Of a DNA stretch of 64,000 nucleotides, positions 1 through 64,000 are shown piece after piece (position 1 is the stretch's first letter; the number at the start of each line of letters is the position of its first letter). Made by a program: the position numbers and the translations under genes. This DNA comes from Niastella koreensis GR20-10 (GTDB lineage Bacteria > Bacteroidota > Bacteroidia > Chitinophagales > Chitinophagaceae): the NCBI RefSeq assembly GCF_000246855.1, contig NC_016609.1, positions 2,170,001 to 2,234,000 on the forward strand. The letters run 5' to 3'. The notes under the pieces are model-generated. The model was not told where the DNA came from and searched no databases. It saw only the letters and a list, made by a program, of their open reading frames with translations.

Positions 1-1
1 G

Positions 2-922
2 ATCCCACACTTTGCAAATTTGGTGATCGAATCAGGCATTACTACAACTGATCGTCCATGCAAAGCTGTGGGATGGGTAAAAGAAAAAGAACAACAGCCT
101 GGGCAGACAAAAAACTGCATTAAATCTTATTGGCCAGATTATTCATTCATCAATACAGCGTCAAAAACAGAGTACAATAACCTAAACGAATATTTCACAA
201 ACCCTGATGAAGAAATCGTAACAAAACAGGGAACGTCCTATTTTATGGACAGGATTTACTTGGTGTTAGTAAAGTTACTGCGAATGGGCGACATCAAACA
301 TCCCACAGGTGGTTACTATTCGAAAACCGCGCTGGAACGAAAAATTAAATTGAGCCCTACCATCAATGATCAACTTCGCTCTGGAATGATCTCCTGGATC
401 CGGGAAATCAGGTGTGGCCGCGACCCATCTGTTGACGTGCGGGAATTCATTACACAGCAATTTTTCCCTTTGTTTGGGATAACAGCCAACCGGGAGTTTG
501 ACAGTTTTTTAAACAATCAAAATCCATCAGCAAAAAACAATAACCTACAGCAAAATACCGGAAATATTATTAATCATAGTTACGATGGAGCAGTAGCCGC
601 ACACACTGGCAAAGAAATCCCGATACATGTCAATACAATCCACGCGGTAAAAGGCGAAACGCATACTGCTACACTTTACCTTGAGACCTACTATTTCGAT
701 GATGACATAAAAAGGATAATAGCGTATCTTAAGATTGGCCGGGGACCGGCCATATCCACAAAGCAGCAAAGAATTATAGAAACATTAAAAATGGCGTATG
801 TAGCTATGTCGCGCCCCACGCATTTTCTGAGCGTTGCTATAAGAAGTCATGGTATTACTGCAAATGATATTCAACAGCTTGAGACTGCTGGCTGGAGGGT
901 TGATACGGTTCTCAACGTTTAG
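2..922 (+). CDS. UvrD/Rep-like helicase, C-terminal part (5' end outside window)
   Basis: The frame is open to the left edge of the window, so this is the 3' part of a longer gene; the first internal ATG/GTG codons should not be taken as a start. The last third carries the two C-terminal superfamily-1A helicase signatures: motif V (HAVKGETHTATLYLET) and motif VI-like MAYVAMSRPTHFL, where the Arg would be the finger contacting ATP. This fixes the family as UvrD/Rep/PcrA-like DNA helicase, acting on DNA in the cytoplasm. The part seen before these motifs has no recognisable fold. Because it sits beside a Shedu gene in a defence island, it may be the helicase partner of an OLD-family nuclease (Gabija type) or another two-gene system, but the partner would be upstream and is not visible. 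Confidence 0.8.
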   Translation: MPHFANLVIESGITTTDRPCKAVGWVKEKEQQPGQTKNCIKSYWPDYSFINTASKTEYNNLNEYFTNPDEEIVTKQGTSYFMDRIYLVLVKLLRMGDIKHPTGGYYSKTALERKIKLSPTINDQLRSGMISWIREIRCGRDPSVDVREFITQQFFPLFGITANREFDSFLNNQNPSAKNNNLQQNTGNIINHSYDGAVAAHTGKEIPIHVNTIHAVKGETHTATLYLETYYFDDDIKRIIAYLKIGRGPAISTKQQRIIETLKMAYVAMSRPTHFLSVAIRSHGITANDIQQLETAGWRVDTVLNV

Positions 923-1114
923 TACAAGTGGAGAATGCTTATTTTCTTGATACGATATTTTTATGGTTAATAAGAAGCAGCTTAAAGGTTGTAAAAAGCA
1001 TTGCACAGCATTTCCAAATTTGAACGGACAACAGAATTACATCCGGCGCCAAGTAATACTTGGATCCATGTATCTTGTTTATATTAAATTTTTTTATAAA
1101 TAAAAATTGAAATT

Positions 1115-2548
1115 ATGGCACGTCCTTATCCATCCCGCACCGTGCAACCAAATGGGGAATTGGAATTTAATGAAATTAAGCCTGGTTTCTTTCGAGCATT
1201 CTTTACTCCTCCAATTGAGGCATTACCTTCCTACGTTTCCGATCCGAAAAACTATAAAAGACCCATATTTGACATAAATAACACAGAAAAGCGCTTAATT
1301 CTATATCCCTACCAAGTATGGGGCATGCAGCCAATGACTAACAAATACTACAATCTTGTCATCATTAGTGTAGACATGGAAAACCAGTATATTCCCAAGA
1401 CTGTGGATATTGACGATTTTTTGATAGGAGTATTACCTTCTGCATTTCTTGAAGATTATAACTATGGATTAGGATTCAGAAAAAGTTATAGGCACATAGC
1501 AACAATTTTGGAAAGTTTTGACATAAAAGAATTATGGATTACCAGGAAAGGGAAAACAGATATTGACATTGGGGCAAAAAAAGCGTTCATCAAGCGTTCG
1601 GATTTGGACGAACTATGTAGGGCTATTGACAATATTGGCCAGCGAGTACAAAAAGTAGCAGCCTCTTTAAAAAGAAATGTTGTAGACGACTTATTTGCAC
1701 GTTTATTAGCAGACGAAAAATCTGAATCTGCTTTAATATTAAATAGCGCGCAAATAGCTAGAAAGATTGGTATATCGACTCGACTAATGCCTGGAGGAGC
1801 TACCAAAAAAGAACAAATGGAAGCTATGGAAGTACTTAGAATGAATGGCAAGAAAATTGTTCAAGAGCAACCAAGTGAACTCATAAAACTTCGCAACGAT
1901 ATTGAGTTGGTTACTTTGGATGAGCTTATTGCGAGATTTGAAGTCATGCTTAATAAAACTTTATCAGAATCACATTGGCAAAGTCTATTTGATAAAAATC
2001 CTTTTATTCTTAATATGGCGTTTGGAATCCCTATAGTAAAAGTTCAAGGCCAAGCATTTGTAGGAGGACGTAAGATATCGGGATCGGGAGACAAAATAGC
2101 CGACTACCTGGTCAAAAATAGCATTAGCAATAACGCGGCAATTGTTGAAATAAAAACGCCTACAACGAAGCTCATGAGTACAAAAGAGTATAGGAGTGGT
2201 GTGTTTGCTCCGTCTATCGAAATTACAGGAGCAATCAACCAAATACTTGACCAAATATTTATGTTTCAAAAGGAGATAAATTCCCTTAAGGCAGCCAGTA
2301 GGGAATATGAGCTGGAATCTTATTCTGTTGTAGGAATTCTAATAGTGGGCAAATCTTTAACCTCTCCTGATGAACAGAAATCGTTCGAGCTTTTTAGAGG
2401 GAATTCGAAAAATATACACATTATCACTTTTGATGAATTGCTGACAAAATTAAAGGCATTACACAATTTCCTTACTTTAGATCGCTCACCCAAGGAAAAT
2501 ATGACTAACCAAAGCGATTTTATCGATCCAGAAGATCTGCCTTTTTAA
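1115..2548 (+). CDS. sduA: Shedu anti-phage nuclease SduA (DUF4263)
   Basis: This 477-residue protein has a C-terminal DUF4263 domain (about residues 270-450), the defining domain of the single-gene Shedu defence system, a DNA nuclease of the PD-(D/E)xK fold. Visible signatures are W288 followed by NPFIL (293-299), GGRK (317-320), D330 and the catalytic pair in VEIKTP (E345, K347). The N-terminal 260 residues are not a recognised domain; in Shedu proteins this part varies and is thought to sense the trigger. The ATG lies 8 bases after an A-rich leader and the gene is monocistronic, 192 bases after the helicase gene. The tail ends in an acidic stretch (DPEDLPF). Codon use is A/T-rich compared with the genes right of 23 kb, in line with transfer. 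Function follows from the family; nothing here shows what activates it. Confidence 0.85.
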   Translation: MARPYPSRTVQPNGELEFNEIKPGFFRAFFTPPIEALPSYVSDPKNYKRPIFDINNTEKRLILYPYQVWGMQPMTNKYYNLVIISVDMENQYIPKTVDIDDFLIGVLPSAFLEDYNYGLGFRKSYRHIATILESFDIKELWITRKGKTDIDIGAKKAFIKRSDLDELCRAIDNIGQRVQKVAASLKRNVVDDLFARLLADEKSESALILNSAQIARKIGISTRLMPGGATKKEQMEAMEVLRMNGKKIVQEQPSELIKLRNDIELVTLDELIARFEVMLNKTLSESHWQSLFDKNPFILNMAFGIPIVKVQGQAFVGGRKISGSGDKIADYLVKNSISNNAAIVEIKTPTTKLMSTKEYRSGVFAPSIEITGAINQILDQIFMFQKEINSLKAASREYELESYSVVGILIVGKSLTSPDEQKSFELFRGNSKNIHIITFDELLTKLKALHNFLTLDRSPKENMTNQSDFIDPEDLPF

Positions 2549-2705
2549 GAATAGAGCGACTAAACATTGCTTCTTCCGGGGTTGATTACGATCTCCAACA
2601 TTTTGTAGTTTCCAACAGGTTTTGATTAGTTGCTATGCTGTGGCTGACGGGGCGAAGCTATGTGCAAGGATGACCGAACACGGATGAGCGGATGAGCAAC
2701 AGAAT

Positions 2706-2728
2706 ATATTCTCAACTTTTGTATCTTA
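2706..2728 (+). repeat. Cassette-like direct repeat, copy A
   Basis: First of three related AT-rich units (others at 3504 and 3571) sharing the core CTTTTGTATCTT or a close variant. Copies A and B agree at about 18 of 23 positions and bracket one gene. The flanking DNA also contains a GC-rich stretch (2740-2805) of non-coding look, as is common around single-gene cassettes in Bacteroidota islands. Confidence 0.5.
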
Positions 2729-2820
2729 CATCGGCTACAGCTCCGGGCTGGGCGTTTTCAAAATGCCCTGCCGAACGCAAAGCCCTGAACGTTGCATGCT
2801 ATTTTTTCAGACCGACCATT

Positions 2821-3453
2821 ATGACAAATCTACAAGACAAAGTTTGGTATGCTTGTTACGGTTCAAACATTTTAGAAGAACGTTTCCTTTGTTATATTAA
2901 AGGGGGACAACCTAAAGGAGCAAAGACAACTTACGAAGGTTGTAGAAACAAAACTCTGCCCGCTGACAATGAAGATTTCTATATTTCTTCTGAACTTTAT
3001 TTTGCTAAAGAATCGAACAATTGGGACAATGGTGGCGTTGCATTTGTCAGGACCTTATTCGAGCCACAAGCATCTACAATTGGGAGAATTTACCTGGTAA
3101 CAAAAGGACAGTTAATTGACATTGCTAGACAAGAAACAAATACAAAAACTGAATTAACAATAGATTTCGATAAAGCAATTAATGACAGCTCTTATATACT
3201 TAAACGTCCATCGTGGTACGGGAACTTGTTATACTTAGGTCGACAAAATGAGTATCCCATCTTTACATTGACAAATGAGAATGACTTACAGCCTTTTACA
3301 AAACCAAACAAGAACTACATCAAAACAATTAGTAAAGGGATAAAAGAAGCTCACAATTTTGACGACAAAACAATCTTTGAATATTTAAAAACTAAAGGGG
3401 GAATTAAAGACAATTACACTGACCAAGAATTAATAGAGATCATCAATGAATGA
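2821..3453 (+). CDS. Gamma-glutamylcyclotransferase-like protein
   Basis: From the ATG at 2821 the protein starts MTNLQDKVWYACYGSN; the YGSN motif at about residues 11-14 is the substrate-binding signature of the gamma-glutamylcyclotransferase/AIG2-like fold, and the following EERFLCYIKGG and GRIYLVT segments fit its beta barrel. An in-frame start 129 bases upstream would add a Cys- and Pro-rich leader lying in the repeat-like region, so I reject it. Length 210 residues is usual for the larger bacterial members. The catalytic Glu of true cyclotransferases cannot be placed with confidence, so substrate is unknown. The gene stands alone between direct repeats (2706, 3504, 3571), which looks like a captured single-gene cassette. 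Confidence 0.6.
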   Translation: MTNLQDKVWYACYGSNILEERFLCYIKGGQPKGAKTTYEGCRNKTLPADNEDFYISSELYFAKESNNWDNGGVAFVRTLFEPQASTIGRIYLVTKGQLIDIARQETNTKTELTIDFDKAINDSSYILKRPSWYGNLLYLGRQNEYPIFTLTNENDLQPFTKPNKNYIKTISKGIKEAHNFDDKTIFEYLKTKGGIKDNYTDQELIEIINE

Positions 3454-3503
3454 CACAATAAAAGTGCATGTAACATTGAATTGCAATATGGCGGTCGACA
3501 AAC

Positions 3504-3526
3504 ATATTCTCAGCTTTTGTTCGCTA
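3504..3526 (+). repeat. Cassette-like direct repeat, copy B
   Basis: Shares ATATTCTCA(a/g)CTTTTGT with copy A, 798 bases away on the same strand, and lies 50 bases after the stop of the enclosed gene. Confidence 0.5.
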
Positions 3527-3570
3527 CTCTACTTCAGTTATGGCAGACGAATAACGCCGTGCCATAGAAT

Positions 3571-3594
3571 AAATCATAAGCTTTTGTATCTTTA
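3571..3594 (+). repeat. Cassette-like direct repeat, copy C (partial)
   Basis: Shares AAGCTTTTGTATCTTTA with copies A and B at its right half. It lies 67 bases after copy B. The 100 bases after it, up to the next gene, show no coding or structural feature I can name. Confidence 0.4.
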
Positions 3595-3699
3595 ATTAGT
3601 ACCAGCACCGGACGGACAGAATACCAGCACATCGCTAATGCGTCAACAGCTAGCGGCTACTATAGGCCGATACATTTGTCTGTCGATTGGGCGCCACTT

Positions 3700-4845
3700 T
3701 TAATAGTCCATGTCCGTTCTCTGGTCTACTAAGTGCTGAAAGTAATCAATAAGTTCGCCGAATTCTTCATCGGAGGTCATGCTTGCTCGATAAAGCGTTA
3801 CAATGTCCTGCGAGAAAAGCACGTAGAGTTCGCTTTTCAAAAAGCGCATTCCGTATTTTGTGATTTCATTTTTCTCTAAATACTCCAAAAAGACGTCAAA
3901 AGCCTGACAGATCTCATAAAAAGGATCCTTAAATGTTTGATTGAAATTGTAGGTTAAGTGCTTTCCCCGAGTTGTCATAAGCATAGGGATTCCACCAATA
4001 TGGTCCAGGTGTACCCTAAAAGACTGTCCGTCTTTTAAGAAGAAACCGTGGTTCATCGGATTTCTAAGTTCTTCTTTTATTTTTGTGAGAGAGTTAAGTA
4101 TTCGGGATAATTCCTTATCAGGCTCAAACGGCAACAACTTTTTAATTTTTTCTTTCCAACGATGGCCAATATGCTCAGTTAATTCAAACGATTGCCAATC
4201 CAGGTGCGTGATGAATGGAGCAATCAGAACAAAAATATGTTCAAGCAAAGAGAAGTAAGCATCCATCATTGCAGCTGCAAAGTTTTGAGCGGCTTCTAAT
4301 TCTTTAATTGCTCTTTCCCAATCCACCTTCGGTTTGCCCAATTGAATTGAAAATGCATTATATGATTCGACTGATATATATTTTTCGTGGGCCAGTGCTC
4401 TAAAAAATAAATATCTTCCGTGAATCTCCTTGTACTTGTTTTCAAGAGAAACATTGCCTTCACCCATTAATTTCTCAACTTCCGGTTGAAATAATGCTTC
4501 TGCCAGGGGAATAGCCTTGGCTATTTTCAGCATGGCTTCGTGCGCAATATTTATTATTTCCTTATTGATCTTTTCCTCGCAGTACCATCTGAAACCATAT
4601 TTAGTGTCCGCAAGATTAAATGGTATACCCTTATAAGTTATAGGTATAGTCCATAGCCTTTTATCTGCTTTACCCCAAAAGTCAAAGCCTTTAAGCTTTG
4701 CAAACATGATAAATATTACAAATGGCCTGAAAAAAGGCGCTTCCCTTGGGGGATCAATTTTATCTCCCATATACGGATAATAATCTACCGGTCGAGGCAA
4801 AAAATCTGCTAACAAATAATTAAATGGCTTTTGGGGATTTCCCAT
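3700..4845 (-). CDS. Uncharacterised protein with HEPN-like RxxxxH motif
   Basis: I do not recognise the family of this 381-residue protein. It has no signal peptide. Residues 85-270 look helical, and the segment IKEELRNPMNHGFF contains R261-x4-H266 preceded by a hydrophobic-acidic helix, the spacing and setting of the RNase motif of HEPN domains (compare R-N-x-x-x-H-G in many of them). A second candidate helix (about residues 185-210, AAMMDAYFSLLEHIF) would be the partner helix. This suggests a ribonuclease or a structural HEPN fold, but it is inference from one motif. It is the last gene of a same-strand run below the kinase and beta-repeat genes, 180 bases downstream of the latter, so it may belong to the same defence module or be independent. 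Confidence 0.55.
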   Translation of the reverse strand: MGNPQKPFNYLLADFLPRPVDYYPYMGDKIDPPREAPFFRPFVIFIMFAKLKGFDFWGKADKRLWTIPITYKGIPFNLADTKYGFRWYCEEKINKEIINIAHEAMLKIAKAIPLAEALFQPEVEKLMGEGNVSLENKYKEIHGRYLFFRALAHEKYISVESYNAFSIQLGKPKVDWERAIKELEAAQNFAAAMMDAYFSLLEHIFVLIAPFITHLDWQSFELTEHIGHRWKEKIKKLLPFEPDKELSRILNSLTKIKEELRNPMNHGFFLKDGQSFRVHLDHIGGIPMLMTTRGKHLTYNFNQTFKDPFYEICQAFDVFLEYLEKNEITKYGMRFLKSELYVLFSQDIVTLYRASMTSDEEFGELIDYFQHLVDQRTDMDY

Positions 4846-5025
4846 TAAAAATTGTCTTTTAGATACAAGATCTGTGATGACACCGTACTCGAACCAGGCA
4901 GTCCTGCTCTGATTTTGATAATTCCTTAGGATGAACTATCTGGATTAGATCAGTATTTTGAGTAGCCTGTATATTTATGTAGCGGTTACGCAAAAGAACC
5001 ATATTTACATGCGTGTTACAATCAA

Positions 5026-5301
5026 TTAATCAGGAATATTGGGTTCATCTCCCCAGAGTGCTGATTTAACCCGATTGGCCTTACTAGTTCCCATACGGTT
5101 GCCAGCAGTAAAAGAGGAGCTCCTTCTTCCGCTGTATGTAGATCGGTAAAGAAGTCGTTCACTTACAATTGTACCAACATACGCACCATCCGTTCCATAG
5201 ACATTTTTACCTTTTATTCTCCCAACAATTTTACCAGACTTGCTATATATCTTGTCGTTCACAACTTGTAATGGCCGGCCATTTTTTGTATATAAACCCA
5301 T
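5026..5301 (-). CDS. Small beta-repeat protein, '4-fold beta flower'-like
   Basis: The 91-residue protein is made of short repeats that alternate Tyr, Gly and a turn: LYTKNGRPLQVV, IYSKSGKIVGRI, VYGTDGAYVGTI. This periodic Y-x-x-x-G pattern is that of the 4-fold beta flower domain family, small proteins found in islands of Gram-negative bacteria whose activity is not established. The last 40 residues are Ser/Arg-rich and probably unstructured. It lies 148 bases downstream of the kinase gene on the same strand, so it could be a partner or substrate of the kinase; its Ser/Thr-rich tail (STYSGRRSSSFT) offers possible phosphorylation sites, which is inference only. Confidence 0.6.
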   Translation of the reverse strand: MGLYTKNGRPLQVVNDKIYSKSGKIVGRIKGKNVYGTDGAYVGTIVSERLLYRSTYSGRRSSSFTAGNRMGTSKANRVKSALWGDEPNIPD

Positions 5302-5449
5302 ATAGATATTGTTTAGTCGTTAATGTCTGTATTTTTTATTTCTTCCGGTTTTCACTTTCTTTGTCATTTGCTTCTACGATAGCAAATTTGTATGCCGCCG
5401 GCTCATAGTTCAATGTTGCTACCTATCAGATATGTGGGTGCTCCTGGAA

Positions 5450-6844
5450 TTAACCCCAGTTACTTTCGTCTTCCAACCAGCGCAGCATAAATTCTACTAC
5501 ATCTACCTCCTGTTTTTTGCTATGACCATCTATAAAGTATATGTCACATTTTTCATCCATAAAAAGATCCTTCTCATATTTTAAAAGCCGGACGAAGCCA
5601 ATATAAAAGGGATTGTCCATCGATGTAGCATGGTCTAAGTTTATTTTGATTATTAAACCGAAATGTAACTCCCGGCCGCCCTGCGAAATTTTTATCGAAA
5701 TCATTTCCTCAGCCCATACCCCACGCGAAGCTTGCTTGGAGCTGATGGTCTGAAGTAAGCGAGTGACCGCATCGTCTTTGCGACGTTCCACCACGGCATT
5801 AACGCCAGAGCCCCTCAATCGGGCCAAAAAGGCATCAACCTTTTCGTTGATCTCCTGTACCTTCAAAGATACCAAGCCGGACATAGCTTCGACTTTTCTA
5901 CTTATCTCAACTTTTTCATTTAACTGATGTGCCAGTAATGTTGCCTCTTTTTCTTCTATACGCTGTGAAACAGCGATCACCTTTTTAAGGTCTGACTCAT
6001 CAATAGCAGGAGCCTTATAAAAGATTTTTTTCATCAGTGCTGACATTTCTCCTGCATGTTTCGGCGCTACCGATTCCTCCGAACAAGCGCCAGTGAATGC
6101 ATAAATCTTTGAAATAAGACCATCCAAATCTGCTGAGTAACGAACAAAACGAAAGTCATTGGGCCTGTCCCAATTCTTAGTCGGCTTATCAGCGATCATC
6201 CACATAAATAACTGTGATACCATGAAGACGTCAAGCCAGGGAGTTATTTCCTCCATTCTATACATCATCGGGTCAGGACTGTATCTTTTGTTACCTACAG
6301 CGTCATTAACGTCAGTAAGTCTTTCTTTCTCCGACCAGTAGGCCACGCCAAAATCGATTAGATGAGGCTTCCCATCAATGATTACAATATTATCCGGTTT
6401 GATATCGCGGTGAATGATAGGGTCCCTTCTGTTGTGTAAGGCAGTTAGCCCATCTAGGATATGGGCTGTAATTTCAAGGGCTTTTTCAAAGACTACAATA
6501 GCATTTTCTTGTTGCTCCTGCCGGAATTTTATCCAGTAGTCTTTAAAGGGCAATCCCAGCTTACTGATATACCAGGGGGTATCTCCAGGTACTGAATGTG
6601 CCAATATCGGTACAATCCCACTATTGGTCGTAGCCACTTCCTTAAGTACCTCGATCTCCCTATCAAAGCGTTTTAGATCCCTTGCTTCCGCGTTTTTAGG
6701 CATCTTAAATACACCGTAATCCTTCGTGGTGATGTTGTAAACCTTTATCGTAATTCCTTGGCCACCACCTTTATACACTTCTTTAACTTCCCATTCCGGG
6801 ATGTTCAGTCTTTTCAGTATTTCTTTTGCTTCATTAACTGTCAT
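5450..6844 (-). CDS. Hanks-type serine/threonine protein kinase with C-terminal extension
   Basis: Residues 20-290 are a eukaryotic-like kinase with every catalytic element present: glycine loop GGGQG (26-30), VAIK-type Lys47 in VFKMPK, Glu63 in REIEVL, catalytic loop IHRDIKPDN (144-152, D147, K149, N152) and Mg-binding DFG (164-166). It should therefore be active and cytoplasmic; there is no transmembrane helix or PASTA domain. Residues 290-360 are a predicted coiled coil and 375-464 an unrecognised alpha/beta domain likely to sense or bind a partner. The start ATG is the first of the frame. Stand-alone kinases with a C-terminal sensor occur in phage-defence islands (Stk2-like abortive infection); the context here fits such a role but does not prove it. 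Confidence 0.85.
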   Translation of the reverse strand: MTVNEAKEILKRLNIPEWEVKEVYKGGGQGITIKVYNITTKDYGVFKMPKNAEARDLKRFDREIEVLKEVATTNSGIVPILAHSVPGDTPWYISKLGLPFKDYWIKFRQEQQENAIVVFEKALEITAHILDGLTALHNRRDPIIHRDIKPDNIVIIDGKPHLIDFGVAYWSEKERLTDVNDAVGNKRYSPDPMMYRMEEITPWLDVFMVSQLFMWMIADKPTKNWDRPNDFRFVRYSADLDGLISKIYAFTGACSEESVAPKHAGEMSALMKKIFYKAPAIDESDLKKVIAVSQRIEEKEATLLAHQLNEKVEISRKVEAMSGLVSLKVQEINEKVDAFLARLRGSGVNAVVERRKDDAVTRLLQTISSKQASRGVWAEEMISIKISQGGRELHFGLIIKINLDHATSMDNPFYIGFVRLLKYEKDLFMDEKCDIYFIDGHSKKQEVDVVEFMLRWLEDESNWG

Positions 6845-7628
6845 GAACGTTCAAATATTAAAGGGATTTAGAGCTAATATTTTTATCATATTCTGGAACG
6901 AACTAATTACGCCCCGGTCCCTGATCTATGCACTATTAAGATAATAATTCATTTTGGGCGTGTTAATCGGTTTTTCCGAAAGTCAAGTTGTATCAGGCCT
7001 AAAGCAGTAACCAACTTGAATGTACAAAGGCTTATTGTCCTTGGTCGCAGCTTCAGTGGCCGAAGTTGAGAATGGTCTAAAATAGGAGTCGAAAAACGAA
7101 ATAAAAAATATTTTTCTGCAGCGTTCACCTGAATTTTCAGCAGAAGCACAGTGGTATAATAATCAGAAAATGCCTGTGAAGATTATGTGGCCCCTTTAAA
7201 TAAGATTAAGTTTCTTGCGGCAGAGCAGCAGGTGCCTCTCTCCGAATTTATGGAAACACTACACAAGGTTGCCATTGATAAGGTTACCCCTTGGGGTATT
7301 TTATATGTGTAAGTATAGGATATAAAAGGTGGGTTATCTTCTATAGCCGTTCGGCACTGGGGGTACGTCTAGGCTCGGGTATCATTTTTGCGATTTTCAT
7401 AATATAAAAATGGTCCCGGCCGGTATAAACTGCAGATGAGTGAATGTAACACAAATACCATCTACCCCGCAACTAAATGGAGGAAAGCACTATGATGATA
7501 CCTTATGCTGTAGCTTTTTCATGGTTATATTAATTGAAAATGGCCAGGTAATTCTACAATATAAAATGCACAAATGTGGTTAATTCGGAAATTATCTGTA
7601 GATTTGACCCAGGTAATATTGCAAGGAT
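6845..7628. other. Gene-poor interval with one possible 3' gene remnant
   Basis: No full gene is apparent in these 784 bases. On the plus strand, 7163-7312 is an open stretch with no ATG at its beginning that ends in a stop; its translation (for example KIKFLAAEQQVPLSEFMETL) looks protein-like, with alternating charged and hydrophobic residues, and could be the 3' end of a decayed or displaced gene. The remainder holds the divergent upstream regions of the kinase gene and of the protease gene at 7629. No clear promoter of the TAnnTTTG type was found. Confidence 0.3.
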
Positions 7629-8837
7629 ATGTCAAACGACCGGTTTAATAATTCAGATATTAATTCTATTTTACATGGACTATTCAGACCTCCAAGCCTG
7701 AGGGAGTTATTTGAAAACAAGCTAAAGGAACTGGATATGTCGCCTACGGCAGTCCTGGGCCTGCTGGACATGCAGCACCGGGCCCTTACCGGTATTTTAG
7801 ATGGTACGCAGAAAACAGTTGACTATACCTACTTTATTAAACTTGCCAGCTTTTTACAAATGCCGCGTGAGAAGGTAATTGAGTTGTATATGATAGCCCT
7901 GGAATCCCGTTTTCCTACTGTTACAGTATCACCTGAAAAAATTCAGTTTATTAAGGAGAATTTTGACCTGGCAGCACTTCGCAAAGCGGGGTTTATTGAT
8001 AGCATTACTGATTTTGAGCAGATAGAACAGCGCCTGCTGGTAAAACTGGGCCTTAAATCCATTTTTGAATACAAAAGACCCGGAAATGATGTGGCCTTCA
8101 GTTCCGGCCTCATTGTTCCTAAAAACCCATTAATACGGTCTTTTTGGATTAAAGCGGCAATGACCGTTTTTGAGGAGATAGGTAATCCTTATGAGTACAG
8201 CAGGCAGGCATTGATTGAATACTTCCCGCAGATCCGCTGGCATTCAACCAATGTGGAAAGAGGACTTACAGAGGTGATCCGGTCCCTGTATAAAATAGGG
8301 ATTACCGTTATTTATTTACCGCCACTACCTACGCTGCAGTTGAGAGGCGCCACTTTTGCCATTGACGATAAGCCCTGTATCGTACTGACCAACTATGTCG
8401 GCTACTATTCGACGCTGTGGTTTGCGCTTATCCATGAACTTTATCATGTACTGTTTGATTGGGAGGACATTAAAACAGATAGTTATCATCTGACCGATGA
8501 TGATAATGATCAGCTTACTGTGCAGCACAGGGAGAAAATGGCAAATGACTTTGCCCGGGAATATCTGTTCTCTAAAGAAAAGACCGCTTCGGTCAAAAGG
8601 TATATCAATGACAATGTATATGTCAATGATTATGCTAAAAACAACCATGTGCATCCAGGCTTAATATATGTATTCGCGGCTTTTGACGCCGGAGCCGGTG
8701 ACCGAAGGGCCTGGGGACGGGCAAAACAATGGGACCCGACAGCCAATGCCGCAATAGGCAGTATTGATATCCCATGGCACGATCAGCGGTCAACCGAAGA
8801 GATCATAAAAAAAAGGAAAAGGGATTTGTATCTATAA
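7629..8837 (+). CDS. HTH and ImmA/IrrE-type metallopeptidase protein
   Basis: Residues 22-95 resemble a lambda-repressor-like helix-turn-helix (LRELFENKLKELDMSPTAVLGLLDM), and the middle of the protein carries the zinc-protease signature HELYH (269-273) followed by a downstream helix EKMANDFAREYLF typical of the ImmA/IrrE (M78) family. These proteins cleave or displace a cognate repressor, often in mobile elements and toxin-antitoxin-like or defence modules. The 402-residue length matches the XRE-plus-peptidase type. The next gene starts 9 bases after the stop, so the two are almost certainly co-transcribed and may act as a pair. Confidence 0.85.
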   Translation: MSNDRFNNSDINSILHGLFRPPSLRELFENKLKELDMSPTAVLGLLDMQHRALTGILDGTQKTVDYTYFIKLASFLQMPREKVIELYMIALESRFPTVTVSPEKIQFIKENFDLAALRKAGFIDSITDFEQIEQRLLVKLGLKSIFEYKRPGNDVAFSSGLIVPKNPLIRSFWIKAAMTVFEEIGNPYEYSRQALIEYFPQIRWHSTNVERGLTEVIRSLYKIGITVIYLPPLPTLQLRGATFAIDDKPCIVLTNYVGYYSTLWFALIHELYHVLFDWEDIKTDSYHLTDDDNDQLTVQHREKMANDFAREYLFSKEKTASVKRYINDNVYVNDYAKNNHVHPGLIYVFAAFDAGAGDRRAWGRAKQWDPTANAAIGSIDIPWHDQRSTEEIIKKRKRDLYL

Positions 8838-8846
8838 ATCGGTATC

Positions 8847-9482
8847 ATGAAGCAAAAAAATAAAGACGTCTCCCAGGAGGAGACAATAAAAGGCAGCAGC
8901 TTACCAAAGCCGCAAAAGAGCCAAGAGATCAGTGAAGAGGCCCTGCAGGCCCGCCAACTCCTCGGTGATTTGCTGGTCCGCAGTACCAATGATATTGCCC
9001 GGGCAGATGAGCTCAAACGCCAGCGTAATAACGAAGTGATCGAGTTGCTGAACGGTAAAAAAATTACCCTGCAGCAGATCCGCGATATTGTGCTGTCCAG
9101 CCGCCAGCCGTATGAATCGAAGTTTGGCCGTGACATCGACTTTTTTCCCCAGATGTACCGGCTATTGGGATGGACCGATAAAGACCCGCACGCTTATTCT
9201 AAGCCAGGTGTTGTCGGAGATTACATCAATCAAATTCTGTATGCCCGGTTTGCTCCCGATGTAAGACCGGCCCTGCAGGCGTTGGCGGTACCGGGTGGCG
9301 TGCGGATGGATAAATTCTTTCAGTACCTGACCGCAGAAGGTATGCAGATGTTAGAGCAGTTTCGTGATGAGGCCATCGCCATGATGAAGCAATGTACTAC
9401 TTGGTACGAATTCAGGGTAAAGTATGGCCAACGCTATGGACTCAGCGTTCAGTCCAGGATGTTTGAAGCCCATCAGGGGTAA
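8847..9482 (+). CDS. P63C domain-containing protein
   Basis: The second half (about residues 115-205) matches the P63C domain pattern: KPGVVGDYINQILYARFAP (the usual 'VYdRLaPGV' block), then QYLTAEGMQMLEQF and a Trp-centred C-terminal helix (CTTWYEF). P63C proteins of unknown function occur in phages, plasmids and integrative elements. The N-terminal 45 residues are Lys/Glu/Gln-rich and likely disordered; residues 50-110 are helical. It follows the HTH-protease gene by 9 bases, so the pair probably forms one unit, with this protein a candidate partner or substrate. Function unknown. Confidence 0.7.
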   Translation: MKQKNKDVSQEETIKGSSLPKPQKSQEISEEALQARQLLGDLLVRSTNDIARADELKRQRNNEVIELLNGKKITLQQIRDIVLSSRQPYESKFGRDIDFFPQMYRLLGWTDKDPHAYSKPGVVGDYINQILYARFAPDVRPALQALAVPGGVRMDKFFQYLTAEGMQMLEQFRDEAIAMMKQCTTWYEFRVKYGQRYGLSVQSRMFEAHQG

Positions 9483-9878
9483 AAGTCTGGCAGGTTTGTA
9501 TTTGTGGCAATATTGATTTGTTCTGCTCCCAATAGCGTGACAGTACGCTTTGCTCTGTGGTTGAATCGCGTCAACGAATATACAGATGTGACAATACCAC
9601 ATAATCCCGGATTTTACGTTGAATTAACCTTTACTATGTTGATTATTCCCTCATGTCCGGGCGATATTTATTTATCGCCAGGGAGGCCTTTGTCTTCAGT
9701 CAATTTGACTGATTGCAGGATGGTTACTTAATTAAGCGTGGTCCGGATATGGGCAAATTGTCGAATTGGAATTTTATATTTGATCTCCCCAAAGGCATAA
9801 AGAAGGCCGGACTATATTTTGAAAGAGATCATACATTTGATGTACTGATTTATTTTATAAAGAACTGTATTTGTTATC
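9483..9878. other. Intergenic region upstream of the giant STAND gene
   Basis: Short open frames exist here (9504-9731, 9713-9898) but lack protein-like composition and recognisable ribosome-binding sites. The region probably holds the promoter of the gene at 9879; no Bacteroidota TAnnTTTG motif stands out. Confidence 0.4.
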
Positions 9879-12800
9879 ATGAACTGGCAATCGTTTAATA
9901 CATACGGAGACGCTCCTGAACATGCGTTTGAAACTTTTTGCAATCATCTTTTCCGTAACTACGTTTTGCGCAACTTTGGTATTGTTGTAAAGTTTCGTGT
10001 TGTTAATGGGAGTGGAGGGGATGGTGGCGTTGAAGCATATGCGGAACTGGGCAACCAGGACATAGTTGCGGTGCAGTCAAAGTGGTTCCGTGAAGATTTC
10101 GGTGCCTCCCAGATCGGGCAGATAAGGGATTCCATTGATACAGCCATGTCACTGCGCCCGGCAATAAAAAAGTACATCGTTTGTATTCCCCGTGATCTGA
10201 CATCGATCAAGTATACGAAAGGCAGCAAGGGCGGCCCTAAACAGGTGACAAAAAATTCAGAAGATCAGTTGCTTGAAAACCTGGAAAGGGAGATGAAGAT
10301 AAAATATCCCGGGCTGGAAATAGTCTGGTGGCTACAGGAAGCACTACTAGGTGAACTCATACATGAGGATAATGAAGGGTTGCATAAATTCTGGTTTGCC
10401 AAAGAAGTGATTAGTTTTAATTACCTGGTACAACAGTTTGAAAGGCAAAAAGCTGGTTGGCTCAATGAACGATATGTTCCTCAGCTTCACACCCAGGGCT
10501 TCATCCAGCAGGACATCGCAGGGCTGACTTACAGTGCTTACTACAGAAAGCATATCGACAGTATTGCCAGCTGGCATGTCATTATGCTACGCAGAGCCGT
10601 TACCGCTATTAACAAGTTTAATATACAAAATCCTTCATATACGGACTTCAATACCAGGCTTTCGGCTGTACGTACCCAGTTTATGGAGACTATAGACTGG
10701 TTGGTGGTACTTGGTGCCCGGCTTAAAGCGGGCGAACCTATCGGTGAAATACCAGATTTGCCATTTGGCGATATAGAGAAGATCATGGATGAGGTGGTTG
10801 ACTTTGGATATGATCACCAGGGTACCGTTAAAATGGGCTATCTCATCAATGCTATACAACAGATCTACACGGGTCATTTAACCGCGTATATCGACCAGCT
10901 GAAAGCCGCCGTACAGAACGTGGGTCTATTGTTTTTATGTGGTCCCGGTACAGGCAAGACCCATGGCCTTGCATTCGCAGTGGAGCAACATCTTGTTCAG
11001 CAGTCACCCGCTATAATTATCCCGGCTTTGGGGACGCCATGCAGCAGCTGGGCAGAAATCGTAAGCTCCGGATTGGAGCTAAATGATTGGAATATTGATG
11101 AAATTCTCAATGCGCTGGAGGCGTTGGCGATCAGAAATGACCGCCACTTGGCCAGGACCACGCTTCAGCCTAATGAGGAGCTGCATCATGAACCCACACA
11201 GGTATTGATTGCCGTCGATGGTCTGGAAGAGGATAACATGAACCGGCAAAAATGGATTACCCGGATGAGAGAAAGTATGCAGCTTGGTAAAAAATTCAGC
11301 CGTGTGAAATTTATTTTCAGTGCGCGCCCCCATTTTTACAGGGAACATGATTTACCTGCAAGCTTACCATTATGGGTGCATGAACTGCCGGCAGCAGGAG
11401 ATGTACCGGTTCAAAAATTAGCCTTGCAGTATTTCAAACCTGAAAATTATAATATCGCCATTACATCTCCATCCCTCATCCGGGGTATAGACAGTCAGTT
11501 TGCCCTTAGGTTGTTTTGCGATATCTATAAAGGAACAGCCATTACCGAATCAGATCAGATCGTTACAGCCGGGACTAAACTGCTGGGTAAAAAGATGGAG
11601 CGAATGAACGTTGAATTTCAGTCGAAGATCAACAAACAATTATCGGACGCCCGAAATACCATGGGTATTGCCATCAACTTACTTGCAGATCAGTTTTTGC
11701 AACAGGTGGAATGTGAGCATACCATGCTGGTGGGTGTGCTGCGGCCGGCACTCACCTATCTGAATGACGCCGAGATCGAACTGCTGCTGGATTATTTGTC
11801 CCACAACGGTATTTTGACAAAAAAAATAACTGACATCGATCATGGCGGAGTGCCGATTGCCCGAACGGACTACTTTATTACCTACCGCTCCATTATTGAG
11901 ATTGTAGTGGCCAATCGCACAATAAAAACGATCACCGAAGAGGACCTAGTGCAAATACCATCGCTTTTTTTTGAAAGGCTGCAACAAAATGAAGACACCC
12001 GGGAGGGCCTATCTGATGAACGTATTGTCCAGATCATTGCCAATACCATGTTTCATGAACATGGAAAACTGATCGGTGAAAATGGCTTCCTGACACATGG
12101 TTTTAGTGAAGCAGTTATCCAGAGAACGCAAAGAGAGGCATTACGAAAAGCACCAGCTGCGCTGGCTTTGAAGTATAAGGAACAAATCGATAAAGAGTTC
12201 TGGGGTAGCCATGATCAACGGTATACATTATTATCAGAACAGATCCTGCCTGGCAGTGAATCTGTTGAGAATAATTTCGGGGCGCTTTATTTACATAACA
12301 TACTGATGAGTTTTGCCAGTGCTTATGAGCGGGATAAGATCTGGATCGGCCATGACTATTATAAATATCCCCAGGATATTACCTATAAATACGGCCTTGT
12401 CGAGGTGCTGACCGCATATTCAGAAGATTTATACCTGTCTGAATATGCCCTGCACAATGAAACTCCGTTAATATTTGCATGGTGTTTATCCACCCTGGAC
12501 CGACGGACCCGTACCAAATTACAAATGTCTTTAACCACCTGGGCCACCATACAAACACATGAGTTTATATTGCTGCTGGATTTGATATTTGACTGCAAAG
12601 ATCCGCAGATACAGGAGGATTTGGCATCCATTACACTAGCCCTGGCAGGGCGCTTAAAGGATGAAGGCGTTATCCTTAAGCTTGCTCAATGGGCATTACT
12701 CCATGTATTCAATGCACCACTGGTCAATAGAAACGTCATTGTGCGTATGGGATTCCGGGCTATTGTGGAAAGAGCTTACCAATATAAACTCCTTAGCGAA

Positions 12801-14750
12801 GACGAAGTTAAATTGTGCAGGCCCCAACAACAATCAACGATCACCCTGTTGCCGTTGGATGGTGTCGCATTAAATACAGTCAAAGAAGAGGTTTACCCCA
12901 TCACACATGATTTGGCATGGTATGTTGTTACCCAGGCTACAGACGGATTCTTACAATATCCCGCGATCAATGGCGAAACGTTCCAAAGTATGGACAGCCC
13001 GGAGGCCCAACGTCTTCTGCATTTATACGAGCAACAATACGGACAGCCATTCTTTGCCAGCACATGGCGAATGGCGGCGGCCATCGCATACATTCGGGGG
13101 CTGGGTTTTGACGCTGTTAATGGCAGTGGAATTACTGATGAAAGCCATGGTCTCCAAAGTAAAATATATACCTATGAAGAGAAATATACCTGGCTGGCGG
13201 TACATTATCTGAAAGGGTATTTGGCCGATTACGTTCCCTATAAAGAAGATGATCAATTCGATTTTATTGAAGATTATAGCCGGATAGTTCACGTGCCTAA
13301 TCCCGGTGAAGAACTTGAAACAGATATAGATCAGCCAGTAATTTTGGAAGAATGGGTACAGGAAGAATCCCTGTTTGGTGGATCAAATGGTGAACCCGCA
13401 CAACTTATTGAAACGGCGGTCAACAACGAACCGTTGATCGATTTTAATAAATGGCTCCATTTTAGTGAAGACCAGTTTTATTTGTCTTCAACAAACGAAC
13501 CACTCACGGCATTATATAACTATACAAGTACAGAAGACAGTAGTGGCTTTGTTTATGGTAGAATGATACTGACTGCCTGTCTTATTCCCAAAGGTACCCT
13601 GGGGAGTTTAATTACTGCAGTGCAGGATATAGATTATGATCCCCATTTTGTAATCCATCTGGATACACTGAGCGCATCACCTGATACTGACGTCTACAGC
13701 AATCCTTCAGATCTTGTATGGATGAACTGGATCGGAGAAAATTATACGGCAACCTCCTTTTGGGATGATGATAAGGAAGTAGACCTGACATACGCATTAA
13801 CGGATGTGACCAGAAAGACCGTCAATGGGGAGGAACAGCTGAAGATCCCTGGTCGTACATTAAGGAATATGGCTGGGATGGTTGAAATGAATGGGGCTTT
13901 TCTGTTAGATACACAGGGAGACATCGTAGCATTCCTGCATAAGTTCAGTAGATGGAGCCGCGAAAATCAGCAAATTGTGCTGGTCAATAAACAAACACTA
14001 TTGACTGCATTGGAAAACAACAATCTGGAACTTGTGTGGTTTGCAGAAGTGTTTAAAGAGAAGCAGGTGTCAGTCCCGGAAACCAAAAACGTACCGCATG
14101 TCAGGAAATGCCGTAAGTATCTTGTGTACCTGGAAAATAAAGCGCTAAAAAGTGTCAAGTTTTGGGATGAACAATTCTCCAATGCGAGGGACATTAACTC
14201 CGATGAGAGAATGGCCTCACTGGCGCCGGAAGTAAAACAATATGCTCAGCTGACAGCTGATGAAATTCAACAGCTTGAAACATTGATTATAAAAGGAGGG
14301 GAGGTCAATGCCAAAACCCTGCCCGCCAGGCTGAAAACTACGCAGGCAATCGCTGTCTTTAAAGATGGAGATACCATTATTGCTACTGCCTCCATCAAAA
14401 AACAACCGAGGCGTTATGTCAATCAGGTGTTTGCTGCCGCTGGGGTGGCAGAACAGGCTGACACGTTTGAACTGGAACTGGGCTATGTCGTTACCAGCCC
14501 AAGATACCGCGGACGGAACCTGTCCAGGCGGCTTTGCCGGGAGCTAATGGGTTTGGTTGGTAAAGGGCCTGTTTACGCAACTATCCGTATGACGAATTTG
14601 GCAATGTATACGGTTATAGCTGAACTGGGCTTCGATATAAGCGGTGACAGTTATTCTAATAAGGCAGGAACAGATCAGTTAGGGCTGTACATCTATACGC
14701 CATCACCGGCTGAAGCTCCCGTTTTGCCAGCGGATAAAGGTAAACCATAG
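9879..14750 (+). CDS. Mrr-like nuclease / STAND ATPase / GNAT fusion protein
   Basis: One uninterrupted 1623-residue frame. N-terminus: an Mrr/REase-like PD-(D/E)xK nuclease, with GGDGGVEAY (D48, E52) and VQSKWF (Q66, K68), expected to cut DNA. Centre: a P-loop ATPase with Walker A GPGTGKTH (355-362), Walker B VLIAVDGLEED (442-452) and a sensor-1-like FIFSARPHF, typical of STAND NTPases that oligomerise on ligand binding. Residues about 600-1450 are a long helical region then a beta-rich stretch of unknown fold, the likely sensor. C-terminus: a GNAT-like acetyltransferase domain with GYVVTSPRYRGRNLSRRL (motif A region, RGRN at 1544-1547) and IAELGFDISG. Nuclease plus STAND plus large sensor is the Avs4-like (AVAST) layout; a GNAT tail is not part of the architectures I know. 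Start chosen because the nuclease fold begins immediately after it. Convergent with the KAP gene. Confidence 0.8.
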   Translation: MNWQSFNTYGDAPEHAFETFCNHLFRNYVLRNFGIVVKFRVVNGSGGDGGVEAYAELGNQDIVAVQSKWFREDFGASQIGQIRDSIDTAMSLRPAIKKYIVCIPRDLTSIKYTKGSKGGPKQVTKNSEDQLLENLEREMKIKYPGLEIVWWLQEALLGELIHEDNEGLHKFWFAKEVISFNYLVQQFERQKAGWLNERYVPQLHTQGFIQQDIAGLTYSAYYRKHIDSIASWHVIMLRRAVTAINKFNIQNPSYTDFNTRLSAVRTQFMETIDWLVVLGARLKAGEPIGEIPDLPFGDIEKIMDEVVDFGYDHQGTVKMGYLINAIQQIYTGHLTAYIDQLKAAVQNVGLLFLCGPGTGKTHGLAFAVEQHLVQQSPAIIIPALGTPCSSWAEIVSSGLELNDWNIDEILNALEALAIRNDRHLARTTLQPNEELHHEPTQVLIAVDGLEEDNMNRQKWITRMRESMQLGKKFSRVKFIFSARPHFYREHDLPASLPLWVHELPAAGDVPVQKLALQYFKPENYNIAITSPSLIRGIDSQFALRLFCDIYKGTAITESDQIVTAGTKLLGKKMERMNVEFQSKINKQLSDARNTMGIAINLLADQFLQQVECEHTMLVGVLRPALTYLNDAEIELLLDYLSHNGILTKKITDIDHGGVPIARTDYFITYRSIIEIVVANRTIKTITEEDLVQIPSLFFERLQQNEDTREGLSDERIVQIIANTMFHEHGKLIGENGFLTHGFSEAVIQRTQREALRKAPAALALKYKEQIDKEFWGSHDQRYTLLSEQILPGSESVENNFGALYLHNILMSFASAYERDKIWIGHDYYKYPQDITYKYGLVEVLTAYSEDLYLSEYALHNETPLIFAWCLSTLDRRTRTKLQMSLTTWATIQTHEFILLLDLIFDCKDPQIQEDLASITLALAGRLKDEGVILKLAQWALLHVFNAPLVNRNVIVRMGFRAIVERAYQYKLLSEDEVKLCRPQQQSTITLLPLDGVALNTVKEEVYPITHDLAWYVVTQATDGFLQYPAINGETFQSMDSPEAQRLLHLYEQQYGQPFFASTWRMAAAIAYIRGLGFDAVNGSGITDESHGLQSKIYTYEEKYTWLAVHYLKGYLADYVPYKEDDQFDFIEDYSRIVHVPNPGEELETDIDQPVILEEWVQEESLFGGSNGEPAQLIETAVNNEPLIDFNKWLHFSEDQFYLSSTNEPLTALYNYTSTEDSSGFVYGRMILTACLIPKGTLGSLITAVQDIDYDPHFVIHLDTLSASPDTDVYSNPSDLVWMNWIGENYTATSFWDDDKEVDLTYALTDVTRKTVNGEEQLKIPGRTLRNMAGMVEMNGAFLLDTQGDIVAFLHKFSRWSRENQQIVLVNKQTLLTALENNNLELVWFAEVFKEKQVSVPETKNVPHVRKCRKYLVYLENKALKSVKFWDEQFSNARDINSDERMASLAPEVKQYAQLTADEIQQLETLIIKGGEVNAKTLPARLKTTQAIAVFKDGDTIIATASIKKQPRRYVNQVFAAAGVAEQADTFELELGYVVTSPRYRGRNLSRRLCRELMGLVGKGPVYATIRMTNLAMYTVIAELGFDISGDSYSNKAGTDQLGLYIYTPSPAEAPVLPADKGKP

Positions 14751-14843
14751 GCCTAGCTAGGGAGAGGGGAGCGCTTCTTGCTTTGAATTCTTCGCTAAGT
14801 TGAAGAGCTTCAGAATAAATGTTGATTCCGAAAATCGCCTTAA

Positions 14844-17513
14844 TTAATATGCGATAACTATTTCCAATACTTCCAGCAAAAACAGGTAATCAGTCAATTC
14901 AGGCACAAAACTTTTTCCTTTAAACGTTTCTTTCAGAGCAGCTGGTTGCTTGTGTACCTTTCTTGCTTCAATAAGAATTTTATCTGGATTATGATCATCG
15001 TGGTACTGACGAATAAGTTGGAAAAGGGTTTCCAAACCATTCCCTTGCCAGGGATTAACAATATTTAGCCGGGCATATTTATCTACCAGCAGGTTTTTAC
15101 AGAGCAGGTACCGGTAATAAAAAATACTAATCCTCCTGGGCGTGGCGCCCTCCCAGTTTGATATAGTTTTTGTTAAGAGTTCAATTTCACGCGGTGTAAG
15201 TTTCTCTGTTTTATTATCAGGCTTTGCCGGTATGGCTGTTGCCCCATTTTTTTCTGCATCAGCACGTGTGTAAATATTTTGTTCATTTGTAGATTGGCTT
15301 ATCACAATCGCTTCCGTTTGATCATTAGCAACCTGTTGAATAGTATCCGTTATAACCGTTGTAGCAACAATATCATTTTTAAACAATACTTTCAAATATT
15401 CTTCCTTTTGTTGATTATTCAGGTCACCCAATTTGATAGCAGAAATAAATAATTTGTCTAGGTATTCGGAAATTAGTTCATCGACGTTTGTGCTGTTACT
15501 TATTTCGCCTTCCAGCAATGCATGGTATTTTTTCCTAATTGCATTTCTTAAAATTCTTTCATCAATTGCAGTAATAATAATTAGGCGTTTAACCACTTCA
15601 TCGTTTTCCAGCATTACACGTAATGCATCGATATGCGGAATTATTTTATCTTCAGCGCAGCGGTCAAGATCTTCTACCACCAGCAAGACTTGATCAGGCG
15701 GTTTCCCATACAGCCATATGAATAAACCGGAATACCATTTTACTTCCTTTGTTGCAGGTATCCATACTTTAAGCAATTTCACCAACTCTTCGTGAATATC
15801 TGCTTGAATACCCAGAGATGCTTTAAAACTGCTTCGATCTGTATATTTTTTAATTAACTCAATAGCCTTGGTTGAATAATTCTTAGTGATCTGGTGATAA
15901 ATGCCACTGATAACCGCGAAAAAGACTGATGTAGCACCCACCCAAAAAGTCACCTTTTCTTTAATGCTATGGGAAATTAACACCAAAATTGAAGCAGTCG
16001 CAATAATAGTAATCAGCATTTTCCAAACCGGTGTCCAACCCACTCGCTTGCGATTTAAAACGAAGAGTCTTGCATAATAGCGTAGGAAATTTTTCTTATC
16101 ACCAAGATAAGCATCACAAAGCCGTTCATAAAGGTAAGCCCAAGAAGCGGGCGTATCCTGATACTTCCATGCTTGATATTCCACTTTTTCAAACAATATA
16201 GTATGTCTTGCCTTTAGCTCTTTCCATAATTGCTTTATAAAATAAGTTTTTCCTCGACCCCATTTACCAAATACTCCAATCATTTGTCCATTATCCCCCT
16301 GCATGCCATATATAATGGCTGCCATGTCTGCTGCCAACTCCTTTACTCCCAATACAGGTTCTATATCTGATAGTCTTTGCCTGTAAAATTGTGTTTTAAA
16401 AAAATATTCATCCCCAAGCGCAGACTGATCGGTATTATCACTCTCCATTTCATTAGTAATGCCCAATCTTTCCAGGTATTGATTCAGATACTCTTGTAAA
16501 CTTCTGTACTTTCTATATTGATGAAGTGCCTGTTCACTAGAAAATTTTATATGAACCGTTCCGTCAGCTTGTGTTCCGCCACCGTCACTAAAACCCACGA
16601 AATAGCTCATTAGCTTGAAAATCATTTTGATTTCCTGAAGCGTGATACCTGGAATTATTTTTTGTAGATCGGAAGAGCGCACAACATCAATAATTGCATT
16701 CGTTTGCATTAAAAATTTGATAGAAAGTATTACCTCATCAAATTTTAAAAAAATATCCCAACCCGGATTTATATGCCAAATCCCCCAAAGTGTAATAAGG
16801 CGATCACTTTGAATGAGTGGCTGATAATCCTTTTCATTAAATTCACCAGGAAATATTTCAGCAAACCCAGGTATCTTAACGACACTGTCATATTCTCGCC
16901 CTTGTGCGAAATTTTCATACAATAAGTTAAGAAATCGTATATCCTTATTAGATAAATTTCGTTTTGGAAAACGGTAAACCGTTGTGGTTTCAATCTCTAT
17001 TTGTACATCGATGTTAAACTCATGATAATCTGCCCAAGCAAAGATTTTAAAAAAATTATACCCTGTTATGCTAAAGTTGTTTTCGTAGGTATTATCACCT
17101 GATGTTAGTTTATACCTTAGTGTCTCATTGGAAGGGTCATATTGTATCCAAATATCAATTATGCTACCTCGTTCATATTCCTGGAATGTTACTCTTGGAC
17201 CCTTGTGTTCCGAGAAATAATATGTGTCAATTTCAAGCTTATTGGATGATCGGGCCTTCTTTTCCTTCAAATCCCCCTGATGCACCTCTATAAATTTCAA
17301 ATTTGCATTATTATAACGCCCATTTTGGGGTGCGAAGTCAATTTCTTCAGTTTTTGATAATGCAATACCAAAACGAAGAAATACCGGCAATCCAGTTGGC
17401 TGTAAAGTAAACCTGTATTTTTTGTCTTTTAATTGGAACGGGACACCAGGAAAGACATGGTCATTATATTCTCCAAGTCCCTGGTTCGTAAATGTGTAGT
17501 TAAGGCGGATCAT
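14844..17513 (-). CDS. KAP-family P-loop NTPase with membrane insert
   Basis: The 889-residue protein has an unrecognised N-terminal region (1-360; beta-rich to about 180, helical afterwards) followed by a KAP NTPase domain. Walker A is GKWGRGKTYF (416-425) and Walker B VLLVVEDLDRC (609-619), the EDLDRC form being diagnostic. As in other KAP NTPases two transmembrane helices (about 497-516 and 521-540) are inserted in the P-loop domain, so it is membrane-anchored with cytoplasmic ATPase. KAP proteins are found in plasmids and defence islands, with suggested roles in membrane-linked phage exclusion. The gene converges with the giant fusion gene (93 bases between stops) and is separated from the upstream XRE gene by a terminator, so it has its own promoter in 17514-17600. 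Confidence 0.85.
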   Translation of the reverse strand: MIRLNYTFTNQGLGEYNDHVFPGVPFQLKDKKYRFTLQPTGLPVFLRFGIALSKTEEIDFAPQNGRYNNANLKFIEVHQGDLKEKKARSSNKLEIDTYYFSEHKGPRVTFQEYERGSIIDIWIQYDPSNETLRYKLTSGDNTYENNFSITGYNFFKIFAWADYHEFNIDVQIEIETTTVYRFPKRNLSNKDIRFLNLLYENFAQGREYDSVVKIPGFAEIFPGEFNEKDYQPLIQSDRLITLWGIWHINPGWDIFLKFDEVILSIKFLMQTNAIIDVVRSSDLQKIIPGITLQEIKMIFKLMSYFVGFSDGGGTQADGTVHIKFSSEQALHQYRKYRSLQEYLNQYLERLGITNEMESDNTDQSALGDEYFFKTQFYRQRLSDIEPVLGVKELAADMAAIIYGMQGDNGQMIGVFGKWGRGKTYFIKQLWKELKARHTILFEKVEYQAWKYQDTPASWAYLYERLCDAYLGDKKNFLRYYARLFVLNRKRVGWTPVWKMLITIIATASILVLISHSIKEKVTFWVGATSVFFAVISGIYHQITKNYSTKAIELIKKYTDRSSFKASLGIQADIHEELVKLLKVWIPATKEVKWYSGLFIWLYGKPPDQVLLVVEDLDRCAEDKIIPHIDALRVMLENDEVVKRLIIITAIDERILRNAIRKKYHALLEGEISNSTNVDELISEYLDKLFISAIKLGDLNNQQKEEYLKVLFKNDIVATTVITDTIQQVANDQTEAIVISQSTNEQNIYTRADAEKNGATAIPAKPDNKTEKLTPREIELLTKTISNWEGATPRRISIFYYRYLLCKNLLVDKYARLNIVNPWQGNGLETLFQLIRQYHDDHNPDKILIEARKVHKQPAALKETFKGKSFVPELTDYLFLLEVLEIVIAY

Positions 17514-17604
17514 GGCAATCGTATGGGGTAATAAAGGTTATTATAATTAAAACTCTTTGATTAGCCACAGATATTGGATACGCAAGTATTGGACAAGCTT
17601 AATT

Positions 17605-17633
17605 AGCAAAAAGCCACCCAATTGAGTGGCTTT
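17605..17633 (-). terminator. Terminator of the XRE gene
   Basis: Stem AAAGCCAC / GTGGCTTT with an 8-base loop, followed in the minus-strand direction by a T-run. It begins 20 bases after the stop of the XRE gene and uncouples it from the KAP gene. Confidence 0.8.
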
Positions 17634-17652
17634 AAAATATCACTAGTTTTCT

Positions 17653-18087
17653 TTACTTCTTCTTTTTCTCTTCCAACATCCTTTCCAGCAGTGCGTTTTT
17701 TTCACGCTCTGATTTTAACAAGGCTTCATACAACTTTTCATTCTTTTCAACCACTTCTACATACTTATCAATGGGATTAAAAGTAGGATAATACATGAAT
17801 AATGAATTCCCATTAGCATTATCGTTGTTGTTAACAGTGTTGGCAACTATATTAATAACTCCCTCTTCATTAAAATTCTTTATTGCCTCCACAGGTACTT
17901 TCAACACTTCAGCGATTTTCTCTAATGTTTCAGGATCGATGATTTCTTTTGCTTCCAGCGAAGAAACACTTTGCTGACTAATATTGAGCGCTTCAGCCAG
18001 TGTTTCTTGCTTTACCTGTAATATTTCCCGTATGCGTTTTACGGCCCGTCCTTGATGTACTTTTTCAGGCATAGGTGTAGTTATCAT
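17653..18087 (-). CDS. XRE-family transcriptional regulator
   Basis: Residues 12-65 form a classical helix-turn-helix of the Cro/C1 type (IREILQVKQETLAEALNISQ, then QSVSSLEAKEIIDPETLEKIAEVL). The middle is Asn-rich (VNNNDNANGN) and the C-terminal 45 residues are a Lys/Glu-rich coiled coil, probably for dimerisation. This layout is frequent in Bacteroidota. The upstream region holds a tandem 10-base repeat and a palindrome (18140-18159) that are good candidates for its operator; the divergent gene at 18288 would then be controlled too. Either of two close starts (18087 or 18072) is possible. Confidence 0.8.
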   Translation of the reverse strand: MITTPMPEKVHQGRAVKRIREILQVKQETLAEALNISQQSVSSLEAKEIIDPETLEKIAEVLKVPVEAIKNFNEEGVINIVANTVNNNDNANGNSLFMYYPTFNPIDKYVEVVEKNEKLYEALLKSEREKNALLERMLEEKKKK

Positions 18088-18139
18088 GGTTCAAATATAT
18101 GGAATTTATGGTATTAGTATTGTACCGTTATATCCATTG

Positions 18140-18159
18140 TAAAATACAGTAAAATACTG
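18140..18159. promoter_or_regulatory. Candidate operator: tandem 10-base repeats with palindrome
   Basis: TAAAATACAG is followed at once by TAAAATACTG, giving a one-helical-turn direct repeat; within it CAGTA-AAA-TACTG (18147-18159) is a perfect palindrome. The site lies between the divergent XRE gene and the 18288 gene, about 53 bases from the XRE start. Binding by the XRE protein is inferred. Confidence 0.5.
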
Positions 18160-18287
18160 GTAATCCACAGGTTAAATTGGTTCGGTACGGCACAAGTACC
18201 CTGTAATTTGCTATTCACTAGAGATAAAAGCCGTACCCCGCCACAAGGCATATGCTTTTATTTTAATACCAAACCTTTTTAACCTAC

Positions 18288-19196
18288 ATGCAAACGACAT
18301 TTGACAACCTACCTCCACACCTGATAACCCTTTTAGCTGAGCTTACACAGAAAGTTGCCGGGGCAATTCAACCAGAAAAAATCCTTTGTTACGGTTACCG
18401 GGCCTCCCCTCAAAATGATTGGAGCTGTTTTACTGAAGACAGCCCCAACCAGGAAACAATCAAGGCCACCTTTGATCTGCTAGTTATTACCAATAGTAAC
18501 AATAACCAGCCCGACCATGAAATGCTACAAAAAATTAATCATTTGGCGGAACCCCTGGATTGTGAAATCACTGCAATAGTCCAATCTCTTGATTCAGTAA
18601 ATGACCTAATAGCCAAAAACAGCCGTTTTTTGACCACTCTTTATCATAAAGCCGTACTGGTATATAACGCGGGCAGTAGCGATATAATAGATCCTCCGGC
18701 AGCAATATCACATGAGGAAACAACAAGAAAAATAGAAGCTGTCTGGAACAACTGTTACCAAACAGCGGAACGATTTTATAAAACCGCCTGCTTTTGCCTG
18801 GATAACGACTGGAATGAAAAGGCCCTGTTTGATTTACACCAGGCCACTCAACATACTTGTATGGCTCTTTTACGGGTATACACCGGTTACCGGTCTACCA
18901 CGCACAACCTTTTCCGCTTACTTGCCCTTATTGAGAATTTCTCTTTTATTCCTTCCTCCATATTTCCTTGTATCACAGCATAGGAAATTGCGCTACTTAA
19001 CCAGCTCAACAAAGCCTATTCTGATGCCCGCTATAAAGAAAACTATACTGTGCCAACTGAAACGGCCATCCTTTTAAAGAAAAGAGTGCATCAATTGCTA
19101 CTTCTTGCCCAACAATTGTACGACAAAAAAATAACGGCGTTACAGAGTAAAAGGCCTACCACATTTCCCCTAACAGCAACCGACATAACAGTCTAA
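18288..19196 (+). pseudogene. HEPN-domain protein interrupted by an in-frame amber codon
   Basis: The N-terminal half (1-130) resembles a degenerate nucleotidyltransferase fold (FDLLVITN strand, no catalytic GS-D-D), followed by a HEPN domain with AERFYKTACFCLDNDW, FDLHQATQHTCMALLRVYTG and YRSTTHNLFRLL. The frame reads to TAG at 18981-18983, in the middle of the HEPN C-terminal helices, and then continues without a frame change for 70 codons (EIALLNQLNKAYSDARYKEN...) to TAA at 19194. The downstream half is exactly the expected family continuation, so this is one gene with a single nonsense mutation (or amber readthrough). A truncated 231-residue product could still be made. The next gene starts 12 bases after the second stop. 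Confidence 0.8.
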
Positions 19197-19208
19197 AACC
19201 TTAATTAT

Positions 19209-19826
19209 ATGAAACCGACCAAAGACTATTTGGAAACCTCCTTATGGTATAAAGAACCCATAACCGACCCCAACCAGGTTTTCGCTGAATTTTTCACCGC
19301 AGCGGCTCTTAAAGATTACCGAAAGCGTATTAAGTCAGTACTGATAGCCGCTTTTGGAAAACGCATCTGGCGAAAAGAAAACCCAGGTGCCTTATTGTAT
19401 TACTTTAAATTGATAGAGTCTGTTATCAATGCTGCCTGGCTGATAAATAAGGAGAACAAAACATCTCCACTTGTTATTAGAATAGAAGATTCATTTAACC
19501 CCAATCTTTTTTGTAGCTGGCAGGCGGATTCTACGCAATTTGACTTTTTTCCCCGTTTTCTATCATTTAAAGAATATGTCAATCCATATATAGTTTTCAA
19601 GCGCTTTTTTAAATACCTGGCTTTGCCGGCATGGAAAGTGGAACTGCAAGACCTGCTGGAATACGCTTTGGTTGAAACGAGTTTACCAGAAGCTGGTGAG
19701 AATAAAGATATGCTATCGCTTTATTTTCATCTTTCCAAGTTGATAGAAGCAGCTCACCTGATTGATGTCAGGGAAAACAACCACATTGGTGGTAACCCAA
19801 AGAACAGAATCAAGACTACCAGCTAA
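19209..19826 (+). CDS. Conserved hypothetical protein of the HEPN/recombinase module
   Basis: Not a family I can name. The 205 residues show two similar helical blocks: residues about 40-85 (KRIKSVLIAAFGKRIWRKEN... LIESVINAAWLI) and 140-190 (ELQDLLEYALVETS... LSKLIEAAHLI), suggesting an internal duplication of a helical domain. There is no signal peptide. It starts 12 bases after the HEPN gene's second stop and is probably co-transcribed with it and with the receiver gene; it presumably belongs to the cargo of the serine-recombinase element. Confidence 0.65.
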   Translation: MKPTKDYLETSLWYKEPITDPNQVFAEFFTAAALKDYRKRIKSVLIAAFGKRIWRKENPGALLYYFKLIESVINAAWLINKENKTSPLVIRIEDSFNPNLFCSWQADSTQFDFFPRFLSFKEYVNPYIVFKRFFKYLALPAWKVELQDLLEYALVETSLPEAGENKDMLSLYFHLSKLIEAAHLIDVRENNHIGGNPKNRIKTTS

Positions 19827-19900
19827 TACAATCTAAATAAATCAACCAGTCAACCATATTGAGTTTCAGGTTAAAACTTCATCAAGTTAAATTTCTATTT

Positions 19901-20302
19901 ATGAACTTAAACAGCCAAATAAAAGTAGCTATCGTAGACGATCATGCTTTGATACGTAAATGCCTTCAGGAATTAGTCAGCCTTTGGGGGTACATGGTAA
20001 TTCCCCAGGCAATAAACGGCAAAGACTTCCTAGACTTGCTTGTAAGGGGAATCATACCAGATATCTGCATTTTAGACATGCGAATGCCCGAGATGGATGG
20101 TTATGAAACCATAAAAGTCGTTAAAGAAAAATGGCCTGGCATTAAAATCATTGCTTATTCTATGGATTTTAAAGATCCACATGCGCAACAACCTGAAGGG
20201 GCAGACGCAATTGTTTCCAAAAGCGGCCCATACCAGGAATTAAAAGAGGCGCTGGCACTATTAAGCAGCCAAATAGTCGACAGTAAAATCACTTCGTCAT
20301 AA
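19901..20302 (+). CDS. Stand-alone response-regulator receiver domain
   Basis: A 133-residue CheY-like receiver with no output domain: acidic pair in VDDH (13-14), phosphoacceptor Asp59 in CILDMRMPEMDGYE, a Ser in the Thr position (AYSMD) and Lys in VSKSG. The ATG at 19901 is chosen over a TTG 42 bases upstream because it places the first strand (IKVAIVDD) at the normal position. Single-domain receivers act as phosphate shuttles or by binding partners. No kinase gene is nearby in the island, so its donor is unknown. Confidence 0.85.
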   Translation: MNLNSQIKVAIVDDHALIRKCLQELVSLWGYMVIPQAINGKDFLDLLVRGIIPDICILDMRMPEMDGYETIKVVKEKWPGIKIIAYSMDFKDPHAQQPEGADAIVSKSGPYQELKEALALLSSQIVDSKITSS

Positions 20303-20503
20303 CAACATGCCGATCACGCAGGCATTTTAAATGATTTTCAGCTCCGGTTAATTAAAATCAAATCGAATTCAAATAGTATCTAAATGGTAGTCAACCTGGG
20401 TTTCCAATCAAGAGTCACATTAGGACGAGACAATTTGAGGAAAATCGAGCCAAATTGTACCTAATCGAAGAAATTTAGATATAATCGTATGCATTCGAGC
20501 GCG

Positions 20504-20539
20504 TTTGCAAAGGTACCCTATAGCCCTCGCATACTTTTG
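20504..20539 (+). promoter_or_regulatory. Bacteroidota-type promoter
   Basis: TTTG at 20504 and TACTTTTG (matches TAnnTTTG) at 20532-20539, with a rather long 24-base spacer, 34 bases upstream of the acidic-protein start. Confidence 0.5.
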
Positions 20540-20573
20540 TGTTACAACTGATTCTTCAAAAAAACAATAAAGT

Positions 20574-20825
20574 ATGTCAACCAGATTAATAACTAAAAAA
20601 GAGTTGAGTATTCCTGCTGCTATTGTCACAGAAGTGGCAGTGGTATTGTTAGAAAACGAGATTAATAACGATATCATTGGTGCCGATACAGAAATTGATG
20701 AAGTGTTAATAGAAGTACAGTTTGAACGGGAACATCGTGATGTTATTCATCACATAGAAGACATGATTTCCGATTACCAAGAAACGGAAGAAGAAGAGGA
20801 TGATGATGACGAGGAGGAAGATTAG
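20574..20825 (+). CDS. Small acidic protein
   Basis: The 83-residue protein has a short ordered part and ends in a run of Glu and Asp (about 18 acidic residues among the last 20). No domain is recognised. Very acidic tails of this kind are seen in nucleic-acid mimics such as anti-restriction proteins and in chaperones, but nothing here proves such a role. It has its own promoter (20532) and is followed by a hairpin (20847), so it is expressed separately from the recombinase pair; position next to the recombinase suggests a part of the mobile element. Confidence 0.6.
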   Translation: MSTRLITKKELSIPAAIVTEVAVVLLENEINNDIIGADTEIDEVLIEVQFEREHRDVIHHIEDMISDYQETEEEEDDDDEEED

Positions 20826-20846
20826 ATCACTGCCGTCTGTTAAATG

Positions 20847-20873
20847 AAATCGTGGGATAACCTCACGATTTTT
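20847..20873 (+). terminator. Terminator after the acidic-protein gene
   Basis: Stem AAATCGTGGG / CC-T-CACGATTT with an ATAA loop and one bulged T, followed by a short T-run, 22 bases after the stop. Confidence 0.6.
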
Positions 20874-20914
20874 CCATTTATAAAGCGATACATAATCTTA
20901 AAAATCCTTGTATT

Positions 20915-21187
20915 ATGAAAACCAAAATCAATTCCCTGAAAAACCAGGCGGATGGTGTAGCATCTGCCCAGGCCATTAATCCTAAAAAAGAACCATTAAC
21001 CGTTGAAAAGCTACGCACCTTTCCTGGCTGTGAACATTACAATGATGAAGAAGCAGAACAAGTAGTGCAGACTATTCACCAGTATGCTCTTATTCTGTTT
21101 GAATGCGTTTCAAAAGCCAAAGTGGTCACTTTACCAGACACTAACAACATATCATACTTAAATCCTATTAAAAAGAAAGCATCATGA
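20915..21187 (+). CDS. Small protein translationally coupled to the recombinase
   Basis: A 90-residue protein of unknown family. Its TGA overlaps the ATG of the recombinase (ATGA), so the two are translationally coupled. The middle (EKLRTFPGCEHYNDEEAEQV) and a following helix (HQYALILFECVSKAK) look like a small helical domain. By position it may be a recombination directionality factor or accessory protein; this is inference. Confidence 0.65.
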   Translation: MKTKINSLKNQADGVASAQAINPKKEPLTVEKLRTFPGCEHYNDEEAEQVVQTIHQYALILFECVSKAKVVTLPDTNNISYLNPIKKKAS

Positions 21188-22836
21188 GCCAGCACCTTGA
21201 TTTGTTTCAGCAATGGTCAAAAAGACCAGTTGTACACTATAAGAAAACAGCAACCGGCAAGTTTTGCGCAGTATATACCCGGGTATCCTCCAAAGAGCAA
21301 TATGAAACCAACCTGAGCCTGGACACACAGAAACGAGCCATTGAGGAGTTTGCAGCCCGCAACGAGTTTGCCATCATGGGTTACTTTGGTGGTACCTATG
21401 AAAGCGCCAGCACGGATGGCCGAAAGGAGTTTCAGCGAATGCTAGAGTTCATTAAAAAGAACAAGGAGAAAGTAACCCATATTCTAGTGTACCTGCTCGA
21501 CAGGTTCAGTCGGACCGGCGATGGTGCTATGCGGCTGTCAAAAGAACTCCGCGAGAAATATGGCGTTACCATCATTGCGGTTACGCAACCTATTGATACC
21601 AGTAACCCCGGCGGAGTATTCCAGCAAAACATGCAATTCTTGTTTAGCGAGTATGACAACCAGTTACGCCGACAGCGAGCCATTGCCGGCACCAAAGAAA
21701 AACTGGAACGGGGCATTTGGTGTTTACAACCTCCGATGGGTTACTCTATTGTAAAACAAGATAAAAACCGAAAAATCGTTGTCAATGAGGTAGGCAAAAA
21801 ACTGCGCAAGGCATTTGAGTGGAAAGCTCAGGGAATGAAAAACGATGAAATCCTATCCCGGTTACAGGCAATGGGTGTTAAGATCTATAAGCAGAAGCTG
21901 AGTATGATCCTTTCTAATCCATTTTATTGTGGAATCATTGCCCATAAAACCCTGAATGGAAAACTGGTGGTTGGTGACCACGAGAAACTTATATCCCAAG
22001 AACTATTCCTGCGTATTCACGATATCCGGGCAGCAGCAGGAGGTAAGTATGGTGTATCGCATAAAAAGGAGAATTCAGCATACCCGTTAAAACTTTTCAT
22101 GAAATGTGGCAATTGTGGAATTGGCTACACCGGCTATGCTGTTACCAAAACAATTAAAGCCACCCAAGAAATAGGTCGGTATCATTACTACAAATGTCGT
22201 ACTGAAGGCTGTAATTGTAATAAGAGCACAAGAGTGGTTAATAACCACTTTCTCGATTACCTGGCTGGTTATAGCATTAAATCGCATTTGGTAACGCCGC
22301 TGTTATACCACATGAACTATGCTTTTGACCGGCATTATGAAGCTTCCTTTAAGTTGAGGGACAACCTGCAAAGCAACTTGGCTATCGTGGATGCAAAGAT
22401 TGAGGAACTGGAAGAAAACTATTACGTTGACAAAAAGGTGCCCGCTGAAACCTATGACAGACTAATGATAAAGCTCGCCAAAGAGAAAAAGCAGATCCTG
22501 GACAACCTGGCCGGTAGCAATATTGAGAGTTCTAACTTAAAAGATACCTTCGAGTGGGCCATCAATATTTCGCTGGAACTCCCGCTGCTATGGGATTCTG
22601 GCAGAGTAGGGGTAAAAGAAAATTTACAAAAACTAGTATTCCCCAAAGGAATAAGCTACTACCACAAAAATGGGGCATTTCTAACTGACGAAGTAAACGA
22701 AGTATTTGAGCCGATCCCGCGCCTGAACTGCATTTCAGAAAGTGATAAAAACAAACAAGGCAGCATTTCTGCTGCCTTGTCCAATTTGGTCGGGCAGACA
22801 AGATTCGAACTTGCGACCCCTACGTCCCGAACGTAG
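21184..22836 (+). CDS. Large serine recombinase (integrase)
   Basis: The N-terminal resolvase domain (about 25-175) has the catalytic YTRVSS motif (Ser35) and the arginine-bearing LDRFSR; then comes the Recombinase domain (about 185-300), a zinc ribbon ([14 protein letters not shown]... [10 protein letters not shown]) and a coiled coil (385-430). This is a site-specific integrase of the phiC31/TnpX class. The last about 28 residues are unusual: codons 525-533 run through the hairpin terminator of tRNA-Pro, and the final residues ([14 protein letters not shown]) are the antisense reading of the tRNA itself. The stop lies inside the tRNA. The element thus appears inserted at this tRNA, and the tail of the protein is supplied by the attachment site. 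Confidence 0.9.
22755..22780 (-). terminator. tRNA-Pro terminator, inside the recombinase frame
   Basis: Perfect 10-base stem ACAAGGCAGC / GCTGCCTTGT with a 6-base loop, followed on the minus strand by TTTGTTTTT. It begins 10 bases after the 3' end of tRNA-Pro and coincides with the last part of the recombinase coding frame. Confidence 0.85.
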
Positions 22837-22863
22837 TGCGCTACCGGGCTGCGCTACTGCCCG
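22790..22863 (-). tRNA. tRNA-Pro (anticodon CGG)
   Basis: Complete 74-base cloverleaf on the minus strand: acceptor CGGGCAG paired with CTGCCCG plus discriminator A, anticodon stem CTACG/CGTAG with loop TTCGGGA, and T loop GTTCGAATC. CCA is not encoded. It has its own promoter (22884-22916) and terminator (22755-22780). It marks the right boundary of the island and is the probable attachment site of the recombinase element. Confidence 0.95.
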
Positions 22864-22883
22864 AAAATGAGAATTCCAGACGA

Positions 22884-22916
22884 CGAATATAACTAAATTC
22901 TATATTACTGAACAAA
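22884..22916 (-). promoter_or_regulatory. Promoter of tRNA-Pro
   Basis: On the minus strand TTTG (22913-22916) and TATATTCG (22884-22891, one mismatch to TAnnTTTG) are separated by 21 bases, 20 bases upstream of the tRNA 5' end. Confidence 0.65.
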
Positions 22917-22980
22917 TTACGACTTCTTTTCCTCACCCAGGTATGAACTGATTTAAATCCCGAAAACGACACAATCAATT

Positions 22981-23565
22981 TCAGCTTATTTTATTGGCCG
23001 CTCCATATCTCAATTTATCATATAATTGAGGACAGATCTTCTTCATGCTTTCGGGATTATCAGGGTGCCAGTTAAATACAATTGGTTCAAAAGACGTTTC
23101 TGCTATTCGGGGATGTTTATAGTCAATATAATCCAATAGTTCTTTTCCCGTAGTTTCCTCAAATGCTTCATCTGCTGCAACCCCAAAAAGTTCAAACTCA
23201 TAACGCTCACAGCCTGCTACAACTTCATTCACTAAATAATCAGGATTGGCTTTGACTTTATAGTATACCTTTTTTCCTCTTGAGATGATCCAGCATCTGA
23301 AATATTCAAACCCATCATCAGAACAGAATTTATTCATGATATGACCTGCACACCACATTTCTGATGTATACATTTCGTTTAGTAAATGAGCGGTGCGTAA
23401 GTTAAAACCTATCATCTCGTGAGGCGATAGTTTCTTTATTTCCGATATCAGGTATTCACCCTGCTGGTCCTGATCCTGCGTTAATTGTAGAGAATTATCA
23501 ACCAGCGTCCAATACTGTTCATCATTCAGCATTTCCCCTGTTTTTTCGATGTGCAGCTCCGGCAT
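22981..23565 (-). CDS. DUF4240 domain-containing protein
   Basis: The 194-residue protein begins its domain with MLNDEQYWTLVDNSL and continues with EMIGFNLRTAHLLNEMYTSE and SDDGFEYFRCWIISRG, the conserved blocks of DUF4240. No catalytic activity is assigned to this family; members are cytoplasmic proteins often found in polymorphic-toxin or WGR-domain contexts as possible immunity or regulatory proteins. It is 38 bases downstream of the SRPBCC membrane-protein gene on the same strand, so they may share a transcript. Confidence 0.8.
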   Translation of the reverse strand: MPELHIEKTGEMLNDEQYWTLVDNSLQLTQDQDQQGEYLISEIKKLSPHEMIGFNLRTAHLLNEMYTSEMWCAGHIMNKFCSDDGFEYFRCWIISRGKKVYYKVKANPDYLVNEVVAGCERYEFELFGVAADEAFEETTGKELLDYIDYKHPRIAETSFEPIVFNWHPDNPESMKKICPQLYDKLRYGAANKIS

Positions 23566-23603
23566 TCTAAATTATTTAGGTTATAAAGAACAGAAGATGT
23601 CAA

Positions 23604-24542
23604 TCACCTCCCAAATTTTTGCTTCAAATCCTTTTCCAAATTATTAAACACATAGTCATGCTCCTGTTGAACGCCCAGTTTCTCCATGGGCTCCCAATAA
23701 ACCCGGGGTGTTAAAACAGATGTATAGGTTGTTACCCTGGTAAGTTTACAGCTATTGTTTGCCGCGGGTTCAAAATAATAAATAGCCTCTTTAAAGCCCA
23801 GCCATTTCCGGCCGATCAGGTTATAACTGATTACATCCATCTTCAGGATTTTGCCGCGCTTTAATTCACTAACCCGCTCCACGATAGTACCTCCTCCAAA
23901 GTCGGCATTGCTTAACCGCCCGCCTTTAAAATAGCAGGTTCTTAAGGCGCCGACCTTTTCTTTCTCCAAAACACATTTTGTGGGGATGGGCAGGTCAAGT
24001 TTTAGCAGGAACGGTTTTTCTGCATCCAGCGTGTCAACTGATTTTATTACATCGTATACCTGCTCAGGTGTATAGGGGAATATTTTTTCCGTACTTACTG
24101 CTATGATGGTTTGCTTTTCCTTTTTTAAGTAATGTTCAGTGGGGGCTGCAATCAAAAAAAGTAGTAAAGGCAGCAGTAGAACGGGCAGTTTATTTGTTCC
24201 CTTAAATTCTTTGTATCGTTTTACCATTTGGGCAATAAAGTAGCCTAAAAATATAAATGGTACAATCAGCCCAATAGCCATTACAATACAGATAACCCCG
24301 GAAAGTCCGGGAATGTATATGCCAATCAGCAAAAGCACGGTAGTGATTATTGCTCCCACAAGCGCATACTTTCTCATTTTCATTGTTCCTATGGCTATGC
24401 CCAAAGCAACAGGGAGAAGCATAAACAAAACCCAGCTATAGTCAACAAGTCCCAGAAATGAAAATGCAATCCCGGTTCCTATAAAGATCATTGTGATGCC
24501 TACGGATCGTTGAAAACTTTTCTCGTTGATAAATCTTCTCAT
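23604..24542 (-). CDS. Membrane protein with SRPBCC/START-like C-terminal domain
   Basis: The N-terminal 150 residues contain about five hydrophobic helices (e.g. VGITMIFIGTGIAFSFLGLV, ALVGAIITTVLLLIGIYIP). From about residue 155 a soluble domain with TPEQVYDVIKSVD, a strand-rich middle and a C-terminal amphipathic helix (YVFNNLEKDLKQKFG) fits the SRPBCC (START/Bet v 1-like) lipid- or small-ligand-binding fold. Precise function unknown. Paired with the DUF4240 gene. Confidence 0.75.
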   Translation of the reverse strand: MRRFINEKSFQRSVGITMIFIGTGIAFSFLGLVDYSWVLFMLLPVALGIAIGTMKMRKYALVGAIITTVLLLIGIYIPGLSGVICIVMAIGLIVPFIFLGYFIAQMVKRYKEFKGTNKLPVLLLPLLLFLIAAPTEHYLKKEKQTIIAVSTEKIFPYTPEQVYDVIKSVDTLDAEKPFLLKLDLPIPTKCVLEKEKVGALRTCYFKGGRLSNADFGGGTIVERVSELKRGKILKMDVISYNLIGRKWLGFKEAIYYFEPAANNSCKLTRVTTYTSVLTPRVYWEPMEKLGVQQEHDYVFNNLEKDLKQKFGR

Positions 24543-24795
24543 AGTTCAATTGGTCTTAGGGTGCCTATTGCCCGTAAGAATACCGCACATTTTAATCAAT
24601 TATTTCTGTAAAAGGAAGCAAATTCTTGATCTTTCTCATCTCATAATCGCTAAAATGGTTTCCTTTTATTCCCAGTAAGTGAAAAGCTGTTCGTGCTTTG
24701 CGGTTTTACAATTACACAAAAACAGGGCTGGCATAAAAAATATAAAAAATAGCCTGGGCTTAATCATACAATTTTTATTCTGTTTTTCGTGACCG
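24543..24795. other. Intergenic, no gene seen
   Basis: AT-rich spacer between two minus-strand genes; an imperfect GGGCT-containing inverted repeat around 24727-24763 may serve as a weak terminator-like element. No promoter motif is convincing. Confidence 0.3.
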
Positions 24796-25278
24796 CTATG
24801 CATACCCATTTACCCAAAAGCCGTTATACTCTCCCCTAGTGAGGTTAATTTCTACATTGAAATAACAACTGCCGCCATCGGAAACCATAACAATTGACTT
24901 TTTCCAGTCGAATCCATCAACATGGCAGAAGCAATTTACCCAAACTATTTTTTCTCCTTTATCATTTGTTACCGCCACATATTGTCTTTTGTACTTTCCG
25001 TTTTTCAGATCAATATCTTTATTGTTTTGCACACAATTGGTAAGCAGGAATTCTATCCGCTTCATATCATCCTTAGTGAGGGTTGCCGCAGTATTATTCC
25101 CCTTATTTTCTCCCGAAAACAATTCCCGGGTATAAGGAATAACGGCAATCAATGAGGTGTCAACCTGCTGATCCCAAAGCAAAGCTTCAGGGTAGGTTGC
25201 TTTAGGTTTATGGGCGCAGGCGGCAAGGAAAACAATAATTTGCAGAACCTGCGGATAAAAAAGACAGGAACGGGGCAT
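24796..25278 (-). CDS. Small lipoprotein, uncharacterised
   Basis: Starting at the ATG at 25278 gives a normal lipoprotein signal (MPRSCLFYPQVLQIIVFLAAC, lipobox LAAC); an in-frame ATG 54 bases upstream would put a polar segment in front of it and is less likely. The mature part has two Cys near NCFCHVDG and a beta-rich C-terminus. No family recognised. Likely anchored in the outer or inner membrane facing the periplasm. Confidence 0.6.
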   Translation of the reverse strand: MPRSCLFYPQVLQIIVFLAACAHKPKATYPEALLWDQQVDTSLIAVIPYTRELFSGENKGNNTAATLTKDDMKRIEFLLTNCVQNNKDIDLKNGKYKRQYVAVTNDKGEKIVWVNCFCHVDGFDWKKSIVMVSDGGSCYFNVEINLTRGEYNGFWVNGYA

Positions 25279-25376
25279 GAGTAGGCTGTTTTCGTTTATA
25301 CTTTCTCCATCAAGACAATCAGGGTTTCCCAATTCTACAAAATGGTCGGGCAGCTTTGAGGAGCACGTCCTGCCAC

Positions 25377-25868
25377 TCAGCTGGTCTGCTTGTCTAATTC
25401 ATGGATGTTATGTTTCTCTGCGTATTGGCGTATGAGGGATAAGATGGTTTCCGCTGAACTGTCATACCCTGATAATGTAAGCTTCCTGTCTTTTTCAGTC
25501 TCCCGTTCCCTTATCATTATATAAAAAGTTGAGCCATATTCCTCTTCTATTTCCCGGAGAAAAAAGTATTGTATGTCATTCCAGCTCATAAGTATCAGCG
25601 GGGAGAATGGAAAGTGGTGTTTTCTATTCCGGATACCTTCCTGGTTAATTATTACATCCGGGCTTTTATCGAAAGAGTGTATTAATGTAAAAATACCTAC
25701 GGCAATGAATAAAATAAGGAATATTACCTGGTCTGTTCCAAGACCTTCTTTATACTTTTCACGTATCATTATGCCTATAAAGATTATGAAAAAAAGAACG
25801 GCACTTGTGGCAATCGATTTTCCTTTTCGTAATTCCAGGGCCGGGAGTGGATTTGCTTCTTGCAACAC
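25377..25868 (-). CDS. Two-helix membrane protein with PH-like domain
   Basis: Hydrophobic segments IATSAVLFFIIFIGIMI and VIFLILFIAVGIFTLIHSF form a membrane hairpin, followed by a domain with WNDIQYFFLREIEEEYGSTFYIMI that resembles bacterial PH-like (STM3941-type) domains. The frame is open for 57 more codons upstream, but that would overlap the AraC gene by 104 bases, so the GTG at 25868 is preferred; the exact start is uncertain (TTG 25892 is another option). Function unknown. Confidence 0.55.
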   Translation of the reverse strand: MLQEANPLPALELRKGKSIATSAVLFFIIFIGIMIREKYKEGLGTDQVIFLILFIAVGIFTLIHSFDKSPDVIINQEGIRNRKHHFPFSPLILMSWNDIQYFFLREIEEEYGSTFYIMIRERETEKDRKLTLSGYDSSAETILSLIRQYAEKHNIHELDKQTS

Positions 25869-25935
25869 GGATTTATTGGTTAACAGCTGCAAAATATAAA
25901 TAAAGTTGAACTTGTTCAGCAAATTACCGGTATAA

Positions 25936-26844
25936 TTAACTGCTCCTGAACTCCACCGGCGTTTTCCCGGTTTTTTGTTTGAAAAGCTTATTGAAATATT
26001 GTGGATATTCAAAACCCAGTGAATAGGCGATTTCGCCAACAGATTTATTGGTGCTCAAAAGAATGTTCTTGGCCTCTTCTATTAAGTAGAAATGAATATG
26101 GTCCTGGGTGTTTTTGCCGGTTTCTTTTTTCAGTAGGTCGCTCAGGTAGCTGGGTGATAAATGCACCTGTTCTGCCAGGTATTTTACGGTGGGCAAGCCG
26201 GTTTCTGTTATCTCGCTTCTTTTAAAGTATTCCTTCAGCAATTTTTCTATTTGAACCACTACTGCATTATTGGAACTTTTCCGGGTTATGAATTGCCGGC
26301 CATAAAACCGGGTACAATAATTCAACAGCAGTTCAATATTGGACACAATTATCGTTTGGCTATGTACGTCTATGTTCTCCTGTAACTCCGACTGAATTTT
26401 CAATACACAATCGTCTAAGATCTGTTTTTCCTTTTCCGATAAATGCAACGCCTCGGAGGTTTCATAGGAGAAAAAACTGTAGTCGCTCATTTTGTCGTTC
26501 AGGGAAGTGGCCCTGATGAGATCTGGATGGAAACACAAACCCCAGCCCGACATATTTGCTGACGCTTCTGTATCGCTGTCCATTTCAATTACCTGGTTAG
26601 GAGCCAGGCAAATCAAACTGCCATCCTGAAAGTCTACCACTTTACGGCCGTACTTTACTGTGTTGCTGTTATAGTTTTTAAACATCACGGTATAGAAATC
26701 GGCCGCTACGGTTGTTTCCTCAATGATATGATCGTTTTTAACCTGGCTAAAATCCACCACGGCCACCAGGGGGTGATGGATCTTAGTCAGACCAAAAAAT
26801 TTGTATATGTCTGCGATGGTATGCAGGTGAACAAATGCACTCAT
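25936..26844 (-). CDS. AraC-family transcriptional regulator
   Basis: C-terminal residues about 200-302 carry the two helix-turn-helix motifs of the AraC/XylS domain: TVKYLAEQVHLSPSYLSDLL and SVGEIAYSLGFEYPQYFNKLFKQ, with the family ending TGKTPVEFR. The N-terminal 190 residues form a cupin-like ligand domain (CLAPNQVIEMD). In Bacteroidota such genes commonly control the neighbouring oxidoreductase; here the short-chain dehydrogenase gene lies 30 bases upstream on the same strand, so the two may form an operon. Confidence 0.9.
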   Translation of the reverse strand: MSAFVHLHTIADIYKFFGLTKIHHPLVAVVDFSQVKNDHIIEETTVAADFYTVMFKNYNSNTVKYGRKVVDFQDGSLICLAPNQVIEMDSDTEASANMSGWGLCFHPDLIRATSLNDKMSDYSFFSYETSEALHLSEKEKQILDDCVLKIQSELQENIDVHSQTIIVSNIELLLNYCTRFYGRQFITRKSSNNAVVVQIEKLLKEYFKRSEITETGLPTVKYLAEQVHLSPSYLSDLLKKETGKNTQDHIHFYLIEEAKNILLSTNKSVGEIAYSLGFEYPQYFNKLFKQKTGKTPVEFRSS

Positions 26845-26874
26845 GATTATAAAAGTAAGTAACTTTTTTAGTAA

Positions 26875-27690
26875 CTACAGCCCAAACTGGCTCTTCATGC
26901 CGCCAATAAATACCGCATCGTCCAGTTGTTTCCGGTTGGCAATAATTGCTTTGGCGTCTTCGCCTGCGGTATATCTTAATTGATTGGTGCCATCGGTAGC
27001 TGCTTCATAAATTACCTGGGCAACCACACTGCCTGGTGAAGCGTTTTGGTACATGGCTGGTATAGAGGACATCAGTTTTCCCACCAGCGGCTGGTATTCG
27101 GCGATGGTTTCATCATTGCTGAAATCGAAGGAGCGGCCGCCAAAATCGGTGGCGATTGCACCGGGTTCAACTATTTTTACTTTCCCGCCAAACTGTTCCA
27201 CCTCGTAGCTTAACGATTCGGAAATGCCTTCCACTGCGAACTTGGTGCCATGATATAAAGCGCCTAACGGAAAGGTTATTTTTCCACCAATAGAGGAGAT
27301 GTTTATGATAACCCCGCTTTTTTGCTGGCGAAAATGGGGTAGGAGCGCCCGGGTAACATCCAGCAGACCGATCACATTGGTATTAAACTGGCGAACGATC
27401 TTTTCCCTGGAGAAGGTTTCCAGCGGACCGTAAGCGCCATAACCGGCATTGTTCAACAGCACATCAATTTTGCCGAATTGCTCAATGCCTGCTTTCACTG
27501 CTTTATTGATGGAGTCAGTATTCAGTACATCGAGTCCGGTTACCAGTACATTGGATAATGTGGTTAGTTCAGTTTCATTTTCAGGTTTCCGCATAGTAGC
27601 CACCACGTTCCAGCCTTTTGATTGAAACAGTTTAGCAGTTTCTTTTCCTATTCCACTGCTGGCGCCTGTAATAAAGATTGTCTTGTTCAT
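26875..27690 (-). CDS. Short-chain dehydrogenase/reductase
   Basis: The Rossmann motif TGASSGIG (residues 8-15), NNAG, the catalytic Ser in INISSIGG, and the Y-x-x-x-K pair (YHGTK) are all present, so it should be an active NAD(P)-dependent classical SDR. The start at 27690 places TGASSGIG at the usual position; an upstream ATG at 27750 adds 20 non-homologous residues. Substrate unknown. The downstream AraC regulator probably responds to the same compound. Confidence 0.9.
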   Translation of the reverse strand: MNKTIFITGASSGIGKETAKLFQSKGWNVVATMRKPENETELTTLSNVLVTGLDVLNTDSINKAVKAGIEQFGKIDVLLNNAGYGAYGPLETFSREKIVRQFNTNVIGLLDVTRALLPHFRQQKSGVIINISSIGGKITFPLGALYHGTKFAVEGISESLSYEVEQFGGKVKIVEPGAIATDFGGRSFDFSNDETIAEYQPLVGKLMSSIPAMYQNASPGSVVAQVIYEAATDGTNQLRYTAGEDAKAIIANRKQLDDAVFIGGMKSQFGL

Positions 27691-27950
27691 TTTAGTAAGA
27701 TTTAATTGATGATGTAAAGGTCTTACTAAAGGCAGCCAGGCCAATAACACTAATTCCGGGTGTTTGTATGCTTTTTCCGGTTTTATTCAGTTCTAAGGCT
27801 TTTCACAGCTGGTTTGACAGAATAGTTCTTAAACTCTATGCCATTTTCTCAACAAGTTAACAAACAGTGTGCTGTAAATTATCCATGAGCAGGCAAACGT
27901 ACAAAACCGGACTGATCTTGTACGGTTTTGATACAGCCGGGTGATTCGTT

Positions 27951-28823
27951 TTATCTTGTTAGCTCATAATCCCGCTGGGCTACGCCGCCGATAATGCCGA
28001 GCCCGTTTTCGATATTATTAAACACGATCACTTTTTCCGACAAGCCATCTTCATTTTTTTCTGCGGCCATGGCAGTGCTGTTCAGATAATTATAACTGTT
28101 ATACGTGAGGGAGGTTATTTCTATAACCAGCTTTTTAAAGCGGCCGTCTGTATTGGCCTTAAAAGTAAATCGCGGACTACGGCCATTGAAGAGTGCATCT
28201 GTTGTAAAGAAATCCGGACGGATCTTATCGTTGAAGATATTCAGCTCTGCTTCTTCTGCCTGAAAGTATTGTTGTATTTTTTGCCGTCCCCCGTTGCCAT
28301 TGGCATCAACCCATTCGTTTACGGTAAAGAGCCGGATGCGGTAATAGTTTTGTACAGCAGGGTCGTCGTGCAGTTGAACGCTGATGGTTGCCCTGGTATC
28401 CCAGCTACTGATCTGTGCCACCGTCAGCCGCATTTCACCGACAGCCACGGTATCAGGGATCACATCACTGCCTGCTACCTCGGGATAACCAGGAACAGCA
28501 GCCGTAACGCGATAGGTTGAACCGCTTTGTGGCAGGGTGGTCCCCCGGTAAAAAGTACGGGTAGCGAATTGGTAGGGTGTTAGCTTTTCTTTAAAGGCGC
28601 CGTTTTCATAGAGGTTCACCACTGCATTGGTGATCTCGGGCATGGGGTGCATTTGATTAATGCGGCCACTTAGCGTAACCCGCGCCATCAAAATGCTGTC
28701 TTTGTTCATCAACAGGTTCAGCACAGGTTTGTTGCTTTCCTGCGGAATACTTACGTCTACCGATTTTTCGCAACTACTGAAAATTATCACCAGCAATATA
28801 AAAAGTAAAGTATTGTTTGGCAT
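27951..28823 (-). CDS. DUF4249 lipoprotein, TonB-receptor partner
   Basis: A lipoprotein signal (LLFILLVIIFSSC) precedes a mature part with the DUF4249 pattern: PVLNLLMNKDSI, VVNLYENGAF, YRVTAAVPGY. Members of this family are encoded right after TonB receptors in Bacteroidota and probably sit on the outer-membrane surface as substrate-capture partners. Here the ATG overlaps or abuts the receptor stop (2 bases apart), so it is the last gene of the sigma/anti-sigma/receptor operon. Confidence 0.85.
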   Translation of the reverse strand: MPNNTLLFILLVIIFSSCEKSVDVSIPQESNKPVLNLLMNKDSILMARVTLSGRINQMHPMPEITNAVVNLYENGAFKEKLTPYQFATRTFYRGTTLPQSGSTYRVTAAVPGYPEVAGSDVIPDTVAVGEMRLTVAQISSWDTRATISVQLHDDPAVQNYYRIRLFTVNEWVDANGNGGRQKIQQYFQAEEAELNIFNDKIRPDFFTTDALFNGRSPRFTFKANTDGRFKKLVIEITSLTYNSYNYLNSTAMAAEKNEDGLSEKVIVFNNIENGLGIIGGVAQRDYELTR

Positions 28824-28824
28824 G

Positions 28825-31455
28825 TTAGAATTTTAAGCTGTATGAAAAACCTGGCAAAATGGGGGTTACTGCTGTTCCCGAGAGCGACACGGTGGCACTG
28901 TTTGGCGAATATTTGGGATCGGAATAAAAGAGCGGGTTCAGCCGGTTATAGGCATTCAGGATACTGATGTTCCAGGTGCGGATGTTGCCGTTCTTTTTTT
29001 CTTTTATAAAACTGATCCCTACATCCAAACGGTGATAAGGTTCGACCCGGATGTTATTGCGGCTATTGATGTAGTCGATATTAGGGTCGGCGGAAGGATA
29101 AAGCGGTTCATTGCCCGTTACCGGTTTTTCTATTCGTTCGTACCGCGCTACCGGAATAGTGAACGGCATGGCCGATTGGTACGTCCAGCTTGCAGCAAGC
29201 TCGATGTTCTTTTTAACTTTATATACGGCTACCAGGTGCAGGTCGTGGCGGCGGTCATATTTATAAGGAAAGGGACGGCCAAAATTCACGCCATCAATAG
29301 TACGGTTGGCAGTGGCCCAGGTGTAACCCAGCCAACCGGTAAGCCGGCCTGTTTTCTTTTGCATCAATACTTCCACACCATAAGATTCTCCGGTGCCGGC
29401 CGCTACCTGTTCCTGCCAGGTATCGCCCTGGCTGCTGGTAAGATAATCGGCTCCTTCTTTATATTCTATTACGTGGTTCATTTTTTTATAATACCCCTCG
29501 ATAGAAAATTCAAACCGGTTATGAAACAGGTTGCGGGCAAGGCCAACCGCGTATTGTTCCGCCTGTTGCGGGGCTATCTTTTTTGTAGCCGGCACCCATA
29601 GGTCTGTTGGCAGGGTAATGGAATTGTATGCAAGCAGGTGAATGTATTGGGTCATGCGGGTATAAGAGAGCTTCAATGCCCAATCGCCGGGCAACAGCAA
29701 ACGCAGGCCAAGGCGTGGTTGCAGCGAATGGTAGAATTGTCCCTGCACATTGAATGCGCTCCAGTGCAAACCACCATTCAGTTTCAGCCGGTGCGTGAGT
29801 TCCCAGTCGTCTTCTGCATACAAATCGGTTTCCGAAGCGTTGATGTTACGGTTATTGTTGGTGGAGTCGAGCGTTACGGTGTGATCGCTGGTTTGCTGCA
29901 TGCGAACGGCGCCTGGTGTAAATGTATGGTACACGTGCGAAGCGCCCATTTTTATCGTATGCGCAGGAGCGGGGCGATAATCAAGATCTGTCTTTACGCC
30001 ATAATCGCGGATGCCGGAATTCAGCTTTAGCGAGTTGGTGTTGATGGTTGTATTGTATTTGTCTTCCGAATAAAAGGCGTTATTGAGTTTGTAGCTGCTG
30101 CCAATGAGCATGGTATTGGCAAACAGTTTGGGCGAAAAAATATGATTCCAGCGCAGGGTACTGGTAATATTGCCCCATTGCAAATGCAGGTCTGAAATAT
30201 TGTAATTATCAACCGGTGGATCTACCGGCACGGAATATTGTTCCAAGAGCCTGAGTTTATCCCGGCCCATATAGAAGCTGAAATATAATTTGTCTTTATC
30301 AGAGAACTGGTGATGCAATTTGGCATTTATGTCGTAAAAGAAAAGGCTTAATTTCTCTGGTCCGTCCGGTGAATTTTTAGCAATAGTGGTGGCAAACAGA
30401 TCGGGATAGGTGCGGCGGCCGGAGAGCACGAAAGAAGTTTTGCCTTTTTTCAACGGGCCTTCCAGGGTGAGTTGGGTGGAAAGCAGTCCGATGGAAAAAT
30501 CGCCATGCAGTTGATGCAGGTCGCCATCCTTTGTTGAAATATCTACCACCGAAGAAAGCCTGCCGCCATAACGCGCAGGAAAAGCGCCTTTATAGAGCGT
30601 TACATCTTTCAACACACCCGTATTGAACGTTGAAAAAATACCCAGCAGGTGCATGGGATTATAAAGAGGCGCGCCATCCAGCAGGATCAGGTTCTGGTCG
30701 GGTGTTCCACCACGCACCAATAAAGCACTGGTTCCTTCAGAACCCTGTTTTACGCCGGGCATTAATTGCAGGGTCTTTAGCAGATCGGGTTCTCCCAATA
30801 AGCGTGGCATGGAACGCACCTGTGCTACCGGTAAATTAATGCTGCTCATTTGCGATGATTGCTGAATGCGGGCCGTGCGGGCCGCACTGATGGTGATCTG
30901 TTCCAGTTCCTGGCTGGTGGTTTGCAGTTTGAAATTGATGCGGGGATTGTTTACTAAACTCACTACTGTATCTAACTGCTGGTAGCCGGTATATGATAGT
31001 TGTATGTACAACGAATCGCCGGGAACGGTGATGCTGTAAAAACCATAGTTGTTGGTAGTGGTGCCTGCCTGGCGTTGTGGGGCCGTTATTGTAACGCCGA
31101 TCAGCTTTTCGCCGCTCATGGCATCTTCCACAAAACCACTGAGCGTTTTGCCGGAACGCTGGCGCCCTACAATAAGAATATTGCCGCCTATCTCTTTATA
31201 TTCAAGTGGTGTGCCTGCCAGTAATTCTTTCAGAATAGTTCCCAGCAAAGCGTTTTTGTACACGCGTTCTTTTACCTGGATGCCGCTTAGCCGTGAGCCT
31301 TCGTAGGAGATAGGCACGTGGCTTTCCTGTTCCACCAGCTTTAGCGCGGCCTCCAGGGAGGTAGCCGGAATGCGGAGGCTGATCCGGAGGCTGGTTGTTT
31401 GTGCGTGTAATGCAACACACATCGTTAATAAAAAAAGGGTAAAGTTATAACGCAT
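28825..31455 (-). CDS. TonB-dependent receptor with STN domain
   Basis: Signal peptide (1-18), then a secretin/TonB short N-terminal STN domain (about 25-95, ISYEGSRLSGIQV), a carboxypeptidase-regulatory-like beta domain (105-190), a plug with LLVRGGTPDQNLILLDG, and a 22-strand barrel ending at the aromatic C-terminus (YSLKF), 876 residues in all. STN domains pass a signal to the FecR anti-sigma protein, here encoded next to it. It imports a bulky ligand, a siderophore or polymer breakdown product, across the outer membrane; the ligand is not deducible. Confidence 0.92.
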   Translation of the reverse strand: MRYNFTLFLLTMCVALHAQTTSLRISLRIPATSLEAALKLVEQESHVPISYEGSRLSGIQVKERVYKNALLGTILKELLAGTPLEYKEIGGNILIVGRQRSGKTLSGFVEDAMSGEKLIGVTITAPQRQAGTTTNNYGFYSITVPGDSLYIQLSYTGYQQLDTVVSLVNNPRINFKLQTTSQELEQITISAARTARIQQSSQMSSINLPVAQVRSMPRLLGEPDLLKTLQLMPGVKQGSEGTSALLVRGGTPDQNLILLDGAPLYNPMHLLGIFSTFNTGVLKDVTLYKGAFPARYGGRLSSVVDISTKDGDLHQLHGDFSIGLLSTQLTLEGPLKKGKTSFVLSGRRTYPDLFATTIAKNSPDGPEKLSLFFYDINAKLHHQFSDKDKLYFSFYMGRDKLRLLEQYSVPVDPPVDNYNISDLHLQWGNITSTLRWNHIFSPKLFANTMLIGSSYKLNNAFYSEDKYNTTINTNSLKLNSGIRDYGVKTDLDYRPAPAHTIKMGASHVYHTFTPGAVRMQQTSDHTVTLDSTNNNRNINASETDLYAEDDWELTHRLKLNGGLHWSAFNVQGQFYHSLQPRLGLRLLLPGDWALKLSYTRMTQYIHLLAYNSITLPTDLWVPATKKIAPQQAEQYAVGLARNLFHNRFEFSIEGYYKKMNHVIEYKEGADYLTSSQGDTWQEQVAAGTGESYGVEVLMQKKTGRLTGWLGYTWATANRTIDGVNFGRPFPYKYDRRHDLHLVAVYKVKKNIELAASWTYQSAMPFTIPVARYERIEKPVTGNEPLYPSADPNIDYINSRNNIRVEPYHRLDVGISFIKEKKNGNIRTWNISILNAYNRLNPLFYSDPKYSPNSATVSLSGTAVTPILPGFSYSLKF

Positions 31456-31533
31456 AATTTTTATTTAAGTCAGGACAAAGTTTTCCCAGGCCGCTCTTGC
31501 AGCTGATTGTTGTGTGAAATAAATGATGGTTAT

Positions 31534-32505
31534 TTATTTATGAATGGTCACCTTGTTATTGTTGAGCTCGTATTGCAGCCCGCTTATGTCTTTCAGCATT
31601 TCCAGCATGTCGGAAGCGGTGGCTTGTTTGCCCAGGTGAAGGGTGAAGCTATATGCTTCCGCTTCCTTCGCATTGTATACTACCTGTAACCCGTAACGCT
31701 TTTCCAGGATGCGGGCCACCTCGGTAAATGGCGCCTGTAGTAAAGCAATGTCACCTGAGCGCCAGTCTTCCTGGAGCCCCTCCATACGGGTGCATGTATG
31801 TTCCTTTAGCTGGTAGCTGAGCTGTTGACTGGCTTTGAGCGTATCCAGGATGCGGGTGCCATCAGCTACCTGTACAATGCCGGACTTCACCATTACCTGC
31901 ACGTTTGCCGATTGCGCGTAGGCTTTTACGGTAAACTCGGTGCCCAGCACGCTGGTCTGTACCCCGGGGCGTGTTTTTACCAGGAAGGGGTGCTGCCGAT
32001 CTTTGGTTACAGAAAAAAAAGCCATCCCGTCTGCCAGTTCTATTTCCCGGGTTTCATTAACAAAATGTTTCCGGTAACGAACCGTAGTGCCCGGTTCCAG
32101 CCAGATAAAAGAGTGGTCGGGCAGTTCATATTGCAGAATGCCTTTGCCTGCAGCGGCCGACACTACAATAGTTTCCGGTTCCTTTTTATTAGTGTATTTA
32201 TTATATACTAAATAAGAACCCATCAATATCAACACTGCTGCGGCGGCTTGCCACCACCTGCTGCGCGATGGTTTCGCAGGCACTTCGGTAAAAGCCGTCA
32301 CTTTTGCGGGTGCTATGGCATTGAAGATGTCAGCTTTCAACGAGTCTTTCATCGCTGCTTTTTCTTCGGCACTGTTCCACACCTTGCCCTGCTCAGGAAA
32401 GGCCGCATACCATTGCTCCAGCAACACCATTTCTTCCGGCGTACAAATGCCGAGGGCATGCTTTTCGAGCAACGAGGTGATGATTGACTGTTCCGGCTTG
32501 TTCAT
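31534..32505 (-). CDS. FecR-family anti-sigma factor
   Basis: N-terminal cytoplasmic anti-sigma part (1-80) with LLEQWYAAFPE, one transmembrane helix (about 85-103, WWQAAAAVLILMGSYLVY) and a periplasmic FecR domain (VVSAAAGKGILQYELPDHS, FLVKTRPGVQTSVLGTEF) plus the C-terminal secretin-like DUF4974 domain (LEKRYGLQVVYN). It holds the neighbouring sigma factor inactive until the STN domain of the receptor signals. Genes are in the order sigma, anti-sigma, receptor, DUF4249. Confidence 0.92.
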   Translation of the reverse strand: MNKPEQSIITSLLEKHALGICTPEEMVLLEQWYAAFPEQGKVWNSAEEKAAMKDSLKADIFNAIAPAKVTAFTEVPAKPSRSRWWQAAAAVLILMGSYLVYNKYTNKKEPETIVVSAAAGKGILQYELPDHSFIWLEPGTTVRYRKHFVNETREIELADGMAFFSVTKDRQHPFLVKTRPGVQTSVLGTEFTVKAYAQSANVQVMVKSGIVQVADGTRILDTLKASQQLSYQLKEHTCTRMEGLQEDWRSGDIALLQAPFTEVARILEKRYGLQVVYNAKEAEAYSFTLHLGKQATASDMLEMLKDISGLQYELNNNKVTIHK

Positions 32506-32564
32506 ATGTGCTACTGTTTATAAGACAATTCTCAAAATGGTGAAGTACTATGCGGCGGGGAAAT

Positions 32565-33131
32565 TTATTCCATAAAAAAATTACCCAGCCCTTCGCGGAG
32601 TTTTTTGAGGGCGGCCGACAACTGGTTTTTAACTGTTTGGGGAGAAATGGCGTGCTTCAGTGCAATCTCTTCTATGGATAAACCGTGATCGCGGCTATCG
32701 ATAAAAACGGCGCGCATTTTATCAGGCAGGCGATCCAGTTCGCGGCGATAGCTGGCCTGCAGATCGGCCATGGCCATATGATCGTTTGTGTTATATGTAA
32801 GGGCCGGCAACTCACGGCCTGCCAGTTGCTGGTATTTTTCGCGGGCGTCTTCCGATTTCAGGTAGTTGAGTACTTTGAAGCGTACCGCAGCGCGAAAGTA
32901 GGCGGCAACAGATTCGTTGATCCGGATCTGTTCCCTTTTCTGCCAGCAATACACGAACACTTCCTGTACTATATCTTTGGCGGCAGCCTTATCGGGTAAA
33001 TGCCAGTAAGCGGTTTCAAAAAGTAATTCCCAGTACCGTTCATATAACTCGGAATAGGCAGCTACATGGCCATCGATGATCATCTGCCAAAGTTCGCTGT
33101 CGGGTATATGTTGCAGATCGGGTGGCGGCAT
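32565..33131 (-). CDS. ECF sigma factor, FecI-like
   Basis: 188 residues with sigma region 2 (ELYERYWELLFETAYWHL, then AAAKDIVQEVFVYCWQKRE) and region 4 (LDRLPDKMRAVFIDSRDHGL... SIEEIALKHAISPQTVKNQL). This is the Bacteroidota-type ECF sigma factor first in the FecI/FecR/TonB operon; it should direct transcription of the operon on signal from the receptor. The FecR gene starts 59 bases downstream. Confidence 0.92.
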   Translation of the reverse strand: MPPPDLQHIPDSELWQMIIDGHVAAYSELYERYWELLFETAYWHLPDKAAAKDIVQEVFVYCWQKREQIRINESVAAYFRAAVRFKVLNYLKSEDAREKYQQLAGRELPALTYNTNDHMAMADLQASYRRELDRLPDKMRAVFIDSRDHGLSIEEIALKHAISPQTVKNQLSAALKKLREGLGNFFME

Positions 33132-33225
33132 AAGCAGGTTAAAATGGGGCTGAAGGTAACAAATCGCCTGTTAAGATTGCTTTAAGACTTCCTACTACGT
33201 ATTATGAAATACAATATGGAAAGGG

Positions 33226-33233
33226 TAATTTTG
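33226..33233 (+). promoter_or_regulatory. TAnnTTTG box just before an ADP-ribosylglycohydrolase start
   Basis: TAATTTTG matches the Bacteroidota -7 consensus and ends only 4 bases before the ATG at 33238, so a transcript starting from it would be leaderless or would use a later start codon. Confidence 0.4.
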
Positions 33234-33237
33234 GATA

Positions 33238-34161
33238 ATGGATAATCAAACGATTAATAGATTGGATCTGGCAAAAATATCACTGCTGGGATTATCAGTA
33301 GGCGATGCGTTGGGCGAAACATACTTTGGACCTGAAGAAACGATTACAGCCCGGTTAAAGAGCGGGGAATTGCAGGAAGGTCAATGGTTTTTTACCGACG
33401 ATACAGTAATGGGTATTGGGGTGTATAATATATTATCAAAGTTTGGCGCCATCGATCAAGATGAGCTGGCCAAAGAGTTTGCCGGTAATTATGTCCTGGA
33501 TAACTATCGCGGTTATGGGGGAACGGCACAACGGATCTTACGAGATATTGCCGGAGGGACCTATTGGATGGAAGCAAGCAGCGGGGTTTTTGAAGGCATG
33601 GGATCGGTAGGTAATGGTGCGGCTATGCGTTCCGGACCAATCGGGGCTTATTTTTATGATAACGTAGAAGAATTAATTACGCAGGCAAAACTGGCGGCGG
33701 AAATTACCCATGCGCATGTGGAGGGAATCGCCGGTGGCATTGCGGTAGCGTTGGCTGCCAGTGTTAGTGCCCGGTGTAGATTGAATAAAGAATATTTAGC
33801 TGCCAATACTTTCTACGATTTTATTATTGAACATATGCCTGCGAGTGAGGTGAAGGCTAAAATTCAAAAAGCCAAATCGCTTCCTGCTGATTATGATATC
33901 AGAACGATCGTATCTATATTGGGCAATGGCACCCAATTAACTGCACCCGATACGGTGCCTTTTGCTTTATGGTGTGCTGCCCATAATACTGGTTCCTATC
34001 CTGATGCCATTCGCACCGGCATCAGCGGCCTGGGCGACCGGGATACCGCTGCCATCATCGGAAGCATTGTTGTGTTATCTGCTGGTTCTGATAGTATTCC
34101 TGAGCAATGGATTGAGCAGGCAGAGCGATTTGATACTTCACCCTTTTTTAATAAAGTGTAA
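33238..34161 (+). CDS. ADP-ribosylglycohydrolase family protein
   Basis: The fold and metal-site signatures are clear: LGLSVGDALGE (18-27), FTDDTVM (52-58, Mg-binding TDDT) and a C-terminal GLGDRDTAAIIGSIV (DxDT, second metal ligand set). Such enzymes remove ADP-ribose from proteins or small molecules (DraG/ARH class). 307 residues is the usual size. The next gene starts 12 bases later and is probably co-transcribed. A role in reversing host, toxin or phage ADP-ribosylation is possible but not shown. Confidence 0.88.
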   Translation: MDNQTINRLDLAKISLLGLSVGDALGETYFGPEETITARLKSGELQEGQWFFTDDTVMGIGVYNILSKFGAIDQDELAKEFAGNYVLDNYRGYGGTAQRILRDIAGGTYWMEASSGVFEGMGSVGNGAAMRSGPIGAYFYDNVEELITQAKLAAEITHAHVEGIAGGIAVALAASVSARCRLNKEYLAANTFYDFIIEHMPASEVKAKIQKAKSLPADYDIRTIVSILGNGTQLTAPDTVPFALWCAAHNTGSYPDAIRTGISGLGDRDTAAIIGSIVVLSAGSDSIPEQWIEQAERFDTSPFFNKV

Positions 34162-34173
34162 GAAATTTATATA

Positions 34174-34956
34174 ATGCGTATTCAGAAATTGATCTATTTA
34201 TCCTTAGTGATTTTTCTTTTGACCAATAAAAAGTCTATTGCACAAAACGTAAATTTTTCCGCCAAAGAGGATAGACTTGCAAGGCTTTACTCAAAAATGG
34301 AAAATCATGACAGCGCAGATGTATATTCCGAAAAGTTCGAAAATGAATTTACGAGCTTCATTAAAAATAATCCTGCCACGTTGAATTACCCTTTTAAAAA
34401 GCTTTCTGACAGCATCTTTAGTTTTGTACATACTTCTGATGATGGGAATTTCAGGATCTACAGTTGGGATTCCGAGACTGGTGGAACAATGCATTTTTAT
34501 AAAGTCATATATCAATGGAAAGCGAATGGTAAAGTTTTTACCAGTATTCCGAAATTTGAAGAAACCGATCCCGGTTATTTTTGCTCTAAGATATTTACTG
34601 TAAGCATAGGTATTAAACCCTTTTATCTGGCTGTTACGGATGGCACTTATTCATCGAAAGATTCCAGGCAATCTATTACCTGCTATAGTATCGAGGGCAA
34701 TAAATTAATGGATACCGTAAGGTTGTTCAGGACCAAAACAAAAAAGTTGAATTCCATTGATGTGTCGTACGACTTTTTTAGCGTTGTCGACAGGCCTGAG
34801 CGCCCATTAGAGTTAATTACCTACGACGATAAACTGAACATCATTTATATTCCTGTTGTCAACGATAAAGACCAGGTAACAAAGAAGAATATTCTTTATC
34901 AATTGAAAGACGGCTACTTTGAATTTATTGGTATTGAAACGGGAAAGCGAAAATGA
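34174..34956 (+). CDS. Secreted hypothetical protein
   Basis: A signal peptide of about 24 residues (LIYLSLVIFLLTNKKSIAQ) is followed by a 235-residue beta-rich mature protein of no family known to me (FRIYSWDSETGGTMHFYKVI, then several strands). It is 12 bases downstream of the glycohydrolase gene and followed by a strong terminator, so the two genes form an operon. Periplasmic location is inferred from the signal peptide. Confidence 0.75.
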   Translation: MRIQKLIYLSLVIFLLTNKKSIAQNVNFSAKEDRLARLYSKMENHDSADVYSEKFENEFTSFIKNNPATLNYPFKKLSDSIFSFVHTSDDGNFRIYSWDSETGGTMHFYKVIYQWKANGKVFTSIPKFEETDPGYFCSKIFTVSIGIKPFYLAVTDGTYSSKDSRQSITCYSIEGNKLMDTVRLFRTKTKKLNSIDVSYDFFSVVDRPERPLELITYDDKLNIIYIPVVNDKDQVTKKNILYQLKDGYFEFIGIETGKRK

Positions 34957-34966
34957 TTATAGAAAG

Positions 34967-35001
34967 GCCGGCAGCAAATAACTTGCTGCCGGCTTTTTTT
35001 T
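34967..35001 (+). terminator. Strong terminator between convergent genes
   Basis: An 11-base perfect GC-rich stem GCCGGCAGCAA / TTGCTGCCGGC with a 5-base loop and a T-run. It also fits the minus-strand gene that ends at 35000. Confidence 0.9.
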
Positions 35002-35794
35002 ATAAAATAGATTTTATCAAACCTCCTTCTACCCGAAGCGCCGCACCATTGGTAGCGGAAGACAACGGGCTGGATACATAGGCCACCATGTTAGCTACTT
35101 CCTCCGGTGTTGCAAACCGTTGCAACAGAGAGGTGGGCCTGAAGTCATGGAAGAACCTGGTTTGCATTTCGTCGAAACTTACGTTCTCCTGCGTTGCCAG
35201 GCTGTTTACAAAATCACCCACACCTCTCGATTTGGTTGGTCCGGGTAATACACTGTTTACCGTTACATGTGTGCCTTTTGTCAACTCGGCCAGTCCGCGG
35301 GCAATGGCTAGCTGAGCGGTTTTCGTCATGCCATAGTGGATCATTTCATCGGGGATGAAAACGGCTGATTCGCTGGAAATAAAAATAATGCGGCCCCAGT
35401 TCTGTTTTAGTAATTTCGGAAATACATGGCGTGACAATCGTACGCCGCTCATTACGTTCACTTCAAAAAGCTGGTACCAGTCTTCGTCGGGGATCTCGGC
35501 AAAAGGTTTGGGCTCAAAGGTGCCCACGTTGTTGATCAGAATGTCAATAGGGGGTAACTGTTTTATCAGGGCATCTACTTCTTCTTTTTTACCAAAGTCG
35601 GCGGCCAGTCCGGAAACTTTGCCATTTGGATAAAACTGTTGAAGTGTTTTTACCACTTCTTCCACCTGGCTTTGTTTACGTCCGTTTATGATAACGGTGG
35701 CATTTTCTTTTAACAGTGCTTCGGCAATAGCGAGTCCAATACCGGCTGTAGAGCCGCTTATAAAGGCTGTTTTGTTATGTAGCTGAAGGTCCAT
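35000..35794 (-). CDS. Short-chain dehydrogenase/reductase
   Basis: The 264-residue form from ATG 35794 begins MDLQLHNKTAFISGSTAGIG; the glycine motif SGSTAGIG, NNVG, the catalytic Ser in IFISSES and Y-x-x-x-K (YGMTK) are intact, so it is a classical SDR. An upstream ATG at 35818 is less likely. It lacks an obvious operon partner and is convergent with the secreted-protein gene. The substrate is unknown; the C-terminus GLIKSIL is typical of oxidoreductases in this class. Confidence 0.9.
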   Translation of the reverse strand: MDLQLHNKTAFISGSTAGIGLAIAEALLKENATVIINGRKQSQVEEVVKTLQQFYPNGKVSGLAADFGKKEEVDALIKQLPPIDILINNVGTFEPKPFAEIPDEDWYQLFEVNVMSGVRLSRHVFPKLLKQNWGRIIFISSESAVFIPDEMIHYGMTKTAQLAIARGLAELTKGTHVTVNSVLPGPTKSRGVGDFVNSLATQENVSFDEMQTRFFHDFRPTSLLQRFATPEEVANMVAYVSSPLSSATNGAALRVEGGLIKSIL

Positions 35795-35839
35795 TGCTTG
35801 TATTTTTATGAAATACAAACATACCTGAAAGGAAATTGT

Positions 35840-36193
35840 TTACCAATCCCTGGTTCCTATCAGCTCCTCCATGTCGGCATCTTCAAAGCCGTAGGAAGCA
35901 GCAATAAATGCAAAGTTTAGCGCTATGCACTCCCGGGCGCCTGTTTCGATCTCGCTGTCGGCTTCATAAAAAGCATCCTGCAGGTTATTGAATTTGTCGG
36001 TAGCTGCGTGGGTCAACACATACAGGGCATCCAGATCTTTGGGGTGGGTGCGTTCTATTTCAAAACACAATTCAACTAAAATATCCTTGCACTGGTCAAC
36101 GAGGTGATTAGGGAAATAAACATCGTCGTACATATCTTCTAAAAAAGCATACGTGGCGACAACCTCATTTTTGAGCTCCGATTGTTTTTTCAT
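35840..36193 (-). CDS. DUF5713 family protein
   Basis: The 117-residue all-helical acidic protein matches the DUF5713 pattern (AFLEDMYDDVYFPNHLV, DALYVLTHAATDKFN, ARECIALNFAFIAASYGFE). Function of the family is unknown. It is on the same strand as, and 28 bases after, the glycosidase gene. Confidence 0.8.
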   Translation of the reverse strand: MKKQSELKNEVVATYAFLEDMYDDVYFPNHLVDQCKDILVELCFEIERTHPKDLDALYVLTHAATDKFNNLQDAFYEADSEIETGARECIALNFAFIAASYGFEDADMEELIGTRDW

Positions 36194-36221
36194 CGTCCTG
36201 GTATAGGGGAAATTAGGAGGT

Positions 36222-37523
36222 TTATAACGGACGGGCCTGATTTTTATTTTCCGGTTTTGACTTTTCTTTCAGTAATTGGATGGCGGTCCATAAAACCCCT
36301 GCTTCGCCTTTAAAACCGGAGGAACCTTTGGGCTCATTGGCGGGTGTGTACCATTCGTAAAACCCTTTATTGGCTAAAACGCGCTCCAGCATGGGCGTAA
36401 GTGCCTCCCTGGCTTCGTTCTGTAAGTTATACCGGAGTAATTGGGTTATCATTCTGCCGCCAAACCAGGTCCAGTCGCCTCCGTTTTGGTAGGAGTAGGG
36501 GCCCATGCCGGTATTTTTAAAGGAGCCGGCCGGGTAAACCGGGTAAAGCGTAAGCCCAATGGTGGCGGCATGCGCCTGTTTTACGTTTTCCTGCATATTG
36601 CGGTAGGCCTGTTCCACTTCGCTTTTACTTAATAACCCGGCTTCGATGGCAACGGTAGTGCCGCCGTGATAATACACTTCCGATTCGTTGAACGATGGCG
36701 GAAAGGGCGAACTGCCCAGGTATATATGTGGCCGGTATTTTTGATGAGCAGCATCCCACAAATGTTTTCGGATATTCTTTTTAAAATCCTCTCTGGTTTT
36801 TGTCCAGTACCGCCGTTGCGTTGGGGACAAACTGGCCATGCCGAGGTAATCGTTCAGCGCGATCACAAACATGGCGTTGTCGTAAATGTCAATCGCCTGA
36901 TGCGTGTCGGCATTCATTTCAACACCCCAGTCATGTTCGGGTTGTACATCGCCCCAGTCGGCTGTGGTGGCGCCCCAGAGCAATCCATAGGTGGCATTGT
37001 ACCGTTTGGCCATTAAGAATTGCAGCGCCTGCTCCAGGTGCTGTTGAATGGAAACGGAGTTTATCGTGTCTGTAAGAATAGACTGATCGCCGGTATTGCG
37101 AATGTACCTGGCAATTGCCTGCACCAGCGAAGTTTCCTGGTCGGTTTCCACGGTATTCTTATGACCGGCGTATTCCGGGGCCAGCGGGGTATAGTAATAA
37201 TTGTAAGGAATGTTGGTGCTTTTAGGTTTTGGAATATAGCCATCCAGGATAGCGCCATCCGGCTGTTGAAACTGGATAAAGGTGAGCAGGCTTTTCCGGA
37301 TGCGGGCCTTATCGTTCACTTTGCAGGCCACATCCATAAAGGTGTTAAAGTCCCTGATCCAAACCTCGCCATAGCCATCGCCGGCGTTAAAACCTTTTTT
37401 GATCAATTGTTCGGCCATCACCTGTACGGAATCGGCCATTTTAAAGAGGTTTGCCTGTTGTTGACTATAAACCGCGCTACCAGTCAGGAGGCTAAAAGAA
37501 AGGGCAATCGTTTGAAAATTCAT
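36222..37523 (-). CDS. Secreted (alpha/alpha)6-barrel glycoside hydrolase-like protein
   Basis: Signal peptide (about 20 residues), then a 410-residue six-hairpin toroid protein with WIRDFNTFMD, TDQETSLVQAIARY, WGDVQPEHDWG, AIDIYDNAMFV and GGDWTWFGGRMITQLLRY, which place acidic residues in the catalytic pocket (candidates D in WIRDF and D/E in the WGDVQPEHDWG loop). I cannot assign a CAZy family with certainty; GH78/GH63/GH15-like proteins share the fold. Likely periplasmic, acting on oligosaccharides. Confidence 0.7.
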   Translation of the reverse strand: MNFQTIALSFSLLTGSAVYSQQQANLFKMADSVQVMAEQLIKKGFNAGDGYGEVWIRDFNTFMDVACKVNDKARIRKSLLTFIQFQQPDGAILDGYIPKPKSTNIPYNYYYTPLAPEYAGHKNTVETDQETSLVQAIARYIRNTGDQSILTDTINSVSIQQHLEQALQFLMAKRYNATYGLLWGATTADWGDVQPEHDWGVEMNADTHQAIDIYDNAMFVIALNDYLGMASLSPTQRRYWTKTREDFKKNIRKHLWDAAHQKYRPHIYLGSSPFPPSFNESEVYYHGGTTVAIEAGLLSKSEVEQAYRNMQENVKQAHAATIGLTLYPVYPAGSFKNTGMGPYSYQNGGDWTWFGGRMITQLLRYNLQNEAREALTPMLERVLANKGFYEWYTPANEPKGSSGFKGEAGVLWTAIQLLKEKSKPENKNQARPL

Positions 37524-37662
37524 TATAAGCTGTTATGTATGCACATAGTTACGATTTGCGCAAATGAAATCCAAAAATAAGAATCAGGGGAATTATTTTA
37601 TTGTTAATAATCAATTGTTTGTGATTTTATTGTTCTGGTATCATGTATTTACATGTTGATGT

Positions 37663-38883
37663 TTATTGCAGCAGTTTCACCAATGCTGTTTTGTTGTTTT
37701 TCATCGCCAGCGACAAAGGCGTCAGGCCATCTTTGTTCATTATTTGTAAAGAAAGACCGCTGTTTCGCAGTAATTGAATGGTGTTTTCAACCAAACCCCG
37801 GCTCAACACAGCCTGGTGTAACAGGGTGTTTCCCTTTTCGTTTCTAAGGGCCTGTAAGGCGGGTTTGAAATTTTTCAGGAAGGGCGTCAGCATATCCAGC
37901 TCGTTTCTTTTTACCAGGTCGAAAATAACCTCCGGGGCCGATTCAACGATGTGACGCAGGAGCCAGTGCGCGCGCCGGGAAAAGAATGTTTTAAAATGCT
38001 TGCGGGTTTTATTGTTGCTGGTAAAAGCATTGATGAGTTTAGTGGCAACTTCTTTTGTTATATTCGGCCGCAGGGCGTTTATATACTGTTTTGTCGCTTC
38101 TTCTTCATAAGGAAACAGCAGGAATAACCAGTTAATCTGTATTGTGGCCAGGCGGCTGAAAAATGATACATTTTGATAGTAATCGTCCCTGTAGATTGGT
38201 GAAAACCCATAAGAGATCATAGCGAGGATGAGCTTTTCCTGTATTTCAGCATGTGCGGTTAAATAAATTAAACAATTGAGGTAAATACTGAATGGATGGA
38301 AGGAATATTCTTCCGGTATCCGGGGAAAGCTATCGATGATCCAGCTGAAGAGGGTATAACAGGTGTCGTATTGCTCCTGGTTTTTAAGCCAGATACCGGT
38401 TTCAACACCAGCGGCCAGGTACAGGACGATCCACTCCAGGCTAATGGCGCCACCATTGCCTATATACGCTTTTTGCGTATTCAGGTTGGCGCCGGCAATA
38501 ATGGTTAACCGAACAATTTCTTTTGTCAGCTCAAGGGCAGGGCTGTCGGTTAAGTCGGGTATTCCTTTTATCAGATCGGCCAGGTTGAAGGGGCCTAATT
38601 CAGAGTCGTCCAACAAACTGGCAGAAGCGCCCTGTTCAACGAGCTGCCGGATCGTTTTCAGTAATTCCTGCGATTCAGTTAAGTTCATTCTTGCAGCATA
38701 ACTGTCCAGCCGTTCAAAGGCTCTTTTAAATTGTTTATCCAGTTCTGTTGCCCGTTCCTGCTTCAATGCATTCCGCTTAGTTAACCATTGGGCTTTTTCT
38801 TTTTCAATGGCCCTGCGGGCGACTATCATTTCCTGTTTTGTTTCTTCGTATTTTTTTATAGGGAAAGGGTTGGTTGCTGTCAT
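37663..38883 (-). CDS. Ankyrin-repeat protein
   Basis: The C-terminal 70 residues carry two ankyrin repeats (GNTLLHQAVLSRGLVENTIQLL and DGLTPLSLAMKNNKTALVKLL). The preceding 320 residues are helical with a coiled-coil start (AIEKEKAQWLTKRNALKQER) and weaker repeat-like units such as LNTQKAYIGNGGAISLEWIV. No catalytic motif is seen; it is probably a protein-protein scaffold. Divergent from the TPR-like gene at 39011, with a 130-base shared upstream region. Confidence 0.75.
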   Translation of the reverse strand: MTATNPFPIKKYEETKQEMIVARRAIEKEKAQWLTKRNALKQERATELDKQFKRAFERLDSYAARMNLTESQELLKTIRQLVEQGASASLLDDSELGPFNLADLIKGIPDLTDSPALELTKEIVRLTIIAGANLNTQKAYIGNGGAISLEWIVLYLAAGVETGIWLKNQEQYDTCYTLFSWIIDSFPRIPEEYSFHPFSIYLNCLIYLTAHAEIQEKLILAMISYGFSPIYRDDYYQNVSFFSRLATIQINWLFLLFPYEEEATKQYINALRPNITKEVATKLINAFTSNNKTRKHFKTFFSRRAHWLLRHIVESAPEVIFDLVKRNELDMLTPFLKNFKPALQALRNEKGNTLLHQAVLSRGLVENTIQLLRNSGLSLQIMNKDGLTPLSLAMKNNKTALVKLLQ

Positions 38884-39010
38884 AAATGTTTAAAATTACT
38901 CAATTGTTCTATTCTTGCTACTAAGGGTAATTGGGCATTTATTTAAAATTAGTCACGGCGCTTGCCGGGTAACAAGTTTTATTGTATTTAGCAGTTTTAA
39001 AAAAGGCATC

Positions 39011-40402
39011 ATGGAAAAAGAAGTGTTAGAAGAGCAATTACTGGAAATTGCAAATGGCCGGGATGATGGAAAGTTGGACGAGTTGGTAGAAAGCCTTGCT
39101 GCCGATGACCGGCAACGTTATAAAAAGGAACTGGCTGATGCCTACCTAGACATTTACGCTGTGTGGCATTATGATTACATGTGCGATAAAGTAACGACAT
39201 CGGAAGGACCGGATTCTTTTTTAGCCTATCTGTTGGAACTGATAGACAAAGCTGATAAAATAAATCCATCCCACACCAATAATCAGCAAAGGGCTTACTG
39301 TTACGAATCGTGGGCCGACCTGAAAGATAACCCGGAAGAGAAAATGATGTTCCTGGAAAAGGCCGAACAGGAAATACAGACAGCCTTAAAAATGGAACCC
39401 AATTCAAGTTGGCTGAACAATCACTTGGTTGGGATCTTACTGGATAAAATAAAGACCGGTAATCAATACCGGGATAAAGACTTTGCAGTAGCGTTGGAGA
39501 ACTTTGAACAGGGAGTATTACATTACGAGGGTGGAAATCAACTGACCCTTATTTACAGGTGCACTGATATCTTAAGAATGCCTTTCCCCGAAAACAAATA
39601 CTGGTATGGCGTTTTTCTGGAAAAGCAAAATACCGTGTTGCATAGAAGGGCTGAAAAGGACCCGCTTATTTACCTGGATTGGGTGACCGAACTGAAAAGA
39701 ATTATTGAAAATTATGGCCCTGAAACGCCGCTCCATCTGCAGGATGTAATACAACAGTTGACAGACTTATTAAAACGGTTAACCAATTTTGGATCGGATG
39801 ATCCCGAAAAACTGAATGACCTGGGCCATGCTTTTGCAAAAACTGCCGGCGCGTTGGGTAAAACAGGTAGTACAGCCGAAGCATTGGATCATTACGAACT
39901 GGCGGTGAAATACTTCACCATGGCGCAGGATATTAACCCGGCGGCATGGACGTATACCGTATATGCCACCAATGCATTAATGGCCATGGCCGCCATTTAT
40001 TATACCAGGAACGACAAAGCCACCGTATTGGCTTTGTTTGAAAAAGGACAAAACATCTTCTTAAAGGTGTATAAACCCGAGGAAGACTTTACTGTCAATA
40101 TTTATTGGGGTGAGTTCCTGATTGAATATGCACGGCTGGTATATGATTTTGAATCACCCGCCATCTTACAGCAGGCCGAAGAGAAATTGCTGATAGCGCA
40201 GGAACTTGGGAGAAATGGGTGCGATCAACCCTATATAGCCCGGGCAAAGGTAGCGTTGAAGTTAGGGGATAAGGAAAAATGCCTGGCCATACTCGCGGAG
40301 TGTAAACGGGTATTTAGCCATGCGCACGCTGCCTATAGTTTAAGTAAAGTAACGGAAGATGAGGATTTTGCTTTATTGAAACAGGAAATATCAGCCCTCT
40401 AA
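39011..40402 (+). CDS. TPR-like repeat protein
   Basis: Starting at ATG 39011 (a start 96 bases upstream would add an unlikely leader), the 463-residue protein is a superhelix of TPR-like units, e.g. KAEQEIQTALKMEPNSSWLN and ALDHYELAVKYFTMAQDINP, with repeated acidic and Pro-containing turns. No enzymatic motif or signal peptide is apparent. The function is unknown, perhaps scaffold or chaperone; no other gene is clearly co-transcribed. Confidence 0.7.
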   Translation: MEKEVLEEQLLEIANGRDDGKLDELVESLAADDRQRYKKELADAYLDIYAVWHYDYMCDKVTTSEGPDSFLAYLLELIDKADKINPSHTNNQQRAYCYESWADLKDNPEEKMMFLEKAEQEIQTALKMEPNSSWLNNHLVGILLDKIKTGNQYRDKDFAVALENFEQGVLHYEGGNQLTLIYRCTDILRMPFPENKYWYGVFLEKQNTVLHRRAEKDPLIYLDWVTELKRIIENYGPETPLHLQDVIQQLTDLLKRLTNFGSDDPEKLNDLGHAFAKTAGALGKTGSTAEALDHYELAVKYFTMAQDINPAAWTYTVYATNALMAMAAIYYTRNDKATVLALFEKGQNIFLKVYKPEEDFTVNIYWGEFLIEYARLVYDFESPAILQQAEEKLLIAQELGRNGCDQPYIARAKVALKLGDKEKCLAILAECKRVFSHAHAAYSLSKVTEDEDFALLKQEISAL

Positions 40403-40424
40403 ATTTTTTAAAACCTGCCCTTAT

Positions 40425-40541
40425 ATGACCATGATCTTTAAAAAATCGTTCCGCAAATTGCTCTTTTGGTCTCTTACCATTTTTGTTTGTATGTTCCTGC
40501 TGCGTTTGTTGTATGGGTATTCCGTAACCAGTTCCAGGTAA
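40425..40541 (+). CDS. Short single-helix membrane peptide, possible gene remnant
   Basis: A 38-residue frame (MTMIFKKSFRKLLFWS..., then a helix TIFVCMFLLRLLYGY) starts 23 bases after the TPR gene. The frame continues in phase after its TAA for 14 more codons (GGDLGNFDSENEF) before another stop. The helix followed by LLYGY resembles the N-terminus of a larger Bacteroidota membrane protein, so this may be a truncated gene rather than a true small protein. Confidence 0.35.
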   Translation: MTMIFKKSFRKLLFWSLTIFVCMFLLRLLYGYSVTSSR

Positions 40542-40677
40542 GGTGGTGATCTGGGAAACTTTGATTCGGAAAATGAATTTTGAACCGTAAAGCTATCATT
40601 AAGATAAATTAAAACTCATCAGCGCGGTGAGCCGCAAGCTCAACGAGTAACATCATTCTGTTTTTGAAATGGCCGTT

Positions 40678-40914
40678 TTAGGGCAGCAGGGCGATGCCGA
40701 AATTGAATTGATTGATAGTGCTGTCGTCACCGGAAATAATAAACGATACTTTACCCACACCTTTATCATCAGGACCACATAAGACCACATTGCCTGTTTT
40801 CAGATTTATGGAATTAATCTCTTTTGTAAGCAAAGGCTTTTGTTGTTCCCTGCATGCCGGCACCAATGTGGCGGCTATGAGCGCAACCGTTATGATCGAT
40901 TTTAATTGATTCAT
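40678..40914 (-). CDS. Small lipoprotein
   Basis: 78 residues with a lipoprotein signal (IITVALIAATLVPAC, Cys21 as lipidation site) and a mature 58-residue part of mixed beta content. No family is recognised. The cell location should be the outer or inner membrane. Confidence 0.55.
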   Translation of the reverse strand: MNQLKSIITVALIAATLVPACREQQKPLLTKEINSINLKTGNVVLCGPDDKGVGKVSFIISGDDSTINQFNFGIALLP

Positions 40915-41072
40915 GTTAGTGAGCGGGTTGAATGGCTTATGAAAACTGATTCCGGTGCAGTGTACGGATGGGATATGGAAATAAATTTAAGAATATTTTA
41001 TGGGTTTTGATTCTATCATTATTTTGCTATTTTTACCTTTCGGTTTTTATGATTTAACCTTAAAAACAACCC

Positions 41073-41471
41073 ATGAATCAAAAACCCTCAAACGCCTTTA
41101 TTGGGGCGTCGTGGATTGCCCTTGGCGCCGGTATGCTTGGCTTTTTAATAGGCTTGTGGCGCGCTGAAATGCAACTGAATGAAAAGGGATATTATTTTAC
41201 GGTTTTAATGTTCGGTCTTTTTGCAGTTGTTTCTGTTCAAAAAAGCGTTCGTGACAGACTGGAGGGTATTCCCGTTACTGACATCTATTATGGCTTAAGC
41301 TGGTTCTGCACCATTCTGGCCATTGTATTATTATCGATTGGTTTATGGAATGCCACCATCCTTCCCAGCGAAAAAGGGTATTATGGTTTCTCATTTTTAC
41401 TGGCTTTGTTTGGCGCTATTGCCGTGCAAAAGAATACGCGGGATGCGAAATCAACAGACAAAAAGCAATAG
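41073..41471 (+). CDS. YiaA/YiaB family inner-membrane protein
   Basis: Four transmembrane helices arranged as two similar halves: [22 protein letters not shown], a second helix ending VQKSVRDR, then a repeat with [20 protein letters not shown] and a matching VQKNTRD. This duplicated Trp/Gly-rich hairpin is the YiaA/YiaB family. Function unknown. The stop codon forms part of a complex inverted repeat (see 41466-41550). Confidence 0.85.
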
Positions 41472-41550
41472 ACAATAGTCAAAAAAAATTATTAAGAAAT
41501 TGGCAATAGGGAATGCTCAAAGTGCGGACTCTATTGCCAATTGTCTATTG
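41466..41550. repeat. Two-armed inverted repeat after the YiaA-like gene
   Basis: CAATAGACAA (41466-41475) pairs with TTGTCTATTG (41541-41550), and TTGGCAATAG (41500-41509) pairs with CTATTGCCAA (41531-41540), both perfect. The two stems are nested, so RNA from either strand could fold into an extended hairpin. The left arm includes the stop codon of the YiaA-like gene. Confidence 0.7.
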
Positions 41551-41587
41551 ATTAAATAGTAGTGCGTTCAGCATTGAGCGTTCAGCG

Positions 41588-41626
41588 TAAAAACAAAAGC
41601 TTCTGAACAGGAATCAGAAGCTTTTG
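41588..41626 (-). terminator. Terminator of the receiver/kinase operon
   Basis: Perfect 13-base stem CAAAAGCTTCTGA / TCAGAAGCTTTTG with a 7-base loop; read on the minus strand it is followed by TTTTTA. It lies 50 bases after the stop of the sensor-kinase gene. Confidence 0.85.
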
Positions 41627-41676
41627 AGAAGGTACAACGCTCAATTATTTTGAACAGTATGTACATGTATTGGTTT

Positions 41677-42681
41677 TCATATAGGAATGCTGATGTGTAA
41701 TCTGCAGCCTTTACCTGGCGAGGTAATGATCTCACATTGACCATGCAGGTTGCGGGTGCGCTCTCTGATGTTGATTAACCCAATGCCATCCACCTGGTGG
41801 TCAGGCTCGAAACCAATGCCATCGTCGTCAATTATCAACTCTACATGCCGGTCATCGGTTTCGAGGGTCATAACCACCGTTCTTGCTCTGCTGTGCTCTA
41901 TTATGTTTCTGAATTGTTCCTGGAGGATACGGTAAATATTGACCTTCTTGTAATCGGAGATCAGGTCTTCATTAAAGTGATGGATTCCGAACAGGATATT
42001 TATTTTGTGGATTTTTTTGATGTCTTCAATGAAAGCTTTTACACTTTCCAATAGGGTATCTTTTTGCAGTTTTTGTAACACCATTCCACGCGACAGCTTC
42101 TTGATCTCTTCTATTGCTTCTTTCAATAATTCAATGGTCAGTTCCTTTGCTTTTTGATTGTCTGCCTTATACACCTGAACAAGGTCCAGGTGTAGTTTGG
42201 CAGAACATAGCAGTTGGTTCACGTTATCATGTAGCTCTTGTCCAATTACCAACCGCTCATGCTCCAGCATCTTAAATAACATACCAGAGATGGCGTTCAC
42301 GCTCTCAGCTTGCAACGCCTTTTCGCTCATGTGACCCGCGCAAAGTATATAGCCATTTTCATCTTTCCCGGAAACCAGGTGGAAAAATGACCATTTAAAA
42401 GTAAGTGTACGGTTAGGGCCGGAATAGGTGTACAGATTAATGGGTAAGGTTTGTAAAGTTGGGTCGTTGTTTACCAGTAGGGTATCGAAAATTTCCCGGT
42501 CGGTTTCTGAAAGCAGGGATTGAAATTGATCCAGTTGCTTAGGGGTTCCAGGTCCAAACTCTTTGTTCATGGCCGCATTCATAGAAAGGATCCGGCCGTC
42601 TTGATCAATGATTGCATAGTACACCGATTCCGTGCCGCCGGTGGGCAGCGCATTCGGTGACGATCCGTCACTCAGGTTCAT
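41677..42681 (-). CDS. Sensor histidine kinase, HisKA_3 type
   Basis: Residues 20-120 are a PAS-like sensor domain (YYAIIDQDGRILSMNAAM). The dimerisation helix has LVIGQELHDNVNQLL (phosphoacceptor H151) and the ATPase domain IDDDGIGFEPDHQVDGIGLINIRERTR, so it belongs to the NarX/DegS class that phosphorylates a NarL-type regulator. No transmembrane segment is seen, so the sensor is cytoplasmic. It starts 8 bases after the receiver gene and they form one operon; since that receiver lacks a DNA-binding domain, output probably passes by other regulators. Confidence 0.88.
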   Translation of the reverse strand: MNLSDGSSPNALPTGGTESVYYAIIDQDGRILSMNAAMNKEFGPGTPKQLDQFQSLLSETDREIFDTLLVNNDPTLQTLPINLYTYSGPNRTLTFKWSFFHLVSGKDENGYILCAGHMSEKALQAESVNAISGMLFKMLEHERLVIGQELHDNVNQLLCSAKLHLDLVQVYKADNQKAKELTIELLKEAIEEIKKLSRGMVLQKLQKDTLLESVKAFIEDIKKIHKINILFGIHHFNEDLISDYKKVNIYRILQEQFRNIIEHSRARTVVMTLETDDRHVELIIDDDGIGFEPDHQVDGIGLINIRERTRNLHGQCEIITSPGKGCRLHISIPI

Positions 42682-42689
42682 AGCTAGTT

Positions 42690-43079
42690 TTACTTTGTTT
42701 TTACAAGGCTTTCAAGGGCCTCATCTGTTATGCCTGTAATGGAGTCGTACCCCATAGACTTCTCTACATAATAATCAGCTCCAAGGCGCATGCATGTTTC
42801 GAAATATTCCCCAGGGTCGTTATTAGTAAGCATGGCGATCTTTACATGCTTGTTGCTGCCCCTGATCTTTACCAGCAAATCAATCCCACTCCTGTCTGGC
42901 AGGTTAATATCAAGGAATACAACGTGTGGCGTTTTTCGGGCGAACATCGTTATGCCATCTTCATAGCAGCCGGCTACCGCTATGGAGACCTCATTGTAGC
43001 GTTCTAAAAGCAGTTGTTGAACACGATGAATGAATAAGGCAGAATCATCTATTATGAGGATACAGAGAGAATTGCTCAT
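42690..43079 (-). CDS. Stand-alone receiver, operon with HisKA_3 kinase
   Basis: 129 residues from the ATG at 43079: acidic pair IIDDS, phosphoacceptor Asp57 in VFLDINLPDRSG, Lys in YVEKSMG. It has no output domain. The promoter at 43106-43113 lies 26 bases upstream and excludes the longer start at 43145. It is the first gene of the operon with the kinase. Confidence 0.88.
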   Translation of the reverse strand: MSNSLCILIIDDSALFIHRVQQLLLERYNEVSIAVAGCYEDGITMFARKTPHVVFLDINLPDRSGIDLLVKIRGSNKHVKIAMLTNNDPGEYFETCMRLGADYYVEKSMGYDSITGITDEALESLVKTK

Positions 43080-43105
43080 CCATTGCCGTTTGTTTGTTTG
43101 GAATG

Positions 43106-43113
43106 CAAAGGTA
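43106..43113 (-). promoter_or_regulatory. Promoter of the receiver/kinase operon
   Basis: Minus-strand TACCTTTG is a perfect TAnnTTTG box; TTTA 19 bases upstream is a plausible -33 element. Confidence 0.65.
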
Positions 43114-43194
43114 CATCGAAACAGCATGCCCGTAAATAGGGTCAATTGTCGTTTTTGTGTAAGGATGACAATTACTGTTTGTGGTAGTTTGTAC

Positions 43195-43365
43195 TACAAG
43201 GGCAGCTGCAAGCTGTAAGCTCCAAGCTTCAGGCCGTCGCGGCAGCGGGAAAGGCACATGGCAGTAAGAAAACTAAAGACTCCAGGCTGAATGCCGTGCA
43301 GAGATGTATTGCTTATGACTTATAGCTTGCAGCTTGTGGCCTGCGGCATAGGACCTGGAGTTCAA
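43195..43365. repeat. Stuttering degenerate repeats
   Basis: The intergenic DNA is full of reworded versions of one unit, such as GCAGCTGCAAGCTGTAAGC, CCAAGCTTCAGGC, GACTTATAGCTTGCAGC and GTGGCCTGCGGC. These are neither tandem nor exact copies. No gene seems to be present. Confidence 0.6.
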
Positions 43366-43367
43366 TT

Positions 43368-43997
43368 TTATATTAATTTATTTTCAATAGCATACAATGT
43401 AAGTTCCGCATTGTTCTGCATACTCATCTTTTCAAGTATTCGCGACCGGTAGGTGCTTATGGTGTTTACGCTTAAGGAAAGGGAGGTGGCGATTTCGGAA
43501 ACCGTTTTCCCGGAGGCCAGTCGTTTCAGCACATCAAATTCCCGTTCTGATAGTTTTTCGTGCGGTAGCTGGTTGGGATCGTCGCCAAACGAGGCCGCTA
43601 ACTTTTCGGCTCCTTCGGCGCTTACATATTTTTTGCCCTGCAACAGTTGACGCACGGCTTTCAGCAGTTCATCGGGATGGCTTTCTTTATTCAGATAACC
43701 GGAAGCGCCCGCTTTCAGGGCCCGTACCACATACTGGTCCTCAGGATGCACGCTCAGGATCAACACGGGGGTATTGGGCAACACCTTTTTCAGTTGCTTC
43801 AGGGTTTCCAGGATGTTGCGGCCAGGCATGGAAATATCTGAAATAATCAGGTCCCATTTTTCGGCAACAGCTTCCTGCAGCAGGGCAGAAGAATCGGTTA
43901 CTTCGCTTACTTCGGAGCCGGGAAATTCTTCCCGTAAGAGGGTGCTCAGGCCTTTGCGGATAAGGCTATGATCATCGGCAATTAAAAATTTTGTCAC
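43368..43997 (-). CDS. NarL/LuxR-family response regulator
   Basis: Receiver domain (ADDH 7-10, Asp54 in LIISDISMPG, Lys in GYLNKESHPDEL) plus a C-terminal LuxR helix-turn-helix (KLSEREFDVLKRLASGKTVS... SLSVNTISTYRSRILEKM). Its start overlaps the stop of the neighbouring kinase by 4 bases, so the two are translationally coupled and form a cognate pair. Confidence 0.92.
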   Translation of the reverse strand: MTKFLIADDHSLIRKGLSTLLREEFPGSEVSEVTDSSALLQEAVAEKWDLIISDISMPGRNILETLKQLKKVLPNTPVLILSVHPEDQYVVRALKAGASGYLNKESHPDELLKAVRQLLQGKKYVSAEGAEKLAASFGDDPNQLPHEKLSEREFDVLKRLASGKTVSEIATSLSLSVNTISTYRSRILEKMSMQNNAELTLYAIENKLI

Positions 43998-45898
43998 GGT
44001 TGGCTTATTTCCTGGTTTGTGATTAGTATGGGAATGGATATCAGGATATAGGTTCCCTGGCCGGGGGTGCTTTCAATCTGAAAGTCGCCATCTATCATCA
44101 ATGCCCGTTCCTGCATGCCCTTCAGGCCAAGTGTTTTTTTGTGGGCCATCTCTTTCGGGTTAAACCCTTTGCCGTTGTCGCGAATTTCCAGCACAATCCT
44201 GTTTTCTTCCTGCGACAGCACAGCATCTACCCGGGTAGCGCCGGCGTGCCGGGCAATATTGGTCAACGCCTCCTGGTAAATCCGGAACAGCGCATTGGAT
44301 TGCTTGGTAGTAAATTGTGGCTCGTACAGCAGACTTTCAAAAACACAGTGGATGCCGAAGTTCTTTTCAAACTCGCGGCTTTGCCATTCCAGCGCGCTCA
44401 CCAGCCCCAGGTTATCGAGGATGCTGGGACGTAGCTGGGTGGCTATTTTCCGAACCGACTTCATCGTTTCCGCCAGCAACTGATCTACCTGTTTCATTTT
44501 TTCTATCATCTCCTTTTCTTCGGGGTTCAGCTTTTTGCTCATTTGCATCAGATCGAGCTTTATCAGGGTCAGTTGCTGACCCAGTTCGTCGTGTATTTCG
44601 CGGGAAATATGTTTCCGTTCTTCCTCCCTGATGTTTTCGAGGTAGGAGGAGAGTTCCCGTAATTGCCGGTGCGATTCTTTCAGGTCCTGTTCGGCTTTTA
44701 CCTTACCGGTAATATCATTGGCTACCACGTATAGGTTTTTATCGCCTGAGGATGCGGAGAATTCAATGTGTTTTTTTGAGCCATCCTTACAGGTTACTTC
44801 AAACTGACAGATTAAGGTTGTTCTGGCTTTCAATTGGGGTTGTCGGGCATGCAGTTCCCGGGAGGCAAGCACCATGTTGCGATAATTTTCATCCGGGTAG
44901 GCCTTGCTCAGCCATTCCTTCCGGGTTGGAATATCTTCTTTGGTATAACCAAATGTATCGATAAAAGCATTATTCAGGAAACGGGTTTCGCCTTGCTCAC
45001 TAAATACACAAATAGGTATGGGCAATTGTTCGGAAATATTCCTGAATTTCTTTTCATTCTCATGCAGGGCCCTTAAGAAACTGTTCCTTTCGGTTACATT
45101 ATTGAACGTTATAAAAACAAGATTCTCATCTGTTGTAAATGACATTTCCAACTCCTTCTTACTTCCATCCTTGCAATACACGGTTGCCTCAAAGGGACGG
45201 GATTCGTGTTTCTCTCCATTATATACCTGTTTCAGCTCTTTCTGCCAACTCTTTTGAAGGCTACGGAAATAGACTTCATCGCGATAGGCCTGCTGCCGCC
45301 AGTGTTCAATATTCGGAATATCTTCGATGGTGTAACCAAACCATTCGGTGAATTTGCAATTAATGAACACAAACCGTTTGGGCTCGTGTACTTCATATAC
45401 CGCAATAGGCGTGGTCATTTTTTCAAGAATGCGCTTGAATTTATGTTCGGCTGCCTTCACCAGCCTTTCGGCCTGTTCCCATTCAATAAGATCGTCCGGG
45501 GCCGGTATATGGGACTGAGATTTCGGAGATTTGGAGGATGACGCGTTTACTGCTGCATGTTGTACGCTTTTATGTATCATCAACACTAATGGTTGTTTGC
45601 GTACCTGCCAAATAGAGCAGTCATAGATAGCCTCGGGTAATTTTTTTGTGCAGAATTCGAGCTGAATGATGGCCTGGGATTGTTTATTCTTTTTTGAAAT
45701 GGCATTTTTCAGCACAGCTTTTGAGCCGGGCATCAGGAAGGACTGGATCTTTTTACCTACACACTGCTTTCCTGCCACTCCATGCAGCCTCGCTTCCTTT
45801 GGCCAAATGCCATTTATTACACCTGATTTTTTTTCAATCGACACTAAAATGACATCGTTAGGACGGTTATTTACTACTGGCATACTTTTATCCATCAA
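43994..45898 (-). CDS. Multi-PAS sensor histidine kinase, HisKA_3 type
   Basis: 634 residues: N-terminal PAS-like segments, two clear PAS repeats (about 160-290 and 290-400, with YEVHEPKRFVFINCKFTEWF and CVFSEQGETRFLNNAFIDTF), a coiled coil, and HisKA_3 with EEERKHISREIHDELGQQL (H436), then DNGKGFNPKEMAHKKTLGLKG as ATPase motif. No transmembrane helix is visible, so it senses cytoplasmic or membrane-associated signals. It overlaps the LuxR-type regulator gene by 4 bases. Confidence 0.9.
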   Translation of the reverse strand: MMDKSMPVVNNRPNDVILVSIEKKSGVINGIWPKEARLHGVAGKQCVGKKIQSFLMPGSKAVLKNAISKKNKQSQAIIQLEFCTKKLPEAIYDCSIWQVRKQPLVLMIHKSVQHAAVNASSSKSPKSQSHIPAPDDLIEWEQAERLVKAAEHKFKRILEKMTTPIAVYEVHEPKRFVFINCKFTEWFGYTIEDIPNIEHWRQQAYRDEVYFRSLQKSWQKELKQVYNGEKHESRPFEATVYCKDGSKKELEMSFTTDENLVFITFNNVTERNSFLRALHENEKKFRNISEQLPIPICVFSEQGETRFLNNAFIDTFGYTKEDIPTRKEWLSKAYPDENYRNMVLASRELHARQPQLKARTTLICQFEVTCKDGSKKHIEFSASSGDKNLYVVANDITGKVKAEQDLKESHRQLRELSSYLENIREEERKHISREIHDELGQQLTLIKLDLMQMSKKLNPEEKEMIEKMKQVDQLLAETMKSVRKIATQLRPSILDNLGLVSALEWQSREFEKNFGIHCVFESLLYEPQFTTKQSNALFRIYQEALTNIARHAGATRVDAVLSQEENRIVLEIRDNGKGFNPKEMAHKKTLGLKGMQERALMIDGDFQIESTPGQGTYILISIPILITNQEISQP

Positions 45899-46033
45899 AC
45901 GGAAATTGATTTAAGTATGTATAACGGGTTAAGCTTATAAGTTAATGCATTTCTAAGGTAAATAACCAGTAAATCGGTTATTTTTTAATGAATACCGGTT
46001 TACCGGGCTCATAACTGGGTAGACAGGGGCGTT

Positions 46034-46070
46034 AAAAAAAAAGCTGCCCCCTTTGGCGGGATAGCTTTTA
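46034..46070 (-). terminator. Terminator following the decayed gene
   Basis: Minus-strand stem AAAAGCT-x-x-CCC / GGG-x-x-AGCTTTT around GCCAAA with a long T-run; it lies 19 bases after the last stop of the pseudogene. Confidence 0.7.
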
Positions 46071-46088
46071 AAAAATTATGGAAACTTA

Positions 46089-46475
46089 TTATTTATTTGC
46101 ATTAAGATCGTACCCCTGAATGAATTTGTCTTTGATAACAACATACAGTTTGGTTTCTGCTTCATCAACAATACATGCGGGGGGCCTTATCACCAAATGG
46201 GATCTTTACGAGGTCTTTTCCGGGTCTTTATCAGTTTTTACGAGTCCATTGATGCCGCTTTCATCAAATTTGGTTAAAATGAATATGGCGTCTTTGGTTG
46301 CTTTGCTTTTCACTTAATTTGTTTTGGGGTTGATACCGGTAAGGCTTAATTAGGTGGCAGTTATCAAACCGGTATTGGTTTGCTGCATCCATTTAATTTT
46401 GGTAACAGTACTGCCTAACTGAAATTCAAACTCAGGTTGTGCCTGTGCCTGGGATGTTGATAATAACGGTTAGGG
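46089..46475 (-). pseudogene. Decayed beta-propeller-like secreted protein gene
   Basis: The minus strand has recognisable protein fragments separated by stops and a frame change: near the 5' side SQAQAQPEFEFQLGSTVTKIKWM and TNTGLITAT, then LSLTGINPKTN; near the 3' side DAIFILTKFDESG, LVKTDKDPEKTS and a final ETKLYVVIKDKFIQGYDLNANK ending at 46089. The first part resembles a signal-peptide end plus PQQ/WD-like blade, the last a blade with a C-terminus; the centre of the original gene appears deleted. A good terminator still follows. Function of the parent gene unknown. Confidence 0.6.
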
Positions 46476-46556
46476 GTGTGTGGTTGTTTTATTTTTTTAA
46501 ATGTTTGCGGTTTAATTAGCTACGTTGAGTTATATTAGATTATTTATTATTGCATC

Positions 46557-46922
46557 ATGAAAAAACTAATGAGGGACATATTGACAAATGGCGAATTCCG
46601 GGTGAACGGCAGTTTGTGGCTGGAAGGGAATGGAACCCGCTTTTTTGGTCCCGGCCCGGTTGAGCTGTTACAACTAATTGAAGAAACAGGAAGCATAAAC
46701 CAGGCTGCCAAAAAAATGAGCATGTCGTATAAAAAAGCCTGGGAAATTGTAAACCGGTTAAATGAGATCGTTGGCAGTCCTATGGTAATTACCGCCACAG
46801 GTGGTGAAAAGGGTGGTGGCTCTTCGCTTTCTGACGAAGCCAAGGAACTCATTGAATGGTATGTTTCGTTACGGGAGAGGTTCCGGCGGTTTATTGAGGA
46901 AGAGACTTTGAAGCTGCATTAA
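46557..46922 (+). CDS. ModE-like winged helix-turn-helix regulator
   Basis: 121 residues, essentially only the N-terminal DNA-binding domain of ModE: LQLIEETGSINQAAKKMSMS and YKKAWEIVNRLNEIVG, then a GG-rich beta wing (TATGGEKGGGSSLS). The molybdate-binding TOBE domains of full ModE are absent, so it may bind molybdate through other means or another metabolite. A fragment of a molybdopterin-oxidoreductase gene is preserved 260 bases downstream, consistent with an old molybdenum link. Confidence 0.8.
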   Translation: MKKLMRDILTNGEFRVNGSLWLEGNGTRFFGPGPVELLQLIEETGSINQAAKKMSMSYKKAWEIVNRLNEIVGSPMVITATGGEKGGGSSLSDEAKELIEWYVSLRERFRRFIEEETLKLH

Positions 46923-46974
46923 AGGAATTAAAGGCAGTGGACTCCCCATAGCTATCGGGATTCAGTAGGCAAAT

Positions 46975-47100
46975 GGCAAAGGGGCAGACGGCAGACGGCA
47001 GACATCAAGAAAACCCCGGAATTGCAGGCTTTGTTTTCCCCGGTAACTGGAAACCGGTAACCGGCAACCTGTAACCTATAACCTGTAACAAACTCACCAA
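46975..47100. repeat. Stuttering degenerate repeats
   Basis: GGCAGACGGCAGACGGCAGAC (46984-47004 region) is a near-tandem 7-base unit, followed at 47045-47090 by AACTGGAAACCGGTAACCGG and CAACCTGTAACCTATAACC-type reworded units. No coding potential is apparent. Confidence 0.6.
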
Positions 47101-47159
47101 AAAACAAAGTCTCCAAACAAGCACAAATAACCTCGATGATTTTAAGTTGGCTTACCGAT

Positions 47160-47275
47160 TGAAAAGACCATAGCTATTCCGGGGTGCCGGTGATTGATAT
47201 TTTAAACAATGCAGGCGTTACTACCGGTAAACAATTGCGTGGCGAAAACCTCACTAAATATGTGCTGGTAACTAC
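47160..47275 (+). pseudogene. Fragment of a molybdopterin-dependent oxidoreductase
   Basis: In frame, 47163-47272 reads KDHSYSGVPVIDILNNAG followed by TTGKQLRGENLTKYVLVTTD. The order tysGVPL-x-DLL-x-x-AGV then LRG-x-x-L-x-YVLV is that of the sulfite-oxidase/molybdopterin-binding fold. A stop (TGA at 47160-47162) precedes it, the catalytic cysteine region is absent, and the frame soon runs into the neighbouring gene. It is thus a remnant of a lost gene. Confidence 0.55.
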
Positions 47276-47278
47276 TGA

Positions 47279-47974
47279 CTACTCACTACTCACCAATTGC
47301 CAGAAGCTGATCGTTCTTCTTGTGGTGAATCCCAGGTATTCATATAACCTGATGGCCCGTTCGTTTGTATGTAACACATGCAGAAAAGGTGTATTGCCTG
47401 TTTGCAGGTTGGTGTTGCATAAATGGGCTATCAGGTATTGTGCATATTGGCGACCGGTATAGGCCGGGTCTGTACAAATGGCGCTTATTTCGGTTAACTG
47501 TTCAAGCCGCATACGCTCCCCGGCAATAGCCACCAGTTGATCCTGCTGCCAAATACCGGCATAATTGCCCAGGCGCCAGGTGTCTTTTTCATAATATCCT
47601 GGCTGCACTTTGTTTATAAGGTTGAGCATGTCATCACTATGCGATGCATTCAGCGGGGTAATTGAAATGGCATTGTCTGGTAATTTGATTGGCTGTTGCA
47701 GCACCATTTGCGCGCAAGGCAATTCTTTTAACAGCTGAATACCCGGGGGCAATGGAGGCAGCTCGCCGATCAGATAAAAAATCTCACCGGGTTCAAGCAG
47801 TCCGCGCAGGGCAACCAGGTTTGGGGTGGTTGCTGTTTCTATGGCTGCAAATGGCAGAATGCCCCGTTGATAGCGTTTCATGGGTTGGGCGCCGGTGGCA
47901 AACTGTTGCTGAACACCGGTAAGCGCCCACCAGGCCGGGTTATCAAGTTGCCAGAATGGATAGTTGTTTTGCAT
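47279..47974 (-). CDS. GNAT-family N-acetyltransferase (FR47-like)
   Basis: Residues 130-225 show the GNAT core: LVAIAGERMRLEQLTEISAIC, the CoA-binding TDPAYTGRQYAQYLIAHL (motif A) and HTNERAIRLYEYLGFTTR. The N-terminal 110 residues are a degenerate half common in the FR47-like subfamily. It should acetylate an amine substrate, which is unknown. Its 3' end lies just beside the molybdo-enzyme remnant. Confidence 0.85.
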   Translation of the reverse strand: MQNNYPFWQLDNPAWWALTGVQQQFATGAQPMKRYQRGILPFAAIETATTPNLVALRGLLEPGEIFYLIGELPPLPPGIQLLKELPCAQMVLQQPIKLPDNAISITPLNASHSDDMLNLINKVQPGYYEKDTWRLGNYAGIWQQDQLVAIAGERMRLEQLTEISAICTDPAYTGRQYAQYLIAHLCNTNLQTGNTPFLHVLHTNERAIRLYEYLGFTTRRTISFWQLVSSE

Positions 47975-47975
47975 T

Positions 47976-48035
47976 CATCAGCAAATTATCGCCCGCCTTC
48001 GCCAAGGCTTCGTCGGCAAGCATTAGCAAATTATC
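47976..48035. repeat. Direct repeats flanking a REP-like palindrome
   Basis: CATCAGCAAATTATC (47976-47990) and CATTAGCAAATTATC (48021-48035), 14 of 15 identical, flank 30 bases with the imperfect palindrome GCCTTCGCCAAGGCTTCG. The structure lies between two convergent-side genes and looks like a mobilised short palindrome with a duplicated flank. Confidence 0.65.
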
Positions 48036-48038
48036 ACA

Positions 48039-48623
48039 TTACGCGTTCTGCTTTCTTACATATTTGGTAAGTATCACAATTACCTGGCCCTCTATTTTAC
48101 CTTCAATTTGTTCGGTATTATCTTCTACCAGGCGAATGTTTTTTACCACTGTGCCCATTTTCGCATTTAAGGTAGAGCCTTTTACATCGAGTGATTTTGT
48201 CAGGATTACGGTATCACCGTTTTGCAACAGGGCGCCGTTACTGTCTTTATGCAATTCAACAGCGTCGTCGTTATCATGGTCGCCGGTAGCTTTGGCCCAG
48301 GCCAGGATTTCATCGGTGAGGTACATCATGTCAAGGTTCTCCATTGCCCAGCTTTCTTTTTTCAGCCTGTTGAGCATCCGCCATGAAACAACCTGGATGC
48401 CTGGTATTTCACTCCACATGGTTTCTGATAAAAAAGTCCAGTGGTTGTTATCCAGTTCCGCTTTTTTTTCGATCTGTGCACGGCAGGTATCGCAGATCAG
48501 GATAGTGTCATCTACGTTGCTGTGAGGCTGAGGCGTTACTTCGTATATTTTTAATAAATCGCCTGATTTACATAATTCACATTGGTTGCCGCTTCTTTGC
48601 CTTAACTGATCTTCCAGTTTCAT
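48039..48623 (-). CDS. PhnA-like zinc-ribbon protein
   Basis: The N-terminal zinc ribbon has CELCKSGDLL and CDTCRAQIEK (two CxxC pairs), and the C-terminal half (about 125-190) has the KOW-like beta barrel of PhnA (GALLQNGDTVILTKSLDVKGSTLN... GTVVKNIRL). PhnA proteins were named for phosphonate use but most are of unknown function. 194 residues is longer than E. coli PhnA because of a helical insert in the middle. Confidence 0.85.
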   Translation of the reverse strand: MKLEDQLRQRSGNQCELCKSGDLLKIYEVTPQPHSNVDDTILICDTCRAQIEKKAELDNNHWTFLSETMWSEIPGIQVVSWRMLNRLKKESWAMENLDMMYLTDEILAWAKATGDHDNDDAVELHKDSNGALLQNGDTVILTKSLDVKGSTLNAKMGTVVKNIRLVEDNTEQIEGKIEGQVIVILTKYVRKQNA

Positions 48624-48669
48624 ATTACGGGTTTAATTTGGCGGCGAAAGTAATATTTTTAAGCAAACA

Positions 48670-49257
48670 TCACTTTGTATACAACAATTTGCCTTTCTCT
48701 TTTTTGATCTTCCAAAGACTCAACGCACAAACCATCACCCACAAAAAAGGATAGATCATCTCCGTTAAATAGAAGCTGCGGATAGTGGTAAAGTCGATAT
48801 TTATATGTAAAGGTCCGGCAGATTTATTAGCTGGCGCCTCCAGGTGCGCATACAGGTAGGTAAGCCAGCAGCCAAAAGCCAGGCTTAACAAGCCAATGAG
48901 CAACCAGGTAAGTGACAGGAAACGGGCGTTTTTTTCTGTTCGTATTTTGGCAATGGCGATAACAAAAAAGAACATCATTAACAGGATGAGCACATTGGTT
49001 AGGGGGGCATTGCCGGCTACACGATCAGAGCTGGCAATTTTAAGGAACTGGATGGGTACCCAGTCAAAAAAATTTAATTTGAAATAGCGTAAGGCAAATG
49101 CCACCACAAAAGCGCCCAGCATCACCACCGTAAACTTCTTCAGTTTTGTAATGCCATAGAAGCTGATGGCGCGGTAATAGAAGATGATGAAAAGGATCGA
49201 TAACAGGACGTAGGGCCCATAAATGAAAAGGTTGATCAGAAAAGGGGAAGTTTTCAT
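48670..49257 (-). CDS. Five-helix membrane protein, unknown family
   Basis: Five hydrophobic helices (about residues 9-30, 42-62, 90-108, 120-145, 162-182) and a short charged C-terminus. No domain recognised. It is on the same strand as and 43 bases after the NAD(P)HX repair gene and may be co-transcribed with it. Confidence 0.7.
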   Translation of the reverse strand: MKTSPFLINLFIYGPYVLLSILFIIFYYRAISFYGITKLKKFTVVMLGAFVVAFALRYFKLNFFDWVPIQFLKIASSDRVAGNAPLTNVLILLMMFFFVIAIAKIRTEKNARFLSLTWLLIGLLSLAFGCWLTYLYAHLEAPANKSAGPLHINIDFTTIRSFYLTEMIYPFLWVMVCALSLWKIKKEKGKLLYTK

Positions 49258-49300
49258 AATCTGTCGGGATTGGATTTAAAACGGCAATATCTGGATTTTC

Positions 49301-50806
49301 TTATAACGATTGATAGGCCTGCCCTAAAAAATCTACCAGGTCAGAGGCTATCAGTGAGGGCTGGGAGGCATAGGCCGCGGCCAGATCGCCTGCACGGCCA
49401 TGCAGGAATACCCCCAAAATAGCGGCGTGCAGGGGGGAATATTGCTGCGCCAGCAGGCCGGTTATCATGCCCGTGAGCACATCCCCGGTGCCACCGCTGG
49501 CCATCCCGGGGTTGCCGGTACTGTTAAAATAGCCCTTGCCATCGGGGGAGGCGATAAAAGAATACCTGCCTTTTAATACAATGTATAAATTATTATCGGT
49601 TGCCGTTTGCAGGGCCAGCTGAATGCGGTCGTAATCGTTGGCCGTTTTTCCAAACAACCGTTCAAATTCTTTGGGATGCGGCGTTAGTATGGAGCCTAAA
49701 GGGATCTTGTTCAACAGCGCTTTTTCCCGTGCTATCGCGTTCAACCCATCCGCATCGATCACCATGGGCCGGCGGTTCTGCTCAAAAACCGAATATAAAA
49801 GAGAGACATTGGCAGGGTTCGGCCCCAGCCCCGGGCCAATGCCAATAGTGTCGTATTTGTCCATTTCCTGCGTGGCGTGACCGGTATTGTCGTTTTCGCC
49901 GGGCGAACCCGTTTTGCACATGCCTTCAGGTACCGAGGTTTGCATAATGTTGTAACCCACTGCAGGAACGTGACAGGTGAGCTTGCCCACTCCGCTGCGT
50001 AAACAGGCCCGGGCGCATAAAACGGCAGCGCCCATCATCCCATAACTGCCGGCAATGATGGCGGCATGGCCATAATCGCCTTTATGGGAAAATGGTTTGC
50101 GCGGTTGCAGAAGTTGCTGCGCCATTTGCTGGTCAACCAACTGAAAGGGGGAATCCTGGATGGCCAGGAAACCGGGGAGGAGGCCAATGTTCAACAAATG
50201 CACGTCCCCAATACCTGCCGCGTTTTCCGGCATCAGGAAAGCTGGTTTAAAACACTGAAAACTAAGGGTGTACCGCGCCTTTATTACAATATTGCCGCGG
50301 CTGCTGTGGTCTACAAACAACCCGCTGGGAATATCGATGGCGATCACTTCATTATTGCTATTATTAATATGTTGTATAAGGTGGGCGGTGAGTCCGTCGG
50401 CAGGGCGGTTGATGCCGGAGCCTAATAATGCATCGATTACTACGTCACCGGTTGGAATGGGATGCACCGTTTCTTCTGAAGAAACAAACCGGATAGTGGC
50501 GGTGGTGTTGTGCAGGCGGGCCAGGTTGATCTGGAAATCTACTGTGCCCTTATGGCCAAACTCCAGAATATTAACGGTTACGGCGTGGTTGGTTTGGGCC
50601 AGCAGGCGGGCAATCACCAGGCCATCACCGCCATTGTTGCCTTTTCCGCAAAAGATGGTAAAGGCTTTCCCTTTATAATTGTTTTGCAGTAACCAGTCGT
50701 AACAGGCCGTTGCGGCACGCTCCATCAGGTCAACGGAGGCAATGGGTTCGTGGCGGATGGTGTATTCATCCCACGCTCTAATTTGTTCGGTAGCAAAAAT
50801 TTGCAT
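49301..50806 (-). CDS. nnr: Bifunctional NAD(P)HX epimerase / ADP-dependent dehydratase
   Basis: N-terminal YjeF_N epimerase domain (1-210) with ERAATACYDW and FCGKGNNGGDGLVIARLL, and a C-terminal ribokinase-like dehydratase domain (about 220-500) with GIGPGLG and NPGMASGGTGDVLTGMITGLL (nucleotide binding). The enzyme repairs hydrated NADH/NADPH in the cytoplasm: epimerises R-NAD(P)HX to S and then dehydrates it using ADP. Both domains and their key motifs look complete; 501 residues is the normal fused length. Confidence 0.95.
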   Translation of the reverse strand: MQIFATEQIRAWDEYTIRHEPIASVDLMERAATACYDWLLQNNYKGKAFTIFCGKGNNGGDGLVIARLLAQTNHAVTVNILEFGHKGTVDFQINLARLHNTTATIRFVSSEETVHPIPTGDVVIDALLGSGINRPADGLTAHLIQHINNSNNEVIAIDIPSGLFVDHSSRGNIVIKARYTLSFQCFKPAFLMPENAAGIGDVHLLNIGLLPGFLAIQDSPFQLVDQQMAQQLLQPRKPFSHKGDYGHAAIIAGSYGMMGAAVLCARACLRSGVGKLTCHVPAVGYNIMQTSVPEGMCKTGSPGENDNTGHATQEMDKYDTIGIGPGLGPNPANVSLLYSVFEQNRRPMVIDADGLNAIAREKALLNKIPLGSILTPHPKEFERLFGKTANDYDRIQLALQTATDNNLYIVLKGRYSFIASPDGKGYFNSTGNPGMASGGTGDVLTGMITGLLAQQYSPLHAAILGVFLHGRAGDLAAAYASQPSLIASDLVDFLGQAYQSL

Positions 50807-50818
50807 CCCGAAATTTAA

Positions 50819-52105
50819 TTACTTTTTTGCAGAACGGTGGCCGGAAGATCTCTTTTTATGGGCCACGGCGTGTGAGCGGCGTTTTACTACAGGCTTTTCA
50901 ACCACTCCGGCCGCTTGTGGCTGGCTGGGGTCGTCATCGTCGTAGTGGTTGCCGTTTTGCAGGTAATCGCCGAAAATATCGGCCATTTCTTTTACCTTGT
51001 ATACATAGCGGCAGTCATTATTACAAAGGGCTATAATGGTAGCATCTTCATCCTGCATGCGATAGAAGGAGGTGCGGTTGCCATGCCACCAGCCATTGTG
51101 GTAAATCAATTTTTTGCCATTAGTCAACAGGTACATCCGCCAGCCCAGGCCATAATTGTGGGTGCCCGGTTTTTCAAAGCTGTAACCGGAATAAGCCTGG
51201 TCGAGGGTAGCCTTTTTAAAGAGCGACTCATTTTTCAGGCCCTGGTCCCATTTCAGCAGGTCGCGTACGGTGCTGTATACGTTTTTGTCGCCATACACCG
51301 CATCGAGGAATTCGAACCTATATTCTTTTCCGCTGTAATAAAAGGAGGGCAAATATTTCGCTGAATCGGCGAGGGTGAACACATAAGTGTCTTTCATCCC
51401 CAACGGTTCGAAAAATGTCTTTTTCAGGTATTCGGGGTACGTCATGCCGCTGACTTTTTCAATGATGAGGGCCAGCAAGGCAAAGTTGGTATTGGAATAG
51501 CTGAAGCCATGGTTGGCCGGCGCTATAGGTATTTTCTTGTAGTTGGCGATGAGGAAATCGAGTACATCCTGGTTGGAAACCATTTTGTGTTTATCCCAAC
51601 CCATACTGCCCATATAGTGGTCGTACTTGGGAATGCCACTGCGATGGTTCAGCAACAGCCGCACAGTTACGGCATCCAAAGGAAAGCCGGGTAAGTATTT
51701 TGAAACGGGATCGTCGATATTGAGCTTGCCGTCCTGCCACAGTTTGAGGGTGGCCATACCGGTAAAGGTCTTTGATACTGAGGCAAGATGGAATGGGGTG
51801 GAAGGCGTGATGGAATCTTTCCTGGTGCGGGGATCTACGAAGCCGGTGTACATTTCATAAATGATGTGTCCGTTTTTTGCCACCAGCACACTGCCATTGA
51901 ACCTGGTTTTACTGAAGGTTGAGTCGACATGGCTGCTGACCATTCGCTTATAATTACTCAGTTCTTCGGGGGTTAACGGGGTGGCATGAGTAAGGGATGA
52001 AGTATCACCTTCATTCATAGGGGAGGAAGTAACCTTCTTATTATTGACACGTGCACAACTCTCTAATACCACCAGGGTTAGCAACAACCTAACTATGTTT
52101 TTCAC
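50819..52105 (-). CDS. Serine beta-lactamase-fold hydrolase, lipoprotein
   Basis: Lipoprotein signal at the N-terminus (LLTLVVLESC). The catalytic motifs of the class C/esterase VIII fold are SVSK (S109, K112) in FHLASVSKTF, YSN in GFSYSNTNFALL and HNGWWHG as the third motif. This gives a periplasmic or surface D,D-peptidase/esterase-like enzyme. The C-terminus is Lys/Arg/His-rich (HKKRSSGHRSAKK). No neighbour suggests a specific substrate. Confidence 0.88.
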   Translation of the reverse strand: MKNIVRLLLTLVVLESCARVNNKKVTSSPMNEGDTSSLTHATPLTPEELSNYKRMVSSHVDSTFSKTRFNGSVLVAKNGHIIYEMYTGFVDPRTRKDSITPSTPFHLASVSKTFTGMATLKLWQDGKLNIDDPVSKYLPGFPLDAVTVRLLLNHRSGIPKYDHYMGSMGWDKHKMVSNQDVLDFLIANYKKIPIAPANHGFSYSNTNFALLALIIEKVSGMTYPEYLKKTFFEPLGMKDTYVFTLADSAKYLPSFYYSGKEYRFEFLDAVYGDKNVYSTVRDLLKWDQGLKNESLFKKATLDQAYSGYSFEKPGTHNYGLGWRMYLLTNGKKLIYHNGWWHGNRTSFYRMQDEDATIIALCNNDCRYVYKVKEMADIFGDYLQNGNHYDDDDPSQPQAAGVVEKPVVKRRSHAVAHKKRSSGHRSAKK

Positions 52106-52213
52106 CAGGACTTATTAATTTATGGTTTTCACTAATGCGCGAAGTTACAGAAAAGGGTTCAGTAACGGGCCATGAAACTCAATTTCTATGCCCAACTTTC
52201 TGCAACTATGAAC

Positions 52214-52221
52214 TATATTTG
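52214..52221 (+). promoter_or_regulatory. Promoter of serA
   Basis: TATATTTG is a perfect TAnnTTTG box, 42 bases upstream of the ATG; the -33 element is weak (TTTC at about 52195). Confidence 0.6.
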
Positions 52222-52263
52222 CAATCTTTTAACTAAGATAACGTAAAAGCAGTAGGATTCATT

Positions 52264-53502
52264 ATGACCGACAAACAAATTACGAGTTATCCCAAGGAAA
52301 AGATAAACATTCTTCTACTTGAGAACATCTCTGACACGGCTGTTAAATTCTTTAAAGACAATGGTTACACATCCGTTAAAAAAGTAACGGGGGCATTAAG
52401 TGAAGAAGACCTGATTAAGGAAGTGAAGGACGTGCATTTGCTGGGTATCCGATCCAAAACGCAGATCACGCCGCGTGTACTGGATGCTGCAAAGAAACTT
52501 CAGGCTATCGGTTGCTTTTGTATTGGTGTTAATCAGGTTGATCTAAAATATGCTAAACAACAGGGTGTTGCGGTGTTCAATGCGCCGTATTCCAACACCC
52601 GTTCGGTAGCAGAGCTGGTTATTGGTCTGTCAATTTTGTTGATCAGACGCATTGTAGATAAGAACAAAGCCGCCCATGAAGGCGTATGGATGAAAGAAGC
52701 GAAGGGTAGTTATGAAATGCGTGGCAAAACCCTGGGGATAATCGGGTATGGGAATATCGGCACCCAGGTAAGCATTCTGGCCGAAGCCATGGGGATGCAT
52801 GTTATCTTCTACGATACCATTACCAAGCTGCCGCTGGGTAATGCCATTGCCAAGAAAACCCTGAAAGAAGTGGTAAGCCAGGCAGATATTATAACGCTGC
52901 ATGTACCCGAAACGCCCGCTACCAAAAACATGATCAACAAGAACGTGATCAAGAACTTTAAAAAGGGTTCTATTCTTATAAACTATGCCCGTGGCGAAGT
53001 AGTTGAACTGGATGCACTGGCCAGGGCGTTGGAAGAAAAACAACTGAGCGGCGCCGCAGTGGATGTGTATCCCTGGGAGCCTGAAAAGAACGGCGACAAA
53101 TTCTCTACCCCGTTACAGGGTTTAAGCAACGTGATCCTGACCCCGCACATAGGTGGTTCTACCGAAGAGGCGCAGGAAAACATTGGGGAAGATGTAAGTA
53201 ATAAACTGTACCAGTACCTGGAGCATGGCACCAGCATTGGTTCGCACACCGTGCCTACCTTAAGCCTGCCGCTGCAAGAGGGTGTACATCGCATTCTGCA
53301 TATTCACCGCAACGTGCCAGGGGTGCTTTCAGCCATCAACACTACCTTGTCGAACGCCAAGATCAACATCCTGGGCCAGTACCTGAAAACAAATGATGAA
53401 ATAGGGTATGTGGTGCTTGACATCGATAAGAAGTTATCGAACACAGCGATGCAGTTGTTGAAAGAGGTGAAGGATACTATTAAGGTGAGATTGCTGTATT
53501 AA
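52264..53502 (+). CDS. serA: D-3-phosphoglycerate dehydrogenase
   Basis: The 412-residue enzyme catalyses the first step of serine synthesis, oxidising 3-phosphoglycerate with NAD. Visible: GIRSKTQIT (substrate), the NAD motif GKTLGIIGYGNIGTQ, Arg in NYARGEVVE, the catalytic Glu-x and His in TPHIGGSTEEA, and a C-terminal ACT regulatory domain (NVPGVLSAINTTLSNAKINI, then ILGQYLKTNDEIGYVVLDI). It is a medium-length SerA with one ACT domain, hence probably inhibited by L-serine. Monocistronic, with a promoter at 52214 and a terminator at 53525. Confidence 0.95.
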   Translation: MTDKQITSYPKEKINILLLENISDTAVKFFKDNGYTSVKKVTGALSEEDLIKEVKDVHLLGIRSKTQITPRVLDAAKKLQAIGCFCIGVNQVDLKYAKQQGVAVFNAPYSNTRSVAELVIGLSILLIRRIVDKNKAAHEGVWMKEAKGSYEMRGKTLGIIGYGNIGTQVSILAEAMGMHVIFYDTITKLPLGNAIAKKTLKEVVSQADIITLHVPETPATKNMINKNVIKNFKKGSILINYARGEVVELDALARALEEKQLSGAAVDVYPWEPEKNGDKFSTPLQGLSNVILTPHIGGSTEEAQENIGEDVSNKLYQYLEHGTSIGSHTVPTLSLPLQEGVHRILHIHRNVPGVLSAINTTLSNAKINILGQYLKTNDEIGYVVLDIDKKLSNTAMQLLKEVKDTIKVRLLY

Positions 53503-53524
53503 TAGCATTGTACTATATATGAAG

Positions 53525-53559
53525 CGGATCGTTCTGAAAAGGGCGATCCGTTTTTTTTT
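53525..53559 (+). terminator. serA terminator
   Basis: Stem CGGATCG / CGATCCG with a 12-base loop and a run of nine T, beginning 23 bases after the stop. Confidence 0.88.
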
Positions 53560-53564
53560 GTCGT

Positions 53565-53605
53565 AAATCGGCAAACGGCAGACGAACTGTGAACTACGAA
53601 GTCGC
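53565..53605. repeat. Stuttering degenerate repeats
   Basis: AATCGGCAAACGGCAGACG followed by AACTGTGAACTACGAAG repeats reworded units as seen at 46975-47005; non-coding. Confidence 0.5.
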
Positions 53606-53639
53606 AAACAGCCCCTTAAATTGTCCGTAATACACCCCG

Positions 53640-53667
53640 TTGATGCTGTTTTTTGATTCTAGCTTTG
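53640..53667 (+). promoter_or_regulatory. Promoter of the DoxX-like gene
   Basis: TTG at 53640-53642 and TAGCTTTG (perfect TAnnTTTG) at 53660-53667 with 17 bases between. It lies 57 bases before the ATG at 53724, so the longer start at 53640 would fall on the promoter and is rejected. Confidence 0.7.
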
Positions 53668-53723
53668 TTTCAACAAATCAACAAAAACAAAAAACAAATA
53701 CTCAACTACTAAATCACATTGTT

Positions 53724-54128
53724 ATGAAAAAGACTAACATTTTCTACTGGGTGTTTACCGGTTTATTGGCTTTCCTGATGCTGGGTTCGGCTATACCTGA
53801 TATTATAAGTCATCCGGTTGCCATCAAAGGCATGCATGAAGACCTGGGGTATCCGGTATACTTTATCCCTTTTATTGGCATAGCTAAGTTCTTAGGTGTG
53901 GTGGCCATTCTTACCCCGGGATTTCACCGGTTAAAAGAATGGGCCTATGCAGGCTTCACATTTGACCTGATCGGCGCCACTTATTCTATCTTCATGGCTG
54001 GTAAACCTGACTGGGTGTTTAATATTATTCCTTTGGCTTTATTGGCGGTGGCGTATATGTTCTATCAGAAAAGAAGAAAGTTGCAACAGGAAAGGAACGT
54101 TGATCTTACAAGAATAGCTGTTGCTTAG
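53724..54128 (+). CDS. DoxX-like membrane protein
   Basis: 134 residues with four hydrophobic helices: FYWVFTGLLAFLMLGSAIPD, YFIPFIGIAKFLGVVAILTP, WAYAGFTFDLIGATYSIFMA and WVFNIIPLALLAVAYMFY, plus a Lys/Arg-rich tail (YQKRRKLQQERN). The layout and the G-x-x-K in the second helix fit the DoxX/DUF4870-like family of small inner-membrane proteins linked to redox or quinone processes. Start chosen from the promoter position. Confidence 0.8.
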   Translation: MKKTNIFYWVFTGLLAFLMLGSAIPDIISHPVAIKGMHEDLGYPVYFIPFIGIAKFLGVVAILTPGFHRLKEWAYAGFTFDLIGATYSIFMAGKPDWVFNIIPLALLAVAYMFYQKRRKLQQERNVDLTRIAVA

Positions 54129-54148
54129 TAATTCCAGGTGTAGCCATG

Positions 54149-54188
54149 AAAAAAGAATGCCTAACGCAGGGTGCAACCAGCGTTAGGC
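54149..54188 (-). terminator. Terminator of the DUF5916 gene
   Basis: Perfect 9-base stem GCCTAACGC / GCGTTAGGC with a 12-base loop, followed on the minus strand by ATTCTTTTTT. It lies 24 bases after the stop. Confidence 0.75.
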
Positions 54189-54211
54189 GTTCGGCGTTTA
54201 GCGTTCAGCTG

Positions 54212-56893
54212 TTATTTCAAAAAACGATAGGTCCACTTTACCAGAAATATATTTCTGGCGGCATTGTGATCAAACGCGTTCGTCCATAAACTTTTTGAGA
54301 TGCCTACATTGTTGTCCAGATCGGCATCGGCGTCGGGCGTATTGCTTTGCGACCACACCACGTAAAGCTCTGAACCGCGTTTGTATTCCCAGCGCATTAC
54401 AAAGTTGGAGCGGAACTGCACAAAGTTGAAATCTGGTTTATCGAAGGTGTAATCCACAATACCATCCTTTTGCTCATCTACCTGGTAAACACCATTCACT
54501 TCTTTTACTTCGCCATTATTAAACGGATGAAAACGGTCGTTGTAGTTTTTTGCCATAGGATTTGATACGTAGGCAAAATGATTGTACACCGGCCGGTTCA
54601 AATAAGGTTGCCCGTAGTATTGTATGGTAAGGTCGGGCGTAATGTTATACGTTAACCGCGCGGTAAATCGCAGGGTGTGTTGTTTTACTTCACTTACAAT
54701 GGTGCGGGTAGTGTTGTTGTAAGTAACGTTGTCCACAAACTGGTCCTGGCGGCGCCAGTTGTAGGAATAGCTGCCGGCCAAACTAAGCCGCAGCGAATTC
54801 ATGGGCTGAAAATAGAGCGTAAGATCCACGCCATTGTACCGGGTGGTATTGCCAAATCCCCATTGGTTGTAGATGCTCAGGTACGCGTAGATTTTTTTCC
54901 GGTAGTCGGTATTTACATAGGCATTATGTGAAATATTACCCGGGTTGCGGATGGCTGTTGTACCGCGTAACGCGTTGTTTGAAACATCGTATACAGCGGT
55001 GGTGGCGCCGGTACCTATCTGCCAGTTATTTTTAAAGGAAGCATGTGAGTTAAAGTTAAAGGACTGGTTCATGAATTTGCCGCTGTAATCCCACTTCGAC
55101 CAATGGTTATAATTCAACCGGGCCCAGCGAAAGAACAGGAACGATTTTGGCCAGTGAAAACCTGCCCAGGTAAAATGGTTGATCTCATTGGCGGTGAGCA
55201 TAAAACCAATATCGTTCAACTCCAGTTCGGGCGAACGCAGGGTAACACCGGTTTCAAATTTAAACAGCCGGCCATGCCTGCCCGATTTACCACCTATTTT
55301 TCCAAAACGAAAGGTGCCGCCTGTTCCGGTTAATGAGGTGCGGTTGCTGTCTACCGCCAGGTTACGCGCATCGATGCGTTGAAACAGGTGTTCAAAGGCG
55401 GTTTGCGTATTGGTGATAGCAGCCTGTGTGCCCTGTACTTCACTAAAGATCATATTGCCGCGAATGTACCAGGTACGGTTCTTCCAGGTATGAAAGAAAT
55501 CGAGCCCGCCGGAATAGGCCTGGCGATGTAACAGATCGTTCAATCCGCCATCGCGGTTAACAGCGGTTATGATGCCGCCAAAAATGGTTTTGCCGCCATT
55601 GATATCCTTTTGCAGCCTGCCCACAAAATAGCTGGTCAGCGGTTCTACCAGCACTTTTCTTTTCTCCCCATTGTCATCGATGGTAGCCGTTTCTTTTTGG
55701 GTAATGCTTTCCAGTACACCAATGCTCCAGCCTTTGCGGGTTTTGCCGCTGAATTTGGCGGCGCCCAGGATGGAGGTATTCTGAGGCATTTTCAGGTATT
55801 CATTATCGTTTATATCGGGCGTGTAATGCGGTGAACTGCCGATACGCCGTGAATAAAAAAGCAGGTCTGAATCGTAATCGCCCCCCGCTTCGGAACCGGT
55901 TAACTGGTAATCGAAAATATTCCGGCTTTCCATAAAGAAGGGCCGGCGTTCTTCAAAGAAATTCTGAAAACCGTCGATACGTACCTGGGAGGGATCGGCT
56001 TCCACCTGCCCGAAATCGGGGTTTACGGTAAAGTCGAGAATAAGGTCGTTGGTAACGGCGTACTTGCCATCGACCCCGCCGGTTAATTTCCTGTCGAACC
56101 CTTTGGCAAACGGGTTGCCTTCTTCCTTTTTGTATTTATCGGCCTGTACGGTTACATACGGGGCAATTTCTACCTGGCGGTGCATGGGAATATTTTTCAA
56201 CCCCTTCAGTTCGCCAAAACGGCTTACCCAAACGCCGGAGTTCTGCGGAATGTATTGCCAGCACGATCTTTCTTCCTTGCGAAAAATACGCCGCGTAACC
56301 TGGATGCCCCAGGTCTTGTCTACCTCATTGCCATAACGGAGCTGGCTGAACGGGATCTTTACTTCAGCCGTCCAACCGGTTTTATCAATATGGGTTTTTG
56401 AAAACCAGATGGGGTTCCAGTTGGCATCCCAGTTGTTACCGTTATTGGATACAAACTCATCGCCACGGACGCCCGAGACCGATAGGGTGAATGAAAAAGC
56501 GGTACGCTGGTCGTGGTAACTGTCGATATTTATCTCCACCCAATCGCCGGGAAACTGGTCGCGGCGGTCCATCCATTTTATAATTGAATCGGGATATTTA
56601 TCAATACAGTGGTAGGCGATGTACAGGTATTTTTCGTCGTACAGGATCTTGAACTCGGTAGGCTGGTGGGGCGCTTTGCCTTCGTTGGGCTGCCATTGGG
56701 TAAAGTCACCCGTCCAGGCAACCGAATTCCAGGCATCTTCGCTGGGGATGCCATCTAACAGAATATTGCCTTGTATGTGCTGGGTAGTATAGGATCTCCT
56801 TGCCACCGTTGTATCGGTGGTTTGACTCATGGCGGTTGTAGTGAAACATGTGACTGCAAAACAGATTAGCAAAAGCAGTTTGCTCGGGTTCAT
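54212..56893 (-). CDS. DUF5916 outer-membrane protein with CBM9-like domain
   Basis: Signal peptide of about 24 residues. Residues 35-230 form a CBM9-like sugar-binding fold (LLDGIPSEDAWNSVAWTGDF, YLYIAYHCIDKYPD). Residues about 230-893 are the DUF5916 part, beta-rich with alternating aromatic residues (e.g. GKTIFGGIITAVNRDGG) and ending in an aromatic strand (WTYRFLK), the mark of an outer-membrane barrel. It is usually found near carbohydrate or proteolytic systems in Bacteroidota; no such partner adjoins here. Confidence 0.88.
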   Translation of the reverse strand: MNPSKLLLLICFAVTCFTTTAMSQTTDTTVARRSYTTQHIQGNILLDGIPSEDAWNSVAWTGDFTQWQPNEGKAPHQPTEFKILYDEKYLYIAYHCIDKYPDSIIKWMDRRDQFPGDWVEINIDSYHDQRTAFSFTLSVSGVRGDEFVSNNGNNWDANWNPIWFSKTHIDKTGWTAEVKIPFSQLRYGNEVDKTWGIQVTRRIFRKEERSCWQYIPQNSGVWVSRFGELKGLKNIPMHRQVEIAPYVTVQADKYKKEEGNPFAKGFDRKLTGGVDGKYAVTNDLILDFTVNPDFGQVEADPSQVRIDGFQNFFEERRPFFMESRNIFDYQLTGSEAGGDYDSDLLFYSRRIGSSPHYTPDINDNEYLKMPQNTSILGAAKFSGKTRKGWSIGVLESITQKETATIDDNGEKRKVLVEPLTSYFVGRLQKDINGGKTIFGGIITAVNRDGGLNDLLHRQAYSGGLDFFHTWKNRTWYIRGNMIFSEVQGTQAAITNTQTAFEHLFQRIDARNLAVDSNRTSLTGTGGTFRFGKIGGKSGRHGRLFKFETGVTLRSPELELNDIGFMLTANEINHFTWAGFHWPKSFLFFRWARLNYNHWSKWDYSGKFMNQSFNFNSHASFKNNWQIGTGATTAVYDVSNNALRGTTAIRNPGNISHNAYVNTDYRKKIYAYLSIYNQWGFGNTTRYNGVDLTLYFQPMNSLRLSLAGSYSYNWRRQDQFVDNVTYNNTTRTIVSEVKQHTLRFTARLTYNITPDLTIQYYGQPYLNRPVYNHFAYVSNPMAKNYNDRFHPFNNGEVKEVNGVYQVDEQKDGIVDYTFDKPDFNFVQFRSNFVMRWEYKRGSELYVVWSQSNTPDADADLDNNVGISKSLWTNAFDHNAARNIFLVKWTYRFLK

Positions 56894-57194
56894 ATCTCAA
56901 TTCTACCAATTCTCCTTTTTTTGCCCCTGTTAAAGTATAGCAGCGGTAATTTAAGGAAAACGAGCAACGAGGCTATCGCTGTGGCAATCTAAGAGAAATG
57001 CAATTCGCTACAGGTTATGAAAATGTACCATTTTAAGGATGGGCGGAAAACCAATTAGCTAATGTGATAATATGCTAATTGGCTAATGCCTTCAGGGCGG
57101 CCCTTCTAACCCGAATTACCGGGCATTTGTCCTTTATCATATTAGCACATTGAATTAACGCATTGTTACTTAAATTTAAATAAAACTTGCCTGT
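56894..57194. repeat. Intergenic with degenerate AT repeats
   Basis: 57045-57085 repeats reworded units (TTAGCTAATGTGATAATATG, then CTAATTGGCTAATGCC) as in other intergenic regions here. The rest is the divergent upstream region of two genes; no clear TAnnTTTG box was found. Confidence 0.45.
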
Positions 57195-58310
57195 ATGAAT
57201 TCCCGTCGAAACTTTCTGCAAAAGCTGGCGGCATCGGTAATTACGTTTCCCTTGCTGTCGGCAGAAGCCATTTCCGCTATAGAATATGCCGATGCAAAAA
57301 TTGATGATGGTCCGCCTTTACGAGTGGCAATTATGGGCCTTGGCAGTTATGGCACCCGCGTGGCGGAGGCCATGAAAGATTGTAAACGGGCCCGCCTGGT
57401 AGGAGTGGTGAGCGGTACACCCGCCAAGATCACCAACTGGCAAACAAAGTATAATATTCCTGAAAAAAACTGTTACAACTACGAAACCTTCGATGCGATA
57501 AAAAGCAACCCCGACATAGATGTGGTGTATGTGACTACGCCTAACGGACTGCACCACGATAATGTGATTCGCGCCGCCAAAGCGGGTAAGCATGTTATTT
57601 GTGAAAAGCCAATGGCATTGAATGCAAAAGAAGGGCAGGAGATGGTAGACGCCTGTAAAAAGGCCAATGTAAAACTGCTGGTGGGCTATCGCATGCATTT
57701 TGAACCCAAGACCCTCGAGATCATCCGGATGCGTAAAGATGGCGAACTGGGCAAGGTCCTGTTCTTCCAGGGGCTGAGTGGTTTTACCATTGGCGATCCC
57801 ACACAATGGCGGTTGAACAAAGCACTGGCCGGCGGCGGTTCAATGATGGACATCGGCATTTACTCCATTAATGGTGCGCGTTATATGATCGGGGAAGAAC
57901 CCATTTGGGTAACAGCGGAGGAAACCAAAACCAATACCCAGAAATTTAAACCGGGGGTAGATGAGACCATTCAGTTTCAACTGGGTTTTCCCGGTGGGGC
58001 AGTAGCATCCTGCTTAAGTACGTATAATATGAATAACCTCGATCGTTTCTTTTTAAATGCCGAGAAAGGTTATGCCGAATTATGGCCAGCTACCGGTTAC
58101 GGACCTATTAAAGGACGTACCAGCAAAGGCGAATTAACGCAACCGCATATCACGCATCAAACGGTGCAAATGGATGAGATGGCCGGTATTATCCTGGATG
58201 GCAAACAGCCTATTGTACCGGTTGATGGCGAAGAGGCCATGCGCGATCTCAGAATCATCGATGCTATTTACAAGGCGGCCAGTACCGGTAAACGGGTGGA
58301 ATTGAGGTAG
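57195..58310 (+). CDS. Gfo/Idh/MocA-family oxidoreductase with twin-arginine signal
   Basis: Starts with a Tat-like signal (SRRNFLQKLAASVITFPLLS), so it is probably exported folded to the periplasm. Domain: Rossmann GLGSYGTR (residues about 49-56), substrate lysine in EKPMAL (138-143), and the C-terminal beta-sheet domain with GGGSMMDIGIYSINGARYM. It oxidises a sugar or inositol using NAD(P), bound before export or assembled in the periplasm. Neighbouring genes do not reveal the substrate. Confidence 0.9.
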   Translation: MNSRRNFLQKLAASVITFPLLSAEAISAIEYADAKIDDGPPLRVAIMGLGSYGTRVAEAMKDCKRARLVGVVSGTPAKITNWQTKYNIPEKNCYNYETFDAIKSNPDIDVVYVTTPNGLHHDNVIRAAKAGKHVICEKPMALNAKEGQEMVDACKKANVKLLVGYRMHFEPKTLEIIRMRKDGELGKVLFFQGLSGFTIGDPTQWRLNKALAGGGSMMDIGIYSINGARYMIGEEPIWVTAEETKTNTQKFKPGVDETIQFQLGFPGGAVASCLSTYNMNNLDRFFLNAEKGYAELWPATGYGPIKGRTSKGELTQPHITHQTVQMDEMAGIILDGKQPIVPVDGEEAMRDLRIIDAIYKAASTGKRVELR

Positions 58311-58366
58311 GTTGATAGGTTGACAAGTTAACCCTTTAACCAGGCTGGTTTTTACATGCGGATTGC

Positions 58367-59023
58367 TTACACATTTCCAGGATTCTTCCAGCCCTTCAAT
58401 AACCTGTCGAGGGTGTCGGCAACTCGTTTCTCACGGGTTTCAGCGCGTTTGGCGGTAATTATCCATTCCACATATTCTTTTTTGTGGGAGTAGGGAAGCG
58501 ATTCAAAGTAAGTACCGGCTTTTTTGTTTTTCGAGAGCACTGCCTGCAGGTCATCGGGCAGGCGAACTGTCTTTTTTTGCGGATCTACGTAATCGAGGAT
58601 AGGCCGTTCAGTTGGTTTGGCGGCTTTCTTTTTATCGGTTTCCGTTTTCAGCCGAAAGGCAAATGCCGACCAGGTTTCGTTAAAAGAAACCAACGTGATC
58701 CAGTGGACATTTGGCTGCTTCAACAGGTTTTCCCATCCTTTGTCGCGGGTAAGGTCGGTTTGCAGGGAAGAGGTGCCCTTAGGATAGTAACACCAGCAAA
58801 GCACGTCGGCCGTTACCTGGGGCATTACTTTGGGCAGCTCTTTATCGAGCTGGGCTTTATTGAGGATGAACCAGTGAATTTGCTGAAAGTTCTTTGCGGT
58901 AGCGGAAATGGACACATCATCGGGGAGGGGATCGAGCTCCTTTTTAAAATCGGCCGGTGCGTTGATGGTGCGCAGGGAGAAGCCTTCCTTTATTTTTAGT
59001 TTTTGAGCCAGCGATGTAGCCAT
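58367..59023 (-). CDS. YdeI/OmpD-associated-like protein
   Basis: Residues 5-120 form a beta-rich domain (FILNKAQLDKELPKVMPQ), followed by a C-terminal YdeI-like helical domain with LDYVDPQKKTVRLPDDL and SLPYSHKKEYVEWIITAKR plus R-x-x-R at the end. Cytoplasmic, no signal. Family function is unknown. It precedes the Cdd1-like gene by 45 bases on the same strand. Confidence 0.8.
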   Translation of the reverse strand: MATSLAQKLKIKEGFSLRTINAPADFKKELDPLPDDVSISATAKNFQQIHWFILNKAQLDKELPKVMPQVTADVLCWCYYPKGTSSLQTDLTRDKGWENLLKQPNVHWITLVSFNETWSAFAFRLKTETDKKKAAKPTERPILDYVDPQKKTVRLPDDLQAVLSKNKKAGTYFESLPYSHKKEYVEWIITAKRAETREKRVADTLDRLLKGWKNPGNV

Positions 59024-59067
59024 GGTAATGGTTTGAAGCTAAGATAGCATAATGCCGGAGGAGTTGG

Positions 59068-59349
59068 TTATTGAGAATTGCTGTCTTTCCAGTTCCACCA
59101 TTTCAGTTTCTCGCGGTCCTGGTCGTTTGCAGGCGTTTCCGCAAAATAAACGGCGCACCGGAAAACGTACAACAGGCACCTGTCCTGCACGCAGCCTGCG
59201 AACTGGTTAGAGCGGTCGTACAATAATAGTGGGTCTTTCCCTTTCAGATCGTCGATGCTTCTGATACCGATATTAAGCAGGTCGGCGGCGATGGATTTGC
59301 CTACGCCAGGTATTTTGGAAAGTTCTTTTATTGTTTGAGTGGCTGTCAT
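59068..59349 (-). CDS. Helix-hairpin-helix 'pathogenicity locus' (Cdd1-like) protein
   Basis: 93 residues with a helix-hairpin-helix (LSKIPGVGKSIAADLLNIG, GIRSIDDLKGKDP) and a C-terminal part with LYDRSNQFAGCVQDRCLLYVFRCAVYFA, the Cdd1 pattern with its cysteines. HhH domains bind DNA non-specifically; the role of the family is unknown. Confidence 0.85.
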   Translation of the reverse strand: MTATQTIKELSKIPGVGKSIAADLLNIGIRSIDDLKGKDPLLLYDRSNQFAGCVQDRCLLYVFRCAVYFAETPANDQDREKLKWWNWKDSNSQ

Positions 59350-59414
59350 ACTTTCGGGTTGCTAAAGGTAGCATAACTGATAGTCAATTTTTTCTGAGAA
59401 TTTTTTCTCTATTT

Positions 59415-59445
59415 TTTGGTCAATTCAGAATTACGATTATCTTTG
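59415..59445 (+). promoter_or_regulatory. Promoter of tRNA-Leu
   Basis: TTTG (59415-59418) and TATCTTTG (59438-59445, perfect TAnnTTTG) with 19-base spacing, 45 bases upstream of the tRNA 5' end. This is the best example of the consensus in the window. Confidence 0.85.
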
Positions 59446-59490
59446 CAACCCGAAACGAAAAAGCTCTTAACAAAAAATAAAGATCTGAAT

Positions 59491-59574
59491 GCCCAGGTGG
59501 CGAAATTGGTAGACGCACTGTGTTCAGGTCGCAGCGCTCGCAAGGGTGTGCTGGTTCGAATCCAGTCCTGGGCA
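59491..59574 (+). tRNA. tRNA-Leu (anticodon CAG)
   Basis: Complete 84-base tRNA of type II: acceptor GCCCAGG / CCTGGGC with A discriminator, D arm GGCGAAATTGGTAGACGC, anticodon stem CTGTG/CGCAG with loop TTCAGGT, long variable arm and T loop GTTCGAATC. CCA is not encoded. It has its own promoter and terminator. Confidence 0.95.
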
Positions 59575-59585
59575 CTTACTTTAGA

Positions 59586-59614
59586 AAGCCTTCCGGTAAA
59601 CGGGAGGCTTTTTT
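59586..59614 (+). terminator. tRNA-Leu terminator
   Basis: Stem AAGCCTTCCG / CGGGAGGCTT with a 5-base loop and T-run, 11 bases after the tRNA. Confidence 0.88.
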
Positions 59615-59780
59615 ATGGATAATTTTTTTTGAGATCAATTGGTAAGGATCAAGTCAAATTGTTGAGGGATTTGGTTGTCAAGCATAAATTTTCTGTAATC
59701 TGAATAAGAAGAAATTAATATCCCTTACACCTCTTGCAGATGCCCTGAAATGTATTGAAAGTGCATTACCAATTGCTTCG

Positions 59781-62700
59781 TTATTTTCTCAAATATTGTT
59801 TACGCTCATCGGCTGTCAAGGTCCTGGTTACGCGGCGATTGGCAATTTCTAACAATTCCTTACATGTGAGACAGGATTCACACCTGGTTAATTTAGCAAT
59901 GTCTCCTACTGTAGCAATAAATTTCCCATCCGGCGCAAAGGCCTTACCACGAATTAATCCGTTTAACTTTTCAACACTGCTCCCTGTAGAGGTACTCCAT
60001 ATTCCAGTTGTTCCATCCCAGTAACTGCTTGTGGCAATAAATCTTCCATCCCTGCTGAAAGTTACGCGGTCAATGCTATTTTTATGGGCCTTTATCTGTA
60101 CCAAAATTTTGGAAGTAAGAAGATCCCGGATTCTCGCCGTACCATCGTCGTCAGATGTGGCAATCAAACGATTGTCAGGGCTAAAATCAGCATCAGTTAA
60201 TATTCCATTATCGCCTCGTATAACCATAACAGGTTTCTCCGATCCGGTGATCCAGACACGAGCTGTATTGTCCGTCCCTGAAGTTATGATATATCGACTG
60301 TTGGAGCTAAAGCGGGCATGAATATTCCACCGATATGAATTATCATTTAAATTAAATGTATTTCCTCTTAATGTTGAAACCAGCGTTCCATTTGAAGATG
60401 ACCATAATTTTGCGGTAGTTCCGGATGTTGTAACAAAATATTTCCCATCAGGGCTAAACGAGATATCCTTTATGGCATCGGATATTCTTCTTTGCATTTT
60501 CTGCTGACCTGTTGCTATATCAATTATGGTCAGCGCTGTGTCAGCAATCAGTACACCCTTGTTATCCGGGCTCAACGCTAGTTTGCCATTTGGGTTAAGG
60601 TGCCCTTTCGTAAGCAATTTATTTTTTTGTACATCCCAAATATACCAGGAAGAAGGCCCGCTTCTGTTGTCATCTGTCGTAAGTAAAATTTTTCCATTAG
60701 CACTATATTCTACACTCTTTACTGAGCCTTTATGAATGAACTCAGAAACAATTTTTTGGGAAGCTATTTCCCATACACAGGCTTTATTGTCTTCATCGGC
60801 CGTGGCAACAAAACGGTTGTCAGGGCTAAAATCGATATTGAATACCGACCCGGTTGTAGGTAATAATATATTTGCTTTTTCATCCAGGACTTCCCAAATT
60901 TTTGATGTTCCATCTGCGCTTGAAGTAATTATTGAATGATCATCGGGGCTGAATTCCGCTTTATTAACAGGCCCCCCATGTCCATGATACTTAGTTATTA
61001 GTCTACCTGCTTTTTCCCATAAACAAGTTGTTCCATCTTTACTTGTAGTTACAACTAATTTTCCGTCATGGCTAAAAAGAGCATCAGTAACACCGGCGGT
61101 ATGACCAAGCATTGACGCAATTACCTCACCTGTACTTATATTCCAGATTTTGGCAGTGCCATCTTCACTAGATGCGATGACAGATTTACTATCGGGACTA
61201 AAAGATGCGCTGGTAATCCAATCGTGCTGACCCTTTAAAACGGATACCAGTTTTCCTGTTAAGGGATTCCAAACTTTTACATTTAACGACGGGTTAGAAA
61301 ATGTAAGTACAAACTTGCCATCGGGGCTAAATTCTGCACCAGATATCTGATTGTCTGTTTTTAATTCAGTTATTACTTTTCCAGATGCGATTTCCCAAAT
61401 GCATCCATCATCGATAAATTCATAACTTGCAAATAAATATTTATTGTCCGGGCTGAAACATAAATACGATGTATTACCATTGGGTGTTTGAAGTGTTAAT
61501 ACTTTTTTCCCGGTTAAAGGATTCCAAAGCTTTGTTTCCTTTCCTCCTGTCGCTACAAGTGAACCATCAGGGCTAAAAACAGCATAAGTTAATCGTTCAA
61601 AAAAATCCTTTTTTATTTCAGATACAGTTCGCCCTGTTTCGGCTTCCCATATATCTATATTTCCCTGTTCATTACGGGTAGCAATCAACCGGCCATTTCT
61701 GCTAAATATACCACCATTTAAACAAAGAGCTGTTCCTGGGTGTCTAGAAATCGCCTTGCCAGTTTGAGTTTCCCATATGCGAGCGGTATCACTGCTTATA
61801 GTTAATACCTGTTTTCCAGTAGGGCTAAAAAGACCACGCAATACCATCTCTTTTTTCCATCTCAAAGTGGTACGAACATGGGATTCTTTGAGCGATCTTC
61901 GCAATACGTCTTCTGCAATCGCGAGGGGTAATGGAGTTACTTTGACGGCTTCGCGTGCCAGTAATATACTTAGTTCCGGATCCTCATTGAGTTGTGCGTT
62001 TGCGTTCATAGCCAACTCCTCGGCTTCAGCAATTTTAATTCTTTCCTCAGCGAGTAGTTGCTGTTTCTTGGCTTGCTCCGCATTTTCCAGTGCCAGCGTT
62101 TCCTGCTCTTTTGCCTTTGCTGCGTTCTCGAAGGCTTCTTTTGTTTTCGCCTCCAGAGATTTTTGTTCAACAATTAATCTTTCATTGGATTTTTGTAATG
62201 AATCGCTTCTGGCTTTCAAGGTTTCTGTTTGCGCTAAGACTACTTTCTTTTGCGCTCTGGCATCCATTGTTTGGAAAAAAGCGAAAATGGATGTTATTAG
62301 AATGGTGAGTGAGGTAACTGTAACCCATCTTCTCCTGATAACGTTTCTCTTAGTAAATGCATAAAAATTTTGTATTCCTTCATACACTTCAGGAGAAGGC
62401 AAGCCATTTGTTACGGCGCTCGCTGTTTCGTCCAGCCAAATCAAATCCCGCTCTTTAATAATTTTCCATGGCTCAGATTCCAGTCGCTCATGCGTAAATG
62501 CATTATTGATATTTATGGGAATTATAGGCCGCGATGTTTTGGCAAATTCTTTGAATTCAAGTTGAACGTACTTCCTATCCAAGGCTATCTCTGTGCCTAT
62601 TAACACAAGTGTTTTGCTAGCTTTAAGTGCGGACATTAAAACGCCATCTAAAGAGCCTCCTGGCGGAGCTTCCTTATTATCAATAAAACATGTATAGTCC

Positions 62701-62825
62701 AGGCTTGTAAGGTGTTCATACAGTTTGCGTGCATATGCCTTACCATTAGATCGGGTATAAGAAATGAAAATATCGTAATTGAAGAAATATGAATAGATGC
62801 TTGATAAAATAAATTTTATTTTCAT
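59781..62825 (-). CDS. TIR-transmembrane-coiled-coil-WD40 protein
   Basis: TIR domain at residues 16-130 (YDIFISYTRS start, FIDNKEAPPGGSL, VLIGTE, and Glu90 in YVQLEFKEF as the expected NADase catalytic residue). One transmembrane helix (166-184, RWVTVTSLTILITSIFAFF), a coiled coil (188-285) and then about 16 WD40-like repeats (325-985) with FSPDGK/IW patterns, e.g. ASFSPDSKSVIASSEDGTAKIW. Sixteen repeats suggest two stacked propellers. The C-terminus (CESCLTCKELLEIANRRVTR... ERKQYL) is a conserved tail in bacterial WD40 effectors. TIR plus WD40 suggests an NAD-depleting abortive-infection effector with a propeller sensor, held at the membrane. Start supported by the TIR start position. It stands alone beyond tRNA-Leu. 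Confidence 0.85.
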   Translation of the reverse strand: MKIKFILSSIYSYFFNYDIFISYTRSNGKAYARKLYEHLTSLDYTCFIDNKEAPPGGSLDGVLMSALKASKTLVLIGTEIALDRKYVQLEFKEFAKTSRPIIPININNAFTHERLESEPWKIIKERDLIWLDETASAVTNGLPSPEVYEGIQNFYAFTKRNVIRRRWVTVTSLTILITSIFAFFQTMDARAQKKVVLAQTETLKARSDSLQKSNERLIVEQKSLEAKTKEAFENAAKAKEQETLALENAEQAKKQQLLAEERIKIAEAEELAMNANAQLNEDPELSILLAREAVKVTPLPLAIAEDVLRRSLKESHVRTTLRWKKEMVLRGLFSPTGKQVLTISSDTARIWETQTGKAISRHPGTALCLNGGIFSRNGRLIATRNEQGNIDIWEAETGRTVSEIKKDFFERLTYAVFSPDGSLVATGGKETKLWNPLTGKKVLTLQTPNGNTSYLCFSPDNKYLFASYEFIDDGCIWEIASGKVITELKTDNQISGAEFSPDGKFVLTFSNPSLNVKVWNPLTGKLVSVLKGQHDWITSASFSPDSKSVIASSEDGTAKIWNISTGEVIASMLGHTAGVTDALFSHDGKLVVTTSKDGTTCLWEKAGRLITKYHGHGGPVNKAEFSPDDHSIITSSADGTSKIWEVLDEKANILLPTTGSVFNIDFSPDNRFVATADEDNKACVWEIASQKIVSEFIHKGSVKSVEYSANGKILLTTDDNRSGPSSWYIWDVQKNKLLTKGHLNPNGKLALSPDNKGVLIADTALTIIDIATGQQKMQRRISDAIKDISFSPDGKYFVTTSGTTAKLWSSSNGTLVSTLRGNTFNLNDNSYRWNIHARFSSNSRYIITSGTDNTARVWITGSEKPVMVIRGDNGILTDADFSPDNRLIATSDDDGTARIRDLLTSKILVQIKAHKNSIDRVTFSRDGRFIATSSYWDGTTGIWSTSTGSSVEKLNGLIRGKAFAPDGKFIATVGDIAKLTRCESCLTCKELLEIANRRVTRTLTADERKQYLRK

Positions 62826-62984
62826 CTCAAAGTTGATTAGTAATTACAAAGAGAATACTTACTATATACGATACTATTCCGTTCGTTGCGCATGTTCTTC
62901 ATGTCTGCATCCTACAGTTTTCGCAGTTCTTAAAATTATGCTTTTCACTGCATTTTTGTACGAAAAGTCACCATTTTCCCTGGT

Positions 62985-63314
62985 TTAAACCTCTTCACAG
63001 GGCAGCCTAAAATCATGTCTTTTAAGGTTTTGCCTGTATCCAGTCTGAAACTTTTTTTGTTCAAAACTCATGAATGCAATATTATGTGGTTGAACCCTGT
63101 TTATAGAAAGTATGGAGGACCATCGCAAATATGCTCCATAAAGCGTGCTATCATTTATGTTAGTCATATTATATTCCGGCAACAGCAGTGAGTCTTTATT
63201 GAATTGTTTTACAGGATCCCATTTTCTTCTGAATTCAACTGTTTTCATGCTATTGGTATACTGGTCTAAATAGATAGCATTAAACACTCTGTTTCTTTGG
63301 TGGTCGTTAGCCAA
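62985..63314 (-). CDS. Hypothetical protein, uncertain start
   Basis: The frame begins with TTG at 63314 and has no ATG near the 5' side; it remains open without a start to about 63368, overlapping the 3' end of the DUF2310 gene. The protein-like content (FNAIYLDQYTNSMKTVEF, LLPEYNMTNINDSTLYGAYL) is reasonable and has no gaps. No family recognised. It is either a TTG-start gene or the 3' part of a decayed one. Confidence 0.4.
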   Translation of the reverse strand: MANDHQRNRVFNAIYLDQYTNSMKTVEFRRKWDPVKQFNKDSLLLPEYNMTNINDSTLYGAYLRWSSILSINRVQPHNIAFMSFEQKKFQTGYRQNLKRHDFRLPCEEV

Positions 63315-63342
63315 GCCGATATTTAAGGAAAATAATTCTGTT

Positions 63343-64000
63343 TCAGGTTTTATTAGAAATCTCCGATACTATTTTGCATCTGTCACATTTGAAGTCATAA
63401 CGATCATGAAGTCTTTTTTTTAACCCCCATTTTTTATTGCAACCCGGGCAGGACCTTGACAAATTATCGCCTTTGAATTTAGTGTAATTGTATAAGAAAT
63501 AATAGGTGGGGATGGAAGTCAGTTCCCCGATCTTTTTGCAAATTTTAAATCCTTGTTTGGATAATGGTGATTTCAGATCCTGCATTTGGTTTAATGCCCA
63601 ACGTTCACCCACTTCACAGTTCATTTGTAAACTGTCACAGGAAATGTAATTGGTTTCCCAGCTTAATATAGGCATGTACCCATAATCGTAATAAACCGGC
63701 AGCCTGTATAGTGGAACAGACTTATTACATGTTCCGCAGGTTAGTGGTGAATCAATCGAAACATAGTTTGTAGTAAGTATAAAAAAATCAGACTTTTTAC
63801 AGGTGCACGGGGTTTTATAGCTATTGGAATATTTACCCACTGTCCTAAACTGTAATGTCGATTTACAAAGCTCTTCCAGTTTTTGGATCTGATTGTTTAC
63901 ATAAAAGTTGTTGTATTTCCTGGCTAGTGAGTTTTTTTCAAGCGTATAAGGAAGGCTGACAATTTTGTTTTCAGCTATATATTGTGATTCTATTTTCCCT
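63343..64000 (-). CDS. DUF2310 zinc-ribbon protein (5' end beyond window)
   Basis: The frame is open to the window edge (at least 219 residues); the GTG at 63840 is internal. Cysteine pairs CTCKK, CGTCNK, CPGCNKKW and CDRCK mark DUF2310 (Zn-ribbon, possibly nucleic-acid binding), with the conserved central WETNYISCDSLQMNCEVGER and GFKICKKIGELTSIPTYYFL. Members commonly lie near Rhs-type toxin genes in Bacteroidota, but the neighbours seen here do not show one. Confidence 0.8.
   Translation of the reverse strand, partial: GKIESQYIAENKIVSLPYTLEKNSLARKYNNFYVNNQIQKLEELCKSTLQFRTVGKYSNSYKTPCTCKKSDFFILTTNYVSIDSPLTCGTCNKSVPLYRLPVYYDYGYMPILSWETNYISCDSLQMNCEVGERWALNQMQDLKSPLSKQGFKICKKIGELTSIPTYYFLYNYTKFKGDNLSRSCPGCNKKWGLKKRLHDRYDFKCDRCKIVSEISNKT

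What the first reader, a model, noticed from the sequence alone, without database searches (positions are those of the whole stretch)
9879..14750. Mrr-like nuclease, STAND ATPase and GNAT acetyltransferase domains in one 1623-residue protein
The frame is continuous and contains three recognisable enzymatic or switch parts: Mrr-type nuclease (D48, E52, Q66, K68), Walker A/B (355-362, 442-452), and a C-terminal GNAT-like domain with RYRGRNLSRRL at 1542-1552. Nuclease plus STAND plus large sensor is established for Avs4-like systems; a GNAT tail is not a layout I know, so it may acetylate a phage or host target, or sense CoA, making this a candidate new immune protein.
Basis: partly seen in the sequence, partly recalled or inferred. 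Interest (0 to 1): 0.8.

Follow-up and report, generated by a model that had tools for sequence, protein, structure and literature searches.

The report
Avs2-like immune sensor with acetyltransferase tail
A bacterial protein that probably kills phage-infected cells by cutting DNA carries an extra acetyltransferase-fold domain at its end, and close relatives of that domain turn up attached to, or beside, several unrelated bacterial defence genes, hinting at a shared accessory whose job is unknown.

Summary
Window 9879-14750 (+) is one 1623-aa frame: Mrr-type nuclease, STAND NTPase, long sensor, GNAT tail. It is Avs2-like (PADLOC Avs2 E 3.9e-59) rather than Avs4-like (that match covers residues 2-185 only). 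The modelled tail (pLDDT 85) has the GNAT fold (542 PDB matches at E<=1e-3). Eleven other aligned Avs2 proteins have at most 36 residues past residue 1440, so the tail is an add-on; it is not an artefact, since another genus has the same protein, 61% identical, tail included. The tail belongs to a distinct GNAT clade (20 members against 24 ordinary GNATs). Of 27 members, seven are fused to other domains (Avs2, HNH, Schlafen-AlbA, unidentified), five lie by recognised defence genes (CBASS-Cap4, Gabija, PDC-M36A, an Avs2 cluster, a RelA/SpoT gene), seven by other genes, and eight have no partner that I recognised. The Avs2 part presumably works as Avs2 does. For the tail I slightly prefer a restraining role over a second effector, with low confidence. 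GNATs fused to another defence protein, DndF, are in print; an Avs fusion was not found. New variant of a known kind.

The parts
9879..14750 (+). Avs2-like protein with C-terminal GNAT domain, 1623 aa
   Evidence: single open frame; PADLOC Avs2 PDLC02164 E 3.9e-59, best stretch residues 1-999; 61% identical homologue in G758 over residues 1-1610
9879..10403 (+). Mrr-type PD-(D/E)XK nuclease domain, about residues 1-175 (bounds approximate)
   Evidence: D48, E52, Q66, K68; NCBIfam Avs4 residues 2-185 E 6.8e-8
10869..11558 (+). STAND NTPase domain, about residues 331-560 (bounds approximate); Walker A 355-361, Walker B about 442-452
   Evidence: motifs aligned with 12 other Avs2 proteins, G758 included; NCBIfam Avs2 residues 319-988 E 5.5e-17
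12219..14183 (+). Avs2-type sensor region, about residues 781-1435 (bounds approximate)
   Evidence: PDB 9o4e (Avs2) matches residues 787-983; Anabaena homologue aligns to residue 1426
14229..14699 (+). GNAT domain, about residues 1451-1607
   Evidence: Pfam PF00583 residues 1491-1585; AlphaFold2 and Foldseek; clade membership
14502..14534 (+). acetyl-CoA loop motif RYRGRNLSRRL, residues 1542-1552
   Evidence: varies across the family

Best explanation
The protein is an Avs2-like immune sensor. By analogy with Avs2 (established for the family, inferred here), the long C-terminal half binds a conserved phage protein such as the large terminase, the STAND NTPase switches the protein on, and the N-terminal Mrr-type nuclease cuts cellular and phage DNA. 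The GNAT tail is a portable accessory from a distinct GNAT clade that recurs with unrelated defence effectors. I think it most likely restrains or protects: it acetylates the immune protein itself (for example a lysine of the nuclease or NTPase) and so sets the firing threshold. Shown here: domains, fold, fusion in two genera, clade, recurrent partners. Inferred: ligand, switching, nuclease activity, acetyltransferase activity and its target.
For: Avs2 identity. GNAT fold. The fusion is kept in two genera at 52-69% identity in the regions measured (GNAT 56%); dS could not be estimated (the program returned -1), which I take as saturation, so that the tail looks constrained. Clade. K1507, E1533 and G1535 are identical in 20 of 20 members, and E1533 falls on a strand that in other GNATs often holds the general base (recalled). 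Partners: HNH_5 and SLFN_AlbA_2 fusions, PDC-M36A, a CBASS operon whose Cap4-type endonuclease ends 4 bp before the GNAT, and Gabija, an Avs2 cluster, a RelA/SpoT gene. For restraint rather than toxicity: 8 of 27 members have no sensor or antitoxin that I recognised beside them.
Against: No activity is shown. The acetyl-CoA loop varies (window RGRN, G758 RGHR) and the usual tyrosine of helix 4 (position recalled) is not there, so the domain may only bind CoA. The RelA/SpoT partner is not a nuclease. The GNAT was found at 2 of 14 Avs2 regions scanned, so the Avs2 core does not need one. Specialists who met a GNAT fused to DndF proposed a suicidal effector acting on proteins, not a brake (PMC10853773, passages). 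Copies without a recognised partner may have unidentified neighbours or distant partners, or be silent.
Confidence: 0.33

Rival explanations
1. The GNAT is a second effector: once the sensor is activated, or when the nuclease is blocked, it acetylates a host or phage molecule (tRNA, a protein, the bound terminase).
For: For GNAT domains fused to DndF, authors propose suicidal action on self proteins when the main system is countered (PMC10853773, passages). GNAT toxins that acetylate charged tRNA are known (cited in PMC11742911, passages). Phage GNATs acetylate RNA polymerase (PMC7824862, passages).
Against: 8 of 27 clade members have no recognised sensor or antitoxin beside them; several partners already carry a toxic domain.
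Confidence: 0.28
2. The tail is a CoA or acetyl-CoA sensor, or a binding scaffold without catalysis, that tunes activation to metabolic state or adds a ligand contact.
For: Varied acetyl-CoA loop and no helix-4 tyrosine (positions partly recalled).
Against: K1507, E1533 and G1535 identical in 20 of 20, and A1567 and T1568 in 19 of 20, suggest a kept active site.
Confidence: 0.18
3. The clade is a mobile-element passenger that lands beside defence genes because both travel together; the fusion is of little consequence.
For: Many members lie on plasmids, one on a viral contig, the window's in an island with a recombinase; 8 of 27 have no recognised partner, and of 13 partners scanned with PADLOC eight gave no match.
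Against: Seven of 27 members are fused in frame to other domains, with three recognised kinds; the Avs2 fusion is kept in two genera; 62 proteins of 30 ordinary GNAT loci gave no PADLOC match stronger than 4.7e-26.
Confidence: 0.14
4. The GNAT modifies DNA, as Mom does, and protects self or element DNA from the linked nuclease.
For: Mom-family GNATs occur with endonucleases in jumbo phages (PMC7824862, passages); several partners here are nucleases.
Against: Hard to fit with a GNAT fused to a rare, large sensor that kills the cell, or with a RelA/SpoT partner; kinship with Mom not tested.
Confidence: 0.07

Closest known systems
Avs2 (AVAST type 2), PADLOC PDLC02164, NCBIfam NF041813, PDB 9o4e
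   Same: N-terminal Mrr-type nuclease, STAND NTPase, sensor; matches over residues 1-999 and 787-983
   Different: a GNAT domain after the sensor; 61 bits against NCBI's equivalog cut-off of 1000; 11 other Avs2 aligned lack the tail
Avs4 (NF041815)
   Same: nuclease domain, residues 2-185, E 6.8e-8
   Different: no match beyond the nuclease; the sensor is Avs2-like
DndF with N-terminal GNAT (PMC10853773, passages read)
   Same: a GNAT fused to a large defence protein
   Different: different core, GNAT at the N-terminus, filed by the authors under DUF4338; Pfam gave no such match for the window protein; direct kinship not tested
GNAT N-acyltransferases such as 1xeb, ElaA (5z6n), RimI type (5isv)
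   Same: fold
   Different: 10-19% identity in the first ten matches; two short helices between strands 3 and 4 in the model; partners
GNAT of BREX-related capture systems (PMC12839542, passages read)
   Same: a GNAT gene in a defence cluster that also has a STAND NTPase
   Different: goes with HerA/FtsK and TGT and is proposed to modify host DNA; sequence kinship not tested

Membership tests
Avs2 | N-terminal Mrr/PD-(D/E)XK nuclease with active-site residues | tested here: met
   D48, E52, Q66, K68 aligned with other Avs2
Avs2 | STAND NTPase with Walker A and B | tested here: met
Avs2 | Avs2-type sensor | tested here: met
   PADLOC to residue 999; 9o4e residues 787-983; Anabaena homologue to 1426
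Avs2 | NCBIfam equivalog score (1000 bits) | tested here: not met
   61 bits; hence 'Avs2-like', a divergent member or sister branch
Avs2 | activation by phage large terminase | not testable with these tools
   needs co-expression
GNAT superfamily | GNAT fold | tested here: met
GNAT superfamily | canonical Q/RxxGxG/A acetyl-CoA motif (recalled) | tested here: inconclusive
   RYRGRN: last position not G/A, varied in the clade
GNAT superfamily | acetyltransferase activity | not testable with these tools
   needs an assay
Avs4 | Avs4 match over NTPase and sensor | tested here: not met
   only residues 2-185 match

The most novel reading that the evidence does not exclude
One small GNAT clade is a portable enzyme module shared by unrelated bacterial immune systems (Avs2, CBASS-Cap4, Gabija, PDC-M36, HNH and Schlafen fusions, a RelA/SpoT toxin-like gene). 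It would act as a built-in acetylation safety catch on the killing effector, and its copies without a partner, on plasmids and a viral contig, would be counter-defence proteins that silence such effectors.
Probability: 0.18. Interest if true: 0.88.

Novelty: new variant of a known kind. Interest (0 to 1): 0.57.

Why it matters
An acetyltransferase-fold domain fused to a complete Avs2-like protein is an architecture that my searches did not find described. The same GNAT clade beside CBASS, Gabija and other effectors suggests a control or effector layer common to systems thought to be separate. It gives a direct experiment: remove or inactivate the tail and ask whether killing becomes leaky, weaker or unchanged.

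Tried and rejected
Avs4 membership: rejected, the match is confined to the nuclease. Chance frame or assembly error: rejected by the G758 homologue. GNAT as a standard Avs2 part: rejected; 11 of 11 other aligned Avs2 lack it, and a GNAT-family HMM hit 2 of 14 Avs2 regions, G758 and G1113. Left out of the alignment: G226, G469, G261 and the weaker hits; left out: G705, G261 and the weaker hits. GNAT as a PADLOC-known part: no match up to E 5 for eight GNAT domains and one neighbour. Phage records: no match; viral contigs: none with the tail alone, one with a three-row alignment. Second copy of the tRNA-Pro end beside the island: not found; the own-genome search gave the query itself and five distant places. 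By eye only: PD-(D/E)XK looks of genes in L045, L038, L123 and of the 831-aa gene in L120, the ApeA look of L042 and the membrane look of L037; searches of these gave no supporting match where made. The PADLOC threshold for comparing clade and control was looked at afterwards and the two sides were not scanned alike; I claim no P value.

Full report
Observation. The frame at 9879-14750 (+) encodes 1623 aa. PADLOC gives Avs2 (PDLC02164, E 3.9e-59, best stretch residues 1-999). NCBIfam gives Avs2 far below its cut-off (61 of 1000 bits, residues 319-988) and Avs4 for the nuclease alone. Pfam, asked up to E 1, gives GNAT alone, just over its cut-off (20.8 against 20.7 bits). The one PDB sequence match is the solved Avs2, 9o4e (2.5e-6, residues 787-983).

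The tail. AlphaFold2 of residues 1420-1623, aligned with six family members, gave pLDDT 85.0 and pTM 0.78. Foldseek found 542 PDB matches at E<=1e-3, led by 1xeb, SbzI and ElaA, and 109 viral models at E<=1e-3. The model has two short helices between strands 3 and 4 (about 1511-1520 and 1524-1529). Across 20 family members K1507, E1533 and G1535 never vary; A1567, T1568, F1585 and G1589 are the same in 19. The acetyl-CoA loop varies: RGRN here, RGHR in G758.

The tail is an add-on, and the fusion recurs. One of them, G705, lacks the Mrr motif. Among 396 genomes of the order, 11 including the own one had some match; one besides the own was full length: G758, another genus of the same family, 61% over residues 1-1610 in an open frame. 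Identity is 64% in the nuclease, 66% in the NTPase, 60-69% in three stretches of the sensor, 52% in the linker before the NTPase and 56% in the GNAT; dN is 0.29 overall and 0.34 in the GNAT, while dS could not be estimated (returned as -1), which I take as saturation. Among 148 relatives one other genome had a match, to the GNAT alone. The Avs2 HMM hit 21 of 395 genomes of the phylum at E<=1e-3, several of them weak or partial.

A distinct GNAT clade. Twenty tail relatives fall on one side of a branch (SH-aLRT 96) against 24 ordinary GNATs of the own genome, 24 of the 30 with loci; it is a quick tree with long branches, and the program warns of that. With family alignments the clade was found in 2 of 345, 6 of 395 and 5 of 304 genomes, in overlapping samples with the own genome in each, so it is rare here. 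Among plasmids it was in 16 records, and in 19 with another query, of 72,556.

Partners of 27 members (the rows of the tree; near-identical copies counted once, except that L044 with L098 and L035 with L049 are close pairs; deep forks there are weak). Fused, seven: Avs2 in the window and G758; HNH_5 in L002 (1.4e-11) and SLFN_AlbA_2 in L034 (4.7e-10); unidentified parts in L042, L037 and L119. Near recognised defence genes, five: PDC-M36A in the own genome (L003, 6.1e-227); a CBASS operon with cyclase, HORMA, TRIP13 and Cap4-type endonuclease in L061, the last ending 4 bp before the GNAT; Gabija GajA and GajB in L048 (1.3e-265 and 8.8e-209); a same-strand cluster in L120 of an 831-aa gene, the GNAT, an HExxH gene and a 1410-aa Avs2 (34% to another Avs2; 9o4e at 4e-40), where the GNAT's true partner could be the 831-aa gene; and a RelA/SpoT gene in L125 (7ztb and 9erv at 3.6e-16; that 7ztb is the defence protein CapRel is recalled). 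Near genes of other known families, two: a PLD protein in L039 and a DUF3800 protein in L036. Near genes that I could not identify, five: L045, L047, L038, L123, L124. No partner recognised, eight: L035, L049, L044, L098, L096, L099, L121, L122. These eight are not all alone: L121, L096 and L099 have small unassigned genes close by, L122 lies between a peptidase-like and a helicase-like gene (by eye), L049 lies back to back with a methylase-like gene (by eye), L098 is convergent with a TrlF-family gene, and L099 has an annotated restriction endonuclease two genes on.

Control. Of the 32 GNATs that Pfam's model found in the own genome, the 30 with loci and their same-strand open frames within 150 bp (62 proteins in all) gave eight PADLOC families with one member each at E<=1e-5, best 4.7e-26. 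Of 13 clade partners or fusions scanned with PADLOC, four reached 3.9e-59 or better (Avs2, M36A, Cap4, GajB), one was weak (L039, 1.5e-8) and eight gave nothing (L042, L002, L034, L037, L036, L045, L047, L038); the partners of the other 14 members were not scanned with it, and two of these (L060, L120) are Avs2 by alignment. So the link to defence is recurrent but not universal, and the control is small and from one genome.

Mechanism. Nuclease Avs proteins cleave phage and host DNA after recognising terminase or portal (introduction of PMC12931631, passages); the same is inferred here. For the GNAT, copies without a recognised sensor or antitoxin fit a harmless or protective activity somewhat better than a free toxin, hence my preference for restraint. 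Against it, authors who saw GNAT domains fused to DndF proposed a suicidal back-up effector that acts on proteins (PMC10853773, passages), and the RelA/SpoT case shows that a model tied to nucleases is too narrow.

Literature. Searches that joined Avs2, AVAST, CBASS, Cap4, Gabija or STAND NTPase with acetyltransferase or GNAT listed nothing on an Avs fusion; of the 130 papers and the 189 I saw the 20 listed, many of them off topic. I saw passages of seven papers: PMC12839542, PMC12931631, PMC11742911, PMC10853773, PMC7824862, PMC12409363 (a reference only) and PMC10907252 (no GNAT). A 2022 Avs paper that I asked for by a recalled DOI is not held, so prior mention there cannot be excluded.

Setting. 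The gene lies in a defence island: GajB C-terminal part (20-922), Shedu SduA (1115-2548, 7.7e-147), a PD-T4-6-like kinase (5450-6844) and a KAP NTPase (14844-17513), with a large serine recombinase (21184-22836) whose end overlaps tRNA-Pro (22787-22863, minus).

Noticed in passing
window 21184-22863: Large serine recombinase whose 3' end overlaps tRNA-Pro (22787-22863, minus), a likely island edge; no second copy of the tRNA end found beside the island.
   Followed up: partly
window 20-2548: C-terminal part of a GajB-like gene and a Shedu SduA gene (7.7e-147): the window opens inside a defence island.
   Followed up: partly
window 14844-17513: 889-aa KAP P-loop NTPase, convergent with the Avs2-GNAT gene, weakly like QatA and PifA; no Pfam match for its first 390 residues.
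   Followed up: no
window 5450-6844: Kinase-domain protein like PD-T4-6 (1.2e-22).
   Followed up: no
L120 830-9236: Same-strand cluster of an 831-aa gene, a GNAT, an HExxH protein and a separate Avs2; BLAST at 1e-5 found neither the 831-aa nor the HExxH gene in the 13 other Avs2 regions scanned.
   Followed up: partly
L061 4516-9987: CBASS operon with HORMA, TRIP13 and Cap4-type effector, followed by the GNAT and a further nucleotidyltransferase-like gene (the last by eye).
   Followed up: partly
L003 1444-1875: The own genome's second GNAT of the clade, 143 aa, looks short at its C-terminus beside its relatives.
   Followed up: no
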